From Medicago truncatula (lineage: Eukaryota; Streptophyta; Magnoliopsida; Fabales; Fabaceae), in assembly GCF_003473485.1 (NCBI RefSeq), contig NC_053043.1, positions 1,870,001 through 1,934,000 on the forward strand: DNA of 64,000 nt. The letters are read 5' to 3'. Shown piece after piece: positions 1-64,000 of this stretch. The notes under the pieces were generated by a model. The model was not told where the DNA came from. It ran no database searches and saw only the letters and a program-made list of their open reading frames with translations. The position numbers and the translations under genes are program-made. Positions within the stretch are counted from its first letter, which is position 1. Each line of letters opens with the position of its first letter.

Positions 1-40
1 CCACTTGTATGGTTTCGATTTAATACGCGCTTTCTCCTTC

Positions 41-47
41 TATAAAT
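41..47 (+). promoter_or_regulatory. TATA box of the arabinogalactan peptide gene
   Basis: TATAAAT lies about 107 bases upstream of the ATG at 148. A CT-rich leader (ctctctc runs) follows, as is common in plant 5' UTRs. The spacing suits a transcription start near 70-75. Confidence 0.6.
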
Positions 48-147
48 TCTCTATCAATGACCCTTATTCTTTCACTCATACATTTCTCTTCACCTCTCTC
101 ACTCTCTCTCATTGGAACTCACTCTGTTTCTCTCTCTAGTTTTGAGA

Positions 148-423
148 ATGTCTCGCACTTGCATGATGATGCTCTTGGTAGCAATGTTCATTTTCACCGC
201 CGTCGCAGAATCTCCAACGACATCTCCCAAAGTTTCTTCTTTGACTACCCCAGCTGCTGCTCCATCTCCATCATCGGTGTCTCCTCTCTCTCCATCGTCG
301 GTATCTTCTCCTCCTGCTCATGCTCCTGCTCCTGCACCTCGCAAAAGTGGTGCTGTTTCCCATGGATTCTCATTTGTTGGGATCTTTGTTGTCGCCCTTG
401 GGGCGACCGCTTTGATTCTTTGA
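148..423 (+). CDS. Arabinogalactan peptide (GPI-anchored AGP-like)
   Basis: A 91-residue single-exon protein, likely a small cell-wall proteoglycan core at the plasma membrane and apoplast. Residues 1-20 form a hydrophobic signal peptide ending near AVA|E. Residues 21-68 are rich in Pro, Ala, Ser and Thr, with AP/SP/TP dipeptides including an APAPAP run; in the AGP family these prolines are hydroxylated and O-glycosylated. A short basic patch (RKSG) is followed by a C-terminal hydrophobic tail (about 74-91), the arrangement of a GPI-anchor signal. The open frame extends upstream to a TTG at 112, but the first ATG is at 148 and directly precedes the signal peptide. The length is between short AG peptides and classical AGPs. 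A generic secreted proline-rich peptide is the alternative. Confidence 0.82.
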   Translation: MSRTCMMMLLVAMFIFTAVAESPTTSPKVSSLTTPAAAPSPSSVSPLSPSSVSSPPAHAPAPAPRKSGAVSHGFSFVGIFVVALGATALIL

Positions 424-1019
424 AACTTAGGAGTTAGGATATGAATTGTAGAGTTCTCTATCTACATTATGTTATCGATCTCTTAGGTTTTGAATTTCAT
501 ATATGCTGTTCTTTCTTCCGCTTGAAGAAATCATCGTGTATGGACCGAATTATTATTAAATAATAAACTCCAATATATTATGTTATATATGCATTGATTA
601 ATTTTCCTACTGGTAATGTCATCTAGCCAATTGTTTGATTTGGAATTTGATCTGGTAATCATTTGTTTGCTGAATGCTAATAGTTTTGTTTTTTCACAAG
701 TATTGTTACGCACTTTAGGAGTGATTTATTTGTTTTTTTTTTTATTGGTTGTGTCCAGGTGCGCATACATCAATATATTTTTGATTTTGAATCCAAATAT
801 TTCACTTTTTTTTTTTTTAAGAAGATAAATTAATTCATCTAAATTGGCTTCAAATTCTTCACTTAATGGATGGATTTCTAACGACTACGTAAAAAAAAAT
901 ACTTGGTCAAAAGAAAAATGTTGTTTTATGTAAGTCAAAAGATGTATTAGTACGATAAAGAATGTTTTTTTTTTTTTTTTTTTTTCTTGTTAAAAAAAAA
1001 AACGATAAATAATGTTTTT

Positions 1020-1097
1020 TTTTGTTGGCCGATGTTTGAACCATGGACCTTGCATATATTATGCATTGTCCATATCAGCTGAGCTAAGCTCACGAGG
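1020..1097 (-). mobile_element. Short tRNA-derived SINE
   Basis: Read on the minus strand it starts GTGAGCTTAGCTCAGCTGAT (box-A-like) and has a box B core GGTTCGAAC, followed by an A-rich tail (T-run on the plus strand). It is flanked by direct repeats of about 17 bases beginning acgataaataatg, at 1002-1018 and 1098-1115, as expected for target-primed insertion. A related, more decayed copy is at 40728-40803. Confidence 0.72.
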
Positions 1098-1335
1098 ACG
1101 ATAAATAATGTTTTTCTTAATGATATCTCCCTTGTTAAGAAATCAAAAAATAGAATTAAGAAATTTGCCAATAATTATTTGATTTGCTTATGTTTGCTAA
1201 TAGCTCTTATTAGTACGATAAAGATTTTTTTTTTTTTTTAATGTTATTGCCCCTGTTAAAAAATCTAAAAATAGAATTAAAAAAATTGCCAATTAATTAT
1301 TTGATATGCTTTTGTTTACTTTTTTTTTTTTTGAC
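1098..1335. repeat. Diverged tandem duplication, two units of about 115 bp
   Basis: The segment near 1098-1200 (acgataaa.., gttaagaaatc.., tagaattaa.., attatttgat..) recurs near 1212-1320 with substitutions and small indels. A third partial unit start (tacgataaagaatg) precedes the SINE near 952. No coding potential is seen. Confidence 0.55.
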
Positions 1336-1339
1336 AAGA

Positions 1340-3099
1340 TGCTTTTGTTTAATAATATCTCTTATTTTTGGCATGTAATGCTAAATGCATTTTTATGAGA
1401 GACTTACGATAAATGAAAGAATGAACCTTTTTTGGAATGGGTCTTGCTAAACGTGTCAAAAAAAGTGATATGACAAAATTGTTTGATATGAAATTTGGTT
1501 TTATAATATTTTGTTTGCTAATAGCTCTGTTATTTTTTTATAACTATTTTTGAAGGATAACTATTTTTGATAACACTATTGTTAATGCACTTTATGATAA
1601 AGAAAAAAACTGAATTTATTTGTACGCGGTTTTGCCAACAAACATCACATGTTAAAAATTGTTTGATTTGGTAATATTTTAACTTGTTTGCTAATTTGGT
1701 AAGTATCTTAAATTCTGATTTGGTAATGTTTTGATTGCTAGCCTTGTTTTTTGGTTAATGTTTAAATGCATTTTATTAGAGATCTATGGTAATGAAAGAA
1801 TACATTTTTTATTCTTTTTTATAAGAAGGTTGATTTAGATTGAACCGCATGATTAGTGTAAAAAAATATTACTCCCTATGTCCCAAAATATGCAAAAATG
1901 AGTCAACATAAGTTGATGTATTTGACACAAATTTTGAATCAAATACACATATAATTTTAATCGAAATGTAAATTTCATACAAAAATATTGTTTATAGTTT
2001 GCACACGTTATACAATAATAAGAACGGATAGATGTGTTGAATGAACGAACGCAAGTTTTCATAATTTTAAGGGATAATCTATTTAATAAATATGTACCAG
2101 GAAATATTCTACGCTTCCCCCCACCCTCTATAGACTGACCTAGTTGGCCGAGGCTGGGCATAACCTCAGTAAACTCTGGTAATAATGTTAAAACTGAATG
2201 ATTCATTGATCCGTCATGGTTATCTGGTCACTGGTTTGTTGGTTGAACCACTAAGTTACACATTGAACTGCATGTCTGAACTGAATTAAATCTTATGTCT
2301 CGGATCTCGTCTTTATAATTTTTTTATATATGTATCAAATTAGATTGAACTGGATGACTCCATCTATAAAAAAACAAAAAATAAAATAAAATTATGGCAT
2401 CGATAAAATATCGAAAATCATTAAAGCTGACATAATTTCACAAGATAATTCTTCAAATTTAAACTTGTTGATCATAACATGTATGTTTTATACACAAATA
2501 TATTCATACGTTATTTTAATTAATTATTAAAAATGCCTTAAAACTTTTAACTCTTTTTGGACAGGAACAAAAAATGCCTTAAAATATTTAAATTACAAAT
2601 TTTTAAATACGTTAGAAAATAATTTGACACTTATAAGATGAATTATATATACTTCCTTTAAAAAAGATTAATTATATACTTTTATCTAAAGATATGACTA
2701 TGATTATATATGTTTAAATTGAGAGCTCTTGTTTTCTCTAAACATTAAGTTAAGAAGTGATGGTAGGCGACATTTTAATTCCAAAATTTAATTACTGATA
2801 AAATTTTAGAAGCAAACAAACACTGAAAACAACAAAAACAAAGCATGAAGCAATGGTGTGGGTTGTGTGATATGCAATTGACATGTCTCGATTTCAATCC
2901 TCACAAATGTCGGTTCTTAATAAAATCTTTTTAATAAAAGGGATCTTTTACTCTCTCCATATATATATTATTTTGGTTTTCATGTAAAACTTACCATTCT
3001 TTGTAAATTTATGGTTGTCTCAAAAGTTGCCACAAATGGTTGTTCAAGCAACACACCTCTTTATAAAAACTGCTTAGGTTAACAGTTTTCACATGTTCG
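1340..3099. other. Gene-poor AT-rich intergenic stretch
   Basis: No convincing coding region. Near 1870-2000 there is a decayed fragment starting tactccctatgtccc that resembles one end of a Stowaway/mariner-type MITE. Near 2999-3060 there is a partial copy of the short MITE family seen whole at 28369 and 46872. The rest holds homopolymer runs only. Confidence 0.4.
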
Positions 3100-4490
3100 A
3101 TTAGAGGTCTGATTCATGGTTCAATCGGATTGATCGGTCCAGTCTATTTTGTAAAACAATGACTGATACAAGAAGGCAACTTGATTCTCCCTGAGGATAT
3201 GCTAAATAGAATCCCAAATTCAGATCCCTTTTAGTACCTTCCCATTGGATAGTATCCCAACTCTCAAGGATATGATACATGCGCATCTTTGGATCAAGTT
3301 TGCAGTGGGATTTCAATCCTATTTTGCCACAATCTCTAGATGTTCCTCTTATTCGATTGGCCTCGATGACTCTCCTTCAAGTGTGGGCAACAAGTAGGAA
3401 TGTTAAATCCTTAAATATAGCCTTGCATATCCCAATGTAGTATCCTAATCATGCATGACATGGTTGCCTCGATCCTTTACTGTCAACATATGATCCACAT
3501 GCTCAGTATAGGTCCACGTGATTATGAGTCGTCAAAACTTGAGTAGATGGTTGGATTTTTAGGAATAATAGGAACAAATGATAGTTGATGTTATTTTATG
3601 GATGTCTAGATCAGTGACGGGGCGTTTGTCATTATGAAGGGTGTAGGCATAGAAGAAAACATCTTGAGGCAATACCTGATCAAGTTGCTTTCGATACACA
3701 TTTGCTATTAGCGATCCCTGGTTAGACAAAACACATTTGCATGTTGATCCTGATTCTCCATGTATGTAGGATCATAATCGAGGTTGCCAATACTCTGAAA
3801 GTGTTGGAGGATCCATACGTGCATCAATATAAACTAATAAGTAAACAACATTCAATATGATATTTTGAACAATTAACTAAATAATGATATGAGTATGTTA
3901 CCTAAAACATTGTCGTATAACCTGCGATATACTTTTTCTTATAATGGCAAATAACATTAAGCTCCATGTATAAGTAATCTAGGGCAGTAGTCCCTCATGA
4001 GAAGTCGTAAACCATATCAAATTCCTTAAAAACTCTAAGTTTGTCCCATCAACATATGTAGCTCTCTTGTCTGAAAAGATGGTAGAGTCAACCATTATAA
4101 GCAAATACACTATGTTGGCGTAATATCTGTTTGGATGTCTCATAATGCCACCTCTCACAAAATGCAAGCACCATGTTATGATCAATTAGGGTGTAGCCCA
4201 TGGTTGCGAGGTCTTCCAATCCACTGCCTCTTATAACAACTATGAACTACCTTTTCCTTTTGATTATTCATACAAATGGTCTTTTTCCCGTTTCTTACAC
4301 ATTTAAGCGTGTCACCAAACTAATAATAATTAGAGGTAACTCCCCCATATGCGCCTGGTCAAGTGGTTCACGTATTATGACAAGACAAATATGTCGTACG
4401 AGCCTCCATGATATGAATCTAGAGAGTGATGTGGTTGTGCCTCCTCTTGCTCTACCCCCGCCTCATGCACCCTAGTCTCATCTAGCTCCA
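3100..4490 (-). pseudogene. Decayed plant-mobile-domain (MAIN-like) gene fragment
   Basis: Minus-strand pieces in several frames recall the plant mobile domain found in MAIN-like proteins and some Mutator-like transposons. Near 4330-4440 a translation reads GGSYDIFVLS followed by YVNHLTRRIW, like the family's GGPxDxSxL...HvAxxIW segment. Near 3979-4130 it reads RYYANIVYLLIMVDSTIFSDK then ATYVDGTNLEFLRNL, like the Y-L-L-x-x-x-TIF-x-DKSATyV segment. Stops and frame changes separate the parts, so it is not functional. It could be a lost host gene or transposon cargo; the sequence does not decide. Confidence 0.45.
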
Positions 4491-4984
4491 ACTTTGCAGA
4501 TTCGCCTCTTTCGATGTTCCGTCTCATTTCATGCTCTTGCCTAGCAGAGGCAGTGGCCGAGACCTGCTGCTAGTGATCAACATGTCTGTCTATTTTTGAA
4601 ACATTGACAACATCATGAAGAAATCAACAATTTTTCAATTTTGAACATCTTACGAAATTTAGAATATGAAACCATAAAGAACATATTCTAGATTGTAAAA
4701 TCTGAACTTAACCCGTTCGCTAGAAAGAAAAAAATGCAAGATCTGAACCTCAATAGTATAAATCTTAAAAAATGTTAGGATTTGAAGTATTTTTTTTTTA
4801 AAACTAAAACTAATTCGTAAAAGTGAGGGAAAGAAGATGGGTTTGAATTGTATATTGAAATGTTTCAGTTTTAAAATCCAAAGATTGAAAAACGCTCTAG
4901 ATTCTAGAATTCAAGTATGGACATTTCAAAAATAAAAGGGATATGCACTAATTTATGGACTACGTTTGTGTTCAGTCGAGATAA

Positions 4985-5335
4985 CATGACTACACTGCAG
5001 TCAATCAATTTTAGACCATCTGAATAAGATCAAACGATGCATACTTTAAATTTGAACTTTTTATTTAAAAACAATTAAAGTCGTAACTTATTTTTTTTTT
5101 TTTTTTGAATGGCGATATATATATAAGGAAGAAACTATACAAATACACCAAAAGGTTATCCTAAGATGCTCAAAAAAAAAAAAAACAGAAAAGCACCACC
5201 GGAAAACATCGAAGCCCACAAGACGGGCTAAGAGAAAACCGGAGAAGCAACACCACCAAAAATAACTTAAAATCTAAACTGTCTGATCTTGATCGACGGT
5301 TCAGATTTGTTGATTGCAATGCAGTCAACTGCACT
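4985..5335. mobile_element. Inverted-repeat MITE interrupted by a later insertion
   Basis: The arm at about 4990-5060 (gactacactgcagtcaatc..., ctgaataagatcaaacg) is an imperfect inverted copy of the arm at about 5275-5335 (ctgatcttgatcgacggttc..., gcaatgcagtcaactgcact). Between the arms, 5085-5260 is a separate insertion starting with a T-run then gaatggcgatatatat, flanked by the short repeat taactta. This looks like a minus-strand LINE or SINE tail nested in an older MITE. Confidence 0.45.
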
Positions 5336-5754
5336 CAATCCAAATCCCTTATTTATGTGGTTCAGATATATAAATAGGGCAGAGATGAAAATAAAGCAGG
5401 CCTAATCCAACCGACAGAGTATATGAACCGAAAGTGAAGTCCAACCAACAAATTGCCCATAGAAAAATCAATCAATTCCAAATGTCTTAAAAGTCAATGA
5501 CAGAATAACTTAGCAAACCTGCTGGAATTAATTTTCCCTTGTCATTTTGTTTTGTTGAGAGGATAATTTTCCCTATCATTATTATTTAATTATTTTTAGA
5601 GTATTATATACACTCAATTCATATAAGATTTAATTTAATTACAAAATATAAGTTGGAAACTTTGCAAAGTCAAAATTGTAGACCTCACTTCATCATCATC
5701 TTCAATTCAACTTTGATCAAAATCTGAATTGAATTGAATTGTAATGATAATAAT

Positions 5755-6924
5755 ATGGGGTTGCAATTGCATCATAGGAAATTGATGGCAAAATTATGTG
5801 AAACAATATGTCACACAAATTGTTCATCAGGCAAAAATTGCACTGCTTGCTTCAATTTCTGTATAACCAGTCCAAAAATCCCTTATTACTATCCTCCATC
5901 ACCACCACCACCACAACAAGATCACCACAAAATCAACAATTACTTCATCCTCACGCTTTCTCTTCTTGCTTTTGCTTTTTTTCTTGTTTGTATTCGTGCA
6001 ATTTACGTCAGTTTCAGGTCAAGAAGAAGAAGAAGCAGCTTACGGGCACAACCATCATCAACAACTCAACAAAATGATAGGAATTTTGATGATGAAGAAC
6101 AACAGCATCAACATGGATCTGTGGTGGATCATCCTATTTGGTATATTCGAACCTTAGGTCTTCATCAATCTGTTATCAATGCAATTAGTGTTTGTAAGTA
6201 TAAGAGAGGTGAAGGTTTGATTGAAGGAACTGAATGTTCTGTATGTTTGAGTGAGTTTGAAGAAGATGAGAATCTTAGACTTTTACCTAAGTGTCATCAT
6301 GCTTTTCATTTACTTTGTATTGATACTTGGCTTAGGTCGCATACCAATTGTCCTATGTGTAGGGCTCCAATTGTTAATAACCCTACAGTTGCTAGGGTTG
6401 AGTCTTTGGAGTCTGTTATTGTTGTTGATGATTCCAGTTCAAGTTCATTGGAACATACACAAATTGATGTTTTTGATGAAAATAGTGGTGAAAGTGAAAC
6501 CAATTTAGGGTTTGAAAATAGTGCTTTTGACTCTGAATCGAGGAATTGGGAAGAAAATGATGGAGGGCAGTCCGAGGTATGTGAAAATGAAAGGCAAGTT
6601 GTCGATGTGGTTAGCATCGTTCGGCCTAGGAGATCAGTTTCTATGGACAATTTTGCTTTTGCAACTGTTCTATCAATTGAGTCTAATGGTAATGGTGATT
6701 CAAGTAAAATGAGTTTCAATGATGATGCTATTTCAAAGGTTAATGGAAACGAGAATTTGGCAACTACTTCCAAAGGCAGCAGTAGCTTTTCTTTTAGGCC
6801 AACAAGATATTTGCAGGGTGTTCCTAGTCCAATGAAGAGGTCAAGTTCGTACAATGGGAAATTTCTTCTGTCTTGGTTTAGCAGCAATCAGAAGAAGCCA
6901 AATGATATTTTCAGAAACTTATGA
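5755..6924 (+). CDS. ATL-family RING-H2 finger E3 ubiquitin ligase
   Basis: A 389-residue intronless protein of the ATL class, membrane-bound E3 ligases that move ubiquitin from an E2 to target proteins. A Cys-rich N-terminal region (about residues 14-36) precedes a proline run and one transmembrane helix (about 64-85, [20 protein letters not shown]), then a basic stretch RSRRRR. The conserved GL(D/H) stretch [11 protein letters not shown] comes before the RING. The RING-H2 spans about residues 161-202 with the order C-x2-C...C-x-H-x2-H-x2-C...C-x2-C ([23 protein letters not shown]) and the ATL-typical WL and P residues. The Ser-rich C-terminal half ends in [11 protein letters not shown] and [12 protein letters not shown] motifs, shared with ATL46/51/52/54-like proteins. 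The open frame starts at a TTG (5734); the first ATG is 5755, after a TGA at 5725. No introns, as usual for ATLs. Confidence 0.93.
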
Positions 6925-6960
6925 ATTAATTGTGTTGTTTCTGCTTTTTATGCTTACTTC

Positions 6961-7082
6961 CAAACGGAAATATACTTCATGTAACTCAGTAACTCTCAAC
7001 AAGCTGAGAGGCCGAGACTTTCAAATGAAATATACATACATGTAACTCAGTAACTCTCAACAAACTAAGAGACTGAGACTTT
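6961..7082 (+). repeat. Two tandem copies of a ~61-bp unit in the ATL 3' flank
   Basis: The stretch containing catgtaactcagtaactctc, caacaagctgagag and ccgagactttcaa (6961-7023) is repeated immediately at 7024-7082 with few changes. It starts about 36 bases after the ATL stop, so it is probably in the 3' UTR. Confidence 0.75.
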
Positions 7083-8340
7083 TAAAGTTTTCTGTATGCA
7101 TCAAAGAAATTATGTGATGCCTCAAGTGTATAATAGTAAAACAATAAAGTTACAAATAAATTTTGCTAAGTTTTTTGTTCATATTCATCAAATGATATTC
7201 TGGTATTCTAGAGTCTATATTGTGTGTATGTGATCAACTAATCATCTAGTCAGTATTTAACTAGTTCCTCAATCTAAGTCCATTTTTTCACTGTATTGAA
7301 AAAGAGATTATACCAATAGATAAGCAGATAAAGCTACTGCTATCTCTAGTCATTCGTACCTTCTAACGGATTTTATATGCCTTTATATTTTGATGAACTT
7401 ATATGGCAATCAGAAGAGCTTCACAACCAGTTAAACTTGAAGAGGAGATTTTGATTAGATGTAAGCTAGATTTCATGTTGAATTTAGAGGCACTTTTGTT
7501 CAACCACTTAAGATTTATCAGCTGTATTTAGGGAAGGATTCAATATGCCTTTTAATTTGATGAACTTATATGAAAATTTAGCAACTGGTTTACTTTTTAT
7601 TTTTAATTTTCTGAACATGACAGCCACTTTGCATGATGACAAAAAGTAACTAGTTAACAAAAAGCTGTGACAAAGAAAATATGCTGCTTAATTGGAAGGA
7701 TGTGCAAATAATGTTAAAAAACAGATTTGATCCAGTTCCGGTTCAAACATAGATTTTACCAGATTTAAGAATGAGTTGTAAAAATGACAGTTCACAAACA
7801 GATTCATAGTTTTCCAGAGTAAAAAATGGAAACAAGTTAACATTTATCTATATTTAATATAAAATGCACAAATTTTAAAACAAACTTACCAATAATTTAA
7901 ACTTTTTAACATGTGTAATGACTAATGTACACGTAATATACAAATCCATAAAAAAATATTGGTCTTACATAGACTAATACTAAGGCTGGAAACCAATACT
8001 AAAGCTTGATATATCTAGTATCATAGTTGCAACCCTAAATATTTTTTTTTTGAGAGAAAATAAATAAATTTTATTTGGGTAATTATATTAAGTGATGTGG
8101 TTATTTTTTTATTTTATTTTTATCAAATAGCCTAACGTTCACATTTAAATGTTAATAAATGAAGTGTATGGTTCGAAACCTAACCCAAGTACTAATTTTG
8201 ATCAAGAGAGCTACAATATTTTAAAATTTTGATACTATTGTGACTACTACTAATTAATAAAATGAATTTGGGATTGTATATAAAGAAAGAGTTATTTTAT
8301 CTCCCGTGTTGAGGGAGTGAGTTAAAAACAGGACCGTGTC
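7083..8340. other. Intergenic, nothing supported
   Basis: AT-rich spacer between the ATL and the UQCC1-like gene. A box-B-like string (ggttcgaaacc) near 8170 may be a SINE remnant, but no head, tail or target duplication is visible. Confidence 0.4.
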
Positions 8341-8481
8341 CAGCAGACAGCCACCCATCTAAGAGTCAGTCGCAGCAGACAGATCACGTCTCCAGTCTCC
8401 TCTCCTCGCTGCCGCCTCATTTCTCATCTCATATCATATCCCATTCTCTCCATTAACGACTGTGATTGATTCATAATCAGA

Positions 8482-11400
8482 ATGTTTCGAACATGGAGCA
8501 AAGCTATTATTCCACTCTCCAAATTTCGTACTCCAATGCACCAAACCTACGCTAGGGTTGCAGCTGCACCACCACCACCACCACCACCAATCATAGATCA
8601 AAAATTCGAACCTACGGTATGCAATTAAATGTAATCACATGTGTCAGTGTTGTGTTGGACACATGACACACCTTCAATACTTGAATTTAGCTTAGCTACA
8701 CACAAAATAACAGTAAAGATGAAGTTTTTTTTTTTTTTTTTTTTTTTGTGCTTTGCAGGTTAACCTAGACAAAATGTTTTGGTCTAAACCCTGTTCTTTG
8801 GCACTTCCCCTCGATTCTCCTCTTCGAGTAAATGAGCCTGATTATCAGGGGTTTAAGCGTTTCATATTTAAACTCATGCTCTTTTATAGTAAGCAGAGTA
8901 AATCAATTCGAGGGGCTAATGTTGTTTACCGAAGAATTGTTTCACAAGTTGATAAACCCCTTATTTATGAAGGTTAGTTCTCTTCATGCCATTAGAAAAC
9001 ACATGTGCGTAGGCTTTGTTTGGATACACAGTTTAATTAAGTTCTTATGCTAGTATAAGATATTTCTATAACAAAAGATAATTAAAATCAAACTGTTTTC
9101 ATCTAGTTATAAGCTGTTTTCACAAGCTATCCCAGAGAGTTTACAGGAATAAGCTGAAAATAATCTTAAGACCTGTAATAAGTTGTTTCAATAAGCTCTT
9201 ACAAACAGTTTCAGTAGTGTTTATACCAATGGATAAGCTCAACTAAACCAATCAAAGTTTGCCCCATAATATATGTCATTATGCACGCACAAAGGCTTGC
9301 ATATGGAAATGCTTGTGCACCTACAGTCCATCAATTCACTCATCTAGGTTGGTTTGGAGTTTTGTAATACAAACATCCTGGTAGTACAAACATCAGACAT
9401 ATGTGTGCCTGTGCATCCCGGTAGTTTAGTTCAAGAGTCGTGGCTATTTTCTTTGATATTTGTGCATAGATGTTCCCCTCACATCCCTCTATTCTTTGGC
9501 TCATATTTATTTTGTATCGTTTCTCTAGTGAATATTTGGAGATTTAAAAGTTAGCTGTCCAAGTGTTCATGTGTGTATTACTTTGTTCATCTTTCTTTCT
9601 CTGTTTTTGTTGGGGGGCTTTTGGAGAACATATTTTCTGATTAAATAAATTTTAAATAAAAACAACTAAAGCCTTTTCCTGTTGGGTCTTGCTAACCAGT
9701 GCCCTCAGGGCAATGGTTAAGGAAACTATAAATAGAAAATTTGTCTTGAAAATATAAGCTTTGACTTTTGATTAAGTAATAATTACACATTTTTTTATAA
9801 AAAGTTACTTGTTTTTGTTGCTTAACCAATGCCCCGAGGGCACTGTTTAGCATTCTCCTTTCCTATTAGGTAGGATCGACTTTGTGAATTGAATGAAAAC
9901 GTACTATCATGAATCATGTTCAATGATAGGCCATTCAAATTCAAATCTATATGGTTTGACAAATAGTTTTCCTTGGTCTCTCTCATCAACAGTTGGCCTT
10001 TTCCTATAAGCTAACAATGTAGTATCTTTTCTACAACATGAAATACCTTGACTTTTTCTCTAATGATTTCATTCCTAAAGATAAATGAAATCTTCACGAA
10101 ACTTTATTTTATGGTCTTTTTCTTATTGAATTATCAAGATCATATTTCCTCTTTTTGATATATTTTTCTCACTTTTAAAGTTCCGACCACTTAAGTAAAG
10201 ACAACTTTTAAACTCCAGCATGTTCTGGTGGCTAGATATACCATTTTCTAAAATTATATGTTTGCAAATCAGTCAGAGTCAAGCACATTCGGTGTAGAAG
10301 GAGTTTGATGTGTGGATTAGTGCTTGTTATACTAGTGTTATTGTTTGCAACATCCTATAAACTTCTTTCTTCTGTCTGCAGTGTTTAACTTGGAGAAAAC
10401 ATTCAAAACAACATTTTCTTTGCTTGTACTTCACATGTGGTTTTACTTGCGCCGCGTTAAGCAAGAGGGAAATGATGGCGTTGAATTTGGGCAGTACCTT
10501 TATGAGATTTACAATCATGATGTGGAGCTTAGAGTCTCCAAAGCTGGGGTGAGTTCTATTCTACAAATACATATAAGATTTTTACCATAAATTAATTTTC
10601 TTACACTTTTTCCCAAAATAGTTTGAGAGTACATGTAGGAATTGGCCTCTCTTGATGAATTGTGGTCATTTAATTTGAAATGACAGGTTAACCTACTATT
10701 GATTAAGTGGATGAAGGAGCTGGAGAAGATCTTTTATGGGAATATCGTTGCTTATGATGCTGCTATACTTCCAGAAGCTAAACCGAGTGATTTTGCTACT
10801 GTTATATGGAGGTTGGTTTTGATATGAACTCATCCTCTTCAATTCTCCTTTTGCGCCTATTGAAAGTAGGACCCTGTCAATTAATCATTTGTTTGTTAAC
10901 CACTGTTTTGGATATTGAAAGAGTGAAGAAGCTTGCATACTTTGTATAAAAGATCTGCTTTATTCGAAGTTGTTGAAGTGATGGGTTTTAGTATAAAAGG
11001 ATGAGAAAAATAAAACGAGCTTGAATATTATTGATAATAACTTGATAGTAGCTTATACGAAAGACGAAACACTAACTCCTGATAATATCTCAGTAATGTA
11101 AAAACTAATCCCAAGAGATATTCTTAGATGCTTTAAGATCAGATACTGTTCTTAGAAAATAAACTAATATTCTCGGATATAATACCAAAGATATTATATG
11201 ATATTTTCTTATATCACAACGAAATTGTTGAGTCCCACATCGGATGAGATATGGTCTGAAACCCTCACATCACAAGCCGGTTTTGTAGCGGTCGAGTTAG
11301 GCCCAACCCAAATTCTAAGATGGCGTTAAAGCATATCCAAATTCCATTGAGATACTGGTTATCTGGCCACTCAGATCATGCACCAGATGCCCAGTCCTGG

Positions 11401-14001
11401 GTGTGAGGGGGTATGTCGAGAGTTCCACGTCAGAATAGATATGGTATGAAAATATGTTTATAAGTGAGATATCCCTCACCTTACAAGCTTGTTTGCTGGG
11501 ATTGAGTTAGGCACTTAGGCTCAACCCAAATTCTAAGAGTCGTCAATGCCAGTCCCAACAATGTCTTCCCAAATTTCTTCTCAATCATTAAAAAGCAATT
11601 TGTTGTGTTTTGACACAAGACTTGTGGATAATTCCCTCTTTATGACAAAATGAGGTAATGGCATGATTGAAGTACAGTGCCATTATCTGATCTCATCCTT
11701 TTGGTACTCACCAAATTGATTTTTAATGATTGAGAGGAAATTATAAGATGGTGTCAAAGCTTATCCATGATCCATTGGGCTGCCTGCTATTTGGCTACTT
11801 GTCGATACGTACCAGATGTTCGGTCCTGAGCGTGAGAGGGGTGTGTTGAGAGTCCCACATCGGATGAGATATGACCTGAAAACATGTTTATTAGTTGAAT
11901 TAGGCCCAACCCAAGTTTGAAGAAAAAGTATAACCTTATCCATGTTTTTCTCCAGGAATATATTCTCCGACGATGGTTCTTCAACACCAGATGAAGCTGC
12001 ATGGCAATCAGTGCAGGTATGTCTTCTAAATGATGGTTACATTTTTATTTATATTTGTAGAACAGATATCGTGTTGTGTGTGGCTTCCTGAAAAGTCTAT
12101 CTAAGCCATGATGTTGAACCCAAAGACCAATTCAAGTCATATTATTTATTAGCTGTTAAGCATTCATCAGTCAAGTTACTTCATTCAACCTACAGTTGAG
12201 GCTCTCGGTTTAACATTTTGGCTTCTCTTGAAGGATTATAGTGATTATTGTTAATTAATATTTTTTAGGGTTAATAGGCCTTTACCCCCCTGGAAAAATT
12301 AATATGTATCGAAATTTTCGAAAAAATTATATAAAAAAAATCTTAATTAAGTTCCTGAAAAATTCTAAATAAGATCAAGTTCTTGAATTTTTTTTTTAAA
12401 ATTTTGAAATATATTTTCTTATTATTTTAAAAAAATTCGAAATAGTTTAAGTTCCTGAAATTTTTATAAGAAGTGTTATTTTTTATTAGAATTTTTATAA
12501 AAAAAGGAAAAATTCAGGAACTTAATTCATATTTTTTTTTATAATTTTTTCGACAATTTTGATATATATTAATCTTTTCCAGATTTTTTTTTTATAATTT
12601 TTACAGATTTTTTTTCATTAATTTTTCTAGAATTTTTTCATTTTACCTGATTTTTTTAGTTTTTTAATCATTTTTATTAATTTTTCCAGAATTTTTTATT
12701 TTTTCAGCATTTGTTTTCATTATTTTTCATTTTTTTAAATTTTTTAAATTATTTTTAAAAAAAAATCACAAATGCCATGTGTACACAAATAAAAAAATTA
12801 TACAGTCAGCGTGCCACGTCATCAGAAAACGGTGACTCAGCGTGCCACATCAGCGAAAATGCACAGTCAGCTGGCCTAGGGGGTATTCCAAAAAAAAATA
12901 AAATTAGAAGGACGGAATCTGACAAAAAAATTTTACAGGGGAAAACCAAAGTGACCTATATTGCATTAACCCTATTTTTTAATATATTCTTATCATATTG
13001 GAGTCCTTTTTTCCTTTTTGTCTAGAACTCTTTCCAAAATAACAATATTGACAATTAGAAAACTCCATGACATCGTCATCTTTTGTATTGTTTTGTTCCT
13101 CTCTGTCTCCTTTGCCTTTCATTTTTTTAAATACCTGATGCTTATATTTGCTTTCGCAATGCTTACCTATTTTCCTTAATTATATTCAGTACAACAACAT
13201 TGATACAGAAATCATCTTTTTTTTATAGGCGTTGGCCAGGTATGCTCGACGGGAAGTAAATTGCATGACTTTAACAGGTAAATAAAATAACTTTTCTGTT
13301 TGTAGTATATTGTTGATTATGAAGTGAACGAAAATTGGCTAATGCCTACTTCTATATACTGGTTGTTTAAATGGGCTGAAGTGATCCCTATCTCACTACA
13401 AGGCTCTCATTGGAAAACCTTCCCTGAACAAGGGTTTTGAGGCCACAAATATAATTGTAGTATTTTGCTAGGAGTTCAACTTTAATTCCAACAGAATATT
13501 TTGATCAATTTGTCTAGTTTCACACTCTTTTTTATAATTGATAACGACATGCTAGTTATCTATACATTTTTAAACTTTCTACTAATATTCTTTATGGACT
13601 GCATTCCGCTTTTAACTAGATGGGTTTCAACATGCATTATTCGTTCTCTTGTGTCTGTGGTGATCTAGTTAGAAATATAGAATTTTCATTAAGTCGTGTA
13701 ATGTAAATATGTAATATTAGTTGCATGTCAATTTTAACCTCCCAAGAAAACAGAGCTATATTGAACTCGAACACTCCATGCATGATAGCTGTTTTACTAG
13801 TAGAATACATGAAACCATGGAAGATATATGTTTATGAAAAACTCTGCAGATCTTATGGAGATGTTATTTTCCCCCCTTTCAACTTTGTATTTACTAAGTC
13901 ATGGAATTTGAATGGCAGATAAAGAAGCACTATTGTCGGGGAATTTCATGTTTACCTCTTTAAAGGATGAGATCAGAAGCAAAGAGGGGCATCAATTATA
14001 A
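8482..14001 (+). CDS. Ubiquinol-cytochrome c chaperone family protein (UQCC1/CBP3-like)
   Basis: Seven exons: 8482-8616, 8759-8972, 10382-10548, 10687-10811, 11956-12016, 13229-13277 and 13919-14001. All introns are GT-AG, and the joined frame is 277 residues plus stop. It matches the plant relatives of yeast Cbp3 and human UQCC1, mitochondrial assembly factors that help cytochrome b synthesis for respiratory complex III. The N-terminus is basic and lacks early acidic residues (MFRTWSKAIIPLSKFRT), a plausible mitochondrial targeting sequence, followed by seven prolines at 30-36. The chaperone domain covers about residues 90-240 and includes LHMWFYLRRVKQEG, YEIYNHDVELRVSKAGV, KWMKELEKIFYG and VIWRNIF. 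The C-terminal LTDKEALLSGNFMFTSLK motif is typical of the plant family. Introns 2, 4 and 5 are long because they contain transposons (9684-9858, 11225-11925, 12268-12972). I know of no alternative identity. Confidence 0.9.
9012..9260. mobile_element. MITE-like repeat in intron 2 of the UQCC1-like gene
   Basis: It begins ggctttgtttggatacacag and contains the ataagctgttttcacaagct and gataagctcaacta phrases of a foldback family. Relatives lie at 32438-32672 and 38998-39309 (all have a tgtttggat start and internal ataagct repeats). The right end is decayed and no target duplication is certain. Confidence 0.4.
9684..9858. mobile_element. Mutator-type MITE (family A) in intron 2 of the UQCC1-like gene
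   Basis: A 175-bp element with imperfect terminal inverted repeats: left gggtcttgctaaccagtgcc, right complement ggagaatgctaaacagtgcc. Both arms carry a gccct..agggca core. The flanks tttcctgtt (9675-9683) and tttcctatt (9859-9867) are a 9-bp target duplication with one mismatch, the size made by Mutator-like transposases. A related element is at 39755-39895. Confidence 0.7.
11225..11925. mobile_element. TRIM/LTR-like fossils in intron 4 of the UQCC1-like gene
   Basis: Three fragments, near 11225-11345, 11400-11530 and 11745-11925, share the phrase gtcccacatcggatgagata or variants, plus ggcccaacccaa and a (g)gtgtgagggg stretch. The first phrase is typical of legume TRIM or LTR termini. These are old partial copies. 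I cannot define whole elements or target duplications. Confidence 0.4.
12268..12972. mobile_element. Foldback Mutator-type MITE (family B) in intron 5 of the UQCC1-like gene
   Basis: A 705-bp element. The left end reads gggttaataggcctttaccc and the right end closes with cattaaccc. The centre is AT-rich and the right arm contains tgccacgtcatcag and tgccacatcag. It is flanked by a perfect 9-bp duplication, tatttttta, at 12259-12267 and 12973-12981. The longer relative at 42151-43687 has the same ends and its own 9-bp duplication, which fixes the borders of both. No transposase is encoded, so it is non-autonomous. Confidence 0.82.
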
Positions 14002-14444
14002 AGTAATGATTTCTAAATGTGTGACTCAGTAAATGTAAAATACATGCTGTTCTTTTTTTTTTGTTAACATTATTTTTTCAATAATCACGATAAAAGATTG
14101 TATTGTTCTCCATAAGGCTTTATTATTCAATTAGTTTGATGTTGACAAACTAGAATTTTCATTTTCTTGCTCATACAAGTGATAAAAGAAACGGGCAGAA
14201 GTGATTGGGAAATATTTGTTTCTCCTGTTGTTCTTTGTTCCTCTTTAGATTGTCAAAATATTCTTGCCTATTTTATTTGCTTGTGTAATGGCATTAGCTA
14301 TTGTTATAGCAAAAGATAAAATAACATTAAATTGCTTTTGTATATGTTGTAAGTAATTATTTTTATAAAGCTACTCCAGTTCTATCAAACAGTTTCACAA
14401 AACTTGTATTATTAGATAATCTCAAATAAGTCCAAAAACATGTA

Positions 14445-14980
14445 GGCTCTGTTTGGTAAAAAGAAGCTATAAGCTAGCTGATAGCTGATAAGTTAGCTGA
14501 TAGCTGAAAAGCTAGCTGATAGCTGATAGCTGAAAAGCTTGCTTATTAAAAATAATGTGTTTGGTAAAATTAGCTGTTGAAGTGGCTGATAAATATAAAA
14601 TGACATAAAATGACATGTTTTTTTTTAATATACATATAGACGCACACATTTTTTTTGTAATGTATTTATTTTTTAATATTTTTAATTATAGTTAAATATG
14701 TTTTTGGTCCCTATAAATATTCAAACTTTTGGTCTTAGTCTCCATAAAAAAATTCTTCGACTTTTAATCCTAAAAAAAATTCACTAACAATTTTGATCTC
14801 TGCTTAATGAGTCCCAAAAATAAGAGAAATGTGGAAACAAAATGTGAGGTAGAATATATAAAATTTTACAACGTACAATAGACTAGTTATTTTTTCCTTT
14901 AAAAAAAAAATAGGCTAGTTATTTTTTGTGTGGTGTACGACAGGTTAGTTATAACAAAATATAAAGCATTTCCATAAAAA

Positions 14981-15061
<81 letters not shown>

Positions 15062-15357
15062 TGCTCCTTAAAAAAAACGGCATTTTATTTAAGGGAAAAA
15101 ATGGGGCGGTTATAAAGATGAACATGGGTACTTGTTTAATTAAAAAAATAATTAATTAAATTAATAGGGTTAAAGTTGGAAGAAAATATAAAAAGCTACC
15201 AGCTATAAGCTAAAAAGCTACTTGAAATAGCTTTTCAAAAAACGCTATAAGCTCATGAAAAAAGCTTGTTACCAAACACGTCACGTTTTCTTCTAACGAG
15301 CTTATAAGCTAATCCAACAAACTATAAGCTAGCTTTTTTGTGTTACCAAACACAGCC
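14445..15357. mobile_element. Foldback MITE with GTA target duplication
   Basis: The left end ggctctgtttggtaa and right end ttaccaaacacagcc are inverted repeats, flanked on both sides by gta (14442-14444, 15358-15360). Both arms are packed with agct/ataagct repeats (tandem agctgatagctgata on the left, ataagctagctt on the right). A 3-bp duplication and a GGC...TGTTTGG end suggest a PIF/Harbinger (Tourist-like) origin, though that superfamily prefers TTA/TAA. Inside are a possible second MITE end near 14690 (ttaaatatgtttttggtccc) and an (AT)n tract. Confidence 0.6.
14986..15059. repeat. (AT)n microsatellite
   Basis: About 36 uninterrupted AT dinucleotides inside the foldback MITE. Likely polymorphic in length. 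Confidence 0.95.
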
Positions 15358-15462
15358 GTAGACAACGAGTAATGGTAAAAACTAAAAGATAGAGAGGAAG
15401 GACCAGCTTTTTAGGCTCTACTATATTTTATACTACCAACCAACCATAACTCCTTTAACTAG

Positions 15463-15580
15463 GAGTAGTGTTATTTCAACAACCATATGAGACAACTTTT
15501 GTGACAACTTCTTTTTTCTATCTTGAGAGAGAAAGTTGTAAAAAAATTGTGAAAAAATAGTTGTATAAATATCATTTCTC
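15463..15580. mobile_element. Short Mutator-type MITE (family C), deleted copy
   Basis: A 118-bp element starting gagtagtgttatttcaacaa and ending ttgtataaatatcatttctc. It is flanked by the perfect 9-bp repeat tttaactag (15454-15462, 15581-15589). It is an internally shortened relative of the 183-185 bp copies at 28369 and 46872. Confidence 0.8.
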
Positions 15581-15999
15581 TTTAACTAGAGATGCATCTC
15601 TATGGGTATTCCCACACTAAGGATGCATGTACACATCTTGTAGAAGAATGGGTCTGCACCTATCCATTCCCCATTCCAAATTAGGTATCCCTCTCCCCAT
15701 GTCTAGATGAAAATTGTTGTTCCTGCTTCAGTTTTTGCTTAATAATGGAGAAGCTCATTTTAACAATGGAGAAGTTCATTTTTTTTAAATTATATATTTT
15801 TTGCTTCATAACTTAAGACTAAGATTGACTTTTAGTATTTTTAAGAAGATTGACTTTAAGTTAAAAGTGAATTCCACCAACTAAACTACCAAAAATAAAA
15901 ATAAAAATTTGACTTTATGTTATGTGAGAATTGGGTTTATTTTTTTATTTCTCCTTAATCTAAGTTATTTTTTCAAAATGTTATACATTTTTTCTTCAA

Positions 16000-16130
16000 C
16001 TGTCGTAACTCAACTAAAAAAAAATACTGAAATTGTTAAGCCGAACGCTAAGTTTAAGGTTCGAATTCCGACTCCTCAACTTATGTGTGTGAAAGAGTTT
16101 TCGACGATGGTTATCATTTCGTTTATCTAA
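16000..16130 (+). mobile_element. tRNA-derived SINE fragment (same family as 50019 copy)
   Basis: Box B aggttcgaattccgactcct is preceded by aaattgttaagccgaacgct and followed by cttatgtgtgtgaa. This order and spacing match the better kept copies at 40054-40188 and 50019-50156. The box A end is decayed (taactcaactaaa) and no target duplication is clear. Confidence 0.55.
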
Positions 16131-16305
16131 AAGAATTACATGTTTTGGAGTTTAATTTAGGACCATTTCTTTTTTACGAGGACCACGTGACTATTAATTT
16201 TTGATAGAATTAATTTGATGAAATATAACTCCGAAAGTTGGTGCGCTATTGTAAACCACGCGATACCAAATTTCATTCCTACTCAAAAAAAGTCCAAAGA
16301 GTTCC

Positions 16306-16313
16306 TATAAATA
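16306..16313 (+). promoter_or_regulatory. TATA box of the pyruvate decarboxylase gene
   Basis: TATAAATA lies 190 bases before the ATG at 16496. The leader between them is unspliced as far as can be seen. Confidence 0.65.
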
Positions 16314-16495
16314 CTAAAACAATTAGAAGAAAATACACCATTGGCATGCAAATTTAGTTGAACTTTATTAATATTAATATCACATTAAGTAGTTGCATTG
16401 GGTTGTTAGGATACCTATTCCTTAGGAAAAAATCTCCATCTAAACACAAAGTAAACTTTCATATATCAATATTTGTATCTTTGAAGGTTCCAAAA

Positions 16496-19484
16496 ATGAC
16501 AACAATTAGGAAAAATAGCAATGAGCCTATCAACAACCATGTTGGTTTGAATGGTTTCCAAAATCATGTAACTAATGATAGTATGAATAATAAACCAAAT
16601 TGTAGTATCCAAAATAAAGCTTTGTTGGTTAAAAATGAGAGTGACACCCTTGGTCACCACATTGCAAAACGTTTAGTTGAAATTGGAATCAATGATGTGT
16701 TTGCTGTACCTGGAGATTTTAACCTTACACTTCTTGATTATTTAGTAGCTGAACCTGAAATTAATCTAATTGGATGTTGTAATGAGTTAAATGCTGGTTA
16801 TGCCACTGATGGATATGCTAGATGTAGAGGTGTTGGTGCATGTGTTGTTACTTTTAATGTTGGCGGACTTAGCATTCTTAATGCTATTGCTGGTTCTTAT
16901 AGTGAAGATCTTCCAATTATATGCATTGTTGGTGCCCCAAATTCCAATGATTTTGGAAGTAACAAGATTCTCCATCATACCATTGGTTTACCTGATTTTA
17001 GTCAGGAACTTCGTTGTTTTGAGCCTGTAACTTGTCATCAGGTAACTTTTCCACCAAATTCAAGGATTTCGGTTGTGTGCATTAACCCGCATCTTCAATT
17101 AAAATTAGACGATCTAGATTTCAATGTAGACTTTGATTTTTCTTTTCTAAATCTAAAATTGTGACTACACACAGTTCAGATTCTAAATTCAGATTTGACC
17201 ATGTTTAAATAAATATTAATGCTTTTCATTTTTAAGGACCAGATAGGTTTGTGTGTTTTTTCTTTCAGTTTGCCCTTCACTCTAAATTAAAGCCTAAGAT
17301 TGGGTTATTGTATTATTACTGTGATTATTTCAGGCTGTAATAAAAGATATAGATGATGCACATGAAAAGATTGATACAGCCATTGCAATAGCTCTAAGAG
17401 AAAGCAAGCCTGTATATATCAGTATAGCCTGCAACTTGCCTACCATCCCTCATTCTTCCTTCACTGACCAATCTATCCCTTTTTATTTGACTCCCAAGTA
17501 AGTCATACTCATATGTGCCTGTGATTTTCTTACCAAACTCATATATATCAATGTTTTTGTTTCTAAGTATGTATTTATCTATCTATTTTGACATTACATG
17601 TGACAACAATTTAGATGATTACCGCAATTCAAATACTTGATTACTACGTTCCCCGGATGGTTAATAATAATAATAATTAATGAGCCCACTTTCGGTTTTT
17701 TCGTCAGAGTGACTAATCAAATGAGTTTGGAAATTGCTGTGGAAGCAACAACAAAATTGTTAAACAAAGCAACCAAACCAGTAATGGTAGGTGGTCCAAT
17801 GATGCGTATATCGAAAGCTAGTGAAGCTTTCATGGAAGTAGCAGATGCATCAGGTTATGCAATAGCAGTCTTACCTTCAGCAAAAGGTATGGTATCAGAA
17901 AATCACCCTCACTTCATTGGCACCTATTGGGGTGTAGCTAGCACTTCTTTCTGTGCAGAAATTGTTGAATCTGCTGATGCATACTTATTTGCTGGTCCAT
18001 TATTCAATGATGTTATCACAATGGGACACTCACTACTAATCAAAAAGGAAAAGGCCATTACAGTACTTCCTAATAGAGTTGTTATTGGAAATGGACCTAC
18101 TTTTGGAAATATTTCAATGAAGGAATTTTTTAAAGCGCTTACGAAAAGACTCGAACGCAACGCGACTGCTATTGAGAACTACAAAAGAATTTTCATACCA
18201 GATGGTTTTCCAGTTCAATGTAATCCTAAGGAGGCTTTAAGAATCAATGTTTTGTTCAGACACATAGAAAAAATGTTGTCATGTGACAGTGCTGTGATTG
18301 CTGAATGTGGTGATGCTTGGTTTAACAGTCAGAAGTTGAAACTTCCACAAGGATGCGGGTAAGAAAATTGTTTAGAACAAATTTAAGAATATAATAAAAT
18401 TGTGACTAGTAACATTTGGCTTTATATTATTATAGGTATGAATGTCAATTGCAATATGCATCATTAGGCTGGTCAATTGGTGCAACTCTTGGATATGCAA
18501 AATCTAATCCCCAAAAGAGAGTCATTGCATGTATTGGTGATGGTTGTTTCCAGGTGATTAATTTTTACTCTTTGATTTGATCATACTTTAGTTTATGATT
18601 TGATTCATCCAAGTCTCACCGTGTAAAAAATAGAAGGCGTGAAAAGTCTTAAAATTTGGGTCATGGTCCAACTCAAGCCTACAAAATCAATTTCTAAGAT
18701 GAGGATTGTTGACCACTTATAAACATAGTTTTCGGTCATGGTTCATCTAATTTCAGACTTTTTAACACACCCTTCACGTCTAGGATTGAACATCTAAAGT
18801 CTGACCTGAGTGACCCGACAACGGTTGGGTCTAACAGATCTTGGAAAGACTCTGATACAACCTAGAATTTGGGATGAGCCTAACTAAACTCAAGAAAACT
18901 ACCTTGTGAAGTATGGATTGTCCGCCACTTATAAATACATTTTCACATCATATTTCTCAATAAAAAGAATTTATGAAAAATCTAGAAACACCATCAACAG
19001 TTTAAATGATTAACCTACTAAACTTTGAATTATCTTGCAGGTGGCTGGACAGGAAGTCTCAACAATGTTGCGATGGGGACAAAATGTCATCATCTTTCTA
19101 ATCAACAATGGTGGTTACACAACTGAGGCAGAAATTCATGATGGGCCTTACAATGTGATAAAAAATTGGAACTATGCTGGACTAATTGAAACAATAGACA
19201 ATGGTGAAGGAAAGTGTTTTACTGCCAAGGTGAGACAATCTTAAAAAACACTTGTAAACATCAATTAAGAATATCAAATTCATAAGCTTTTAACATTAAT
19301 GCTCTACTTGAAGGTGCATTGTGAGGAAGAGCTAATAGAAGCAATAAATACAACAATGGAGAGTAAAAAGAATTGTCTATGTTTCATTGAAGTGGTTATG
19401 CACAAAGATGACACAAGTAAGGAACTGCTTCAGTTGGGAAATAGGCTAGCTGCTCTCAATGGACGTTTGCCTCAACATAACTAA
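16496..19484 (+). CDS. PDC: Pyruvate decarboxylase (ThDP-dependent)
   Basis: Six exons: 16496-17041, 17334-17497, 17708-18358, 18436-18553, 19041-19229 and 19314-19484. The joined protein is 612 residues, normal for plant PDC. The enzyme turns pyruvate into acetaldehyde and CO2 in the cytosol, the first step of ethanol fermentation under low oxygen. Active-site residues known from yeast PDC are visible: Asp74 ([11 protein letters not shown]), Glu97 (CNELNAGYA), the His160-His161 pair (ILHHTIG) and Glu524 (AEIHDGPYN). The ThDP/Mg motif runs from GDG at 488-490 to Asn515-Asn516. The GDG segment reads [13 protein letters not shown], where plant PDCs usually have GDGSFQ(V/L)TAQ(D/E)VS: Ser to Cys, Thr-Ala to Ala-Gly. 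The Mg ligands Asp489 and Asn516 remain. The open frame extends upstream without a stop, but the ATG at 16496 fits the usual N-terminus. The variant motif could mark a divergent paralogue. Confidence 0.95.
18600..18960. other. Possible TRIM-like fossils in intron 4 of the PDC gene
   Basis: Two diverged segments share cttataaa..cattttc, atgaggattgt / tatggattgt and aacccaa/caactcaa-type phrases. They recall legume TRIM or solo-LTR debris. Borders cannot be set. Confidence 0.3.
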
Positions 19485-22400
19485 AGATCATAAATAATAT
19501 AGTCTTGTCGAAATAATAATGGTGCACCGTACTTCTGAAAAATTCGCGGTCAATCCAAACATGCATTTAAGTTCTTCCGTAGGAATAATATGTTCGGCTA
19601 TATGTTATTTAGCAGGAAGAGAGTTCCCTGCATGGTTTCACATTAATTCTTATTCAATTGCTAATAAGAAAATGTTTCATTTTTTTTTTCATCTCTCAAT
19701 TCTGTTTTAACTTTCCAATTATAGATGATGTTCTAACCTTTTATTATTGTGACAATTTCTTTGTATATTTTCATTGCCTAGCACCTTTTGTTTTGTCAGA
19801 ACTTTTAATTTTGTTCTTTCTCTCAAATTTTAGTTGTAATGTTGGTGAGAATTGAGATCATAAAAGTTACACGTATACTCCTTCAAAATAAGTTACACGT
19901 ATACTATTTTTTGGGTGAATATTTGTATTTTGTGATATGACCTCAGTGACTTCTTACATGATGTTGAGTCTTACATTTCTTAAGAATCCAATTAGATTTC
20001 TTTTGTTCAAAAGATTTAATTAAAAAAAGATTTTAAGTCTTACATAAATAAGGTTTTGTGTCCAAAGTTATTTTGTCAAGATAGTTGTTTTTAGACACCT
20101 CAAATTTGCTCCCAATCTAATTTTGTTTTATTTTGAAATTCCTTCTAATTTTTTTTAGAAAATGTTCCATGAATGTGTAAATATTATTTTTGATTTTTTT
20201 TATAATGTTTTTCGAGTTCTTACTAATTTTGATCTTTTTACCCATATTTCCTAAGTCACTCAATTCATACTATTATTCTTGCAGTAAATTTCGTCGAAAT
20301 ACGGCGATTAAAAAGTTGTACAGTACATACTAGTCTTATAATTTTATCACGTGAGAATAAATAAATTAAGTCATTTATGGTAGTAGTTCAGATTACTAGG
20401 GCCTGGTATTTCAACTTTTAACATCCTAAATTTCAAATACTATTCATTAACATTTTTTATTTTATTTATCTCTTTGTTCTTACAATATTTACATCTATCA
20501 CATTATTATTTCTATCTCTTTCTTTTTCAAGATGTTAAATGGTTTTGAGTGTATTTTATCTTTTCCCGAACATATTTTCTGCATGGCAAAACCAAAACCA
20601 TCCATTTGAGAGGGGACATTAAAAGAGACAAATTCGTACACTCTGCCACGTCTTGAAGTTGAAACTTAAAAATTTAGTACACAAATGATTCCACTTGCTT
20701 GTTTTACACTAAAAACTTGATATAATTTAAACATGTGGTTTAATATGTTCAGATAAACTTGCTCAACACAATTTATATGGTCTGATATTCTGACACAAAT
20801 TCGACAGCAAAATTCTACGATAATTTATATGCTCAACACAATACAAATATGTGGTTAGTTATTTTCAATTACAATGATGTCTCATAACACATTAGCCATT
20901 CATTGAATATAATTAATTACAATTTAAAAGAGTTTTGTTATCTGATGCAGTCCTACTCGACTCAAGATATTAGTGTTTGCAGTTGCGTGCATTCACACAA
21001 AAAATTAATCACGACATTTAATGTCATTAATCATGATTTTTCAAATATTCACATATATATGATATTCATTAATCACAATTTGTGTGTATAATTATTCTTA
21101 ATCCAAATTTTAGGTAGCCTGGTATACAACCATGAATTTGTTTACAATAAAACAGTTTTAGTGTACTACTACGTACGTAATCCTCCAATCATTCATGTGT
21201 AATTCTTCAAATAGTATAAAAGAACATTTATTTATTTATTACCACATTTGTGGAGATTGGTATAACCAATTAATATAAGGTTGTAAAAACTCAAATTGTC
21301 GATTTTGGTGTACAAGTAGGACGAAACATCTAACCACACAAGTCACATTCACTTTGCTTCCCATCCCATCATCCACCGCCTCTTTGTTTTTCCTTTTTTA
21401 CTACTCACTCATTCTCTTTTGTTTACACCATAAATATACTACCACCTTTTATATTTATTAGATGATTAATTTAAATACTAACGTTGAAATTTGTTAACCA
21501 TCATTTTGAGAAGTTTAACTATAGATAGAACTGAAAGCTTGAAAATTTGTGGTAAATGAGCTTTAATACTATCATTTAGCGAAGTTTGGTAGTTGAACCG
21601 ATTTAAGCTAAAGATTTAAGGAGTTGGAAGTTGCGGGTTCAAGTTGAGACCGATGAAAAAAAAATATTAATCTTACAATTAATTACTAACATTGATCACT
21701 TAAAAAAGATACCTTGATCATTTACTAACATGATTAATAAATTAACTAAACTCTCCATTTAGATTATTTTCGCGAAATATGTTCAATTTTGATCGTTCAA
21801 ATAACAAAACCATTTTTCATGTTAGCCCTTTTGTTCGGTTAACAACTACTCCATCCGTTCCAAATCATAAGTTACTTCGACCATTTCACACAAATTAAGA
21901 AATATAATTAATTTTGCATAGGAAAAAAGTTATGGATTTTTACAAAATTATCTTTCTTTGATTGTATGAGAGATAAGTTAAAGAATTTTAAGAAGATAAA
22001 ATAAGAAATAGTTAATTGTATAATATAAAAAATAACATTCATCAGTATTGCTAAAACCAATTGCAATTTGTGACACCTTTCTTTTTTTCTAAAACAATCT
22101 ATAATTTGGAACGAAGAAAATATTAGAGGTTGTCCATACTTTCACTCTCATTATTAATTAGTAATGAACTAAACCTATATAAGGCCAAGTGGCATATTTT
22201 TAATCATAAGAGGAATGTTTTTGTGACATAACAATATTGAATAACCAACTAAAAGAATAAAAAAAAGTGAGCTGAAAATGAAAAGACATGTATGGTGAGG
22301 CATAAAGACACTGAAACTGGCATTGTCCTTACTTATACAGTTATACATACATTTCTATCATCCAATCCAAATCTAATATACTCATAACTTCATTCACTGT

Positions 22401-22652
22401 TTAACTCATTAGCATTACTACTATATGCCCATTTCATCACAGCCTGTAACACCTCCAACAATTTTTTGTTCTATGTTTTAACAAGAAACCGACAATTCTT
22501 TAAGATAACTTAAAATACTTCCAACCATTCCATTCCATGTGTTTCTTCCTATTTTCACTCAATTTTATATATTTTTGGTTTTGATTCTTAGTTAAAGCTA
22601 CTTTCCTTTTAGAACAGTACATTCTGTGTGAATCTAGTTTTATCCATCCAAC
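19485..22652. other. Intergenic, AT-rich
   Basis: The PDC 3' UTR presumably lies in the first few hundred bases. Near 21570-21665 a box-B-like string (gcgggttcaagttgagacc) followed by an A-run may be an old SINE. No coding region is supported. The CT-rich stretch just before 22653 is probably the leader of the NPH3-like gene. Confidence 0.4.
21849..22120. mobile_element. Stowaway-like (Tc1/mariner) MITE
   Basis: The left end ctccatccgttccaaatcat and the right end aatttggaacgaagaaaa form imperfect inverted repeats of the CTCCNTCCGTxCC type, flanked by TA on both sides. The middle has no coding capacity. Confidence 0.6.
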
Positions 22653-25600
22653 ATGTGGGAATCTGAGAGTGATTCAACTGCAAGACACAAATATGGAGAT
22701 GGAATTCTCACTTCAAACAAACATGGTGTCAAGACTGAAGGATTTCTTCAAAGAGGTCACTCTTGGTATGTTTATTAAAATAGTTTAGTATTCTTTGAAA
22801 TGATTTTAAGAATCTAGTATTTTTGAATGATGTCATTTAATATATGCTTAAAAATCTAGTATTATTTTAATGCAGGTATGTTGCAACTGATGTTCCAAGT
22901 GATTTTCTTGTTCAAATTGGTGAAGCTAACTTCCACTTGCATAAGGTACCTATCTAAATTTTGTTTCCTATAGTTTTCAATTTTTTCAAATTTCAATCTA
23001 TGATTTTATAATTTATGGAGTTAAATATATTTTTAGTCTCTACAAAATTCACGATCTTTCAAGTTTATTCCCTGCAAAAAATTGTTGCATTTTAGCCTTT
23101 ACAAAATTTTGTTGCATTTTAGCCTCTACAAAATTTTGTATGGATTAAAAACATATTTAATCATGTTTTTTATACTAAGAGATTAGGCACTAGTTAATTT
23201 GTACTACTGATGAATTATTTGTGTTCATTCTTTCCCTTTGTTGTGAAAGTATCCTCTTATATCTCGAAGTGGAAAGCTGAGTAGAATCATATACGAATCA
23301 CGCGAACCGGATGTGAATAAGATAGTTATGGATGATATCCCTGGTGGATTTGAGGCATTTGAACTTGCAGCTAAATTCTGCTATGGAATTGCTGTTGATT
23401 TAACAGCGGGGAACATTTCTGGACTAAGATGTGCTGCTGAGTATCTAGAAATGACAGAAGATTTAGAAGAAGGGAATCTTATATTCAAAACAGAAGCATT
23501 TCTTAGCTATGTTGTTTTATCATCTTGGAGAGACTCTATAGTAGTGTTGAAAAGCTGTGAGAAGCTTTCACCGTGGTCGGAGAATCTTCAAATAGTTCGA
23601 AGATGCAGCGAGTCTATAGCTTGGAAAGCTTGTGCTAATCCAAAAGGGATAAAATGGTCCTACACTGGAAGAACATCATCAAAAATTTCAAGTCCAAGAT
23701 GGAATAATAATGATATGAAAGATACAAGTCCAAGTAGGAATCAACTAGTTCCTCCTGATTGGTGGTTTGAAGATGTTTCAATCCTTCGGATTGATCACTT
23801 TGTTAGAGTCATTACTGCTATTAAGGTAAAGGGAATGAGATTTGAGTTAATTGGTGCTGCAATAATGCATTATGCAACTAAATGGCTACAAGAGTTGGTT
23901 AGTGAAACATCAATCACATTCGATGAAACGAGCAATTGCGGTAATAGTAATAGTAGTAGTAGTGGTAGCGGTAGCTGGATTAAAGGCGGCGGTGGACTTC
24001 ACATGATTGTAGCAGGTGGAACTAGAGACGAAACTTCAAGTCTTCAAGCTAAAGAACAAAGGATGATAATTGAGAGTCTTATAAGCATTATTCCTCCTCA
24101 GAAGGATACTGTTTCGTGTACTTTCCTTCTTAGGCTTCTGAGAATGGCAATTATGTTAAAGGTTGCACCTGCATTGGTTACTGAATTAGAGAAAAGGGTT
24201 GGAATGCAATTTGAGCAAGCTACACTTGCTGATCTATTAATTCCTTGTTATAATAAAGGAGAGACAATGATGTATGATGTTGATCTTGTTATGAGGCTGC
24301 TTGAGCATTTTCTTGTACAAGAAGTGACTGAAAATTCTAGTCCGAAAAGACAGTCATTTTCTGAGAAACATATGGGATTGGGATGTAACCTTAATGCTAA
24401 AGCAAGAGTAGCAAGACTTGTTGACAGTTATCTTACAGAGGTTTCAAGAGATAGAAACCTTTCATTGACAAAGTTTCAGGTACTTGCTGAAGCTTTGCCT
24501 GAATCAGCTAGAACCTGTGATGATGGACTTTATAGAGCTATTGATTCCTATCTTAAGGTAATTACTTTCTGTTTCTAGGATTTGCTTATTTACCTTTGGC
24601 TTTTCAATGGTTTTATGTCATCTAGAGTTACACATTTGGTTTGGTAAAAAAAATGGTTGATCTTATTTTAAGTAGATAAATATACATAGAAAGTTAACTC
24701 ATAGTCACATAATTTACTGCGGCCAAACGTGAATTGGTTTGCGAGTAGCAATTTGCAGTACTTTTTCAAATTGGTTCGCACTTAATATCCATTATATGGA
24801 AATGAGTAGATGAAAAGCAAAGAGTGAAATACCAATTTGCCTTTGCAATTGTAGAGATCGGACAATTTAGTTTTTGAAATTTGATGGAATTTCAAAATAA
24901 TTCTTGAAATTGGAGATTCTCGATGAAATTAATTTCTGTTGAGTAATTTTAGTAACTAAATTGACCGACTCAAAAGGAATAATGTGGTCGAGGATTCTCA
25001 ATTCAAAGACTATTTTATAGACTAAGTTGACAATATCGTATTATTTTAGGGACAACTTTGGTGATTCACTCAAATATTAGGATCAAAAGTATATTGATGA
25101 TGAATGTATGGTAGCTCAGCTTAAATTTTATTACATTAGATTTCTGCTGCTGGATTTCTTATCAGTGAAGTAAACTAACAGGCACATCCAACACTTTCTG
25201 AGCATGAAAGGAAGCGACTCTGCCGCGTAATGGATTGCCAGAAACTCTCAATTGATGCATGCATGCATGCTGCACAAAATGAAAGGCTTCCATTGAGGGT
25301 AGTTGTGCAAGTCCTATTTGCAGAACAGGTAAAGATAAGTACTGCACTATCCAACCCTTCTTTGAAAGATGTTGAATCCTTTACTCAACCAATGGTTACA
25401 AACCGAAAAACACTTCTCGAGGCGACACCACAATCATTCCAAGAAGGATGGACAACTGCTAAAAAAGATGTCAACACACTAAAGTTTGAGCTGGAGAGTG
25501 TGAAAGCTAAGTACTTAGAGCTTCAAAATGATATGGAAAATTTGCAGAAACAATTTGATAAGATGTTAAAGCAGAAGCATACTTCAGCTTGGAGTAGTGG

Positions 25601-25748
25601 ATGGAAGAAACTGAGCAAACTTACAAAGATAACAAATGTACAAAATGTACAAAATCATGATCATGATAATTCACCTCATAGCAATATTCCAGCTGCTCCA
25701 GAACAGAACAGAAAAACTACTAGAAGATGGAGAAATTCAATATCTTGA
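22653..25748 (+). CDS. BTB/POZ and NPH3 domain protein (NRL family)
   Basis: Four exons: 22653-22765, 22876-22945, 23250-24557 and 25182-25748; the spliced protein is 685 residues. NPH3/RPT2-like proteins act at the plasma membrane as phototropin or auxin-signalling partners and as presumed substrate adaptors of CUL3 E3 ligases. The BTB fold spans about residues 44-140 (VPSDFLVQIGEANFHLHK, PLISRSGKLSRIIYE, AAKFCYG, AAEYLEMTED). The NPH3 domain begins at DWWFEDVSILRIDHFVRVI (about 230) and ends near VQVLFAEQVKI (about 548). A predicted coiled coil follows (about 590-630, LKFELESVKAKYLELQ), then a basic Ser-rich tail. Exon 3 has an NSNSSSSGSGS low-complexity loop near residue 292. The domain order is complete and no damage is seen. 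The exact NRL subgroup was not determined. Confidence 0.93.
23019..23165. mobile_element. MITE in intron 2 of the NPH3-like gene
   Basis: Left gttaaatatatttttagtct and right gattaaaaacatatttaa are inverted, with repeated ttttagcctctacaaaattt phrases inside. This matches a common legume MITE type whose ends read TTAAATATGTTTTTAGTCC; another possible end lies near 14690. The target duplication was not resolved. Confidence 0.5.
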
Positions 25749-27028
25749 TTCCTATAAGATAAGAAAATCTTAATTGATTCTAGCTAAATTGTAATTTGTT
25801 ATCAAGTCAATCACTTTTTTCAAGTATGAATTTTATTGACACTTCAATCATTAAATTGATTTTGATATATTATATGTAATCTTTTAAATGTCTCTTAATT
25901 TTATCTTCGTTGTTTTCATTTCTAAGTAACAGATTCAACTAGTGAAAAGGGAGAACAGTAACAAAATATTTATAGATGATGTCTTTTATTCTGAGTCCAA
26001 AGAGCAAAGAAAGAAACATGATTTGATATTTCAACATAAAATCATGTGACCATGCATAAATAAATAGATAGTGATACAGTTGTCATGTGACATGATAAGA
26101 GCCTTCTATACTAGTAATTACATTGAATTATGTAAATTTTTCAAATTATTAACTGTGTTGGTGTCCATGTCGTATCCAGTGTCCGTGTCTGTATCCGTGC
26201 TTCATAGCATACCACACATTACAACATTTTATGCTAGTATTCATGTTTTTCCGTATTGCTGATATTATCACTCAGCTGACACTTGATAGATATATGACTT
26301 TATTTGTTCAAGGGAATATGAAAGATTTTGTTAATTTTTTGATAATGTGAATATGAATGATTTGTAGGCCTTCAAATTAATAAGATACTAGTGATGATGA
26401 GCTTCCAGAAGCTGTCACTGCAGTGTTTATGGTCATCTCAATGTCAAATGCTTAATAATTGCAAGTTGTGTTTGCTAAGGAGACGACATGAACTTAATTT
26501 TTGGTATTGTTTATTCTTAATTCAATTTCTCCAAAAATTACCAAAACAAAGTTCGAATATATGCCGTGAATGAAAGTTGGTTCAGATGATAAGAAGTTAG
26601 TTTATATTCCGCAAAAAAATAGATTTAACTTGTATCACGGCATGAGAATCTATTTAATAAATGATCTATAAATATTTTAGCCAATGATATTTAAACATTG
26701 AATGTCTCCTTTTCCAGACTCAACTTACCTAACTTTTTTTTCTATATAAAATAAAAATGAATATATGCCTAAAACATCATTGTAGACTAGACTTGTAGTG
26801 CCCCCAATTAATAGCATATTTAGTTCAGATCCGCTATGTATGTTTTTCTTGGATTTTATTTTATATAAAGGTATTTTCTCTGGATTATAATATATAGTCA
26901 CAGATGGTATTTTTCTCTTTAACTTGTCATAAAATTAATTCAAAAAGTACGATACTATTTTCTCCTTTCGAAATTGTGGATGTTAATAAAGCTGGAAGAG
27001 ATGAAAAAAGTTCTTTAAAAAATAAAAA

Positions 27029-28285
27029 AATTCTCCTCTTCACCCAACACATTTCGCTCGAGCCTTGCACATTTTTCAAATATGATCTTGCGTGAGTTAA
27101 GTCACGCAACGTCACTTAACACACGCACCTCACAAGCTCTGCGTGACTTAAGTCACGCCCAACTGATCATATGCGCGAGTTAACTTGCGCAAGTTGCCCG
27201 GTGGTAAAAACTGAAGCACAAACGTTTCTTGGACGGTAGTCAATGGTTTTGATTGATTTTTACACGTTTTTCTTAAGTTTTTCACACGTTTTTGGACCTC
27301 ATTAAGTGCTATATACCTTATACCACCTATAAAAACCCTCACATACTTCCTCTTTTCCTCACATTTTCTCATCCCACTCTCTCCCCCTCTTTCTCTTCTT
27401 CTTCTTCTTCTTTGTTTCTATAGTCTCTATGGTCTTTATACCCCTTTAGATAAATACCGGTGACTTTTGGGGGAAGTAGTGGTCCGTTAGGTTGGGAAAA
27501 AAGACATCATCCCTTGAGGTAAAATTAGGTTTGCTTCCTTTTACTTCCAAAATCTTTTTACCGTGGGTAAAAAGAATCATCATGGGGTATAAAAGGAACC
27601 AAATTTAAATTTAACTCAAGGGGTCTTGATGTCATTTTCTCCAACAGGACGGATCACTATTTTCCCCAACAGAAGGGTAAAATATATGTATTATATATTG
27701 TAATGTTTGAATCATATTAATAAAATGAGAATTATATTTATTAATTTTATTTTTTATTTGTATTTATTTTCGCATTTATTTTATGCTTATGCTTATGTAT
27801 TGAATAAATAAATATTGAATAAATAAAATCGAATTTATTTTCTAATTTTGTATTTAATGAATAAATAAATTAGAATGAAAATTGAATTAGTATAAAATTG
27901 AATTTATTTTAAGTGCATAAATAAATTAGAATAAAGTGACTAAATAATTTAGAATAAAATAAAATGAAATAGAATTTATGTTTAGACTTTGCGCCATATT
28001 GAATAAATAAAATAATTTATTGAATCATATTGAATAAATAAAATATTTTAGACTTTGCGCTATATTGAATAAAGTAAATAAAATAATTTATTGAATCATA
28101 TTAAATAAATAAAAAAAAGTAGGCACTTTGCGCCATTTAACGTTCGCACTGGTTTACACTTGCGCCACTTAACATGCGCTACACTATTTAACTTGCGCAC
28201 AAGTTTACACTTGCGCTAATTAACTAGTGTATGTGCATGATTGCAAGATGCGCTGGGTGAAGAGCAAAATTCAAAAAATAAAGTC
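27029..28285. mobile_element. Large inverted-repeat element with GCGC-rich subterminal repeats
   Basis: The left ttctcctcttcacccaacac and the right gctgggtgaagagcaaaatt are inverted copies. Inside each end lie repeated short motifs built on gcgcaagt/acttgcgc and gtgacttaagtcacg, in a window otherwise poor in CG. The flanks share aaaaaataaa, but the A-run blurs any target duplication. The AT-rich middle (27700-28120) is a tandem-like series of aataaataaaat/attgaat units. This pattern of short clustered subterminal repeats is typical of DNA transposons; the superfamily is undecided. Confidence 0.5.
27470..27672. repeat. Nested inverted repeat inside the 27-28 kb element
   Basis: The left arm (ggggaagtagtggtccgtta..., gacatcatcccttgag) and right arm (ctcaaggggtcttgatgtca..., ggatcactattttcccc) are imperfect inverted copies of about 75 bases. 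This may be a second MITE inserted in the larger element, or part of its foldback core. Confidence 0.55.
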
Positions 28286-28368
28286 TGCTACTATTCACGC
28301 TTTAAATTCGGTGTTTAATACCGTTGCTTTTTGTCAACAAATGAGCAAAATGTGGACATAAAATAAAA

Positions 28369-28551
28369 GAGAAATGATATTTGTACAACCACTTTCTGAC
28401 AATTTTTTGACAACTTTCTCTCTCATACTCACATTATACTCTTATTCTCTCTCTTCCTTTTTCTCTCACCATTGTTTTTGACCAATGAAAAGAGAGAAAA
28501 AAGAAGTTGTCACATAAATTGTCTCATTTGATTGTTCAAATAACATTACTC
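28369..28551. mobile_element. Short Mutator-type MITE (family C)
   Basis: A 183-bp element with ends gagaaatgatatttgtacaa and caaataacattactc that are imperfect inverted repeats. It has a perfect 9-bp flanking duplication, aaaataaaa (28360-28368, 28552-28560). The middle is CT-rich (tctctctcat, ttctctctcttcc). Confidence 0.82.
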
Positions 28552-28560
28552 AAAATAAAA

Positions 28561-30232
28561 AGTTAGCTAGAAGGCCAAAGTTGCCTACATCAGAATTGTT
28601 AATATCAACTATGAGGGGCCTTAATTAAATAAATTAATATTTTCATAAAAATACATTTCACTTTCGAAATGATGGAGGCTAATCTAAGCAAATGCCACAC
28701 ATCACAAATTTTGTTCAACAATAATTTTTACAGGCACCACTTACTTTTATATTTGAAGTGTCGACAACATGACAATGAAAATGAACAACCCTTTTTATTT
28801 TGGTGCAAAAATGAACAATCCTTTATTTCCCTTCTTTTTTTGTTAAATAAAGGTTTACCAATGCTTGAATGAAAGAGTTAATTTACATGTAAATGTTGTT
28901 AATTATCTTTCAAAAAAAAATGTAAATGTTGTTAATTAGTTATTCACAATAATTTTTTTATCAGTAGGAATCGAATGTTGAAGTTAGTCCATTTTCAAAA
29001 TTCATAATTATCATGTATCTTCATTAGAAAGCTTAGCACGTAATGTCATTCATTCACAACATTCTCTATAAAGTCACGCCCTTGTTTTGTCACTCTTAAT
29101 CACCTTTATGTTTCTACGAGAATGATCAACACAAGTCATTAGCGCATCCTTAAAATCATCTCTTGCAAAACTTTGTCCAATTCTCATTTATAATCAATCA
29201 TATTTTTAGGCAACTTAAACATCGGATACTTAGATTTTGTTATGTAACATCCGGTAATAGAATGACTAATGTTCAATATTTGAGAAAGATAAGGAACGAA
29301 AACGAATAAAAAAAATAAATGACCAAAATAAATATTTGGTAAAAGATAAAAGACGAAAAATATATTTAAGCCAAAATGTAAACTTGAGTCGTCAAAATAG
29401 TACACAATCACACAATGAAAGCTAGAATAGACCACCATCCCAACATGGACACTCCAATTATTCACACAATCAGATCACTCATCCAACAAAAAACATACAT
29501 AATAACATCATGAAAATGAAACCTGAAATAGATTACTCAACAGACAAACACACCTCTCAATGACAACGTAGAAAATGGAATTGCCTATGATTCCACCCAC
29601 AACACGTAAAACAAAGTAACCTTAAACTATAAATAAATGTCATATTCAACAAAAGGGTCCCATCAACTCATGATGAAATCAAACACCACGCTCCACATTC
29701 AACCTCAAGCACTAGCCAACATCAGAAACTTTCTTGTGCCACTTTAGAGTCTACTCCAATATGTGATTTGCGTGCAAACTTTGATTGAAGAGAGGACAAA
29801 AGCATACAATCCAGAATGAAAAGGAGGGTGGAAAGTGGGACCCCAGGTTACCTAACGCGCATGCATATAATCACAAACAAATTTCAACATTTGTTTAGGG
29901 AAATTAAAGTAAGTGTCATCATTTACAGCACACCCATCCACTAACCACTCTTCTGTCTATTCAATCTTTGCCCTTTAATATCCCAAAGCTAAAAGATATA
30001 AAGTTTTGGTCAACAATTTGAAATCCCAAATCCAATTTTTCTTCATTTGCATTTTACTACAGTGCCAAAGTACAGTACTTGCAGTACTGATATATTTTAC
30101 CACTTTATTTCTAAAACATAAATATACCTTGAGAATGAGGATAACAGAAGAAAGCATCCTAAGTTCAGACTTACCATGCAACAAAGTTAACAACACAACA
30201 CAACCAATACCACCTTTTCGATGGCATATTAT
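28561..30232. other. Intergenic, nothing supported
   Basis: No coding region or clear repeat is visible. The right part, roughly 29900-30232, is probably 3' UTR of the minus-strand bHLH gene. Confidence 0.4.
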
Positions 30233-31267
30233 TTAGTGATATTTCACCCCAAGCATGCCGGTTTGGGACATCAAAGATTTTAAGTAATCAATAGTTTCAT
30301 CGATGACTAGCAGTGGATGCTTTCCTTTTGCTCCAGGAGTTAACTTCTCGAGAATTCTCAATGTTTCACGGATTTTATCCTTTTTCAATTGAATATCACC
30401 AACTGCTGCTGAATTATCTTCAGTTTGTCTGGCAAAATACATTTGGCCATCAGAATGCTTTGATTCGGCATCCCTGACACATTCACACGGTTCATTTAGT
30501 CTTACTGAACTAGCACTGTCTACGAGTGGTGATAATTTTGTGTACCCACCATCAATCAACTTGTGCCTTTTGTTTGGCCAATCAGAGCTAGCAGTATCCT
30601 CCTCTGTGTCCTCGATTTGTTCTTGTATCAAATAAGTCCTTTCATCAGCCAATGGAGAATGGCCTGTACTTGTTACCTCATCATCGTCATCAGAGTCATA
30701 ATCATCAGAACACAGCAATGCATTGATTTCTTCTGTGTCTTCATGCATTTCACTTTCTTCGTTAACAACATGATCCTGCTCTGACTCTTCAGGCAAACTG
30801 TATTTCGGTAAATGTTTTTGACCGAAATTAGTTGCATGTCTTTCCTGATTTACATCATAAGCTTGAGTGAATTGTGTGGTAGTAACAATTGGACTCTGAA
30901 CAAGTGGGAAGACAGGGCTATAAAACAACCTTGTCTTCTTATCAGACCGGTCAAAGATAATAAATTTCTTCTGCAAAAATGCAGGATTCGCATTTTGCAT
31001 AGCCATGTTATTTGCTTTCAAACATGGTTCTGTTTTGGGATCCTGAAGGAACCCTTGCTCTTCATTGGTCTGATCAGTCAGCAGGCTTGGGGTAGCAGGA
31101 GCTGTGAATCCTGGAAATGCACCGACATCGGGAAAAGTGCATGTACTAGGAGTAGGATATGCCGAATAACCACACAAACTGGGATCCGACATGCGGGCGC
31201 CATTGGAATAAAGTGACGGCCAGGCCACAGGCTGTGGGCAAGGCCAAGACTCGTGGGCCTTAACCAT
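30233..31267 (-). CDS. SAC51-type bHLH transcription factor (bHLH143/145-like)
   Basis: A 344-residue protein encoded in one exon, close in length to Arabidopsis SAC51. SAC51-family HLH proteins act downstream of thermospermine in vascular (xylem) development. The N-terminus (MVKAHESWPCPQP) and the YSAYPTPSTCTFPDVGAFPG segment are family-like. The middle is very acidic (SDDYDSDDDDEVTSTGHSPL), followed by the NKRHKLIDGG motif. The HLH lies at the C-terminus (about 291-340: KKDKIRETLRILEKLTPGAK, KHPLLVIDETIDYLKSL). The basic region lacks the E-box-contacting His-Glu-Arg pattern, as in this subfamily, so it may act mainly by dimerisation. The open frame runs upstream to a TTG, but the first ATG is 31267. 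The leader contains a conserved uORF (31431-31792) and two smaller upstream ORFs, which implies translational control. Confidence 0.92.
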   Translation of the reverse strand: MVKAHESWPCPQPVAWPSLYSNGARMSDPSLCGYSAYPTPSTCTFPDVGAFPGFTAPATPSLLTDQTNEEQGFLQDPKTEPCLKANNMAMQNANPAFLQKKFIIFDRSDKKTRLFYSPVFPLVQSPIVTTTQFTQAYDVNQERHATNFGQKHLPKYSLPEESEQDHVVNEESEMHEDTEEINALLCSDDYDSDDDDEVTSTGHSPLADERTYLIQEQIEDTEEDTASSDWPNKRHKLIDGGYTKLSPLVDSASSVRLNEPCECVRDAESKHSDGQMYFARQTEDNSAAVGDIQLKKDKIRETLRILEKLTPGAKGKHPLLVIDETIDYLKSLMSQTGMLGVKYH

Positions 31268-31430
31268 CCAACCAGAAAGAAAAAAAGATCCTAAAGAACA
31301 ATATATCAATCGCTCAACGCTTTGGTTCTTTGATATGGGATCTTCAATAACTTGCTTCTTCTCTTCGTAACAAATGACAGAAAAAGAAAACTACAAATTC
31401 CAGCTTTAAGAAAAAATGAATGCAGAACAG

Positions 31431-31792
31431 TTAAGTGATAGGCTTAAGCAATTGACGGAAGTACTCAGCCTGCAAAGAGTTCGAAGATAACATTCATCAT
31501 ACATGAGCTCATAAAATTATCACACTGACACAACTGTTAACAAACAACCTTTAGAAAAATTATACATGAATAAAAACTTTCATTAAACAGCTACCTTAAT
31601 AATCATGTCAAGAATTATTAAAAAAAACAAAAATTGGAAAATACCAAGTATTAGCAACACATTACTAACCTGACAATCTTGCAAAGGTTGAAAGCATGCT
31701 ATCACTCTAACAATTATTGTTGGTTCACCTTCAATGCCATTACAATGTTTTAATGCCCGAAATCCTTTTTGGCTTGCTGCTCGGCCTACCAT
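31431..31792 (-). CDS. Conserved peptide uORF of the SAC51 family (intron-split)
   Basis: A 53-residue upstream ORF in the leader of the bHLH gene, in two exons: 31670-31792 (41 codons) and 31431-31469 (12 codons plus stop). They join across a 200-bp GT-AG intron. The peptide includes RALKHCNGIEGEPTIIVRV and IACFQPLQDCQ, with AEYFRQLLKPIT after the junction. This closely resembles the conserved 53-residue uORF peptide of Arabidopsis SAC51, which represses the main ORF and whose repression thermospermine relieves. The stop is 163 bases upstream of the main ATG, with no ATG between. Unspliced RNA would read into the intron and change the last 12 residues, so splicing decides whether the functional peptide is made. 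Confidence 0.92.
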
Positions 31793-31859
31793 AACTTTTG
31801 ATTCTTACCAAACTACTCGGTTAATCTAAACGCGATGGACACACCACGAGAATGATGAT

Positions 31860-31937
31860 CTAGAGAATAACTTTACAGTATAAATTCAAGCGTACAACTT
31901 GGCGGAATACATCAACTAAAAGACCCAACCAACGCAT
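31860..31937 (-). CDS. Upstream uORF in the SAC51-like leader (25 codons)
   Basis: If leader exon 2 spans 32003-31670 (acceptor tttcag just before 32003), this short ORF beginning MRWLGLLVDVF lies in the mature leader ahead of the conserved uORF. A second overlapping ORF of 8 codons (MYSAKLYA) sits at 31886-31912. SAC51 leaders in Arabidopsis also contain several uORFs. Peptide sequence conservation is not claimed here; they may only lower ribosome flow. Confidence 0.5.
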   Translation of the reverse strand: MRWLGLLVDVFRQVVRLNLYCKVIL

Positions 31938-32437
31938 GCTGATTTGTTCTTGTGTTCGTTGAGATGTCCAGAATCACTTATGTTATGCCCTCCACAAGTT
32001 TTTCTGAAACAAGATTAAATAATCCAAATGAAAATTCATTTCTGCAGATAATAATGATAAAGAAAGTGTAATGCTAATAGAAACCAAAATCCCTCAAAAT
32101 TAAAGTAAAACATTTTGAATAAGAAAATACTAATAACTAATGTAACAAACAAGGCTTTAAATCCGCAATTGCGTAAAATTGCAGTCAAATACAACTGCAG
32201 CCACAATTGTGGTCGCGGAAACAAAAAACATCGCAGCTGCAGACCAAATTTTAAAACCTTGGTGACAATACAAAAACTCATTGCAGCATCCAACACAACC
32301 ATTCATTTTTTTTTTCTTCCAAAAAAACCTGCAGAAGAAGCCTCACCTTTTTTCTAATTTTCTTATTCAAATTGAAGAGAAGCTCATTTTGGCTTAACAA
32401 GGGCCACTGTAAGATATCTAAAGAGAAAGCTCACATA

Positions 32438-32672
32438 GGGCCTGTTTGGATTGGCATATTTGAGTTTATCATAAGCACTTGTAGACTGTTTGAGAAAACT
32501 TATGACATGTACATAAGTTATTTTCAGCTTATTTTCACAAGTTCTCCAAGATAGCTTCCGAAAACAGCTTATAGCTTTTACGAAATAATTTAACTTTTGC
32601 TATCAAAATAGCTTATATATAAGCACTTATCAAGCTATAAGCTGCAGATTAAGCAGTTTATCCAAACAGGAC
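32438..32672. mobile_element. MITE in leader intron 1 of the SAC51-like gene
   Basis: It starts gggcctgtttggattggc and ends tttatccaaacaggac, imperfect inverted repeats. Internal ataagc/gcttat repeats match the family at 9012 and 38998. The flanks share ata, which may be a 3-bp duplication. It lies between the inferred leader exon 1 donor (32899) and exon 2 acceptor (32004). Confidence 0.5.
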
Positions 32673-33003
32673 ATAAACCCAGTAAGATTATTGCTCAGTT
32701 TCTTAATTTAGTTCCTGAAATTCCTAATATTTTGTAATTAATATTAAATTAATCTAGAATTGTGAAATTCCATGGAAACCAAACAATAAAAAAGATAAAA
32801 GAATAAAAATAATAACATGAAATCATCTTCTATTACCTTGCAATTTGAAAAATTGAGAAAGCGAAAAAAAAAAGATGAATGAGTTATGAAAAGACTTACA
32901 GATGGAATGGAAAGAGAGAGAGTGAGGAAGTGCGCGTGCTTGCGAGAAGAATGAATAATTTAGAAAATGTCCAAAAGAGGTACTGCTAATTCAGCATGCT
33001 CAC

Positions 33004-33011
33004 ATTATATA
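33004..33011 (-). promoter_or_regulatory. Probable TATA box of the SAC51-like gene
   Basis: TATATAAT on the minus strand sits about 100 bases upstream of a leader exon that ends with a consensus donor (T|GTAAGTC, junction at 32900/32899). The GA-rich stretch 32905-32935 is then leader exon 1. Confidence 0.5.
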
Positions 33012-33943
33012 CACAACCAAATCTCCCTTTTACCCTTCATTTCCACCTAAAATACTTGTAAACAATAATCATCTACTACTACTATAATATTATTCCCTCA
33101 AAAATATAAAAAAAATCGTCTATTATTCTTCATTTATATATAAATAAATCAACTGCTCATCGTATCATTCCAAATTTTAAATGAGTTTTTGTATAAAATA
33201 TTCATAATATTACAATAATCTCTTAAAAAATAAATTAGAATTTTGTAATAAAGCATAAATTGAATATGAATTTTTATATTTTTGACGTTTAAAATTTTAT
33301 ATTTAGTGCAAAAATTATCTTTTTTTTTTTTGGAGATTCTTATGATATTCTTTTTTGGCTTTAACTGGTTCCTAGAAAAAGAATCTTAATTATGGTATTC
33401 TTTTTCGACGTTAGTTATGTAAAGTTTAACAAAAAAATATTTCCATCACGAATTGAACTTGATCATTATGTTAATCACGAATATTTATAATGTAAAAAGT
33501 GGTTAACGATACGTTAATGATGAATATTTATAATTTTATTTAAAGTTTGTCATTAATATACTGTCAACCTCTCATTTCTCTCATGTTTCTTTTCTTAATA
33601 TTTAGTTTCACTTTTGTGTTAATCTTATCGATATGGGGCTTGTGTTTTGAAAGGAAATGTCAAACACAATAAGGGGAAAAAAACTTTTGTTGTCAATGTT
33701 TTCTCATATACAAGACCATATAGTAATATCATTGTTTAACTTAAAATATTGATTTTGTTCAAAATGAACTTAAAACATTAATAAATGGGTAATTTGGAAA
33801 CAATCACACATAAAAATTACACCGAAAATGATAAAATAAGTGACAGAGCTAGTATTATCTGTTTTCCTCAAGTGTTATTTTAGGCATCGCCTATTTAGTT
33901 TGGACAATATATAAAAAAAGAGTTAGTAATATACACTCATATA

Positions 33944-35039
33944 TTAAATATTTTTATGGAAAAAGCTAAAATAGAATTTATTAAGATAGCAATGAATTTT
34001 AACCAGCACAAGGAGTGTTAGGCTAGGAGTCTTACGGTAGCAACAAACAAAGGATGATGGGAATGGAGAATCCATACACCCGTGAAAATAAAGAAAAATC
34101 CAAAAACTTATAGAAAACGTCTCCTAACAAAGAGCTATCTTCGAAATCAATAAATAGAAACATCAAAACAAAGCTAACACCACGTTCAACGAAACAACAT
34201 AAAAAAAAATCCTCAAGCATCGTCACAACTGCCACAAAAACAACTTCTACCACCCACATTCCGTTGCTCACACACAACCTCTGAACACCAACTTAAAAAC
34301 CTACACCACAACCAATAACCTTTGAAAAACAGCCGGGAAAAAACCCTAAACACCACCATTAGCTCTCCTAAGCACCTTCATCCAAAACAAACCTCATAAA
34401 CAACCGCAAAAGCCAACCAAAAATCCTTGTACCATCACCAAAAAGCACTACAAACACCACCACAAAAATCAACACCATCACCATCACCAAAACTACCATT
34501 GAACACCACAAAAATCACCATTAACCCTCACCTAAAAGCAACATCAGCCACCACACGTAGCACCACCCAAAACCGCCATAAGCATCACCACCAAAAACCA
34601 CCACGAGCCCCGCCACAAAAGACCCAAAATCAATACCACCAAGAAAACCACCATGAAGTACCACAAACCAACACAACCAAAGATCCATCGAAACCATATA
34701 AGTTCATAAGCGAACCTAGATATGACTCATCACCACCATCATGACCGATCAATCACCACCTATGTTGCGAGCAGACATAACCTCCACCACAACCAAGAGA
34801 GAAAAGAAATCAAATAGTCTGAGACCCACAAAAACCAAACAACCACCGACAAGCATCCAACGACACACCACAAAATCCACCAACGTCTCAGCCAAACGAA
34901 ACAAATAAAAAACACCAAAAACACAAACCAACCTTTACGACGATAGAGAGCAACCGCACGTCGGAAAGGTATGGTGAAGTGGCGGATTTGAAATTTGTGT
35001 GAGGAAGAAAGGAGTACGCCGGTTCTAGGTTTACCAAAA
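33944..35039 (-). mobile_element. Retroposon-like insertion with 16-bp target duplication
   Basis: The 1096-bp segment is flanked by identical 16-base direct repeats, aatatacactcatata (33928-33943, 35040-35055). The plus strand is strikingly rich in CACCAC/AAACAACC (minus strand GGTGGTG/TTGTTT), unlike its surroundings. A long variable-size duplication points to target-primed retroposition, so a LINE 5'-region or a non-autonomous LINE relative is likely. No poly(A) or RT domain is visible. Several open frames exist but none resembles a known protein. Confidence 0.5.
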
Positions 35040-35055
35040 AATATACACTCATATA

Positions 35056-36560
35056 AATAAATATATCAAATTTATTTCCTATTATGAATTTATAACAACC
35101 TTGATTAACAACACACAAAGTTGCTTTTGAAAAGAATGGACCAATGTCCTCATTCATTCTCAATCTTATGCGCAGACAAGGAAAAAAAAAGAGTTTGCTT
35201 GAAAATGAATTGATGTTTTATTACTGAAAAAGATAAATTGATATTTTGTGGCCCTGATTAATTAATGTGACTATCAAAGCATGAGGATACTTATCATACA
35301 GTTGAATTATTCATAATTATAATTGATGATAAATTGATAATAACATTTTTTTTCTTTTTTGAAGGAATGATGATAATAACATTGGTGAAACAGAAGTATC
35401 AGTTAAGAGACATATACATGTGCAATTTACTCACACAGATACTCATTAGCAACCTAATTTGTTCTTAATTAGCACAGTAGCAATTGAAATTCAACCAACT
35501 TAAGGGCCCAATTGCCCCCACTTAAAGTAAGTACATTAGCACGAGGTACATGGAATGAATCATGTAATACATCTGACAAATAAAAATAAAGAGAGAATTA
35601 TGCAAAATGCTACATCCATCAATTGCAACACCCATTTTAAACCCACTAACTACAATCATACAGTCTAATATATTACACCCGTGCATTTGTTCAAAAGCTA
35701 AAAGAAGGATATAAAGACTTGAAAATTTAAAAGAGAGCAATAATTTATGTATAATATGTGAATTATATGCATATGGTGCTATGCTACACCATTTTGCTTG
35801 GAGTGGAAGAGGACACAAACACCAAATACCATAAATGTATGATGAGGTCTTCCCTTTCGGTTACAACTATACCAAAGTGCGGTTGGATTTCAGAGACTAA
35901 AATGCTTGAATTCAGGGATTCCCTTTAACCCTTTTATCATCAATATTCACTAAAGAACATTATGGACTTGATTGCTTTCTGATTTTTTTTTTCTTTTTTA
36001 AAGACAAAGGTAAATTAAATGCATGCCCTTTTGCCTCCTCTACATTTTCTCCTTTGAATGAGCTTTATCAGAAGCACCAAGAGTAGTAGTTGGCCACAAA
36101 ATAGATTTGTGAGCAAACTATATGATGACTATTATACTATACAAGATCTTCTTTGTTCTGAAATATACACTGCCTTAAACCCAAATTTTAGATATGTATT
36201 CAAGTTCAAACAAACTCTTGCCAAAAATATAAATCCGGGCGGTATACATAAATGAATTGTCAAAAATGGTTATTCTATAGAAAAGATGTGAGCCTTTTGT
36301 GATGCATAAGTTAGCTTAATTAATCCCTAAAAAAAGTTATAGATTAAAGGTTTTTTTCTAGATTACCTTTAAAGAATGGTGGATAATTTAACTGCACTTT
36401 TTTTTTTTCAGGAAAAAACCTAGTCCCTATTTTCAATAATGGAAGAAAAACTATGAATGAGATTTTTTCTCAGGCAACTAAATTAACTCGATTCATTTAT
36501 CAAATAGTCATAAGACAAAATGGAATATTATAGACAATTTGACAAATAGCATAGGACAAT
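35056..36560. other. Intergenic, nothing supported
   Basis: AT-rich, with no recognisable protein or repeat structure. Confidence 0.4.
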
Positions 36561-36589
36561 GTCACTCTAGTTCACAAATGAGTTATATT

Positions 36590-36895
36590 GTTTGCTTGCC
36601 TTCGGATAAAAGTTATAGTAAAGTTTGGAAAACAACGAATAACAGTTTTAAAACCACATAAAATAGCATCAAACTCTAACTTAAGACTAGGATACCCACT
36701 ATGTCATCCAACAACTACCAAATTCATAAGCAAGAGAAGAGCTTGCATTAAACCCCATGCTTCAGCCTTTTGAAAATTTGGTTGACCAGTTTTCCATGTT
36801 GTCTCCGCACATATGAATTTGTCTTTGTCATCTCTAACACAGATTTTATCTTTGAAGATTGTTGCGCCCAAATTACATTTTACTTCCCCTAGCAT
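36590..36895 (-). mobile_element. LINE fragment: RNase H-like domain piece
   Basis: The minus-strand translation near 36704-36895 reads VKCNLGATIFKDKICVRDDK, then ETTWKTGQPNFQKAEAWGLM. This resembles the RNase H domain attached to plant LINE reverse transcriptases (C-N-x-D-A..., RDDxGxFxxAxT, EAxGLxxAL). The first catalytic Asp position appears changed and the domain is incomplete, so this is a dead fragment. Confidence 0.5.
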
Positions 36896-37340
36896 CAGAA
36901 CAATGTTGTAGTTCCTCAGACGTGACCCTCTCGGCTTGTTGCACGATTTCTGCTTACTGCACTCGTTTTAGCCTCATTAATTAGCACATAATCTTCACGG
37001 GCAGCCTGGACATTCAGACCGCACGCATGACTTCCTCCACCTGCAAATTTCTGCTATCGCACACACGCCGTGTATGGTAAAAAACCTCTAGAGTGTTTAT
37101 GTAACATTTCTATCATTATGCCCAAGGTTTATATAACTAAAAAATACGGGAGCTAGAGATTTATATAGGCAATTATGAATTAGAATTTTTTGTATTTGGT
37201 TATTGTTAACATTTTATATAGTATTTTCACTAATACTTATATGTTATTTATTACTAACTATATTGTACATATTATATATAACAAACTACCTATATATTAT
37301 ATGTATGAAGTTTTATATTTATAAAAATGATAATTCTTCT

Positions 37341-37374
37341 CCGTGCGTTGGTGTTGCACGGTTGTTAAAACTAG
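37341..37374 (+). mobile_element. Helitron-like 3' terminus
   Basis: A CCGTGC...GCACGG hairpin (37341-37361) is followed after nine bases by CTAG at 37371-37374 and then T, the hairpin-plus-CTRR end of Helitrons. The same layout occurs at 50766-50794 and, on the minus strand, at 55762-55793. The 5' end (TC...) was not found. Confidence 0.45.
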
Positions 37375-37928
37375 TAAACAACATACAAAAGAGTTATTTC
37401 ATATCTAGCTTGAAGCTTATACTTTTAGCATTGTCATCTGAAGAGAGTTGGTGTAACATCAAACCTCTAGTACAATTTGATACCTTTTGTAACTCAAGGA
37501 TTACACAACAATGTATACTGCTCCACTATATGTATACCTTTTGTAAACTACTCCACTGCTTTGTTCATTCCATTTAGAATCTAGGAGTTCATCATATTAA
37601 GTTATTATGGACTTCTTTTCTCGAATTTTTAGGATAATTTGTTTCTTGCTATGGTCTTAACCATCATAATTACTGACCAAAAAGTTTATTAAAAATAAAC
37701 CATTAACATTGTTTTGTTTCACATCAAAATAGAAACTATGGATAAATAAGAGACTTATCAACCATCAAAGTAAAGAACTTCGTGAGACAAAATATCAACG
37801 TCTGAAATAAAACCGTGTCAAAATGGCAAACTCTTATGTGAGAATTGCATGACAAATTGACAACTAAGCCTAGATACAAGACAAGGTGCTGAGGTTTCCC
37901 ACAACAATAAGCCCTTCATATATGTACA

Positions 37929-38160
37929 AGGGGTGTTTGGGTAGTTTACTTTCTAGTTTTTGCCTTTTAGAAAAGCTCCTTAAAGAGCTTAAACAAAACC
38001 TTATTCCAAGAACTTCTTTATAGTAGCAAAATAGATCTATTCTATATGGATAATTTGAGTATAGAACAAATAGATGTATTAAACTCATATACATATTGGA
38101 TGGTTCCTTATATAGTAGCGCTCTCAAAAGAGCTTATGAGCAGGTATCATCCAAACACAC
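37929..38160. mobile_element. MITE-like inverted repeat
   Basis: It starts gggtgtttgggtagtttac and ends gtatcatccaaacacac, an inverted pair of about 11-12 bases, with aaaagctc/gagctt motifs inside. The target duplication is unclear. Confidence 0.4.
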
Positions 38161-38652
38161 TAAGCTTATCAAAATGCAACTTTTCACATAATAATTTCTA
38201 GGAAAAATATATTTTCTTGTACGCTCTTCTACATAATCTTCATCCAATATAGACTTCAGTAATAATTCTATTAATTAACAAATATGGGGACAAGATAATT
38301 AAGTTGGGATTATTGACCAAGAAATAAAAAAATATATATATAATATCTTTAGGATCCACAAAAACGATATAAACTGAAGACTTTTACTCGGAAGCAGAAA
38401 CCAAGACCATGCATTGCCAAATAATATTGATCAACAAATTGATAAAGAAACAGGGAAGATATATAGTAAACACTACAAAATATTAATATTGGAGAGTTTG
38501 AGATCAGTGGAATTTTATTAAGTATTCAAGTTCAACATATCAACCACTGCAGATATCACTCAAAGTGCAGGGGTAGCATTATACATGTCCACAGAAATGT
38601 AGGATACTCAACTCATAATAATAATTTACCGAATGACAAACTAAAGAGGTTT

Positions 38653-40500
38653 TCATTCTGCACTCAAGACCTCAATCTCAAACTCCAAGACAGAGTTGGG
38701 TTGTATTCCCCAAGCAGGAAAGCCACTAGCACCATAAGCATAATCAGGAGAGCACTGCAAGAATATCAACATGGTCAATAACAGGGATTAATCAAACTGG
38801 CAACTATTTAACAAAGTATCGACTAGCTTTTAAAATTGCAAAAATTTATAAACTAGACATGCTCAATAATAAGTGGATAGAATTGAGTTAACAATTGAGT
38901 TGATAGAATTTAATACAATTCGAATAACTGAATAAGTGGATTTTCACCTTGTATGTGTGTGAGTAAAAACAAACAGCAAAGGAAATTCGCCATATTAAGG
39001 TCATGTTTGGATGCGCAGTTCAATTAAGGGATATACCATAAACACTTATCACAGAAATGCTTATGTATAAGCGATTTCTATAATAAAGTATAAAATAAAG
39101 TCATTATTTTCTTATAAGCTATAAGTTGTTTTCATAAAAAGTCAAATTGTTTTCGTATAAGCTATAAAATGTTTTCATAAACTATTCTAAAGAGTTTATA
39201 AAAATAAGCTAAAAGAGTTTATGGACATGAATGTGATAAACTATTTTCACAAACTCTCTCAAACATTATCACAAATGTTTATGTTAGTATCCAATTCAAT
39301 CAAGCCCTAAGAGGCAACAAGTTATAAAAAGTAAGAGCAGAGAATAGATATTATACCCGAAGACGAGCAACTTCTCCGATTTGCATGCCAATGACACCTT
39401 CATCCCATCCTAAACAGACAGATGGTTGGAATAAATCATATAGTGAATGAGTTGTCAACACGTCTAAATGTACATTGCAGCATTATCATGTGTAAAGAAA
39501 CTAGGAATAAAGTAAAAGTACTAATATTAACACTAATTAGTTATCATAATAATAATAATGTACAAGTATAATTTTCATGCATTGTTAGTGTGAACAGTTT
39601 TACCCTGTCAACAATCATACTTGTGAGATTTAGAAGTAGTTATGATAAAAGTCAAATGTTTCTATTGATCAAGACAGTTATGATTAACCGATAGTGTAAA
39701 AACTCTACACTGATAGTAGTGTGTATGTATTAAAATTGAACCATAATGTTATAAGGGTTATGTTAACAAGTGCCCTAGTTAAAATTCAAAAAAGGAAAAA
39801 TTGTTAAATTTCATGTAGAATGCACAATTTCTAAGATAAAATTACTACTTTAAGCTTCTTATCAAGTGTCCTTAGGGCACTTGTTAACATAACCCAGGTT
39901 ATAATAGTACCTTTGATGACAGAACCTTTGCCGATTTTGAAAGTGAATGGATTCTGGCCAGGATCTTTTGTACTGTAAGAAAGTAAATGAATGAACACAA
40001 TATTATTATAGAAAAGTAACAAAATATAAAATAAAAAAAGTGGAAGGAGTCTACAAGTTCCAACTCAATTGACAAAAATGCCGAAGCTGGACATCACGAC
40101 CGGGGGTTTGAACCCCGGCTCCTCCATTTGTAATTGTGTGTGCAATTTCAATGTTTATTTGTCATTTTGTCTATCTATCTAAAAATATGAAGGAAAATGG
40201 TAAACGTGTAACTAACCTCCAGAACTTCTGAGAAAGGTCACGGTTTTTCCCTGTTCATCATCATCACAATCAAAAACAATTAGCGCATGAATCAATAAAT
40301 CAAAGCCAAACAAAGAACGAGTGGATCTAATTAAATTAAATTATAAAGGGTAATTAAAATGAAAAATAAGAAATGGGGTTTTTGGTTTTTAGGGTTTAGA
40401 GAGAGTGCGCACCGTATCCGGTGCAGTGGACAGTAACGTTTTGACCAGGAGTTGGCTTAGGACCGTTTCCAGGTCGAACGATTTGCTTCTCAACTCCCAT
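38653..40500 (-). CDS. FKBP12: FKBP12-type peptidyl-prolyl isomerase
   Basis: Five exons on the minus strand: 40500-40413, 40250-40217, 39972-39911, 39409-39357 and 38754-38653. The 112-residue product begins [20 protein letters not shown] and ends [11 protein letters not shown], exactly the length of Arabidopsis FKBP12. FKBP12 catalyses proline cis-trans isomerisation in the cytosol and is the FK506/rapamycin receptor in many eukaryotes. The fold's core is present ([41 protein letters not shown]). Cys26 and Cys80, the pair that can form a disulfide in Vicia faba FKBP12, are both here. The human FD(37) loop reads [13 protein letters not shown], so the drug-contacting Asp is replaced as in other plant FKBP12s. 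Introns 2, 3 and 4 contain a SINE, a MITE and another MITE-like repeat. Confidence 0.96.
38998..39309. mobile_element. MITE-like repeat in intron 4 of FKBP12
   Basis: It begins ggtcatgtttggatgcgcag and ends tagtatccaattcaatcaag, with internal cttataagctataagttgtt units. The family matches 9012-9260 and 32438-32672. Confidence 0.45.
39755..39895. mobile_element. Mutator-type MITE (family A) in intron 3 of FKBP12
   Basis: A 141-bp element with near-perfect inverted ends: gggttatgttaacaagtgcc and ggcacttgttaacataaccc. It is flanked by 9-bp repeats with one mismatch: atgttataa (39746-39754) and aggttataa (39896-39904). Its right border lies 15 bases from the last base of exon 3 (39911), so the insertion is just inside the 5' splice site on the transcribed strand. 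Confidence 0.8.
40054..40188 (+). mobile_element. tRNA-derived SINE in intron 2 of FKBP12
   Basis: Box A-like aactcaattgacaaaaatg, box B gggtttgaaccccggctcct, then tgtgtgtgcaattt and the ttgtctatctatc 3' signature. Same family as 50019-50156. It is in the opposite orientation to the gene. The target duplication is not clear. Confidence 0.7.
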
Positions 40501-40727
40501 CTTTCTTCTTCTTCTTCTTCTTCCTTCTTTCACTCGATTGATCTTATGCAGCTACTTCTACTCTGATCTGATTTCTTTTCTATTCACTTATAAACGAAAA
40601 AGAAGTAATATTTATTTTCTTTTTAAGGAGAAAAAGGAGTAATACTCATTTTGATCTTAAATGTGAATATAAGACATTCGATTGATACTCATTTTTAAAA
40701 ATAGTTTTACGTGTAATAGATGTGATC

Positions 40728-40803
40728 ATGAGTTTAACTCAGTTAGTATGAACAATGCATAAAATATATATGGAGTTCAAACTGCGGCCACCAAAAAAAA
40801 AAT
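40728..40803 (+). mobile_element. Short SINE, decayed copy
   Basis: gtttaactcagttagtatga, caatgcataaaatatatatg, gagttcaaactgcggcc and an A-run follow the same order as the minus-strand SINE at 1020-1097. It lies just upstream of FKBP12, beyond its leader. Confidence 0.6.
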
Positions 40804-40913
40804 ACTATAGTTAAAATAGTCAATGACATTAAATCACTTTATTAATATTGTCATATTAATTTTTCAATATATTTATTTATTGTCATATCAATCTTTATAA
40901 GTACTAACTTGTC

Positions 40914-41527
40914 CACAGATTCATGCTCGACGAATTGTGGGAGTTGTGGTTCTGATTATGAGGATTTAAATCATTTGTTGTTTGAGTGCCGATTTGCTAT
41001 TCAAGTTTGGAATTTTGCTGGTGTGTGGTATGATGTTCAACATGCTGCCATATCCACATATTTTGCTCTCAATTCCATCTTCCATATGCTTCAGAACCTG
41101 CCTCCGAACATTCAACAACGCATTGCAGTAATCTGTTGGAGCTTGTGGAAGCATCGAAACCTCAAGATTCTGGACCTTTTGTTTTAGCTAAAGTGATGCC
41201 TTTTGATCGGGTATCTGGTAGGTGTTGGCGAAGTTTTGGGTCTTTATCATGCCATTCAATAGATGCAAGACATGCAATTCGACAACATAGATTTCGAGCT
41301 TGATTCTAAAATAACGAGAGATGCTTTCCACTCCTGTATGACATATATCACAGAATTTGGCAATATTATTGATGAGTGAGTGTCGAGAGCAATTTTCCCT
41401 TCCTTCACAAACTCTAGGGTCGAGTTTATTAGGCGACAAACGAATATGGCAGCTCATGCCTTAGCAAGAGAAGTCATTTCCTTAACTAGTCCCACTATTT
41501 ATTATGCATCCCACAATGTACTGAATC

Positions 41528-41562
<35 letters not shown>

Positions 41563-41602
41563 AAATGCTATAAGCATCTTTTCTTAAAAAAAAAAAAAAA
41601 AA
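40914..41602 (+). mobile_element. 5'-truncated LINE (zf-RVT and RNase H remnants)
   Basis: A 689-bp insertion with an exact 14-base target duplication, agtactaacttgtc (40900-40913, 41603-41616), and a terminal A-run, preceded by a TTA microsatellite. The first frame (40914-41187) encodes CGSCGSDYEDLNHLLFECRF then ICWSLWKHRN, the zinc-binding zf-RVT region of plant L1-type LINEs. Later pieces (near 41380-41500) read RVEFIRRQTNMAAHALAREV, the end of the attached RNase H. Frames are broken between the parts. Truncation from the 5' side is typical. Confidence 0.88.
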
Positions 41603-41616
41603 AGTACTAACTTGTC

Positions 41617-42141
41617 ATTTTAATCCCTATACAAAAAGAGTAATGCACAGTTATATACTATTTTAAAATTTAGATACATTGTGAAACTATTGTGACTATT
41701 TCTTACACATTTACGGATCAATATGACTATTACTCAGAAACATATATGTACAACTATTGACACCAACTTTTTTTTTCATACTCACGATTTTACTTTTTCT
41801 CTTTATTATTTTTATTTTCGTATTCATACTTTTTTTTTGTAAGATTATCACATAAGTTGTGGTACAAATGGTCATTCAGATAACACACTTCTACAAAAAA
41901 AATATCATTTGTACAAGTACAGCAAAGATAAAAAAAAAGTTGTACACTTCTTAATTCTATTAAATTGACTATCAATCCCTAAACTATCACCCTTTGATCT
42001 CTAAAATCAACTATAATGTCCTTAAATTATACCTGTAATTTGGTCTTTGCGAAAGCATTTAATTCAAGACGAAAGTACTCCTTAATTTAAGAACTTTTTA
42101 GTAGATTTTAATAATTTAAAATCAAATTGACTAAAGAATGA
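41617..42141. other. Intergenic with a partial family C MITE
   Basis: Near 41820-41925 there are cacataagttgtggtacaaa, cattcagataacaca and atatcatttgtacaa phrases of the family C MITE, without clear ends. Nothing else is seen. Confidence 0.35.
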
Positions 42142-42150
42142 TAATTTATA

Positions 42151-43687
42151 GGGTTAATAGGTCTTTACCCCCCTGTAATATAGGGCACTTTTGGTTTTGC
42201 CCCCTGTAAAATTTTTTTTTTAGATTCCGTCCTTGTAAAATGAAGATTCTTCAAGATTGCCCCCTGAGCCCTGTGACTCAGCAGAATCTATGATGTGGCG
42301 CCTACATGGCTTTTTCTTTTTCTTTTTTATTTTTTTTTGCTTGCCACGTGTAACAAATAGTTTACACGTCATTTTTATTTAAAAAAATTAAAATAAAAAA
42401 TAAAATTTAAAAAACCAAAAATCATATTTTAAAAAATCTGAAAATTAATTTCCAAAATTTTAAAAAATCTGAAAAAATTCAAACTATTTTTTTAAATCGA
42501 AAAAAAATTAAATTTTTTTTCCAAAAATTAAAAAACATTTAGATTTTTTTTTCTGAAATAGAAAATTGTCTTATCTTTTTCGAAATTAAAAAACATTCAG
42601 ATTTTTTTCGAAATAAAAATGTTTTTTTAATTTTTTCTACAAAGAATGAAAATTCTGGAAAATATTTTAATTTTTAAAAATTTGGATATAAATGTTTTTA
42701 AATTCCAACTATTTAATCTGGAAAAAAAAATTGATTTTATTTAAATTTTTAAAATCTTAACTTCAGATATTTTCGAAAATTTTAAATTTAGAAAAAATTC
42801 TGATTTGTTTTTGAAATTTTTTATAAAATTCAGTTTTTTTTTTTAAAAATACTTCCTAATTTCAGAAAAAAAAATGATTTTTTTTTTAAATAAAAAATAA
42901 ATTCGTAAAAATTCAGGAATATATTTTTTTAATTTTTTTCAAAATGCTAACTTAATATATTTCCCATCAATGACAGGAAAACCCATATGGTATACCGTTT
43001 CCATTCTCGAACTTAATATATTTTCAAATTTTCCAAAAAATTTATACTAAATTTAAAAAAAAAATCCGAATTAAATTAAAATGATTCAATTTGGAAAAAA
43101 AGTATTATCTAATTTTTTTGAATTTGTAAAAAATATTTGAATTTTTTTCTAATTATTTAATTTCAAAAAAGAATTTATAAAATTTCTGGAATAAAGATTT
43201 TGAAATATATTTTTTTTTTTATTTTAAAAATTAAATTAAAAAAATCTGAATGTTTTTTCTGATTTTAACAAATATCCGGAACTTAATTTTTTTTAAAAAT
43301 CTGAATTTTTAAATTTTTTTCGATTTTTTAAAAAGAATTAGGAAGTATTTTAAAAAAAATCTGGAACTTTATTTTAAAAAAAAATTTCAATTTTTTAAAT
43401 TTTTGAAAAAAAATTTCTATTTTTTTTCTGATTTTTAAATTATTTTTCGTTTTTTAAAAAAAATAGATTTTTTTTAAATTTAAATGACATGTAAATTATT
43501 TTTTACACTTGGCATCCAAAAAAAAATGCCATGTAGGTGCCACATCATAGATTCTGCTGAGTCATAGGGCTCAGGGGGCAATCTTGAAGAATCTTCATTT
43601 TACAAGGACGGAATCTAAAAATTTTTTTTCACAGGGGGCAAAACCAAAAGTGCCCTATATTACAGGGGGGTAAAGACCTATTAACCC
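42151..43687. mobile_element. Long foldback Mutator-type element (family B)
   Basis: A 1537-bp element with inverted ends of about 170 bases. The left end reads gggttaataggtctttaccc... and the right is its near-perfect inverse. Both arms contain ttttggttttgccccctgt, ttcttcaagattgccccctg, the agattctgctga (or complement) block and the atgtggcgcctacatgg-like block. The flanks are a perfect 9-bp duplication, taatttata (42142-42150, 43688-43696). The inner 1.2 kb is extreme A/T sequence (aaaaatc/gatttttt units) that is itself partly palindromic. No transposase is encoded. Confidence 0.9.
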
Positions 43688-44425
43688 TAATTTATACGCT
43701 AAATTGACTGTTTAATCGTTCTCTTTATTTTATTTTTTTTGGTAAAATGACAAAAGAAAAAGAAAAAAGCAAAAAAAAAAAACCCTAAAAACAGGGCTAA
43801 GCCTAGGGCATCAAGCCTCAAGACTGACTTCAATTTCGATGGGGAGCATGCCAAAAAAGTCACACCTGATCTTGAAGAGCGCCCAAGCTTGGCCAAGAAA
43901 TCTACGCAATGGTTGCCCTCTCAAAGCACATGTTGGAAAGAAATGTTACGAATATGCTCCTTTATCCAAAAAATATTCACCAATAAATAGGCGTACACAT
44001 GCATATGAGGTGATCTGGATCTTGAAGAAGACGGAAGACTTCTAAAGAATATGTTTCGCAAATAACTCGTTGAATAAAGTTGCTGACTATAAAAAAGCCC
44101 TTTATTTAATTCGCACTCAATCACGTTTTCTATTTTGATTTTGTAATAATTAAGACTAATTTTAATCCTCACAACTTTTTTATAGTCAATTCATTTTTGA
44201 AAAAAAAAAATATCAAATTAGAAATTACATTGGTCTATTTGTTAGTTGAATTGAAGGGTTAATTTATCTTTGTTTTTTAAAATTGATTTGAATAGTTTAG
44301 GGAATAGTGATGTAATTTTTTTATTTTTTTTTCTAGTGGCAAAAATAAAATAAAAATAAAAAACGTATAGAGTGTATTTGTAATCTTCTAATTATATAAT
44401 ATATGTTAGCAACCATTGACATGAA

Positions 44426-44496
44426 GTGGCTGTAGTTTAGTGGTAAGAATTCCACGTTGTGGCCGTGGAGACCTGGGCTCGAATCCCAGCAGCCAC
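44426..44496 (+). tRNA. tRNA-His (anticodon GUG)
   Basis: 71 bases. The acceptor stem GTGGCTG (44426-44432) pairs with CAGCCAC (44490-44496). The D-arm contains TAGTTTAGTGGTAAGA. The anticodon stem CCACG/CGTGG encloses the loop TTGTGGC with GTG at 44459-44461. The T-arm is CTGGG-CTCGAAT-CCCAG (44473-44489). It starts with G, leaving room for the post-transcriptional G-1 of tRNA-His. No intron; CCA is not encoded. Internal boxes A and B are intact, so the gene looks functional. Confidence 0.96.
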
Positions 44497-44505
44497 ACAC
44501 TTCTC

Positions 44506-44511
44506 TTTTTT
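44506..44511 (+). terminator. RNA polymerase III terminator of tRNA-His
   Basis: TTTTTT nine bases after the acceptor stem, with a second T-run at 44515-44520. Confidence 0.8.
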
Positions 44512-44650
44512 ACCTTTTTTATTCATCGCTTGTTATATTCAGTTATGATTAGTATTATTGTTTCCGCATTGCATTTTGATTCTGTTATTTTAATGATAGG
44601 TAGATTTGATTGCCACCTGGAAGAAGAAGAAGAAAAAGATGATTGATGAT

Positions 44651-45086
44651 GAAGGAAGGCTTGGGATTCATGGCCAAACTATCTTGGCATCTTCATTTTT
44701 GCGTTGGTTGTCGCATATCACTTGGTCATAGCTGACCCCAAATATGAAGCCAATAATTAGATACTATGAAAAAAAGGTAGTAAAGGTACTAGATGGCTCA
44801 TTCCCCCAATCAAAGGATTAAGGATAGCTAAAACGCAAGTAAATTAATGCTTGTTCCCGGACCAATATTTTACTACAAGAATTCTGGAAATACATGCAGT
44901 ACATTATGATTTATGCTTAATTTGTCTTCTGTGAAGCATACTTGAACCAAATTATCCATGAGGGTTGGTGGTTCACCGTGGGAAAGGGAGGAAAGATCAG
45001 GTGATGAAAGTCGTTCAGCTCGAAGTGTGTATGTCGATGCACCACGGCCACGGGTTATGAAACGTGAGTTTCCTATGATCCAATAG
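44651..45086 (+). other. Two exon-like fragments of unknown origin
   Basis: Near 44650-44760 one frame reads [20 protein letters not shown] then [14 protein letters not shown] and a stop, a plausible membrane-anchored C-terminus behind a possible acceptor. At 44958-45086 an ATG frame of 42 codons reads MRVGGSPWEREERSGDESRS then ARSVYVDAPRPRVMK, with a GTGAGT donor-like site at 45063. Both look protein-like, but I do not recognise them and cannot join them. They could be a small gene or captured exons. Confidence 0.3.
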
Positions 45087-45855
45087 AATTTTGATTTCTT
45101 CCTTAAAATTGATTTTGATTTATTCCTATGAAACTTGGACTATATGTGATGAAAGTTTGAAAATTGTGTTTTACATCAAATTTGTTTTATGTAAAAACAT
45201 CCTAACATGAATGACTTTATTTCAGTCATTTTTAACCAAATTAATTTTATATATTGATTTCATTCACTCATAATTGATAGACACTCAGAAAAGGAACTAT
45301 CATATTTATGACATTTTCATACACAACAACACCAACTATGTAATGTGTAAAGCATGAAAGGTTGGAATAACACATTTCTGGTTTAAGTGGTAAGAAGTTT
45401 AGTTTTCTTTTAACATTAACGTTAAATTTTCTAAAGTAGAAGCATACATCAAAACACACACAGAGAAGGAACAAAGAATACTGGAACCTGAAAATCGAAA
45501 GAAGTGCTTTTTAAATCGGTGATGAGAGAGAGAGAAAGAATTTTGAACAACTTCTTGAATCAAATACTCTCTGAATTGGGAAATTGAAGAGGCACCCATT
45601 CATTTCTCAACAATGACTTAGAGACCATATTTCCAGGTTCAATTAAATAGTTGAAAAACGTGGAATTGGAAAATTGAAAAGGAAATGAATTATGAAGATT
45701 GTTTGTCTTTCCTTTGGTATGGAACTCGAAATGAATGGGTGCATCCGAAGAGAACGGAAAGAGAATTGAATAGACACATTTTTATCTTCCATGTAGCATT
45801 GAAATTATAACTAAAATTTTAGACAATTAAGGAAACATTAATTTGATTTATTATA

Positions 45856-46767
45856 GGCTTAAATATACAATGTCCATGTAATTTGGACGCGTTTTGATTT
45901 TCCTTCTTGTAAAAAAAATAATTTAAAAACATCCTACAATTTTTTTTTTTGTTTTAAAAAGGTCCTTGGCCCCACTTTTTTGCTGACATGGGATGACTTT
46001 GGCCACGTGGCAGTTGCTGACTGTGCAACTTTTGCAACGTGGGCCTGACGTGACAATCCACGTCATTATAAAATTATTTTTTTAAATCTGAAAATTATTT
46101 TTTAAAATTACAAAAACTGAAAATAAATTAAAAAATCATAAAAAAATTCCAATTTTTTTTTTTTAAATATGAAGAAAAAAATTGGAAATTAGTGTTTTTA
46201 AAATCTAGAAGTAAAATTTTTGAAAAATAAAATTAAAAATTATATAATCTCAAAATTTATAACTTTTGAAAATATAATTTAATTTTCAGAATTAAAAAAA
46301 AATGAATTTTCGAAAATTTAATTTTCAGAATTTTGAAAAAAAAAATTTTTAACTAAAAATCGAAAATTTAATTTTCAGATTTTTTTATGATTTTTAATTT
46401 AAAAAAATGAATTTTCAGAATTTTGAAGAAAAAATTAATTTTTAATTTTTTTTATGATTTTTATATTTATTTTCGGATTTTTAATTTAAAAAATGAATTT
46501 TTTAGAATTTTGAAAAAAATAAACAAAAATTAATTATGTGGCATGCCACGTGGCAAAAGTTGCACAGTCAGCAACTGCCACGTGGCAAAAGTTGCACAGT
46601 CAGCAACTGCCACGTGGCCAAAACCATGCCACTTCAACTGAATTGTGGGGCTAGGGACCTTTTTAAAACAAAAAAAAATATTTACAGGGATGTTTTTAAT
46701 TATTTTTTTTACAAGGACGAAAATCAAAACGCATTCAAATTATAGAGACAGATTGCATATTTAAGCC
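45856..46767. mobile_element. Mutator-type foldback element with G-box repeats (family D)
   Basis: A 912-bp element. The left end ggcttaaatatacaatgtcc and the right end (complement ggcttaaatatgcaatctgt) are inverted repeats. Matching cgttttgattttcgtccttgt blocks continue inward. The flanks are the perfect 9-bp repeat tttattata (45847-45855, 46768-46776). The left arm carries one and the right arm three CCACGTGG palindromes. In the right arm they lie in a 32-bp tandem unit (46545-46576, 46577-46608, then partial). The inner part is AT-rich foldback sequence. No transposase is present. Confidence 0.9.
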
Positions 46768-46871
46768 TTTATTATATTGTATGAAATATTTTTGTTGATC
46801 TACAAGGTTTGAAACCTTCCTGTCAAATCGTTATGGCTGGGAACATTGTTTTTGTCATGTAATATGTAATA

Positions 46872-47056
46872 GAGTTGTGTTATTTGAACAATCATTTAGA
46901 TGACAACTTGTATGACAACCATAAATTTACAAAGAAAAAGCGGAATTGACACAAAAATCAAAACAATAGAGAGAGAAAGTAAAAACATAATATAAATATG
47001 AGAGATAAAGTTGTCACAAAAATTATTAAAAAATAGTTGTACAAATATTATTTCTC
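46872..47056. mobile_element. Short Mutator-type MITE (family C)
   Basis: A 185-bp element beginning gagttgtgttatttgaacaa and ending ttgtacaaatattatttctc, with a perfect 9-bp duplication tatgtaata (46863-46871, 47057-47065). It sits 105 bp from the right end of the family D element. Confidence 0.85.
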
Positions 47057-47630
47057 TATGTAATATGTGTTGCCCAAGACACCAAGAAAATGGTTTGTTT
47101 GATGAATGTGTTCCTACACACATTCATAAGAAATGCATTGCTACTTATATAATCATTCCTTGTGAGTGGGGTGTAACTATTCCCATGCAACAAAAAACTT
47201 GCTAGAAAACTCGATAGCATAGTTAATAATCTCCATCACGATCAAGTCAAGTATTTTATAATGTGTTGTGGGGTGATTTCGATGTATCATTCCTTCCACC
47301 AATTCAAGCATACTTTTTCCGACGACACTTTAAATCCAATAGGTTTTTTCAGATGACGCCTTTGTCGTGTCCTTGTTTCGTTGAGTGACGCCGACATTTT
47401 TTGTCCCTTTGCCACCGCTTAAGGCTTTTTTCCCTTTACTTTCTCCATGAGAGCATTCCCTTCATTTTGTTTCCCCTTTTGTAGTCGTTGTTTCGTCGAT
47501 TAGTGTCTCCCCTTTGTTGCCGCTTATTTCCTTTTCCTTTCTCGGCAGAGCCTTTCCTTTCATCTATCTAGAACTTACTAACTTTTTAACAGCTCATGAA
47601 TAGAAATGGATATATGATTGCTATGTAATA

Positions 47631-47925
47631 CTCCCTCCGTCCCAATTTAACTGAGTTAGTTTAAATTTTCACACAGATTAAAAAAAATGTACTATAAATG
47701 AAATAGAGAGAAAAATGGTTTTGAGTGTCTTTTGCAAGTATTAGTGCATTCTTCTTTATCATAAATGTAAAGTAGAATATATTGAATTGGAAGTGGTGAA
47801 AATAATATTAATTAGAGTTATAATTGAAAAAAAGTAATTAATGTTGTATTGAAAATTGAAATGGATCAAGATTCCTAGAACAATATTTTTTTACAAATGG
47901 TTCAGTTATCACAGAACGGAGGGAG
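47631..47925. mobile_element. Stowaway-type (Tc1/mariner) MITE
   Basis: 295 bp, ends ctccctccgtcccaatttaa and cacagaacggagggag, with a TA duplication on each side. This is the classic plant Stowaway terminus. Confidence 0.88.
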
Positions 47926-47927
47926 TA

Positions 47928-50003
47928 GTAATAATGAGAAGTTATATGAGTATTGATTTTGTATTATTACTAGAAAGCAAGGGTGTTCGTGGGGTAGTTT
48001 ATAATTATTTTAAAGCAAAAAACTACTGAATCCAAAGATAAAATCACATGCATTTTGGTTTGGTTTGGATTACTTATTTAAAAATAACTAATTTGATCTA
48101 ATTAAATGTCAACTTTGGGACAACCAAACTACAAGTGTAAGAAGTTATACCAATACTAATATTATAAAGACACAAAATCAATTCGTTTTAATATACTAAA
48201 ATTACTATTACAAAATAACAATGATCGAATTATGTTTGAAATATATGTAATAATAAAAACATATTAAATTAAGCTAATAAGTATTATTAAAAAGAAAACA
48301 AATAAATACATAGATTTATGAAATATATCATACTAATAACATAAATTATTAAAATTTAGGTATGCGACATAGTTTTAAAAAAGTGATATGAATAAAAAAT
48401 TTGTGTGTGTTTTATTTTTTTAGACCTAATTATAGTTTTAATTTAGATCGGTTTAAATATGATCACCTCTACTAATAAGATAATGTGCGTTCACACAAGT
48501 ATTTTTATTTTTACGCATGTGTGTAAAAAGAAGAAAATACAAAATAATTGATGAATAAAAATGAAAGATCAAATAAATAAATAATTGATGATGTTCCTCA
48601 TTCACATTCATAGAGGTCGCTTATGAAATCTATAATTTTACCATAAGACAATGGAACATATTATAAAATTTATGCAATTATATAAAAAAATTGTTTGATA
48701 GAAAATCGATGAATATAGTACATAAAGGTATGTAAGGGTTAAGTTTACACTAACTTTATACAACTATAACATATATAGTATTCATTCGCATATGAGATGC
48801 ATGACTTCAAAAGCCGTATCTAATACATGAAGAATGAGGGAGGGAGATAAAATTATGGTGTGATAACATGTAGTTGGTGGTGTTTTAGGTGATTAGCATG
48901 CATAACTCCAATAGTGATATTTACTATGATTTTACATGAAAAATATGGTTGATATATGTCGGCGGAGTGGGCCATGTAGTTGATGGTGTTGGTGATTAAT
49001 ATGTACGACTCCAATAATCAAATTTAGTTCAATGAAGGAGAATAATTTACTATTTAATTTAGAAAGATTTATTAATTTTTTTAAAGATATTAATTATGTT
49101 TTTATCTTTTTCCTTAATATTAATATATAACACTTAAATTTATAAATTAAAAAGTAAAATTCTCAATTTTAGATTAAGTTCAATAATTTAGTAAAGTATC
49201 CATGTTTTAACTCTAATTTTAACAATACTTTGTTGATTTTACTTACTTCGCAGCTATATTTTAAATTTTACCAGTCTCTTTCTCGGTGAACCCTCTTTCT
49301 CTTAATAATTTGAGGGATAAGAGGGAACGTTAAATTGCTATACTACTTTCAAAATTTAAATATTATCATCCTAACTTTCAAAAGAATTAACAAAAAGTTA
49401 AAGATAAAAAGTTCAAAAAATGAAATATAAACAAAAAATAAAAAATATTCTACGGAAATAACAAAAAAAAAGAATATCAACCATATGAACGAATTAGAGG
49501 TAAAAGTATTCAAACTAAATTCCAATCTTAAAGTCTCTTGATCTCTTTAAAATGTCTTAATATTTCTAACTCTTTTTTTTTTTTTTTTAAGGATTAATAT
49601 TTCTAACTCTCTTTAATCTTTTTTTGACTACTTAATCATCATCAATAAAATAATCTCATTGTACTTGTTCCGTCAATTTTGTTTTTGTGTCATTCTCTAT
49701 CCATTATAGCAAAAAAAAAAAAAAAAAAATACTTTAATCATTTTTTTTTAATAAAACATTGAGTTTGCCGAGGACTCTTTTTACTATCGGTTTATAAAAA
49801 AAGACATTAGTATTGATGTAACTATAGAACTAGTAAACTATTTGATTAAGTCGTTGAAAAAACTGTAAAATTGATTGTACCTTATTTTTTTGATAATGGA
49901 AGTTTTTGTCCCATGGTTTTTTATTCTCCAACCTTGAGATGGGTTTTCAAGGCTAAAAATTGTGGCGACCTTATTTACAACTTTGACACTTTTTATTGTT
50001 GTT
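47928..50003. other. Intergenic, AT-rich, nothing supported
   Basis: No protein-like frame, RNA gene or inverted repeat is recognised. There are long A and T runs near 49570 and 49710. A weak local duplication (tgtagttggtggtgttttag near 48871, tgtagttgatggtgttggtg near 48975) may be an old tandem copy. Confidence 0.4.
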
Positions 50004-50018
50004 AATGTTGATATGTTC

Positions 50019-50156
50019 CATCAAGAGTTGTAGCTCAAGTAGCAAAAATGTTAAAATTATTAGGCCGGATGTTATGACCGGGGTTCGAACTCCGATATCT
50101 CAATTTGTGTGTGTGAATTTATAATGACTTTGCCATTTTGTCTATCTACCAAAAAA
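50019..50156 (+). mobile_element. tRNA-derived SINE with target duplication
   Basis: Box A gttgtagctcaagtagcaaa, box B ggggttcgaactccgatatc, a tgtgtgtgaattt stretch, the ccattttgtctatctacc 3' signature and a short A-tail. A perfect 15-base duplication, aatgttgatatgttc, lies at 50004-50018 and 50157-50171. This is the best preserved of three copies (others at 16000 and 40054). Confidence 0.88.
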
Positions 50157-50765
50157 AATGTTGATATGTTCATTTTGTTGATTAGATTAATTCCGCAGGA
50201 AAGAAATATCTAACGATTCTGTATATTTGAGAGGAGTTTTCCACATCAAAATTGAGGTGTCCTTATTTATAGCTTTATGAATTGGTATAGTTTGTGTTGG
50301 TTGTATCTCGTAATTTTGTAATATTGTTGATAAAAAAAGAGATAATTTAACTATTGGTATATTCCGTTGTAATTAAATAGCCTTTCTTTGATATCTAGCA
50401 AAATGATTTTTAAAAAATATTAATTATATAAATAGATTATTAGTGATCTTGTAATAAAAAATGCAAGGATGCAAGCTATGGGTTGAACCACCAGATTCCA
50501 TGGTTAGCAATTTCATAATCCATCATCTTGTTATATTATTATTACTCACAAAAGAATGAAATTAGAGGTCATAGCATCATACGTGTATTAAGACGTTAGA
50601 AGAATTGAGAGAATGAGACATCCCAAGTGTATAATATAGAATAATCAATCACAAACCATAAATTAGTTGCTACATTTTTTTTCTCCATAATACTTGCTAC
50701 ATTTATTTATATATTTATTTTATCATCATTTCTCATGCAACATATGGGTTCCATTATTACATATA

Positions 50766-50794
50766 ACCGGTGCATTGCACCGGTATATAACTAG
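50766..50794 (+). mobile_element. Helitron-like 3' terminus
   Basis: A near-perfect palindrome, ACCGGTGCA-T-TGCACCGGT (50766-50784), is followed six bases later by CTAG (50791-50794) and T. It has the same layout as 37341-37374. The 5' boundary is unknown. Confidence 0.5.
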
Positions 50795-50816
50795 TATTAA
50801 TATAAGAAAGTAATCA

Positions 50817-50850
<34 letters not shown>

Positions 50851-50936
50851 CATGCATTCCACGTACTAATTAAACACACACTGTGTAACCTTGTAGAGTA
50901 CAAAAGTCAAAGGAAGATGAACAAGTGAAAGTGTGT

Positions 50937-51206
50937 TTAAGGACTGGTGGTGGAAGGTGGTGGGGTGAGGAATGGGAAAATGGTTGAAAATTTGGGGATG
51001 GAGGGAATGTTTGGGAATGGAGGACAATCTGGCTTAGGCAGTGGTGGAAATGAAAATGAAGGCAATGGTGGAAAGCCTGGGAAATTTGTTAAAGCTTGTT
51101 CAGTAGTACTTGCTTGCAAAAGATTTCTAGCTGCTAGGCTCAAGCTCATGTTTGAGAAGCTTAAAGCAAAAAAGAAAATTATGATGAAGGATTTCTTTGA
51201 GGCCAT
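50937..51206 (-). CDS. Secreted proline-rich peptide (AARNLLQ type), copy 1
   Basis: 89 residues, no intron. A signal peptide (MASKKSFIIIFFFALSFSN...) is cleaved probably near LSLA|A; the conserved AARNLLQ motif follows directly. The mature part is Pro/Phe/Leu-rich with FPPLP and PxxPKP units (PGFPPLPSFSFPPLPKP, IPSIPKFSTIFPF) and ends PPPSTTSP. It is probably an apoplastic or cell-wall peptide; no enzyme motif is present. The open frame extends to a TTG further upstream, but the ATG at 51206 begins the signal peptide, and a TATATATA at 51297-51304 fits a start near 51270. It shares its N-terminal layout and tail with 54575-54853, so the two are tandem paralogues about 3.4 kb apart. I do not know a defined function. 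Confidence 0.75.
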   Translation of the reverse strand: MASKKSFIIIFFFALSFSNMSLSLAARNLLQASTTEQALTNFPGFPPLPSFSFPPLPKPDCPPFPNIPSIPKFSTIFPFLTPPPSTTSP

Positions 51207-51296
51207 GGTTAAGAATGAAGAGGAATGTTGCAAAATATGCAAATGGGAGATATGGTTTGAAATTGTATGTGAGGCTAAAGGGGAATGTTTGGTAAA

Positions 51297-51304
51297 TATA
51301 TATA
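51297..51304 (-). promoter_or_regulatory. TATA box of secreted peptide copy 1
   Basis: TATATATA about 90 bases upstream of the ATG at 51206. Confidence 0.5.
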
Positions 51305-51651
51305 GAGTTAGAGTGAAACTAATTTAGTGAACAAAAAAAAAAGTCTTAGCAATTTTTGTTAGCTCACCTTTGATAAGCACTAATGAGATGGGGTTGTTAT
51401 TAAGTTTGTAGCCCCCAACTATTCAAATGTAGGATGGTCACTGAAGATATTTACTTTTCGAAGCATTAAATCTTCAGTAATTAAAATCACTATAAATACA
51501 AATGTGACTCAACAAATTCTGGTAACCGAATGAGAGAATAAATATTTTGGCGGTTCACTGCGACGGGGGTAAGACACATAGCAATTTTTACAAAAAAAAA
51601 GACAGATTTTTCTCGACTTAATTGACTTGTTGGTTTGATCCATGTTATATG

Positions 51652-52037
51652 TGTAACACCCACGGTTGACGAGGACAAGGGAGTGATCGCCAGTGCACAA
51701 GGTACGACAATGAGCGGCTCTCAACAGCTTTTAGAGGAACTGAATCACATCGGAATGAGAGGGATCCTGAGGTTATGTAGGTATGAGACTACATGGTTGA
51801 AAGTAGATTTATAAGAATTGTTTGGTACTACCTATATCAACAAGATGCATCTTCTTTTGGTAGCCCATTCCATAAGAACTCCACAGTTAAGCGTGATTGA
51901 CTTGGAGTACTCTTTGGATGGGTTACCTACCGGGAAGTTTCTCGGTAAGCGTGCGAGTGAGGACAAAACACGTTGAAAAGACTCGTGTTGGTTTGTAGAG
52001 TCAGTCGGCAATGCTTAAAGTCGTCTGGGATGTTACA
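51652..52037 (+). mobile_element. Solo LTR of a Cassandra-type TRIM element
   Basis: 386 bp starting TGTAACACCC and ending ATGTTACA, with a perfect 5-bp duplication, atatg, on both sides (51647-51651, 52038-52042). Positions about 51865-51955 resemble plant 5S rRNA: agaactccacagttaagcgt, then ggatgggtt-acct and gggaagt. Cassandra LTRs are known to carry such 5S-like promoter sequence. Only one LTR is present, so the element is a fossil left by LTR-LTR recombination. Confidence 0.88.
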
Positions 52038-52044
52038 ATATGTA

Positions 52045-52165
52045 CTTCGGGTCTTATTTATAAGAAATATTTGAGTCAAAAAAAGTTGATATATCTATTT
52101 AAAAAATTAGACTAGATACATCAACTTTTGTTGTTCCAAATATTTCTTATAAATAATAGTCTTGT
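52045..52165. mobile_element. Small inverted-repeat MITE
   Basis: gtcttatttataagaaatat and its inverse atatttcttataaataatag flank agttgatatatct/agatacatcaactt. The roughly 50-base arms form a hairpin, close to Stowaway types in legumes. It adjoins the Cassandra LTR. Confidence 0.6.
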
Positions 52166-52279
52166 TTAAATGTGGTTCAGTTTCAAACGGATTCAAATTA
52201 AAATCACAAATTTATCAACAATTATTTTTTTGAAAAATCAACAAAACTAAATATTATTAGATGTATTTGAGCATCTTTT

Positions 52280-53215
52280 TGTGAACATCGTTCGGCTGGT
52301 AGATGGATGATGGTTTCTTGATAGTATTTATCGTGTTTGTGGGTATTCCTCTTTGTTTTGAAAGGATCCATGGGTGGATACAACAACTCTTTGTGTTAGA
52401 TTCAGACGGCTTTATGATTTATCTCAATATAAATTGACGACAGTAGATGAGATGTATTCTTTAGGATGAGGGTTGAGTGGGGAGGTGCGAAGGTGGCGGG
52501 GGAGGTTGTTTGCTTGGGAGGGGAAGTTGGTAGGGGAGTGCGTTGAACTGTTATCTTTAGTTGTTTTGCAGGTTAGCGTGGAGGACCGATGGATTTGGAA
52601 GATACATTTTCTTCCCATCGTTATATTGTGAGTAGAGCTTATAATATTTTGACAGTGGTGGATCGTGATAATTATTCTGAGAATAGTCCAGCTTTGTGGC
52701 TAAAAGCGGTGCCTTTAAAAGTTTCTCTTTTTGCTTGGTGTTTGCTTCTCAACCGTGTGCACAAAGGAGGATAACTTGGTCCATCGTAGGGTTATTTCTA
52801 ATAATGATCAAATATGTTGTGGAGCTTGTGGCATGAATGAAGATAGCGACCACTTATTTTTTAAATGCGATTTTTATGGTACACTTTGGTCCTTGGTCTC
52901 AGGTTGGTTAGGTTTCTCAACAGTTTTTCAAGGTCATTTACGTTATCATATTGTTTAGTAATTTGGTGGCTTGGGAGGGTCGTCCAAACATGTTTGGATG
53001 TCTCTTCATATTATTTGGCTAGCGTGTGGATTATTTAAAAAGAGAGGAATAGACATGTCTTTCAACGAAAGAAGGAGCAGCTTCAGTCGTTAAGTGAAAA
53101 GGTTAAACTTCTCCCTTTTTAACGGTTGATATCGAAATATGTCATGTTCGATTTTCATTACCAAATTTGGAGGTTTTACTCCATTTTCCGTTGCAGAATT
53201 GTTTCTTAGTTTTTT
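52280..53215 (+). mobile_element. 5'-truncated LINE (reverse transcriptase C-terminus, zf-RVT)
   Basis: Broken frames encode the tail of an L1-type polyprotein. Near 52290-52440 are FWYDRWIG-like residues (decayed), then at 52590 HRYIVSRAYNIL and AVPLKVSLFAWCLLLNRV. At 52770-52950 come DNLVHRRVISNNDQICCGAC, then CGMNEDSDHLFFKCDFYGTL, the zinc-binding Cys/His set of zf-RVT. Further on HIIWLACVWII-like and ERNRHVFQRKKEQLQSL residues follow. It has frame breaks and no intact domain. Neither the 3' tail nor a target duplication is clear. Confidence 0.8.
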
Positions 53216-53219
53216 TGTT

Positions 53220-54574
53220 TACTCTTTTTGATATTGTCCAATGTAATTGTTGATATTTCGTTAAGTTCTCTATCATACCTTGTAGGGGACTTGTTTTTTT
53301 TTTGAGGAAATTGTAGGGGAGTTATTGTTCACTTAGTAATAATATATTTCATTTTGCCCTTTAAAATAAAAAAAATATTTAAAAAAATATTAAACCTTAG
53401 CGCATTTTTTTTTTTTTGGTAAGAAACCTTAGCGCATGATACATCATATTGTATGAAGTAATATGATATGTCATGGCTATGTATAGAATGAACATATAAA
53501 AAAAATTGGTCTATCACCAAACATTTTTTTTTATCTCTTACCGCCGTTAGACTAGATGATCGAACAAATTTGAATATAGTCTAGTCTATCCACACAAAAC
53601 TTAACTCACCAACTCCATCCTTCTCATTTCATGCTCTTTCAGTTCCCAAACAGTCAAAAAATATAACATTATTCTTCGTCAAAACAAATATAAAATAATA
53701 TCATTTATTAATTTTTGCTTCATATATGTGTAAAATTTTGAGACATATTTGAGACAAAATATATAAGCTTGTTTATCACGTTATATTTAGTTTTGTTCAA
53801 AATGTGTGTGAAATATTGGGATAGATTTTTTTATAAAATATGCAAATTTCATGCATTTTTTTTTTTTTTATGTTAAATTTTTTCCAAAGGTGTTTCAAAC
53901 TTTGAAACAGAGTTGGGACGATATATAATATAATTTTCTGATTTTTTTTTTTTATGAAATTTATCCTAAATTTGTGCAAAACTTTGAAATAGATTTGAGA
54001 CAAAATATGTAAGTTTCTTTATCATTTTATATTCGGACCTGTACTCTAAAACAAGTGCAAATATTCAGACAAATTTCGAACCAAATATTTTTTTTCTTAC
54101 ATGGAAAAAGAAAAGAAAAACAAGGAAAGAAACTATTTCCTAAAAAAGGACACAACTGGTAGACAGTAATCAAAACATGATGTGGTAGACAGTTTGGTTA
54201 AAAATTCGTATGTGATTGGGTATAGATTGTCACATAAAGCACCAAGATCAATTAATTTAATCTTGTAATAAGTCCACTCAAATTATGTCAAGTTCGAAAT
54301 GCAAATAATAAAATTTCCGTATAACTTAGCAATAACATAGGAAAATAAGCATGTACGTACATTATGAAATAAAACTTTTATTTATTATCATATAGTGTAC
54401 CTATTACAACATATCTCCAAGTACATAAAATAATGAAAAAAAGAAAGGGAATATATAACATCCCATGCACGCAAGTCTGAAGAAAAATGAAGGCGATATA
54501 TGACACACACCCAACAACTAATGAACAATGTATAATATGATAAATATATCTATAAAACACACTTGACATGAACT
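53220..54574. other. Intergenic, nothing supported
   Basis: T-rich, with repeated short phrases (aaatttgagacaaaatat near 53745 and 53990; gtgcaaaactttgaa) suggesting weak tandem duplication near 53700-54080. No gene. Confidence 0.4.
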
Positions 54575-54853
54575 TCAAGGGTTGGTTTTTGAAGGTGGTG
54601 GAGAAAAGAAAGGGAATATTGTCGGCAAAGTGTTTGGAAGTGGTGGAAGAGTGAACTGGGGAATAGATGGCTGAGTAGGTTTTGGCAATGCTGCAGGGAT
54701 TGTTGGCAAAGGTGGCAGCAATGTTGGTTTTGGAAGTGTAGGTGTAGTTGGATTTGTTGTCTGAAGAAGATTGCGAGCTGCTAGGGTAATGTCCATGTTT
54801 GAGAAGGAAATAGCAATGAAAATTGCCAAAATGAAGGAATTATAGGAAGCCAT
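54575..54853 (-). CDS. Secreted proline-rich peptide (AARNLLQ type), copy 2
   Basis: 92 residues, no intron. Signal peptide MASYNSFILAIFIAISFSN..., cleavage probably near ITLA|A, then AARNLLQ. The mature part is built from short Pro units (TLPKPTLLPPLPTIP, LPKPTQPSIPQFTLPPLP) and ends FPFFSPPPSKTNP. Compared with copy 1 (50937-51206), the SFSNM and AARNLLQ blocks and the FPF-PPPS tail are shared, while the Pro-rich middle has diverged. A cell-wall or apoplastic role is likely, but the exact function is unknown. Confidence 0.75.
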   Translation of the reverse strand: MASYNSFILAIFIAISFSNMDITLAARNLLQTTNPTTPTLPKPTLLPPLPTIPAALPKPTQPSIPQFTLPPLPNTLPTIFPFFSPPPSKTNP

Positions 54854-55761
54854 GGCAAAATTAGGGCTTTGTGATGAATGTTTAGTAGATTTTGCTATGA
54901 GTTAGTTAACTAGCTTGTGTTGTGTGCATATTCATGGGACTAGTGGAAGGCCTTTTATGGACAAAACCTTTTGAGTGTTTTTCCATGTTGGTTTAGCTAA
55001 TTAACCTTTCCTTTGGTGGTGGTGGTTGCCGTTGGATACTATAAACATATTAGAGTCTCAAAAGTTGTTGGACATCAAACTTTTTGATTGGTTTTGAAAG
55101 AGATGAAAATAGATGATTAATTACTTGTTTGTGGGTTTACAATGTGTTTGGTAATCCAACAATGACATAACTTATGGAAAAATTATATAAGCATGTATTC
55201 ATATATATATATTGAGAAGCAGTTTCAAACCATAAATAGTTTCACTAAATAAAAAGAAATCTATAAATAGCAGCTGTTAAAAAAAAAACCGTTAAAAATC
55301 GTTAATAAGTTTTCATATTAGTTTGCAACTTCATGCTAGTGTGCAATTTTCATATTAATAACTTCACTAGACAACAATGCTATTGCTAGAACAATTCATT
55401 CACTTGCTACATTATCAAGATATTTTTGTTTTCAAATCTTAGTGTAACATACTACTAGTACAAACACCGGTTCTTGTCGAATTTAAAAAAAAAAAAAAAA
55501 TATACACTTTTTATGTAGAGGAAAAAATATATACTACATGTACAAACAGAAATTCATAAAACTTAATCAATAATTTATTTTTTTTCTAAAGCCTAACAAG
55601 AAACTCACACACACTAGGTGTTTAAAAGTTAAAATAATGTAGATTTAAATTCGCGCCCTAACATATCAAATGTTTTTGCAGGTTTTTAATAAAAAAGTTA
55701 ATCGTAAATTTACTATTCATACCTAAAGGAAGGTGCATAACTATGTCTGATTATTTGTAAT
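54854..55761. other. Intergenic, nothing supported
   Basis: The first part is the promoter side of the minus-strand peptide gene. No other feature is seen. Confidence 0.4.
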
Positions 55762-55793
55762 TAGACCATTGACCCGTGCTAACGCACGGGTCA
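55762..55793 (-). mobile_element. Helitron-like 3' terminus (minus strand)
   Basis: On the minus strand a GACCCGTGC...GCACGGGTC hairpin (55772-55793) is followed by aatggt, CTAA and T. This fits the hairpin-plus-CTRR rule for a Helitron whose body would lie to the right, towards the tandem repeats and the B3 pseudogene. The 5' TC end was not identified. Confidence 0.45.
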
Positions 55794-56205
55794 TTTTAAG
55801 AAGTTAATATTCACTGTAAAAATAAAACAATGTAGTTCGCTTGAATGTAAAAATTATCGTGAATCAAAGAATAATGTCAATTACCATAGACTTTGTTATT
55901 GTTCCATAATTCTAAGACGCAGTTCCTGTTACTTTAACATAACATATAATTTTAAAAGGGAAACTGAAGTTCGTTGACATGCAAATAGTTTCAATAAGTA
56001 AGAAAATGAATAGTACACAAAAAAGTCCTACATATTATGGAAAACTTCTATGTAGACCACATTTGATGCAACATTGGTATCATCGTTGTCCTCGTCATTA
56101 ATCAATAACTTTAAACCACCACTTGAGCAATACGTGTGAGTAGGATATGATGGTTGAGCAATAAAGAACATTACTTATCACGATAAGCACAAAATAGTGG
56201 AACAA

Positions 56206-56480
56206 AATTAGGAATGCCCAACATTTTAGGATAAAGATTAATATGAATAAAATGAAATTAATATTTTTGATGGGACATTTTTTTTTACTTAAGAATTGGC
56301 ATGTAAATAGGGAGGGCGCAGAACAAATGGATGCACTTGAAGTGGAATAAATTTAGGAAATGCCCAACATTTTAGGATAAAGATAAATACAAATAATATG
56401 AAATTAATATTCTTGATGGGGCAGTGTGTTTGACTTAAGAATTGGCTTGTAAATAGGGTTTAGGGGCGCAGAACAAATGA
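56206..56480. repeat. Tandem duplication, two units of about 140 bp
   Basis: The string aatgcccaacattttaggat, then attaatat.cttgatggg, ttaagaattggc.tgtaaata and ggcgcagaacaaatg occurs twice, in 56206-56330 and 56345-56480. Confidence 0.8.
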
Positions 56481-56504
56481 TTAGGATAATTGACTCGGGC
56501 GAAA

Positions 56505-56785
56505 TGTAGTAGTTACTTGAATGAGAGAAATTGGGATTTTACTTTGTTTCCATCCAAAATATACTTTAGAGATGTTGATGAAATCTCTTAGTTACTTGAA
56601 TGAGAGAAATTAGGATTAGGATTTTAGTTTGTTTCCACCCAAAACATACTTTAGAGATGTGGATAAATCTCTTACTTATTTGAACGAAAGAAATTAGGAT
56701 TTTAGTATATTTCCACCCAAAAGATATTTTAGAGATGTGGATGTTATTTCTTAACTACTTGAATGAGAGAAATTAGGCTTCAATT
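56505..56785. repeat. Tandem repeat, about 3.3 units of ~84 bp
   Basis: Units share ttgaatgagagaaatt.ggat, tttccacccaaaa.atactt and ttagagatgtggat (near 56517, 56594, 56681 and 56758), with small differences. The array abuts the preceding duplication. Confidence 0.85.
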
Positions 56786-57384
56786 TATTATTGTCACAAA
56801 AAAAAAAAAAAAAGGAAGGGCGCATACCCCTTAAAGGAAGAAAAAAATCTGCCATTGGTGGAAAAGGTTTGCAATACATTTTTAAAGGATTCTAATGTTG
56901 ACTAAAAATTCCCATTTTAAGTTTAACATATTACAAATAAGACAATTAATTATTTGAAAATATGCTCTTTCAGGAATGTTACTAAAATGAAATAATTGTC
57001 ACCAAAAGGTAGTAATTGTTAGTAATAATGTTACTAAAAGTGTCACCAAAAGGTAGTAATTGTTACTAATAATGTTACCAAAAGCCATGTTACTAAAATG
57101 TTTCAGTAACACAGCCATGCTACTAAATTGATTCAGCAACACAAAAACATACACACACATATAAGTTTCCCTTGTTAGCAAAATTCACGTTACTGAATTG
57201 TTTGAGCAGCACAAACACAAATATATAAATCAAAAAGCAAAGCAAGCAAGGCTAAATTATTTATGAAATTCAAGGGACATTTGCTAAATTCGAAGACAAA
57301 AAAATTAGAAGCTTCCAATACTCTAAGAAACTAAAACTTAAAATTCAAACTGGAAAGGTCTTGCACAATTTATCTAAACATGGA

Positions 57385-58353
57385 CTAATTGTAAATAACA
57401 TCAAGGTAAATGGTATCATGTGACCCAACCATCGGAGCACCCCCTCTAATCTTCACACCTTCATGGAGCCTGCGAGCTTCCACAAACCTTTTCCAACGCC
57501 ATCCTATCTTGAAGTGTTCATAAGGAATAGTTGCAAAAGTTAGCTCACACATCCATATGTTACCGCAATCGTCAATAATGTTCACAGTTGTTAAGAGTGT
57601 ATCAAGCATCTGCGGAACATTGCCGGTGTAAAGTAGAATCTGCAAAATTAGAAATCCATGTAACTTATATCAACTAAACGGAAAAGGAACAAAAAAAGTT
57701 AAGGTGGACACGAAAAGTGTATCATACCATGCAACCTTTAGTAACATCATACTCAGTTAATTTTTTTTTCGAAATAAAGAACCATGTCACTGATATTGTG
57801 ACGATAAGCGAGAAAAGATGTTATTGGGGGGAGATAGTCATCGAAAGTTGCATGCAAATTCATCTTGTCAAGAAGGAAATGCATAGGGGGGTCAAAAATC
57901 GGGTAGAGGATACTCTTGTGAAACCTGTCAGTCAACCGTATATCAAATTGTCCGTCACCCACAAAAACCAAGGTAATCCAGGCACCAAGACCGATTCCGT
58001 AAAAGTCACGAATCGCTTTCCATCCCTTTGTGAGAAAAAAATACTCCATTTACTTTGTCGAACAAATACTTCAAACTTGTTGGACTTAGGATCAGTCAAG
58101 ATTACATAGCGTCCAATTTGATCTCCGAAATCACCGCCAAACATGTTTGGCAAGCACACTGCACCCTAAAAAAACAACAAACAAAAACATCACAAACATT
58201 GATAAAATAGAATGCAAATAATTAAGAATATGTATATTTCGCAGCAAACACATACAACATCAATGTCATATTCAACGATATATGATCTGTATTTCAGTCT
58301 CAGCTTGTTGATTACTTTGTCAAGATCGAAAACAAGGTTTTTCACCAACGGAC
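57385..58353 (-). pseudogene. B3-domain protein, frame-disrupted
   Basis: Three minus-strand exons can be placed: 58353-58256, 58165-57728 and 57639-57385, with GT-AG introns. Exon 1 gives a leucine-rich stretch (LVFDLDKVINKLRLKYRSYI). Exon 2 holds a B3-like domain (AVCLPNMFGGDFGDQIGRYV, then LTDPKSNKFEVFVRQ, TKGWKAIRDFYGIGLGAWI). Exon 3 holds a second B3-like part (WMCELTFATIPYEHFKIGWR, RFVEARRLHEGVKI). B3 domains bind DNA, and legumes have many such genes. In exon 2 the frame changes once in a T-run near 58033 and once in an A-run near 57770, so as read it cannot give one product. Both are homopolymers, so sequencing error is possible. The 5' end of the gene is not seen. Confidence 0.6.
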
Positions 58354-58438
58354 CTACAAAAGATTGAAAGGGATTGAAAGAATGATTTATACTTTAAACA
58401 AGTGAGGAGTAAGTGCAAAAGTTTTGATAATTTATATA

Positions 58439-58840
58439 CACTACAACATTTTCATCTTACGACAACGCCAAAAAAACGTAGCAAAATGTGAAAAAACTGT
58501 TGCTGTTGTCTACCAGAACGCTTTTCTGTCTGTGGCAAACTGAGGCGTTGTCTTATCCTTCCAGCACGGTTTTCTTCACAAAGGGTAACGATGTGGGATT
58601 AACCGTAGTTTTAGTGTTTAAAAGAAAACGGGTTTCAAAGGTAAAAACAACAACGTTATTTTTCCGTTATGAAGAACAAAAGCGTAGCAATAGGTATCCT
58701 TTGGAAACGCTTTTCTAGGGGATGTCGCTATGCCTCTCACCGTTGCTATTGCTGAAACCGTTCTGAAGACCTTTATCTAATTGCCTTTATATAAGTACGC
58801 CCAACAGTCAAAAAGTGTTGCAAAACACTTTTTTTTCAAA
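58439..58840 (+). mobile_element. CACTA-like terminus and subterminal region
   Basis: CACTACAACATTTTCATC begins at 58439, the usual CACTA (En/Spm) start. Some 300 bases follow with clustered short repeats (aaacgctttt, cgttgct, gcgttgt, gtagcaa), as in CACTA subterminal regions. No inverse TTGTAGTG end was found to the right in this window, so the element is truncated or the call is wrong. Confidence 0.4.
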
Positions 58841-58919
58841 AAAAAAATTATCTCGTAAATAAATTAAAAAAGAAAATAAAGTCTGAAAAAAGCAATAACA
58901 TAGATAAAAAAAGAACTTT

Positions 58920-61900
58920 ATTAATATAAAATTGTAATCTCATACTAAATAAATATATTACAGAAAATGAAATAGCTGTCGATCATCATTGATCACAATG
59001 AAAGTAACATTTACACAATTACATACGTAATAATATTTTTGGATTTCTAATGAATACCCTTGGAGATAATGACAATTATCATTAATCACATTCAATATAA
59101 CATCTTCAAAGTGACCACCAATATCCATCAGGAAAACAAAAAAACAAGCACCAAATTTATATATCTTCATCTTGTTCTTTCAAATCTTGAAATTCTTCGT
59201 CCATATCATCAATATTCTTCTAGAATAAAATGAAAATGTTCAATAAGTTATGTGTACAAAAATTCCCTTGGACAATACAAATTCCAAACATGGTAATAGC
59301 AAATAGAGGCAAAGAACCATACACGGGTAAACTAAAATGTTATATTTGAGCACATAAGATTATTACTTTTCTATATCATAAGAAACTTAAACAGATCAAA
59401 ACAAAGAGAGAGATGAAAACCTTATTTATTTTTTGCTTTAGATGTATCAACTTGTCGAGCCTCATTGAAGGCTACAAAATTGATGATTAACCTGCCAATA
59501 ATAATAATAAATCAGTGAGAAAACACAAATGCAACAAAATAATTAAGGCAATATCGGTGAGATAGCACAAATACAGCAATATAGGAAACCAATTGAGATA
59601 TACAGGACACCGACTTAGATTTTCAATGTAAATCTCTTGACGTTCAGGTGTCACTCCTTTTCCATTTTCATCTAAAAACCAAAGAAACAAGTTATATGTT
59701 TATTTTTATGAGGTTTGAAAGGAACTTATGCAGCTTGAGAATAAATTTGAAAGCAGGTAAACAATTTTTAAACAAGTGACTATCCAACACTCAAAATCAC
59801 CCAACACCCATGTTTGTTCACACACAACATATCAATTCAACTCAACCCATCACAATCAAAAGAATATATCTTATATGTCAAAGTCAGAAAAATATAAAAC
59901 CAGTATCACAGCAACATAATATATGATAAAAAGAAGTAGCTCAATTAACATATTCATTCCCCCTTATAGCTGCAATTCAAAAAGAATTTGCCACTGAAAA
60001 AGAAACATCTCACATACAGTTTAAAAATATATATATATATATTACAATTCTATAGTTTCCAATTAACCAAATTATAAAATATTATTAAAAACCAAGTAAG
60101 CAAATGAGAAAAGTCACGACCTCCAAAATTTAGTTATGGAACAAGAACATGTTAGTGCTTCAATTATATGGCATGTTAGCAAGGTACTTAAATTCACTCT
60201 AACTATCACATGTTTGTTCTATAATAACAGCACCATAAACTTTTCAAACTAGTATCAATTAGAGATTGCTCCATTGTTTCAAAGATAGTCATAAACTAGT
60301 TGTGATAGAGACACGTCACACCTGGCAAGACACACCACAAACTCAACTCTGAATATCCATATACTTCTTGGTAAATTGCACACATCAACAATGAAATGAA
60401 GTTCCTATGACATCATAAAAAATTAACACCAATAACTTTGTATTTAAGCTGATCAAAATTTTCATCCGTGAAGAATACTAGCAAATATGTGTATAATATA
60501 TTATAAAATTCACTAAACTTAATTTGATTTAATTTTAGTTGCAGGCCTTTGAAGTAAAATACACAATTTGTACAAGGGGTGAATACTAAATAATGATTAC
60601 ATAGTTAAGATTTTTACCTGCATGCCACATGTTGGTTTAACATCAAAGCTCGTCAAATACCTTCAAAAGCTTATAAGACATTGAGTGTATATGAGTAGTC
60701 CATGAATATGTATTCCACTCTTTTCAAACTTCAAAATTACATGTTCTTTCTTGGCAGGAAAAATATGAAGAGACGTATTAACATCAACTTTTTGTTAATG
60801 TTCCTGATGAAGATAAAAACAAAGCTCGTAGAAACAAATACCCGTTGGATGCTCTCATGTGACATTTCCTCAACCAACAAGCATATACCTACGAAGAAGC
60901 AATTAAAAAATGAATATGCCAGAATCAAATATCAGAAAACACCATGAATAACACAAATTTTAGCAAACCAATAACCATAAAATACCCAAATCAGAACTTT
61001 AACACAAGCAAAATCATTCTAAAAAAAAAAAAAGGCATTAGATCTCATATTAGAAGACAAATGTGAATATTAAGGTTTTCAAAAATGGGGATTTTGGGTT
61101 TCTACAAAATCTCTCCCGATATGTGAAGAGGAAAAACGACAACAAGGAAGGAAGGAGATGACGGTGGCTCTCTCACATGACAGCAAAGGAAACGGAAGGA
61201 TACTATTTTCAACTCCTAAGCATAAGCAAGTATATCTTTTTTAATTCTTTTCAGCAACGTGTAGACTCCATCTACTTTGAATTAATTCTATTGACTTATA
61301 TATGGTACAAATATCAAACTTATTTGGGCCAGGAAAAAAGAGGAAGAACATAAAATAAGCAATCTACAAGAAAAAAATGAAAGCTGGTTATGTAGTACCC
61401 TATGTTTGGAACCTAATTTCTTGTAATCACCAGGATCTAATCCCTTGCAGTCAATCTTCACAAAACGACTTCGTCCAAAAGCATCTCCAGCATCCTTTAC
61501 AACTTACAAGCATTATGTATACTCCATTTTTGACTGCAACAAGACAGAAGTAAATGAGATGTTTAAATAAAGAAATAAAATCTATAACCAATGTCTTAGA
61601 AAATATGAACGAACACCAAAGAAATTGAAATCAACAAAAACTTTGCAGACAATATTCAAATAAGCTTGAAATAAGCTTGGCACCCACCATTTACTCTACT
61701 AATCAAGAGTGTGCTAAAACAGTCAACAAATAAGATTGAAATAAGATAACATATTTCCCTAGCAAACAGTATTACTGCTACACCAGCTTCCAACACAAGT
61801 TGTCGTTCCTTTATTTGCAATTTTGGAAACTTCTTTCTCTACAATTTATCAAGAATTCTTCCCACTACTAGAAGTCAATTTTTTCTTATTGTTGTTCCTT

Positions 61901-62600
61901 GGTCCTATTATAAAGTGGATTCCCATCATAATGACTACTGACTGATAAATGCATAAAAATATGTATATCAGGGAAATGCAATTATCTAAAATCTAGAACT
62001 AGAATTCTATCTATGACATTCCAAGGTTGATGGGAGCTAAGTCTTAGTGTCATTGGTTACATAAATCTATCCAAAAGCATTTAAAAGTGAAAACTTAAAA
62101 TAACAAAAATCATCATCATTTTATAATTCAAGCCAATTTTCAATTGCCTCAAAAACAACCTATTACAGTTATACAATCAATGAAAATCAAGAATAAACGA
62201 AAAGGAACTGACCCAAAATTTCCATTTCAAATCAGCATTAGCTGCTTGTAGAAACCGACTCTTCTTTTCAAAAATCAAAAACATCTTCACCTACTGAGAG
62301 TTGAAAAAACACTGAAATAAACCATCACAAAGTTAGGGATTTGACAAAAAAAAAAACTTCGTAAGAAACAAAAAATTGAAAAGGAAACAAGCTCAGAATA
62401 ACTCACAAAGGGCTCTTTTAATAGTGATTTTGGTGTTGGTAATGGCGCTCCATCACCGTCGAGGTCGTGTCCTTCTATGTCATAAATACGTTTTTCGGCA
62501 ACTTCAAAAGAGGCGAGAGAGGAAGAAGAGACCATAAAGGAAGAAGAGAAGAAGATCAAGATTTGTATGTGGATATCAAATATAGCCATAGATCTAACAC
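58920..62600 (-). other. Scattered minus-strand exon-like fragments
   Basis: Protein-like pieces without a joined model: 59167-59225 (NIDDMDEEFQDLKEQDEDI then stop); about 59590-59690 (LWFLDENGKGVTPERQEIYI, ENLSRCPVYLNW); and 62410-62590 (FEVAEKRIYDIEGHDLDGDG, APLPTPKSLLKEPFV). They could be exons of one gene or gene pieces carried by a transposon. I do not recognise their families. The spaces between are AT-rich, with nothing else visible. Confidence 0.3.
61399..61500 (-). pseudogene. CRM-domain exon fragment (CRS2-associated factor-like)
   Basis: The minus-strand frame reads VKDAGDAFGRSRFVKIDCKG then LDPGDYKKLGSKHR and ends at a GT donor (61398). The pattern (elevated DAF, (L/F)V(K/R)(I/V)(D/N)C, GLxxxDYKK(I/L)G(A/S)K) is that of the segment near the end of CAF1/CAF2-type chloroplast group II intron splicing factors. 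In those proteins it continues to DLVPC and the end of the protein. No continuation was found on the downstream side, so this is either one exon of an unresolved gene or a captured piece. Confidence 0.4.
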
Positions 62601-63199
62601 TAGAATCATCACTAAGTTGTACATAATTGTTTTCACTATTCTTAATCCCAATTTTTCATTGAAATCAAAAGCACCAAATCTAACATTCTCACAAATCAAC
62701 ATCTAACAATGAAAAACATAACATTCTCAAATTTTCAGCATAAAATCCCAACAAAAATAAAATAAATGAATCAAAAAATAGTTATCACGCAACTTATACA
62801 AAAAATAGTTATCATGCAATTTACACAAGTTTCTATTGATTTGTCTATTGTTAAGAGATCTAAGACCTCTTTTCTTTTCTAGTAGTCTATCTGTTTCACC
62901 ATAAAACAAGTAAGTAAATTTTTTTCAAGTAGTACCTACAAGAGTACTTGAACAACATGCTTTTCATTGGTGTGATGAACTCAAAATGCATGCTTAGCTA
63001 TCTCACTCTGTAAAATCAAAACCCCCAAAAGTTATGAAACTAAAACAGTAAATCAACTGAAACAACACAAATTGGATGAAATAAATTGGATCATTATGTA
63101 ACTCTACAAGAAATAACCATACATGTATATATCCCTCATCATATCTAACACAACAAGCAAATTTTAAACCAAGAAAAACAAAGCATACTATAAAAAAAA

Positions 63200-63372
63200 G
63201 GAGAAAACTTAGGTACAATTTCTTAGGTGCTTTTCGTATGGTTCTTAACTAAATTCACCATGATTTCCTCGAATCCATAATTTTCTCAAAGTTTGTTATA
63301 TCCAAAAAAATATGTATTTTTAGTTAAGAACCATACGAAAAACACCTAAGGAATTGTACCTAAGTTTTCTCC
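63200..63372. mobile_element. Mutator-type foldback MITE (family E)
   Basis: 173 bp with inverted arms of about 55 bases: ggagaaaacttaggtacaat, ttcgtatggttcttaacta and their inverses. The flanks are the 9-bp repeat taaaaaaaa (63191-63199, 63373-63381), perfect but low in complexity. Confidence 0.75.
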
Positions 63373-63639
63373 TAAAAAAAATACCCAATACCTCAAATTT
63401 CTTAGAGAATCTCCTCAAAGTCACAATAAATTTAAGATTTAATGAACAGGAGAAAAACCAAAACCTAACAAAAATAAAAATCTAAGTATGAGTTTTTTTA
63501 GAACGAAATAATAGAGATTTTGCGGTTTTTACATATGTGATGTATACATATTGTTGTTTTTGGGGGTTTTAGAACATAAATACAACAATTGTCGAAAATC
63601 AGTACAATTGTTGATAACACACCGAGCCAGCAAAAGGGT

Positions 63640-64000
63640 TTTGAATCAAAGAAGACTTACCGTGATAAGGTCGGGAAGAATACAGAAACATGTGCGAGCA
63701 ATCAAAAGGGTTTCAAATGGGTTGAGGATTCAAATGGTTTCTGCATGAGTTTCAAAGGGGTTCTGAGATTCGAATTGGTTCGAATCGGTTGAAGCTTTTG
63801 AGATTTTCGAATGGGTTGAAGAATTATGATTTTCAGGTGGGTTGAAGATTTCGGAGTTTCGAAAGTTCGCAGAAGATTAAGGGTTCCAACGGATTGAATC
63901 TTTTGAGATTTTCGTTTGGCTTATGAGGTTCTAATGGGTTGAGCGTTTGAAGGGAAAGTGAGCTTCTGAGAATAGCTTATGCGTTTGGTTTTGGTTTTTA
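63640..64000 (-). other. Possible first exon/leader of a minus-strand gene, built on degenerate repeats
   Basis: On the minus strand a consensus donor (ACG|GTAAGTC) lies near 63658. Upstream of it is a less AT-rich stretch with repeated phrases (plus strand: ttttgagattttcg at 63798 and 63901, gggttgaag at 63815 and 63839, tgggttgag near 63719 and 63936) at spacings of roughly 30-100 bases. This could be the 5' leader of a gene whose exons lie in 58.9-63 kb. No coding start is supported. Confidence 0.3.

What the first reader, a model, noticed from the sequence alone, without database searches (positions are those of the whole stretch)
31431..31792. Intron-split conserved uORF in a SAC51-like leader
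The 53-codon uORF has 41 codons in one exon and 12 in the next, and the two parts join exactly to give a SAC51-type peptide. The intron lies inside the regulatory peptide, so keeping or splicing it would switch the C-terminal AEYFRQLLKPIT. In Arabidopsis the uORF's peptide sequence matters for thermospermine control (established). That splicing adds a second layer of control here is inference.
Basis: partly seen in the sequence, partly recalled or inferred. Interest (0 to 1): 0.8.

Follow-up and report, generated by a model that had tools for sequence, protein, structure and literature searches.

The report
Known plant uORF split by intron
A plant gene of the SAC51 family carries a known type of small regulatory reading frame in its leader, and an ordinary-looking intron, at a position shared by two related genes, cuts that frame just before its most conserved end; nothing found here shows that splicing adds a second control.

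Summary
On the minus strand a SAC51-type bHLH gene (main ORF 31267-30233) has a 53-codon uORF: 41 codons (31792-31670), a 200-nt GT-AG phase-0 intron (31669-31470), then 12 codons plus stop (31469-31431). Two related genes in the same genome, one close enough to pass the family cut-off and one divergent, have an intron at the same place (3 of 3), and the joined frame is under protein-level selection. It is the known conserved-peptide uORF HG15.3; the window also holds its known partner HG15.1. The splice-switch interpretation is not supported. The tails made by retention are unrelated in the three genes. Retention would add nine upstream AUGs, one of which remakes the conserved end (MLSSNSLQ-AEYFRQLLKPIT). 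In Arabidopsis a cDNA leader responds to thermospermine as a genomic one does (PMC6504692). Thermospermine control of this gene is uncertain: the uORF lacks the internal in-frame Met, and the SACL2-type leaders tested without one, soybean's included, did not respond. Verdict: a real, ordinary new member of a known kind. The shared intron position is a small, testable detail.

The parts
31670..31792 (-). 5' part of the conserved uORF (HG15.3 type), 41 codons, end of leader exon 2
   Evidence: dN 0.227 and dS 1.2 against the C5 gene
31470..31669 (-). 200-nt GT-AG phase-0 intron inside the uORF; GC 0.27, T 0.475; holds 9 ATGs
   Evidence: same position in the C5 (101 nt) and C4 (466 nt) genes
31431..31469 (-). 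3' part of the uORF: 12 codons AEYFRQLLKPIT plus stop, start of exon 3
31470..31493 (-). intronic ATG in frame with exon 3; only if the intron is retained it would encode MLSSNSLQ-AEYFRQLLKPIT (20 aa)
   Evidence: 23% of shuffled versions of this intron have such an ATG, so it may be chance
31860..31937 (-). 25-codon uORF MRWLGLLVDVFRQVVRLNLYCKVIL, fitting the description of HG15.1; ends 190 nt before the intron
   Evidence: C5: MRWLFSLSIDVYRKVISLNLYCKVIL, dN 0.25, dS 1.46; HG15.1 described in PMC2075485
31886..31912 (-). 8-codon uORF MYSAKLYA nested in another frame of the previous one; C5 has MYTEKLFL at the corresponding place
   Evidence: possibly HG15.2 (not verified)
31670..32003 (-). 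leader exon 2 (334 nt), preceded by acceptor TTTCAG
   Evidence: splice sites inferred from sequence
32004..32899 (-). leader intron 1 (896 nt), TCT|GTAAGT ... TTTCAG
   Evidence: inferred
31268..31430 (-). 163-nt spacer between the uORF stop and the main ATG; no convincing third leader intron
   Evidence: C5 has a 116-nt intron-like stretch here (inferred), and Arabidopsis SAC51 has three leader introns
30233..31267 (-). main ORF, 344 aa, SAC51-family bHLH protein
   Evidence: PF23173, 56.3 bits, cut-off 28.5

Best explanation
This is the leader of a SAC51-family bHLH gene, most likely of Medicago truncatula. It carries the known conserved-peptide uORF HG15.3 with its partner HG15.1. An ordinary intron, probably spliced constitutively, sits at an old, shared position between codons 41 and 42. 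The spliced uORF is translated, and its nascent peptide, above all the C-terminal CQAEYFRQLLKP(I/V)T, hinders ribosomes from reaching the main ORF. In Arabidopsis relatives thermospermine relieves this. Shown here: the structure, the shared intron position in three genes, and protein-level selection on the joined frame. From published work on Arabidopsis: repression by the uORF and relief by thermospermine. Inferred: that the same happens in this gene, that the C-terminal block is the acting part, and that the intron is simply removed.
For: Main ORF is PF23173. Exact junction and 53 aa, the same length as Arabidopsis SAC51 uORF4 (53 aa, PMC4308196). Three copies of the 12-codon exon in the genome, each upstream of a PF23173 match, each with the intron at the same phase-0 position. 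Joined frame dN/dS about 0.11. HG15 is described with HG15.1 (18-27 aa), HG15.2 and HG15.3 (43-54 aa), and a Medicago EST (CX528608) is listed for it (PMC2075485). Premature-stop edits in the Arabidopsis SACL2 uORF, of which d1 was tested, raise reporter activity (PMC12436307). A cDNA leader confers the response as a genomic one does. The intron is T-rich with GT-AG ends.
Against: No transcript, ribosome profiling or reporter data for this gene were available. The C4 gene is a weak witness: its uORF is 38 aa with a different N-terminal half, its PF23173 match is 23.9 bits, below the cut-off of 28.5, the window protein used as query did not find it in the genome, and its 262-aa ORF is only 22% identical to the window protein over 247 positions. 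A search with the whole 53-aa peptide found 2 places, not 3. Of the 12 PF23173 places listed, 3 have this exon within 2 mismatches; the other 9 were not examined. The donors GTTAGT (window) and GTTTGT (C5) are not the textbook GTAAGT (textbook form recalled).
Confidence: 0.85

Rival explanations
1. One reading: regulated retention of the intron replaces the C-terminus of the uORF peptide and so turns repression of the main ORF on or off.
For: Retention would give a 69-codon uORF without AEYFRQLLKPIT at its end. Donors in the window and C5 genes have T at +3. A 5' leader intron retention that adds a repressive uORF is known for PIF3 (PMC11062462, passage).
Against: Retained tails are unrelated among the three genes (139, 54 and 329 of 500 shuffles score at least as high). 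Retention adds 9 AUGs, and one remakes the conserved end, so a clean derepression is not expected. The Arabidopsis cDNA leader keeps the thermospermine response. Searches pairing SAC51, SACL3 or At5g64340 with splicing or retention listed few papers; in the passages I read of the plant ones none described retention of this intron.
Confidence: 0.08
2. The intron matters through the exon junction complex and nonsense-mediated decay. It lies inside HG15.3 but 190 nt after the HG15.1 stop. Ribosomes that end at HG15.1 leave a downstream junction in place and mark the mRNA for decay; ribosomes that read HG15.3 strip it. Absence of the third leader intron in the window gene would remove the downstream junction proposed to trigger decay in Arabidopsis.
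For: Geometry. SAC51 is an NMD target and its downstream junction was proposed as the trigger (PMC4308196; PMC3284524). C5 has an intron-like 116 nt starting 127 nt after the uORF stop, while the window gene has only weak candidates.
Against: All splice sites are inferred. Candidate introns in the window spacer, the best a 104-nt TTT|GTAGTT...TTTAG, cannot be excluded. upf1 and upf3 mutations did not suppress acl5.
Confidence: 0.15
3. The two exons are not a uORF but the N-terminus of a longer main protein, or a chance frame.
For: Spurious uORFs of this kind are known (PMC7106846, passage).
Against: The stop after KP(I/V)T is present in all three genes. After splicing the uORF is in a different frame from the main ORF. 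dN/dS supports the uORF frame.
Confidence: 0.01

Closest known systems
HG15.3 conserved-peptide uORF of Arabidopsis SAC51 (uORF4) and SACL1-3
   Same: 53 aa in SAC51, upstream of a SAC51-type bHLH ORF, with other conserved uORFs in the same leader; SAC51 uORFs lie in exons 2 and 3 after a first exon without coding sequence
   Different: No internal in-frame Met (uORF6), which SAC51 and SACL1 have. The third leader intron seems absent. Whether the Arabidopsis uORF4 is cut at the same codon could not be read from the passages and sections seen (figures are not held)
Soybean GmSACL2 leader
   Same: Legume SAC51-family leader; SACL2 homologues tested have the conserved uORF without an additional uORF inside it
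   Different: GmSACL2 showed no thermospermine response in Arabidopsis (PMC6504692); the window gene is untested and its SACL subgroup is an inference
PIF3 5' leader intron retention
   Same: Intron in a leader that could add or change uORFs
   Different: There retention is reported and regulated (PMC11062462); here there is no evidence of retention
HG8 uORF with conserved introns
   Same: A conserved uORF cut by introns at conserved positions (PMC2075485)
   Different: HG8 is a CHCH-domain peptide whose main ORF seems absent in several lineages

Membership tests
HG15.3 conserved-peptide uORF | lies in the leader of a SAC51-family bHLH gene | tested here: met
   PF23173 56.3 bits, cut-off 28.5; uORF stop 163 nt before the main ATG
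HG15.3 conserved-peptide uORF | length 43-54 aa | tested here: met
   53 aa in the window and C5 genes; C4 is 38 aa and falls outside; range from PMC2075485
HG15.3 conserved-peptide uORF | nearly invariant C-terminal block and fixed stop | tested here: met
   AEYFRQLLKP(I/V)T then stop in 3 of 3 genes; equating it with the '13/14 completely conserved' entry of PMC2075485 is my inference
HG15.3 conserved-peptide uORF | purifying selection on the peptide | tested here: met
   dN 0.18, dS 1.58 in frame; one pair of genes only, and dS near saturation
HG15.3 conserved-peptide uORF | companion uORF HG15.1 | tested here: met
   25 aa, C5 26 aa, dN 0.25, dS 1.46; identified by length and place, the published alignment was not seen
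HG15.3 conserved-peptide uORF | peptide-dependent repression of the main ORF | not testable with these tools
   needs reporter or ribosome profiling
thermospermine-responsive SAC51 leader | internal in-frame AUG (uORF6) seen in the responsive leaders | tested here: not met
   no internal in-frame Met in the window uORF; in SAC51 itself at least one of uORF4 and uORF6 is required, so a response is not excluded
thermospermine-responsive SAC51 leader | reporter output rises with thermospermine | not testable with these tools
   experiment needed
leader controlled by intron retention | retained product conserved between homologues | tested here: not met
   tails unrelated
leader controlled by intron retention | retention observed and regulated | not testable with these tools
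   no RNA data

The most novel reading that the evidence does not exclude
The intron position is kept because the arrest peptide is assembled only by splicing. Only mRNAs that have passed the spliceosome carry the full repressive peptide and an exon junction placed so that HG15.3 translation clears it while HG15.1 termination does not. Splicing, HG15.1, HG15.3 and decay would then form one switch, and genes without the third leader intron, as this one seems to be, would have shifted from decay-coupled to purely translational repression.
Probability: 0.1. Interest if true: 0.6.

Novelty: new member of a known kind. Interest (0 to 1): 0.25.

Why it matters
It places a legume gene in the family of thermospermine-linked uORF leaders and shows that the intron before the conserved 12-residue end is shared by the three genes found with that end in this genome. 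Two practical points follow. uORF searches on unspliced genomic DNA will miss the conserved end. And the three genes differ in features tied to thermospermine response and decay (internal Met, third leader intron), so they can serve as a natural comparison.

Tried and rejected
Rejected: the uORF as N-terminus of the main protein (frame and shared stop). Rejected as evidence: the intronic ATG that remakes the conserved end, since 23% of shuffled window introns have one. C4 also has one (MQ) and C5 has none; the C4 one falls inside the 12 bases held fixed in the shuffle, so it was not tested. Weak lead: positions -25 to -6 of the intron are similar between the window and C5 genes (13 of 20, shared TTCGAA; 40 of 20000 shuffles reach it). 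C4 does not share it (5 and 8 of 20), and the shuffle ignores the pyrimidine tract, so I draw no conclusion.

Led nowhere: the 12-codon exon pattern in prokaryote genomes and in viral contigs, 0 matches each, as expected for a plant gene. Imai 2006 and Yamamoto and Takahashi 2017 are not held. A phrase search for uORFs interrupted by an intron gave 0 papers.

What I saw of papers: PMC6504692 passages and sections 14, 15, 17; PMC4308196 passages and the Discussion; PMC11913374 passages and the Results and discussion; passages only of PMC2075485, PMC3426882, PMC3284524, PMC7106846, PMC11020214, PMC12436307, PMC9305500, PMC7701098, PMC11062462, PMC6524035. PMC8463542, a leukaemia paper listed, was seen in the listing only. 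EST CX528608 is cited from the paper; its sequence was not seen.

Full report
What is there. On the minus strand of the window lies a gene whose 344-aa main ORF (31267-30233) matches the Pfam family bHLH_SAC51 (56.3 bits, cut-off 28.5). Its leader, read from splice-like signals, has a TATA-like stretch at 33011, a short first exon ending at 32900, an 896-nt first intron, a second exon 32003-31670, a 200-nt second intron 31669-31470, and a third exon that runs from 31469 into the main ORF. The 53-codon uORF starts at 31792, crosses the second intron between codons 41 and 42 in phase 0, and stops at 31431.

Is it more than chance. The window lies in a 430-Mb genome (contig C2). A degenerate pattern for ten residues of the 12-codon exon finds 3 places in the genome with up to 2 mismatches, all with none, and the pattern read backwards finds 0. 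The three places (C2, C5, C4) lie about 0.9 to 1.2 kb upstream of PF23173 matches; that family search listed 12 places at E up to 1, 7 of them over its cut-off, the C4 one being below it. In all three genes the upstream exon ends in CAG|GT, the 12-codon exon follows an AG acceptor, and the phase is 0. Between the window and C5 genes the joined frame has 23.2 synonymous and 19.8 non-synonymous differences (dS 1.58, dN 0.18), the other two frames have dN above dS, and in the 12-codon exon 7 of 8 differences are at third positions. So the spliced peptide is what selection sees.

The third gene is a weaker witness. The window protein as query found C5 but not C4 in the genome, and the whole 53-aa peptide found 2 places, C2 and C5. 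The C4 uORF keeps only a few residues before the junction and the last 12, and is 38 aa long. Its downstream ORF (262 aa from 46360578) is 22% identical to the window protein over 247 positions, in a comparison against a handful of sequences. I read it as a divergent family member.

Known identity. Hayden and Jorgensen described homology group 15 of conserved-peptide uORFs in SAC51 (bHLH142) and its relatives, with conserved uORFs 15.1 (18-27 aa), 15.2 and 15.3 (43-54 aa), traced it as far as a fern, and listed a Medicago EST for it (PMC2075485; passages read, figures not held). Arabidopsis SAC51 has four exons, three leader introns and uORFs of 20, 16, 48, 53 and 6 aa (PMC4308196), and its uORFs lie in exons 2 and 3 (PMC6504692). 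The window leader fits: a 25-aa HG15.1-type uORF at 31937-31860 (C5: 26 aa, dN 0.25, dS 1.46), a nested 8-codon uORF at 31912 that C5 shares in place and length, and the 53-aa uORF. The sources disagree on uORF1: PMC4308196 calls it highly conserved, PMC6504692 lists it among those not conserved; the pair here sides with conservation.

Does splicing switch it. The evidence is against the simple form. First, the tails made by retention, 28, 44 and 19 aa, are not clearly more alike than shuffled sequences (139, 54 and 329 of 500 shuffles reach the observed score), while the spliced tails are 11 or 12 of 12 identical. Second, retention raises the AUGs between the start of exon 2 and the main ATG from 5 to 14, so more repression, not release, would be expected. 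Third, one of these, at 31493, is in frame with exon 3 and would make MLSSNSLQAEYFRQLLKPIT, so the conserved end would still be encoded, detached from the first 41 codons; 23% of shuffled introns do this, so it is a caution and not a claim. Fourth, in Arabidopsis a genomic and a cDNA fragment of the SAC51 leader both confer the thermospermine response (PMC6504692). Searches pairing SAC51, SACL3 or At5g64340 with splicing or intron retention listed few papers, and the passages I read of the plant ones did not describe retention of this intron; subscription papers are mostly not covered.

Thermospermine. In SAC51 the response survives loss of any single uORF start and is lost when uORF4 and the internal in-frame uORF6 are both removed. 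The responsive leaders from other species contained counterparts of both; the SACL2-type leaders tested, soybean's included, had no additional uORF inside the conserved one and did not respond, and BoSACL3 did not respond either. The window and C5 uORFs have no internal in-frame Met; the C4 uORF has two. So repression by the uORF is likely here, and a premature-stop edit in the Arabidopsis SACL2 uORF does raise output (PMC12436307), but thermospermine relief of this gene should not be assumed. On the other side, the same 2025 paper concludes that all members of the Arabidopsis family take part in the thermospermine response.

A difference worth testing. The C5 gene has an intron-like stretch 127 nt after the uORF stop (116 nt, AAG|GTATAT ... 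TGTAG); the window gene has only weak candidates in its 163-nt spacer. A downstream exon junction was proposed as the trigger of decay of Arabidopsis SAC51 mRNA. If the window gene lacks that intron, the HG15.3 stop has no junction after it before the main ORF, while the HG15.1 stop still has one 190 nt away. This is inference from sequence.

Limits. No RNA data and no plant collection beyond the window's own genome were available. The subgroup of the window gene within the SAC51 family is inferred from its uORF only. One pair of genes carries the selection test.

Noticed in passing
window 32436-32675: A 240-bp element with imperfect terminal inverted repeats (GGGCCTGTTTGGAT / ATCCAAACAGGAC) sits in leader intron 1; the genome search gave 45 matches at E up to 0.001, with 1979 first-look candidates of which 40 were scored, so it looks like a high-copy MITE.
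   Followed up: partly
window 32150-32262: A second stretch in leader intron 1 looked like a palindromic MITE-like element by eye; the inverted-repeat search of 32000-32905 did not list it.
   Followed up: no
L020 (C4 46361430-46360848): The C4 gene keeps the intron position and the 12-residue end, but its uORF N-terminal half differs from the other two and has two internal in-frame ATGs; its main ORF is a distant relative.
   Followed up: partly
window 31697-31465: A 10-codon frame nested in the conserved uORF (MLSTFARLSG; C5: MLSNSQRMPG) has its UGA stop just after the splice junction, in both genes; possibly a by-product of the conserved peptide.
   Followed up: no
window 5728-6921, 16358-18359, 23247-25745: Neighbouring plus-strand genes: a RING-finger protein, a thiamine-pyrophosphate enzyme (N-terminal and central domains in two open frames; pyruvate decarboxylase-like is my recall), and an NPH3-family protein.
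   Followed up: no
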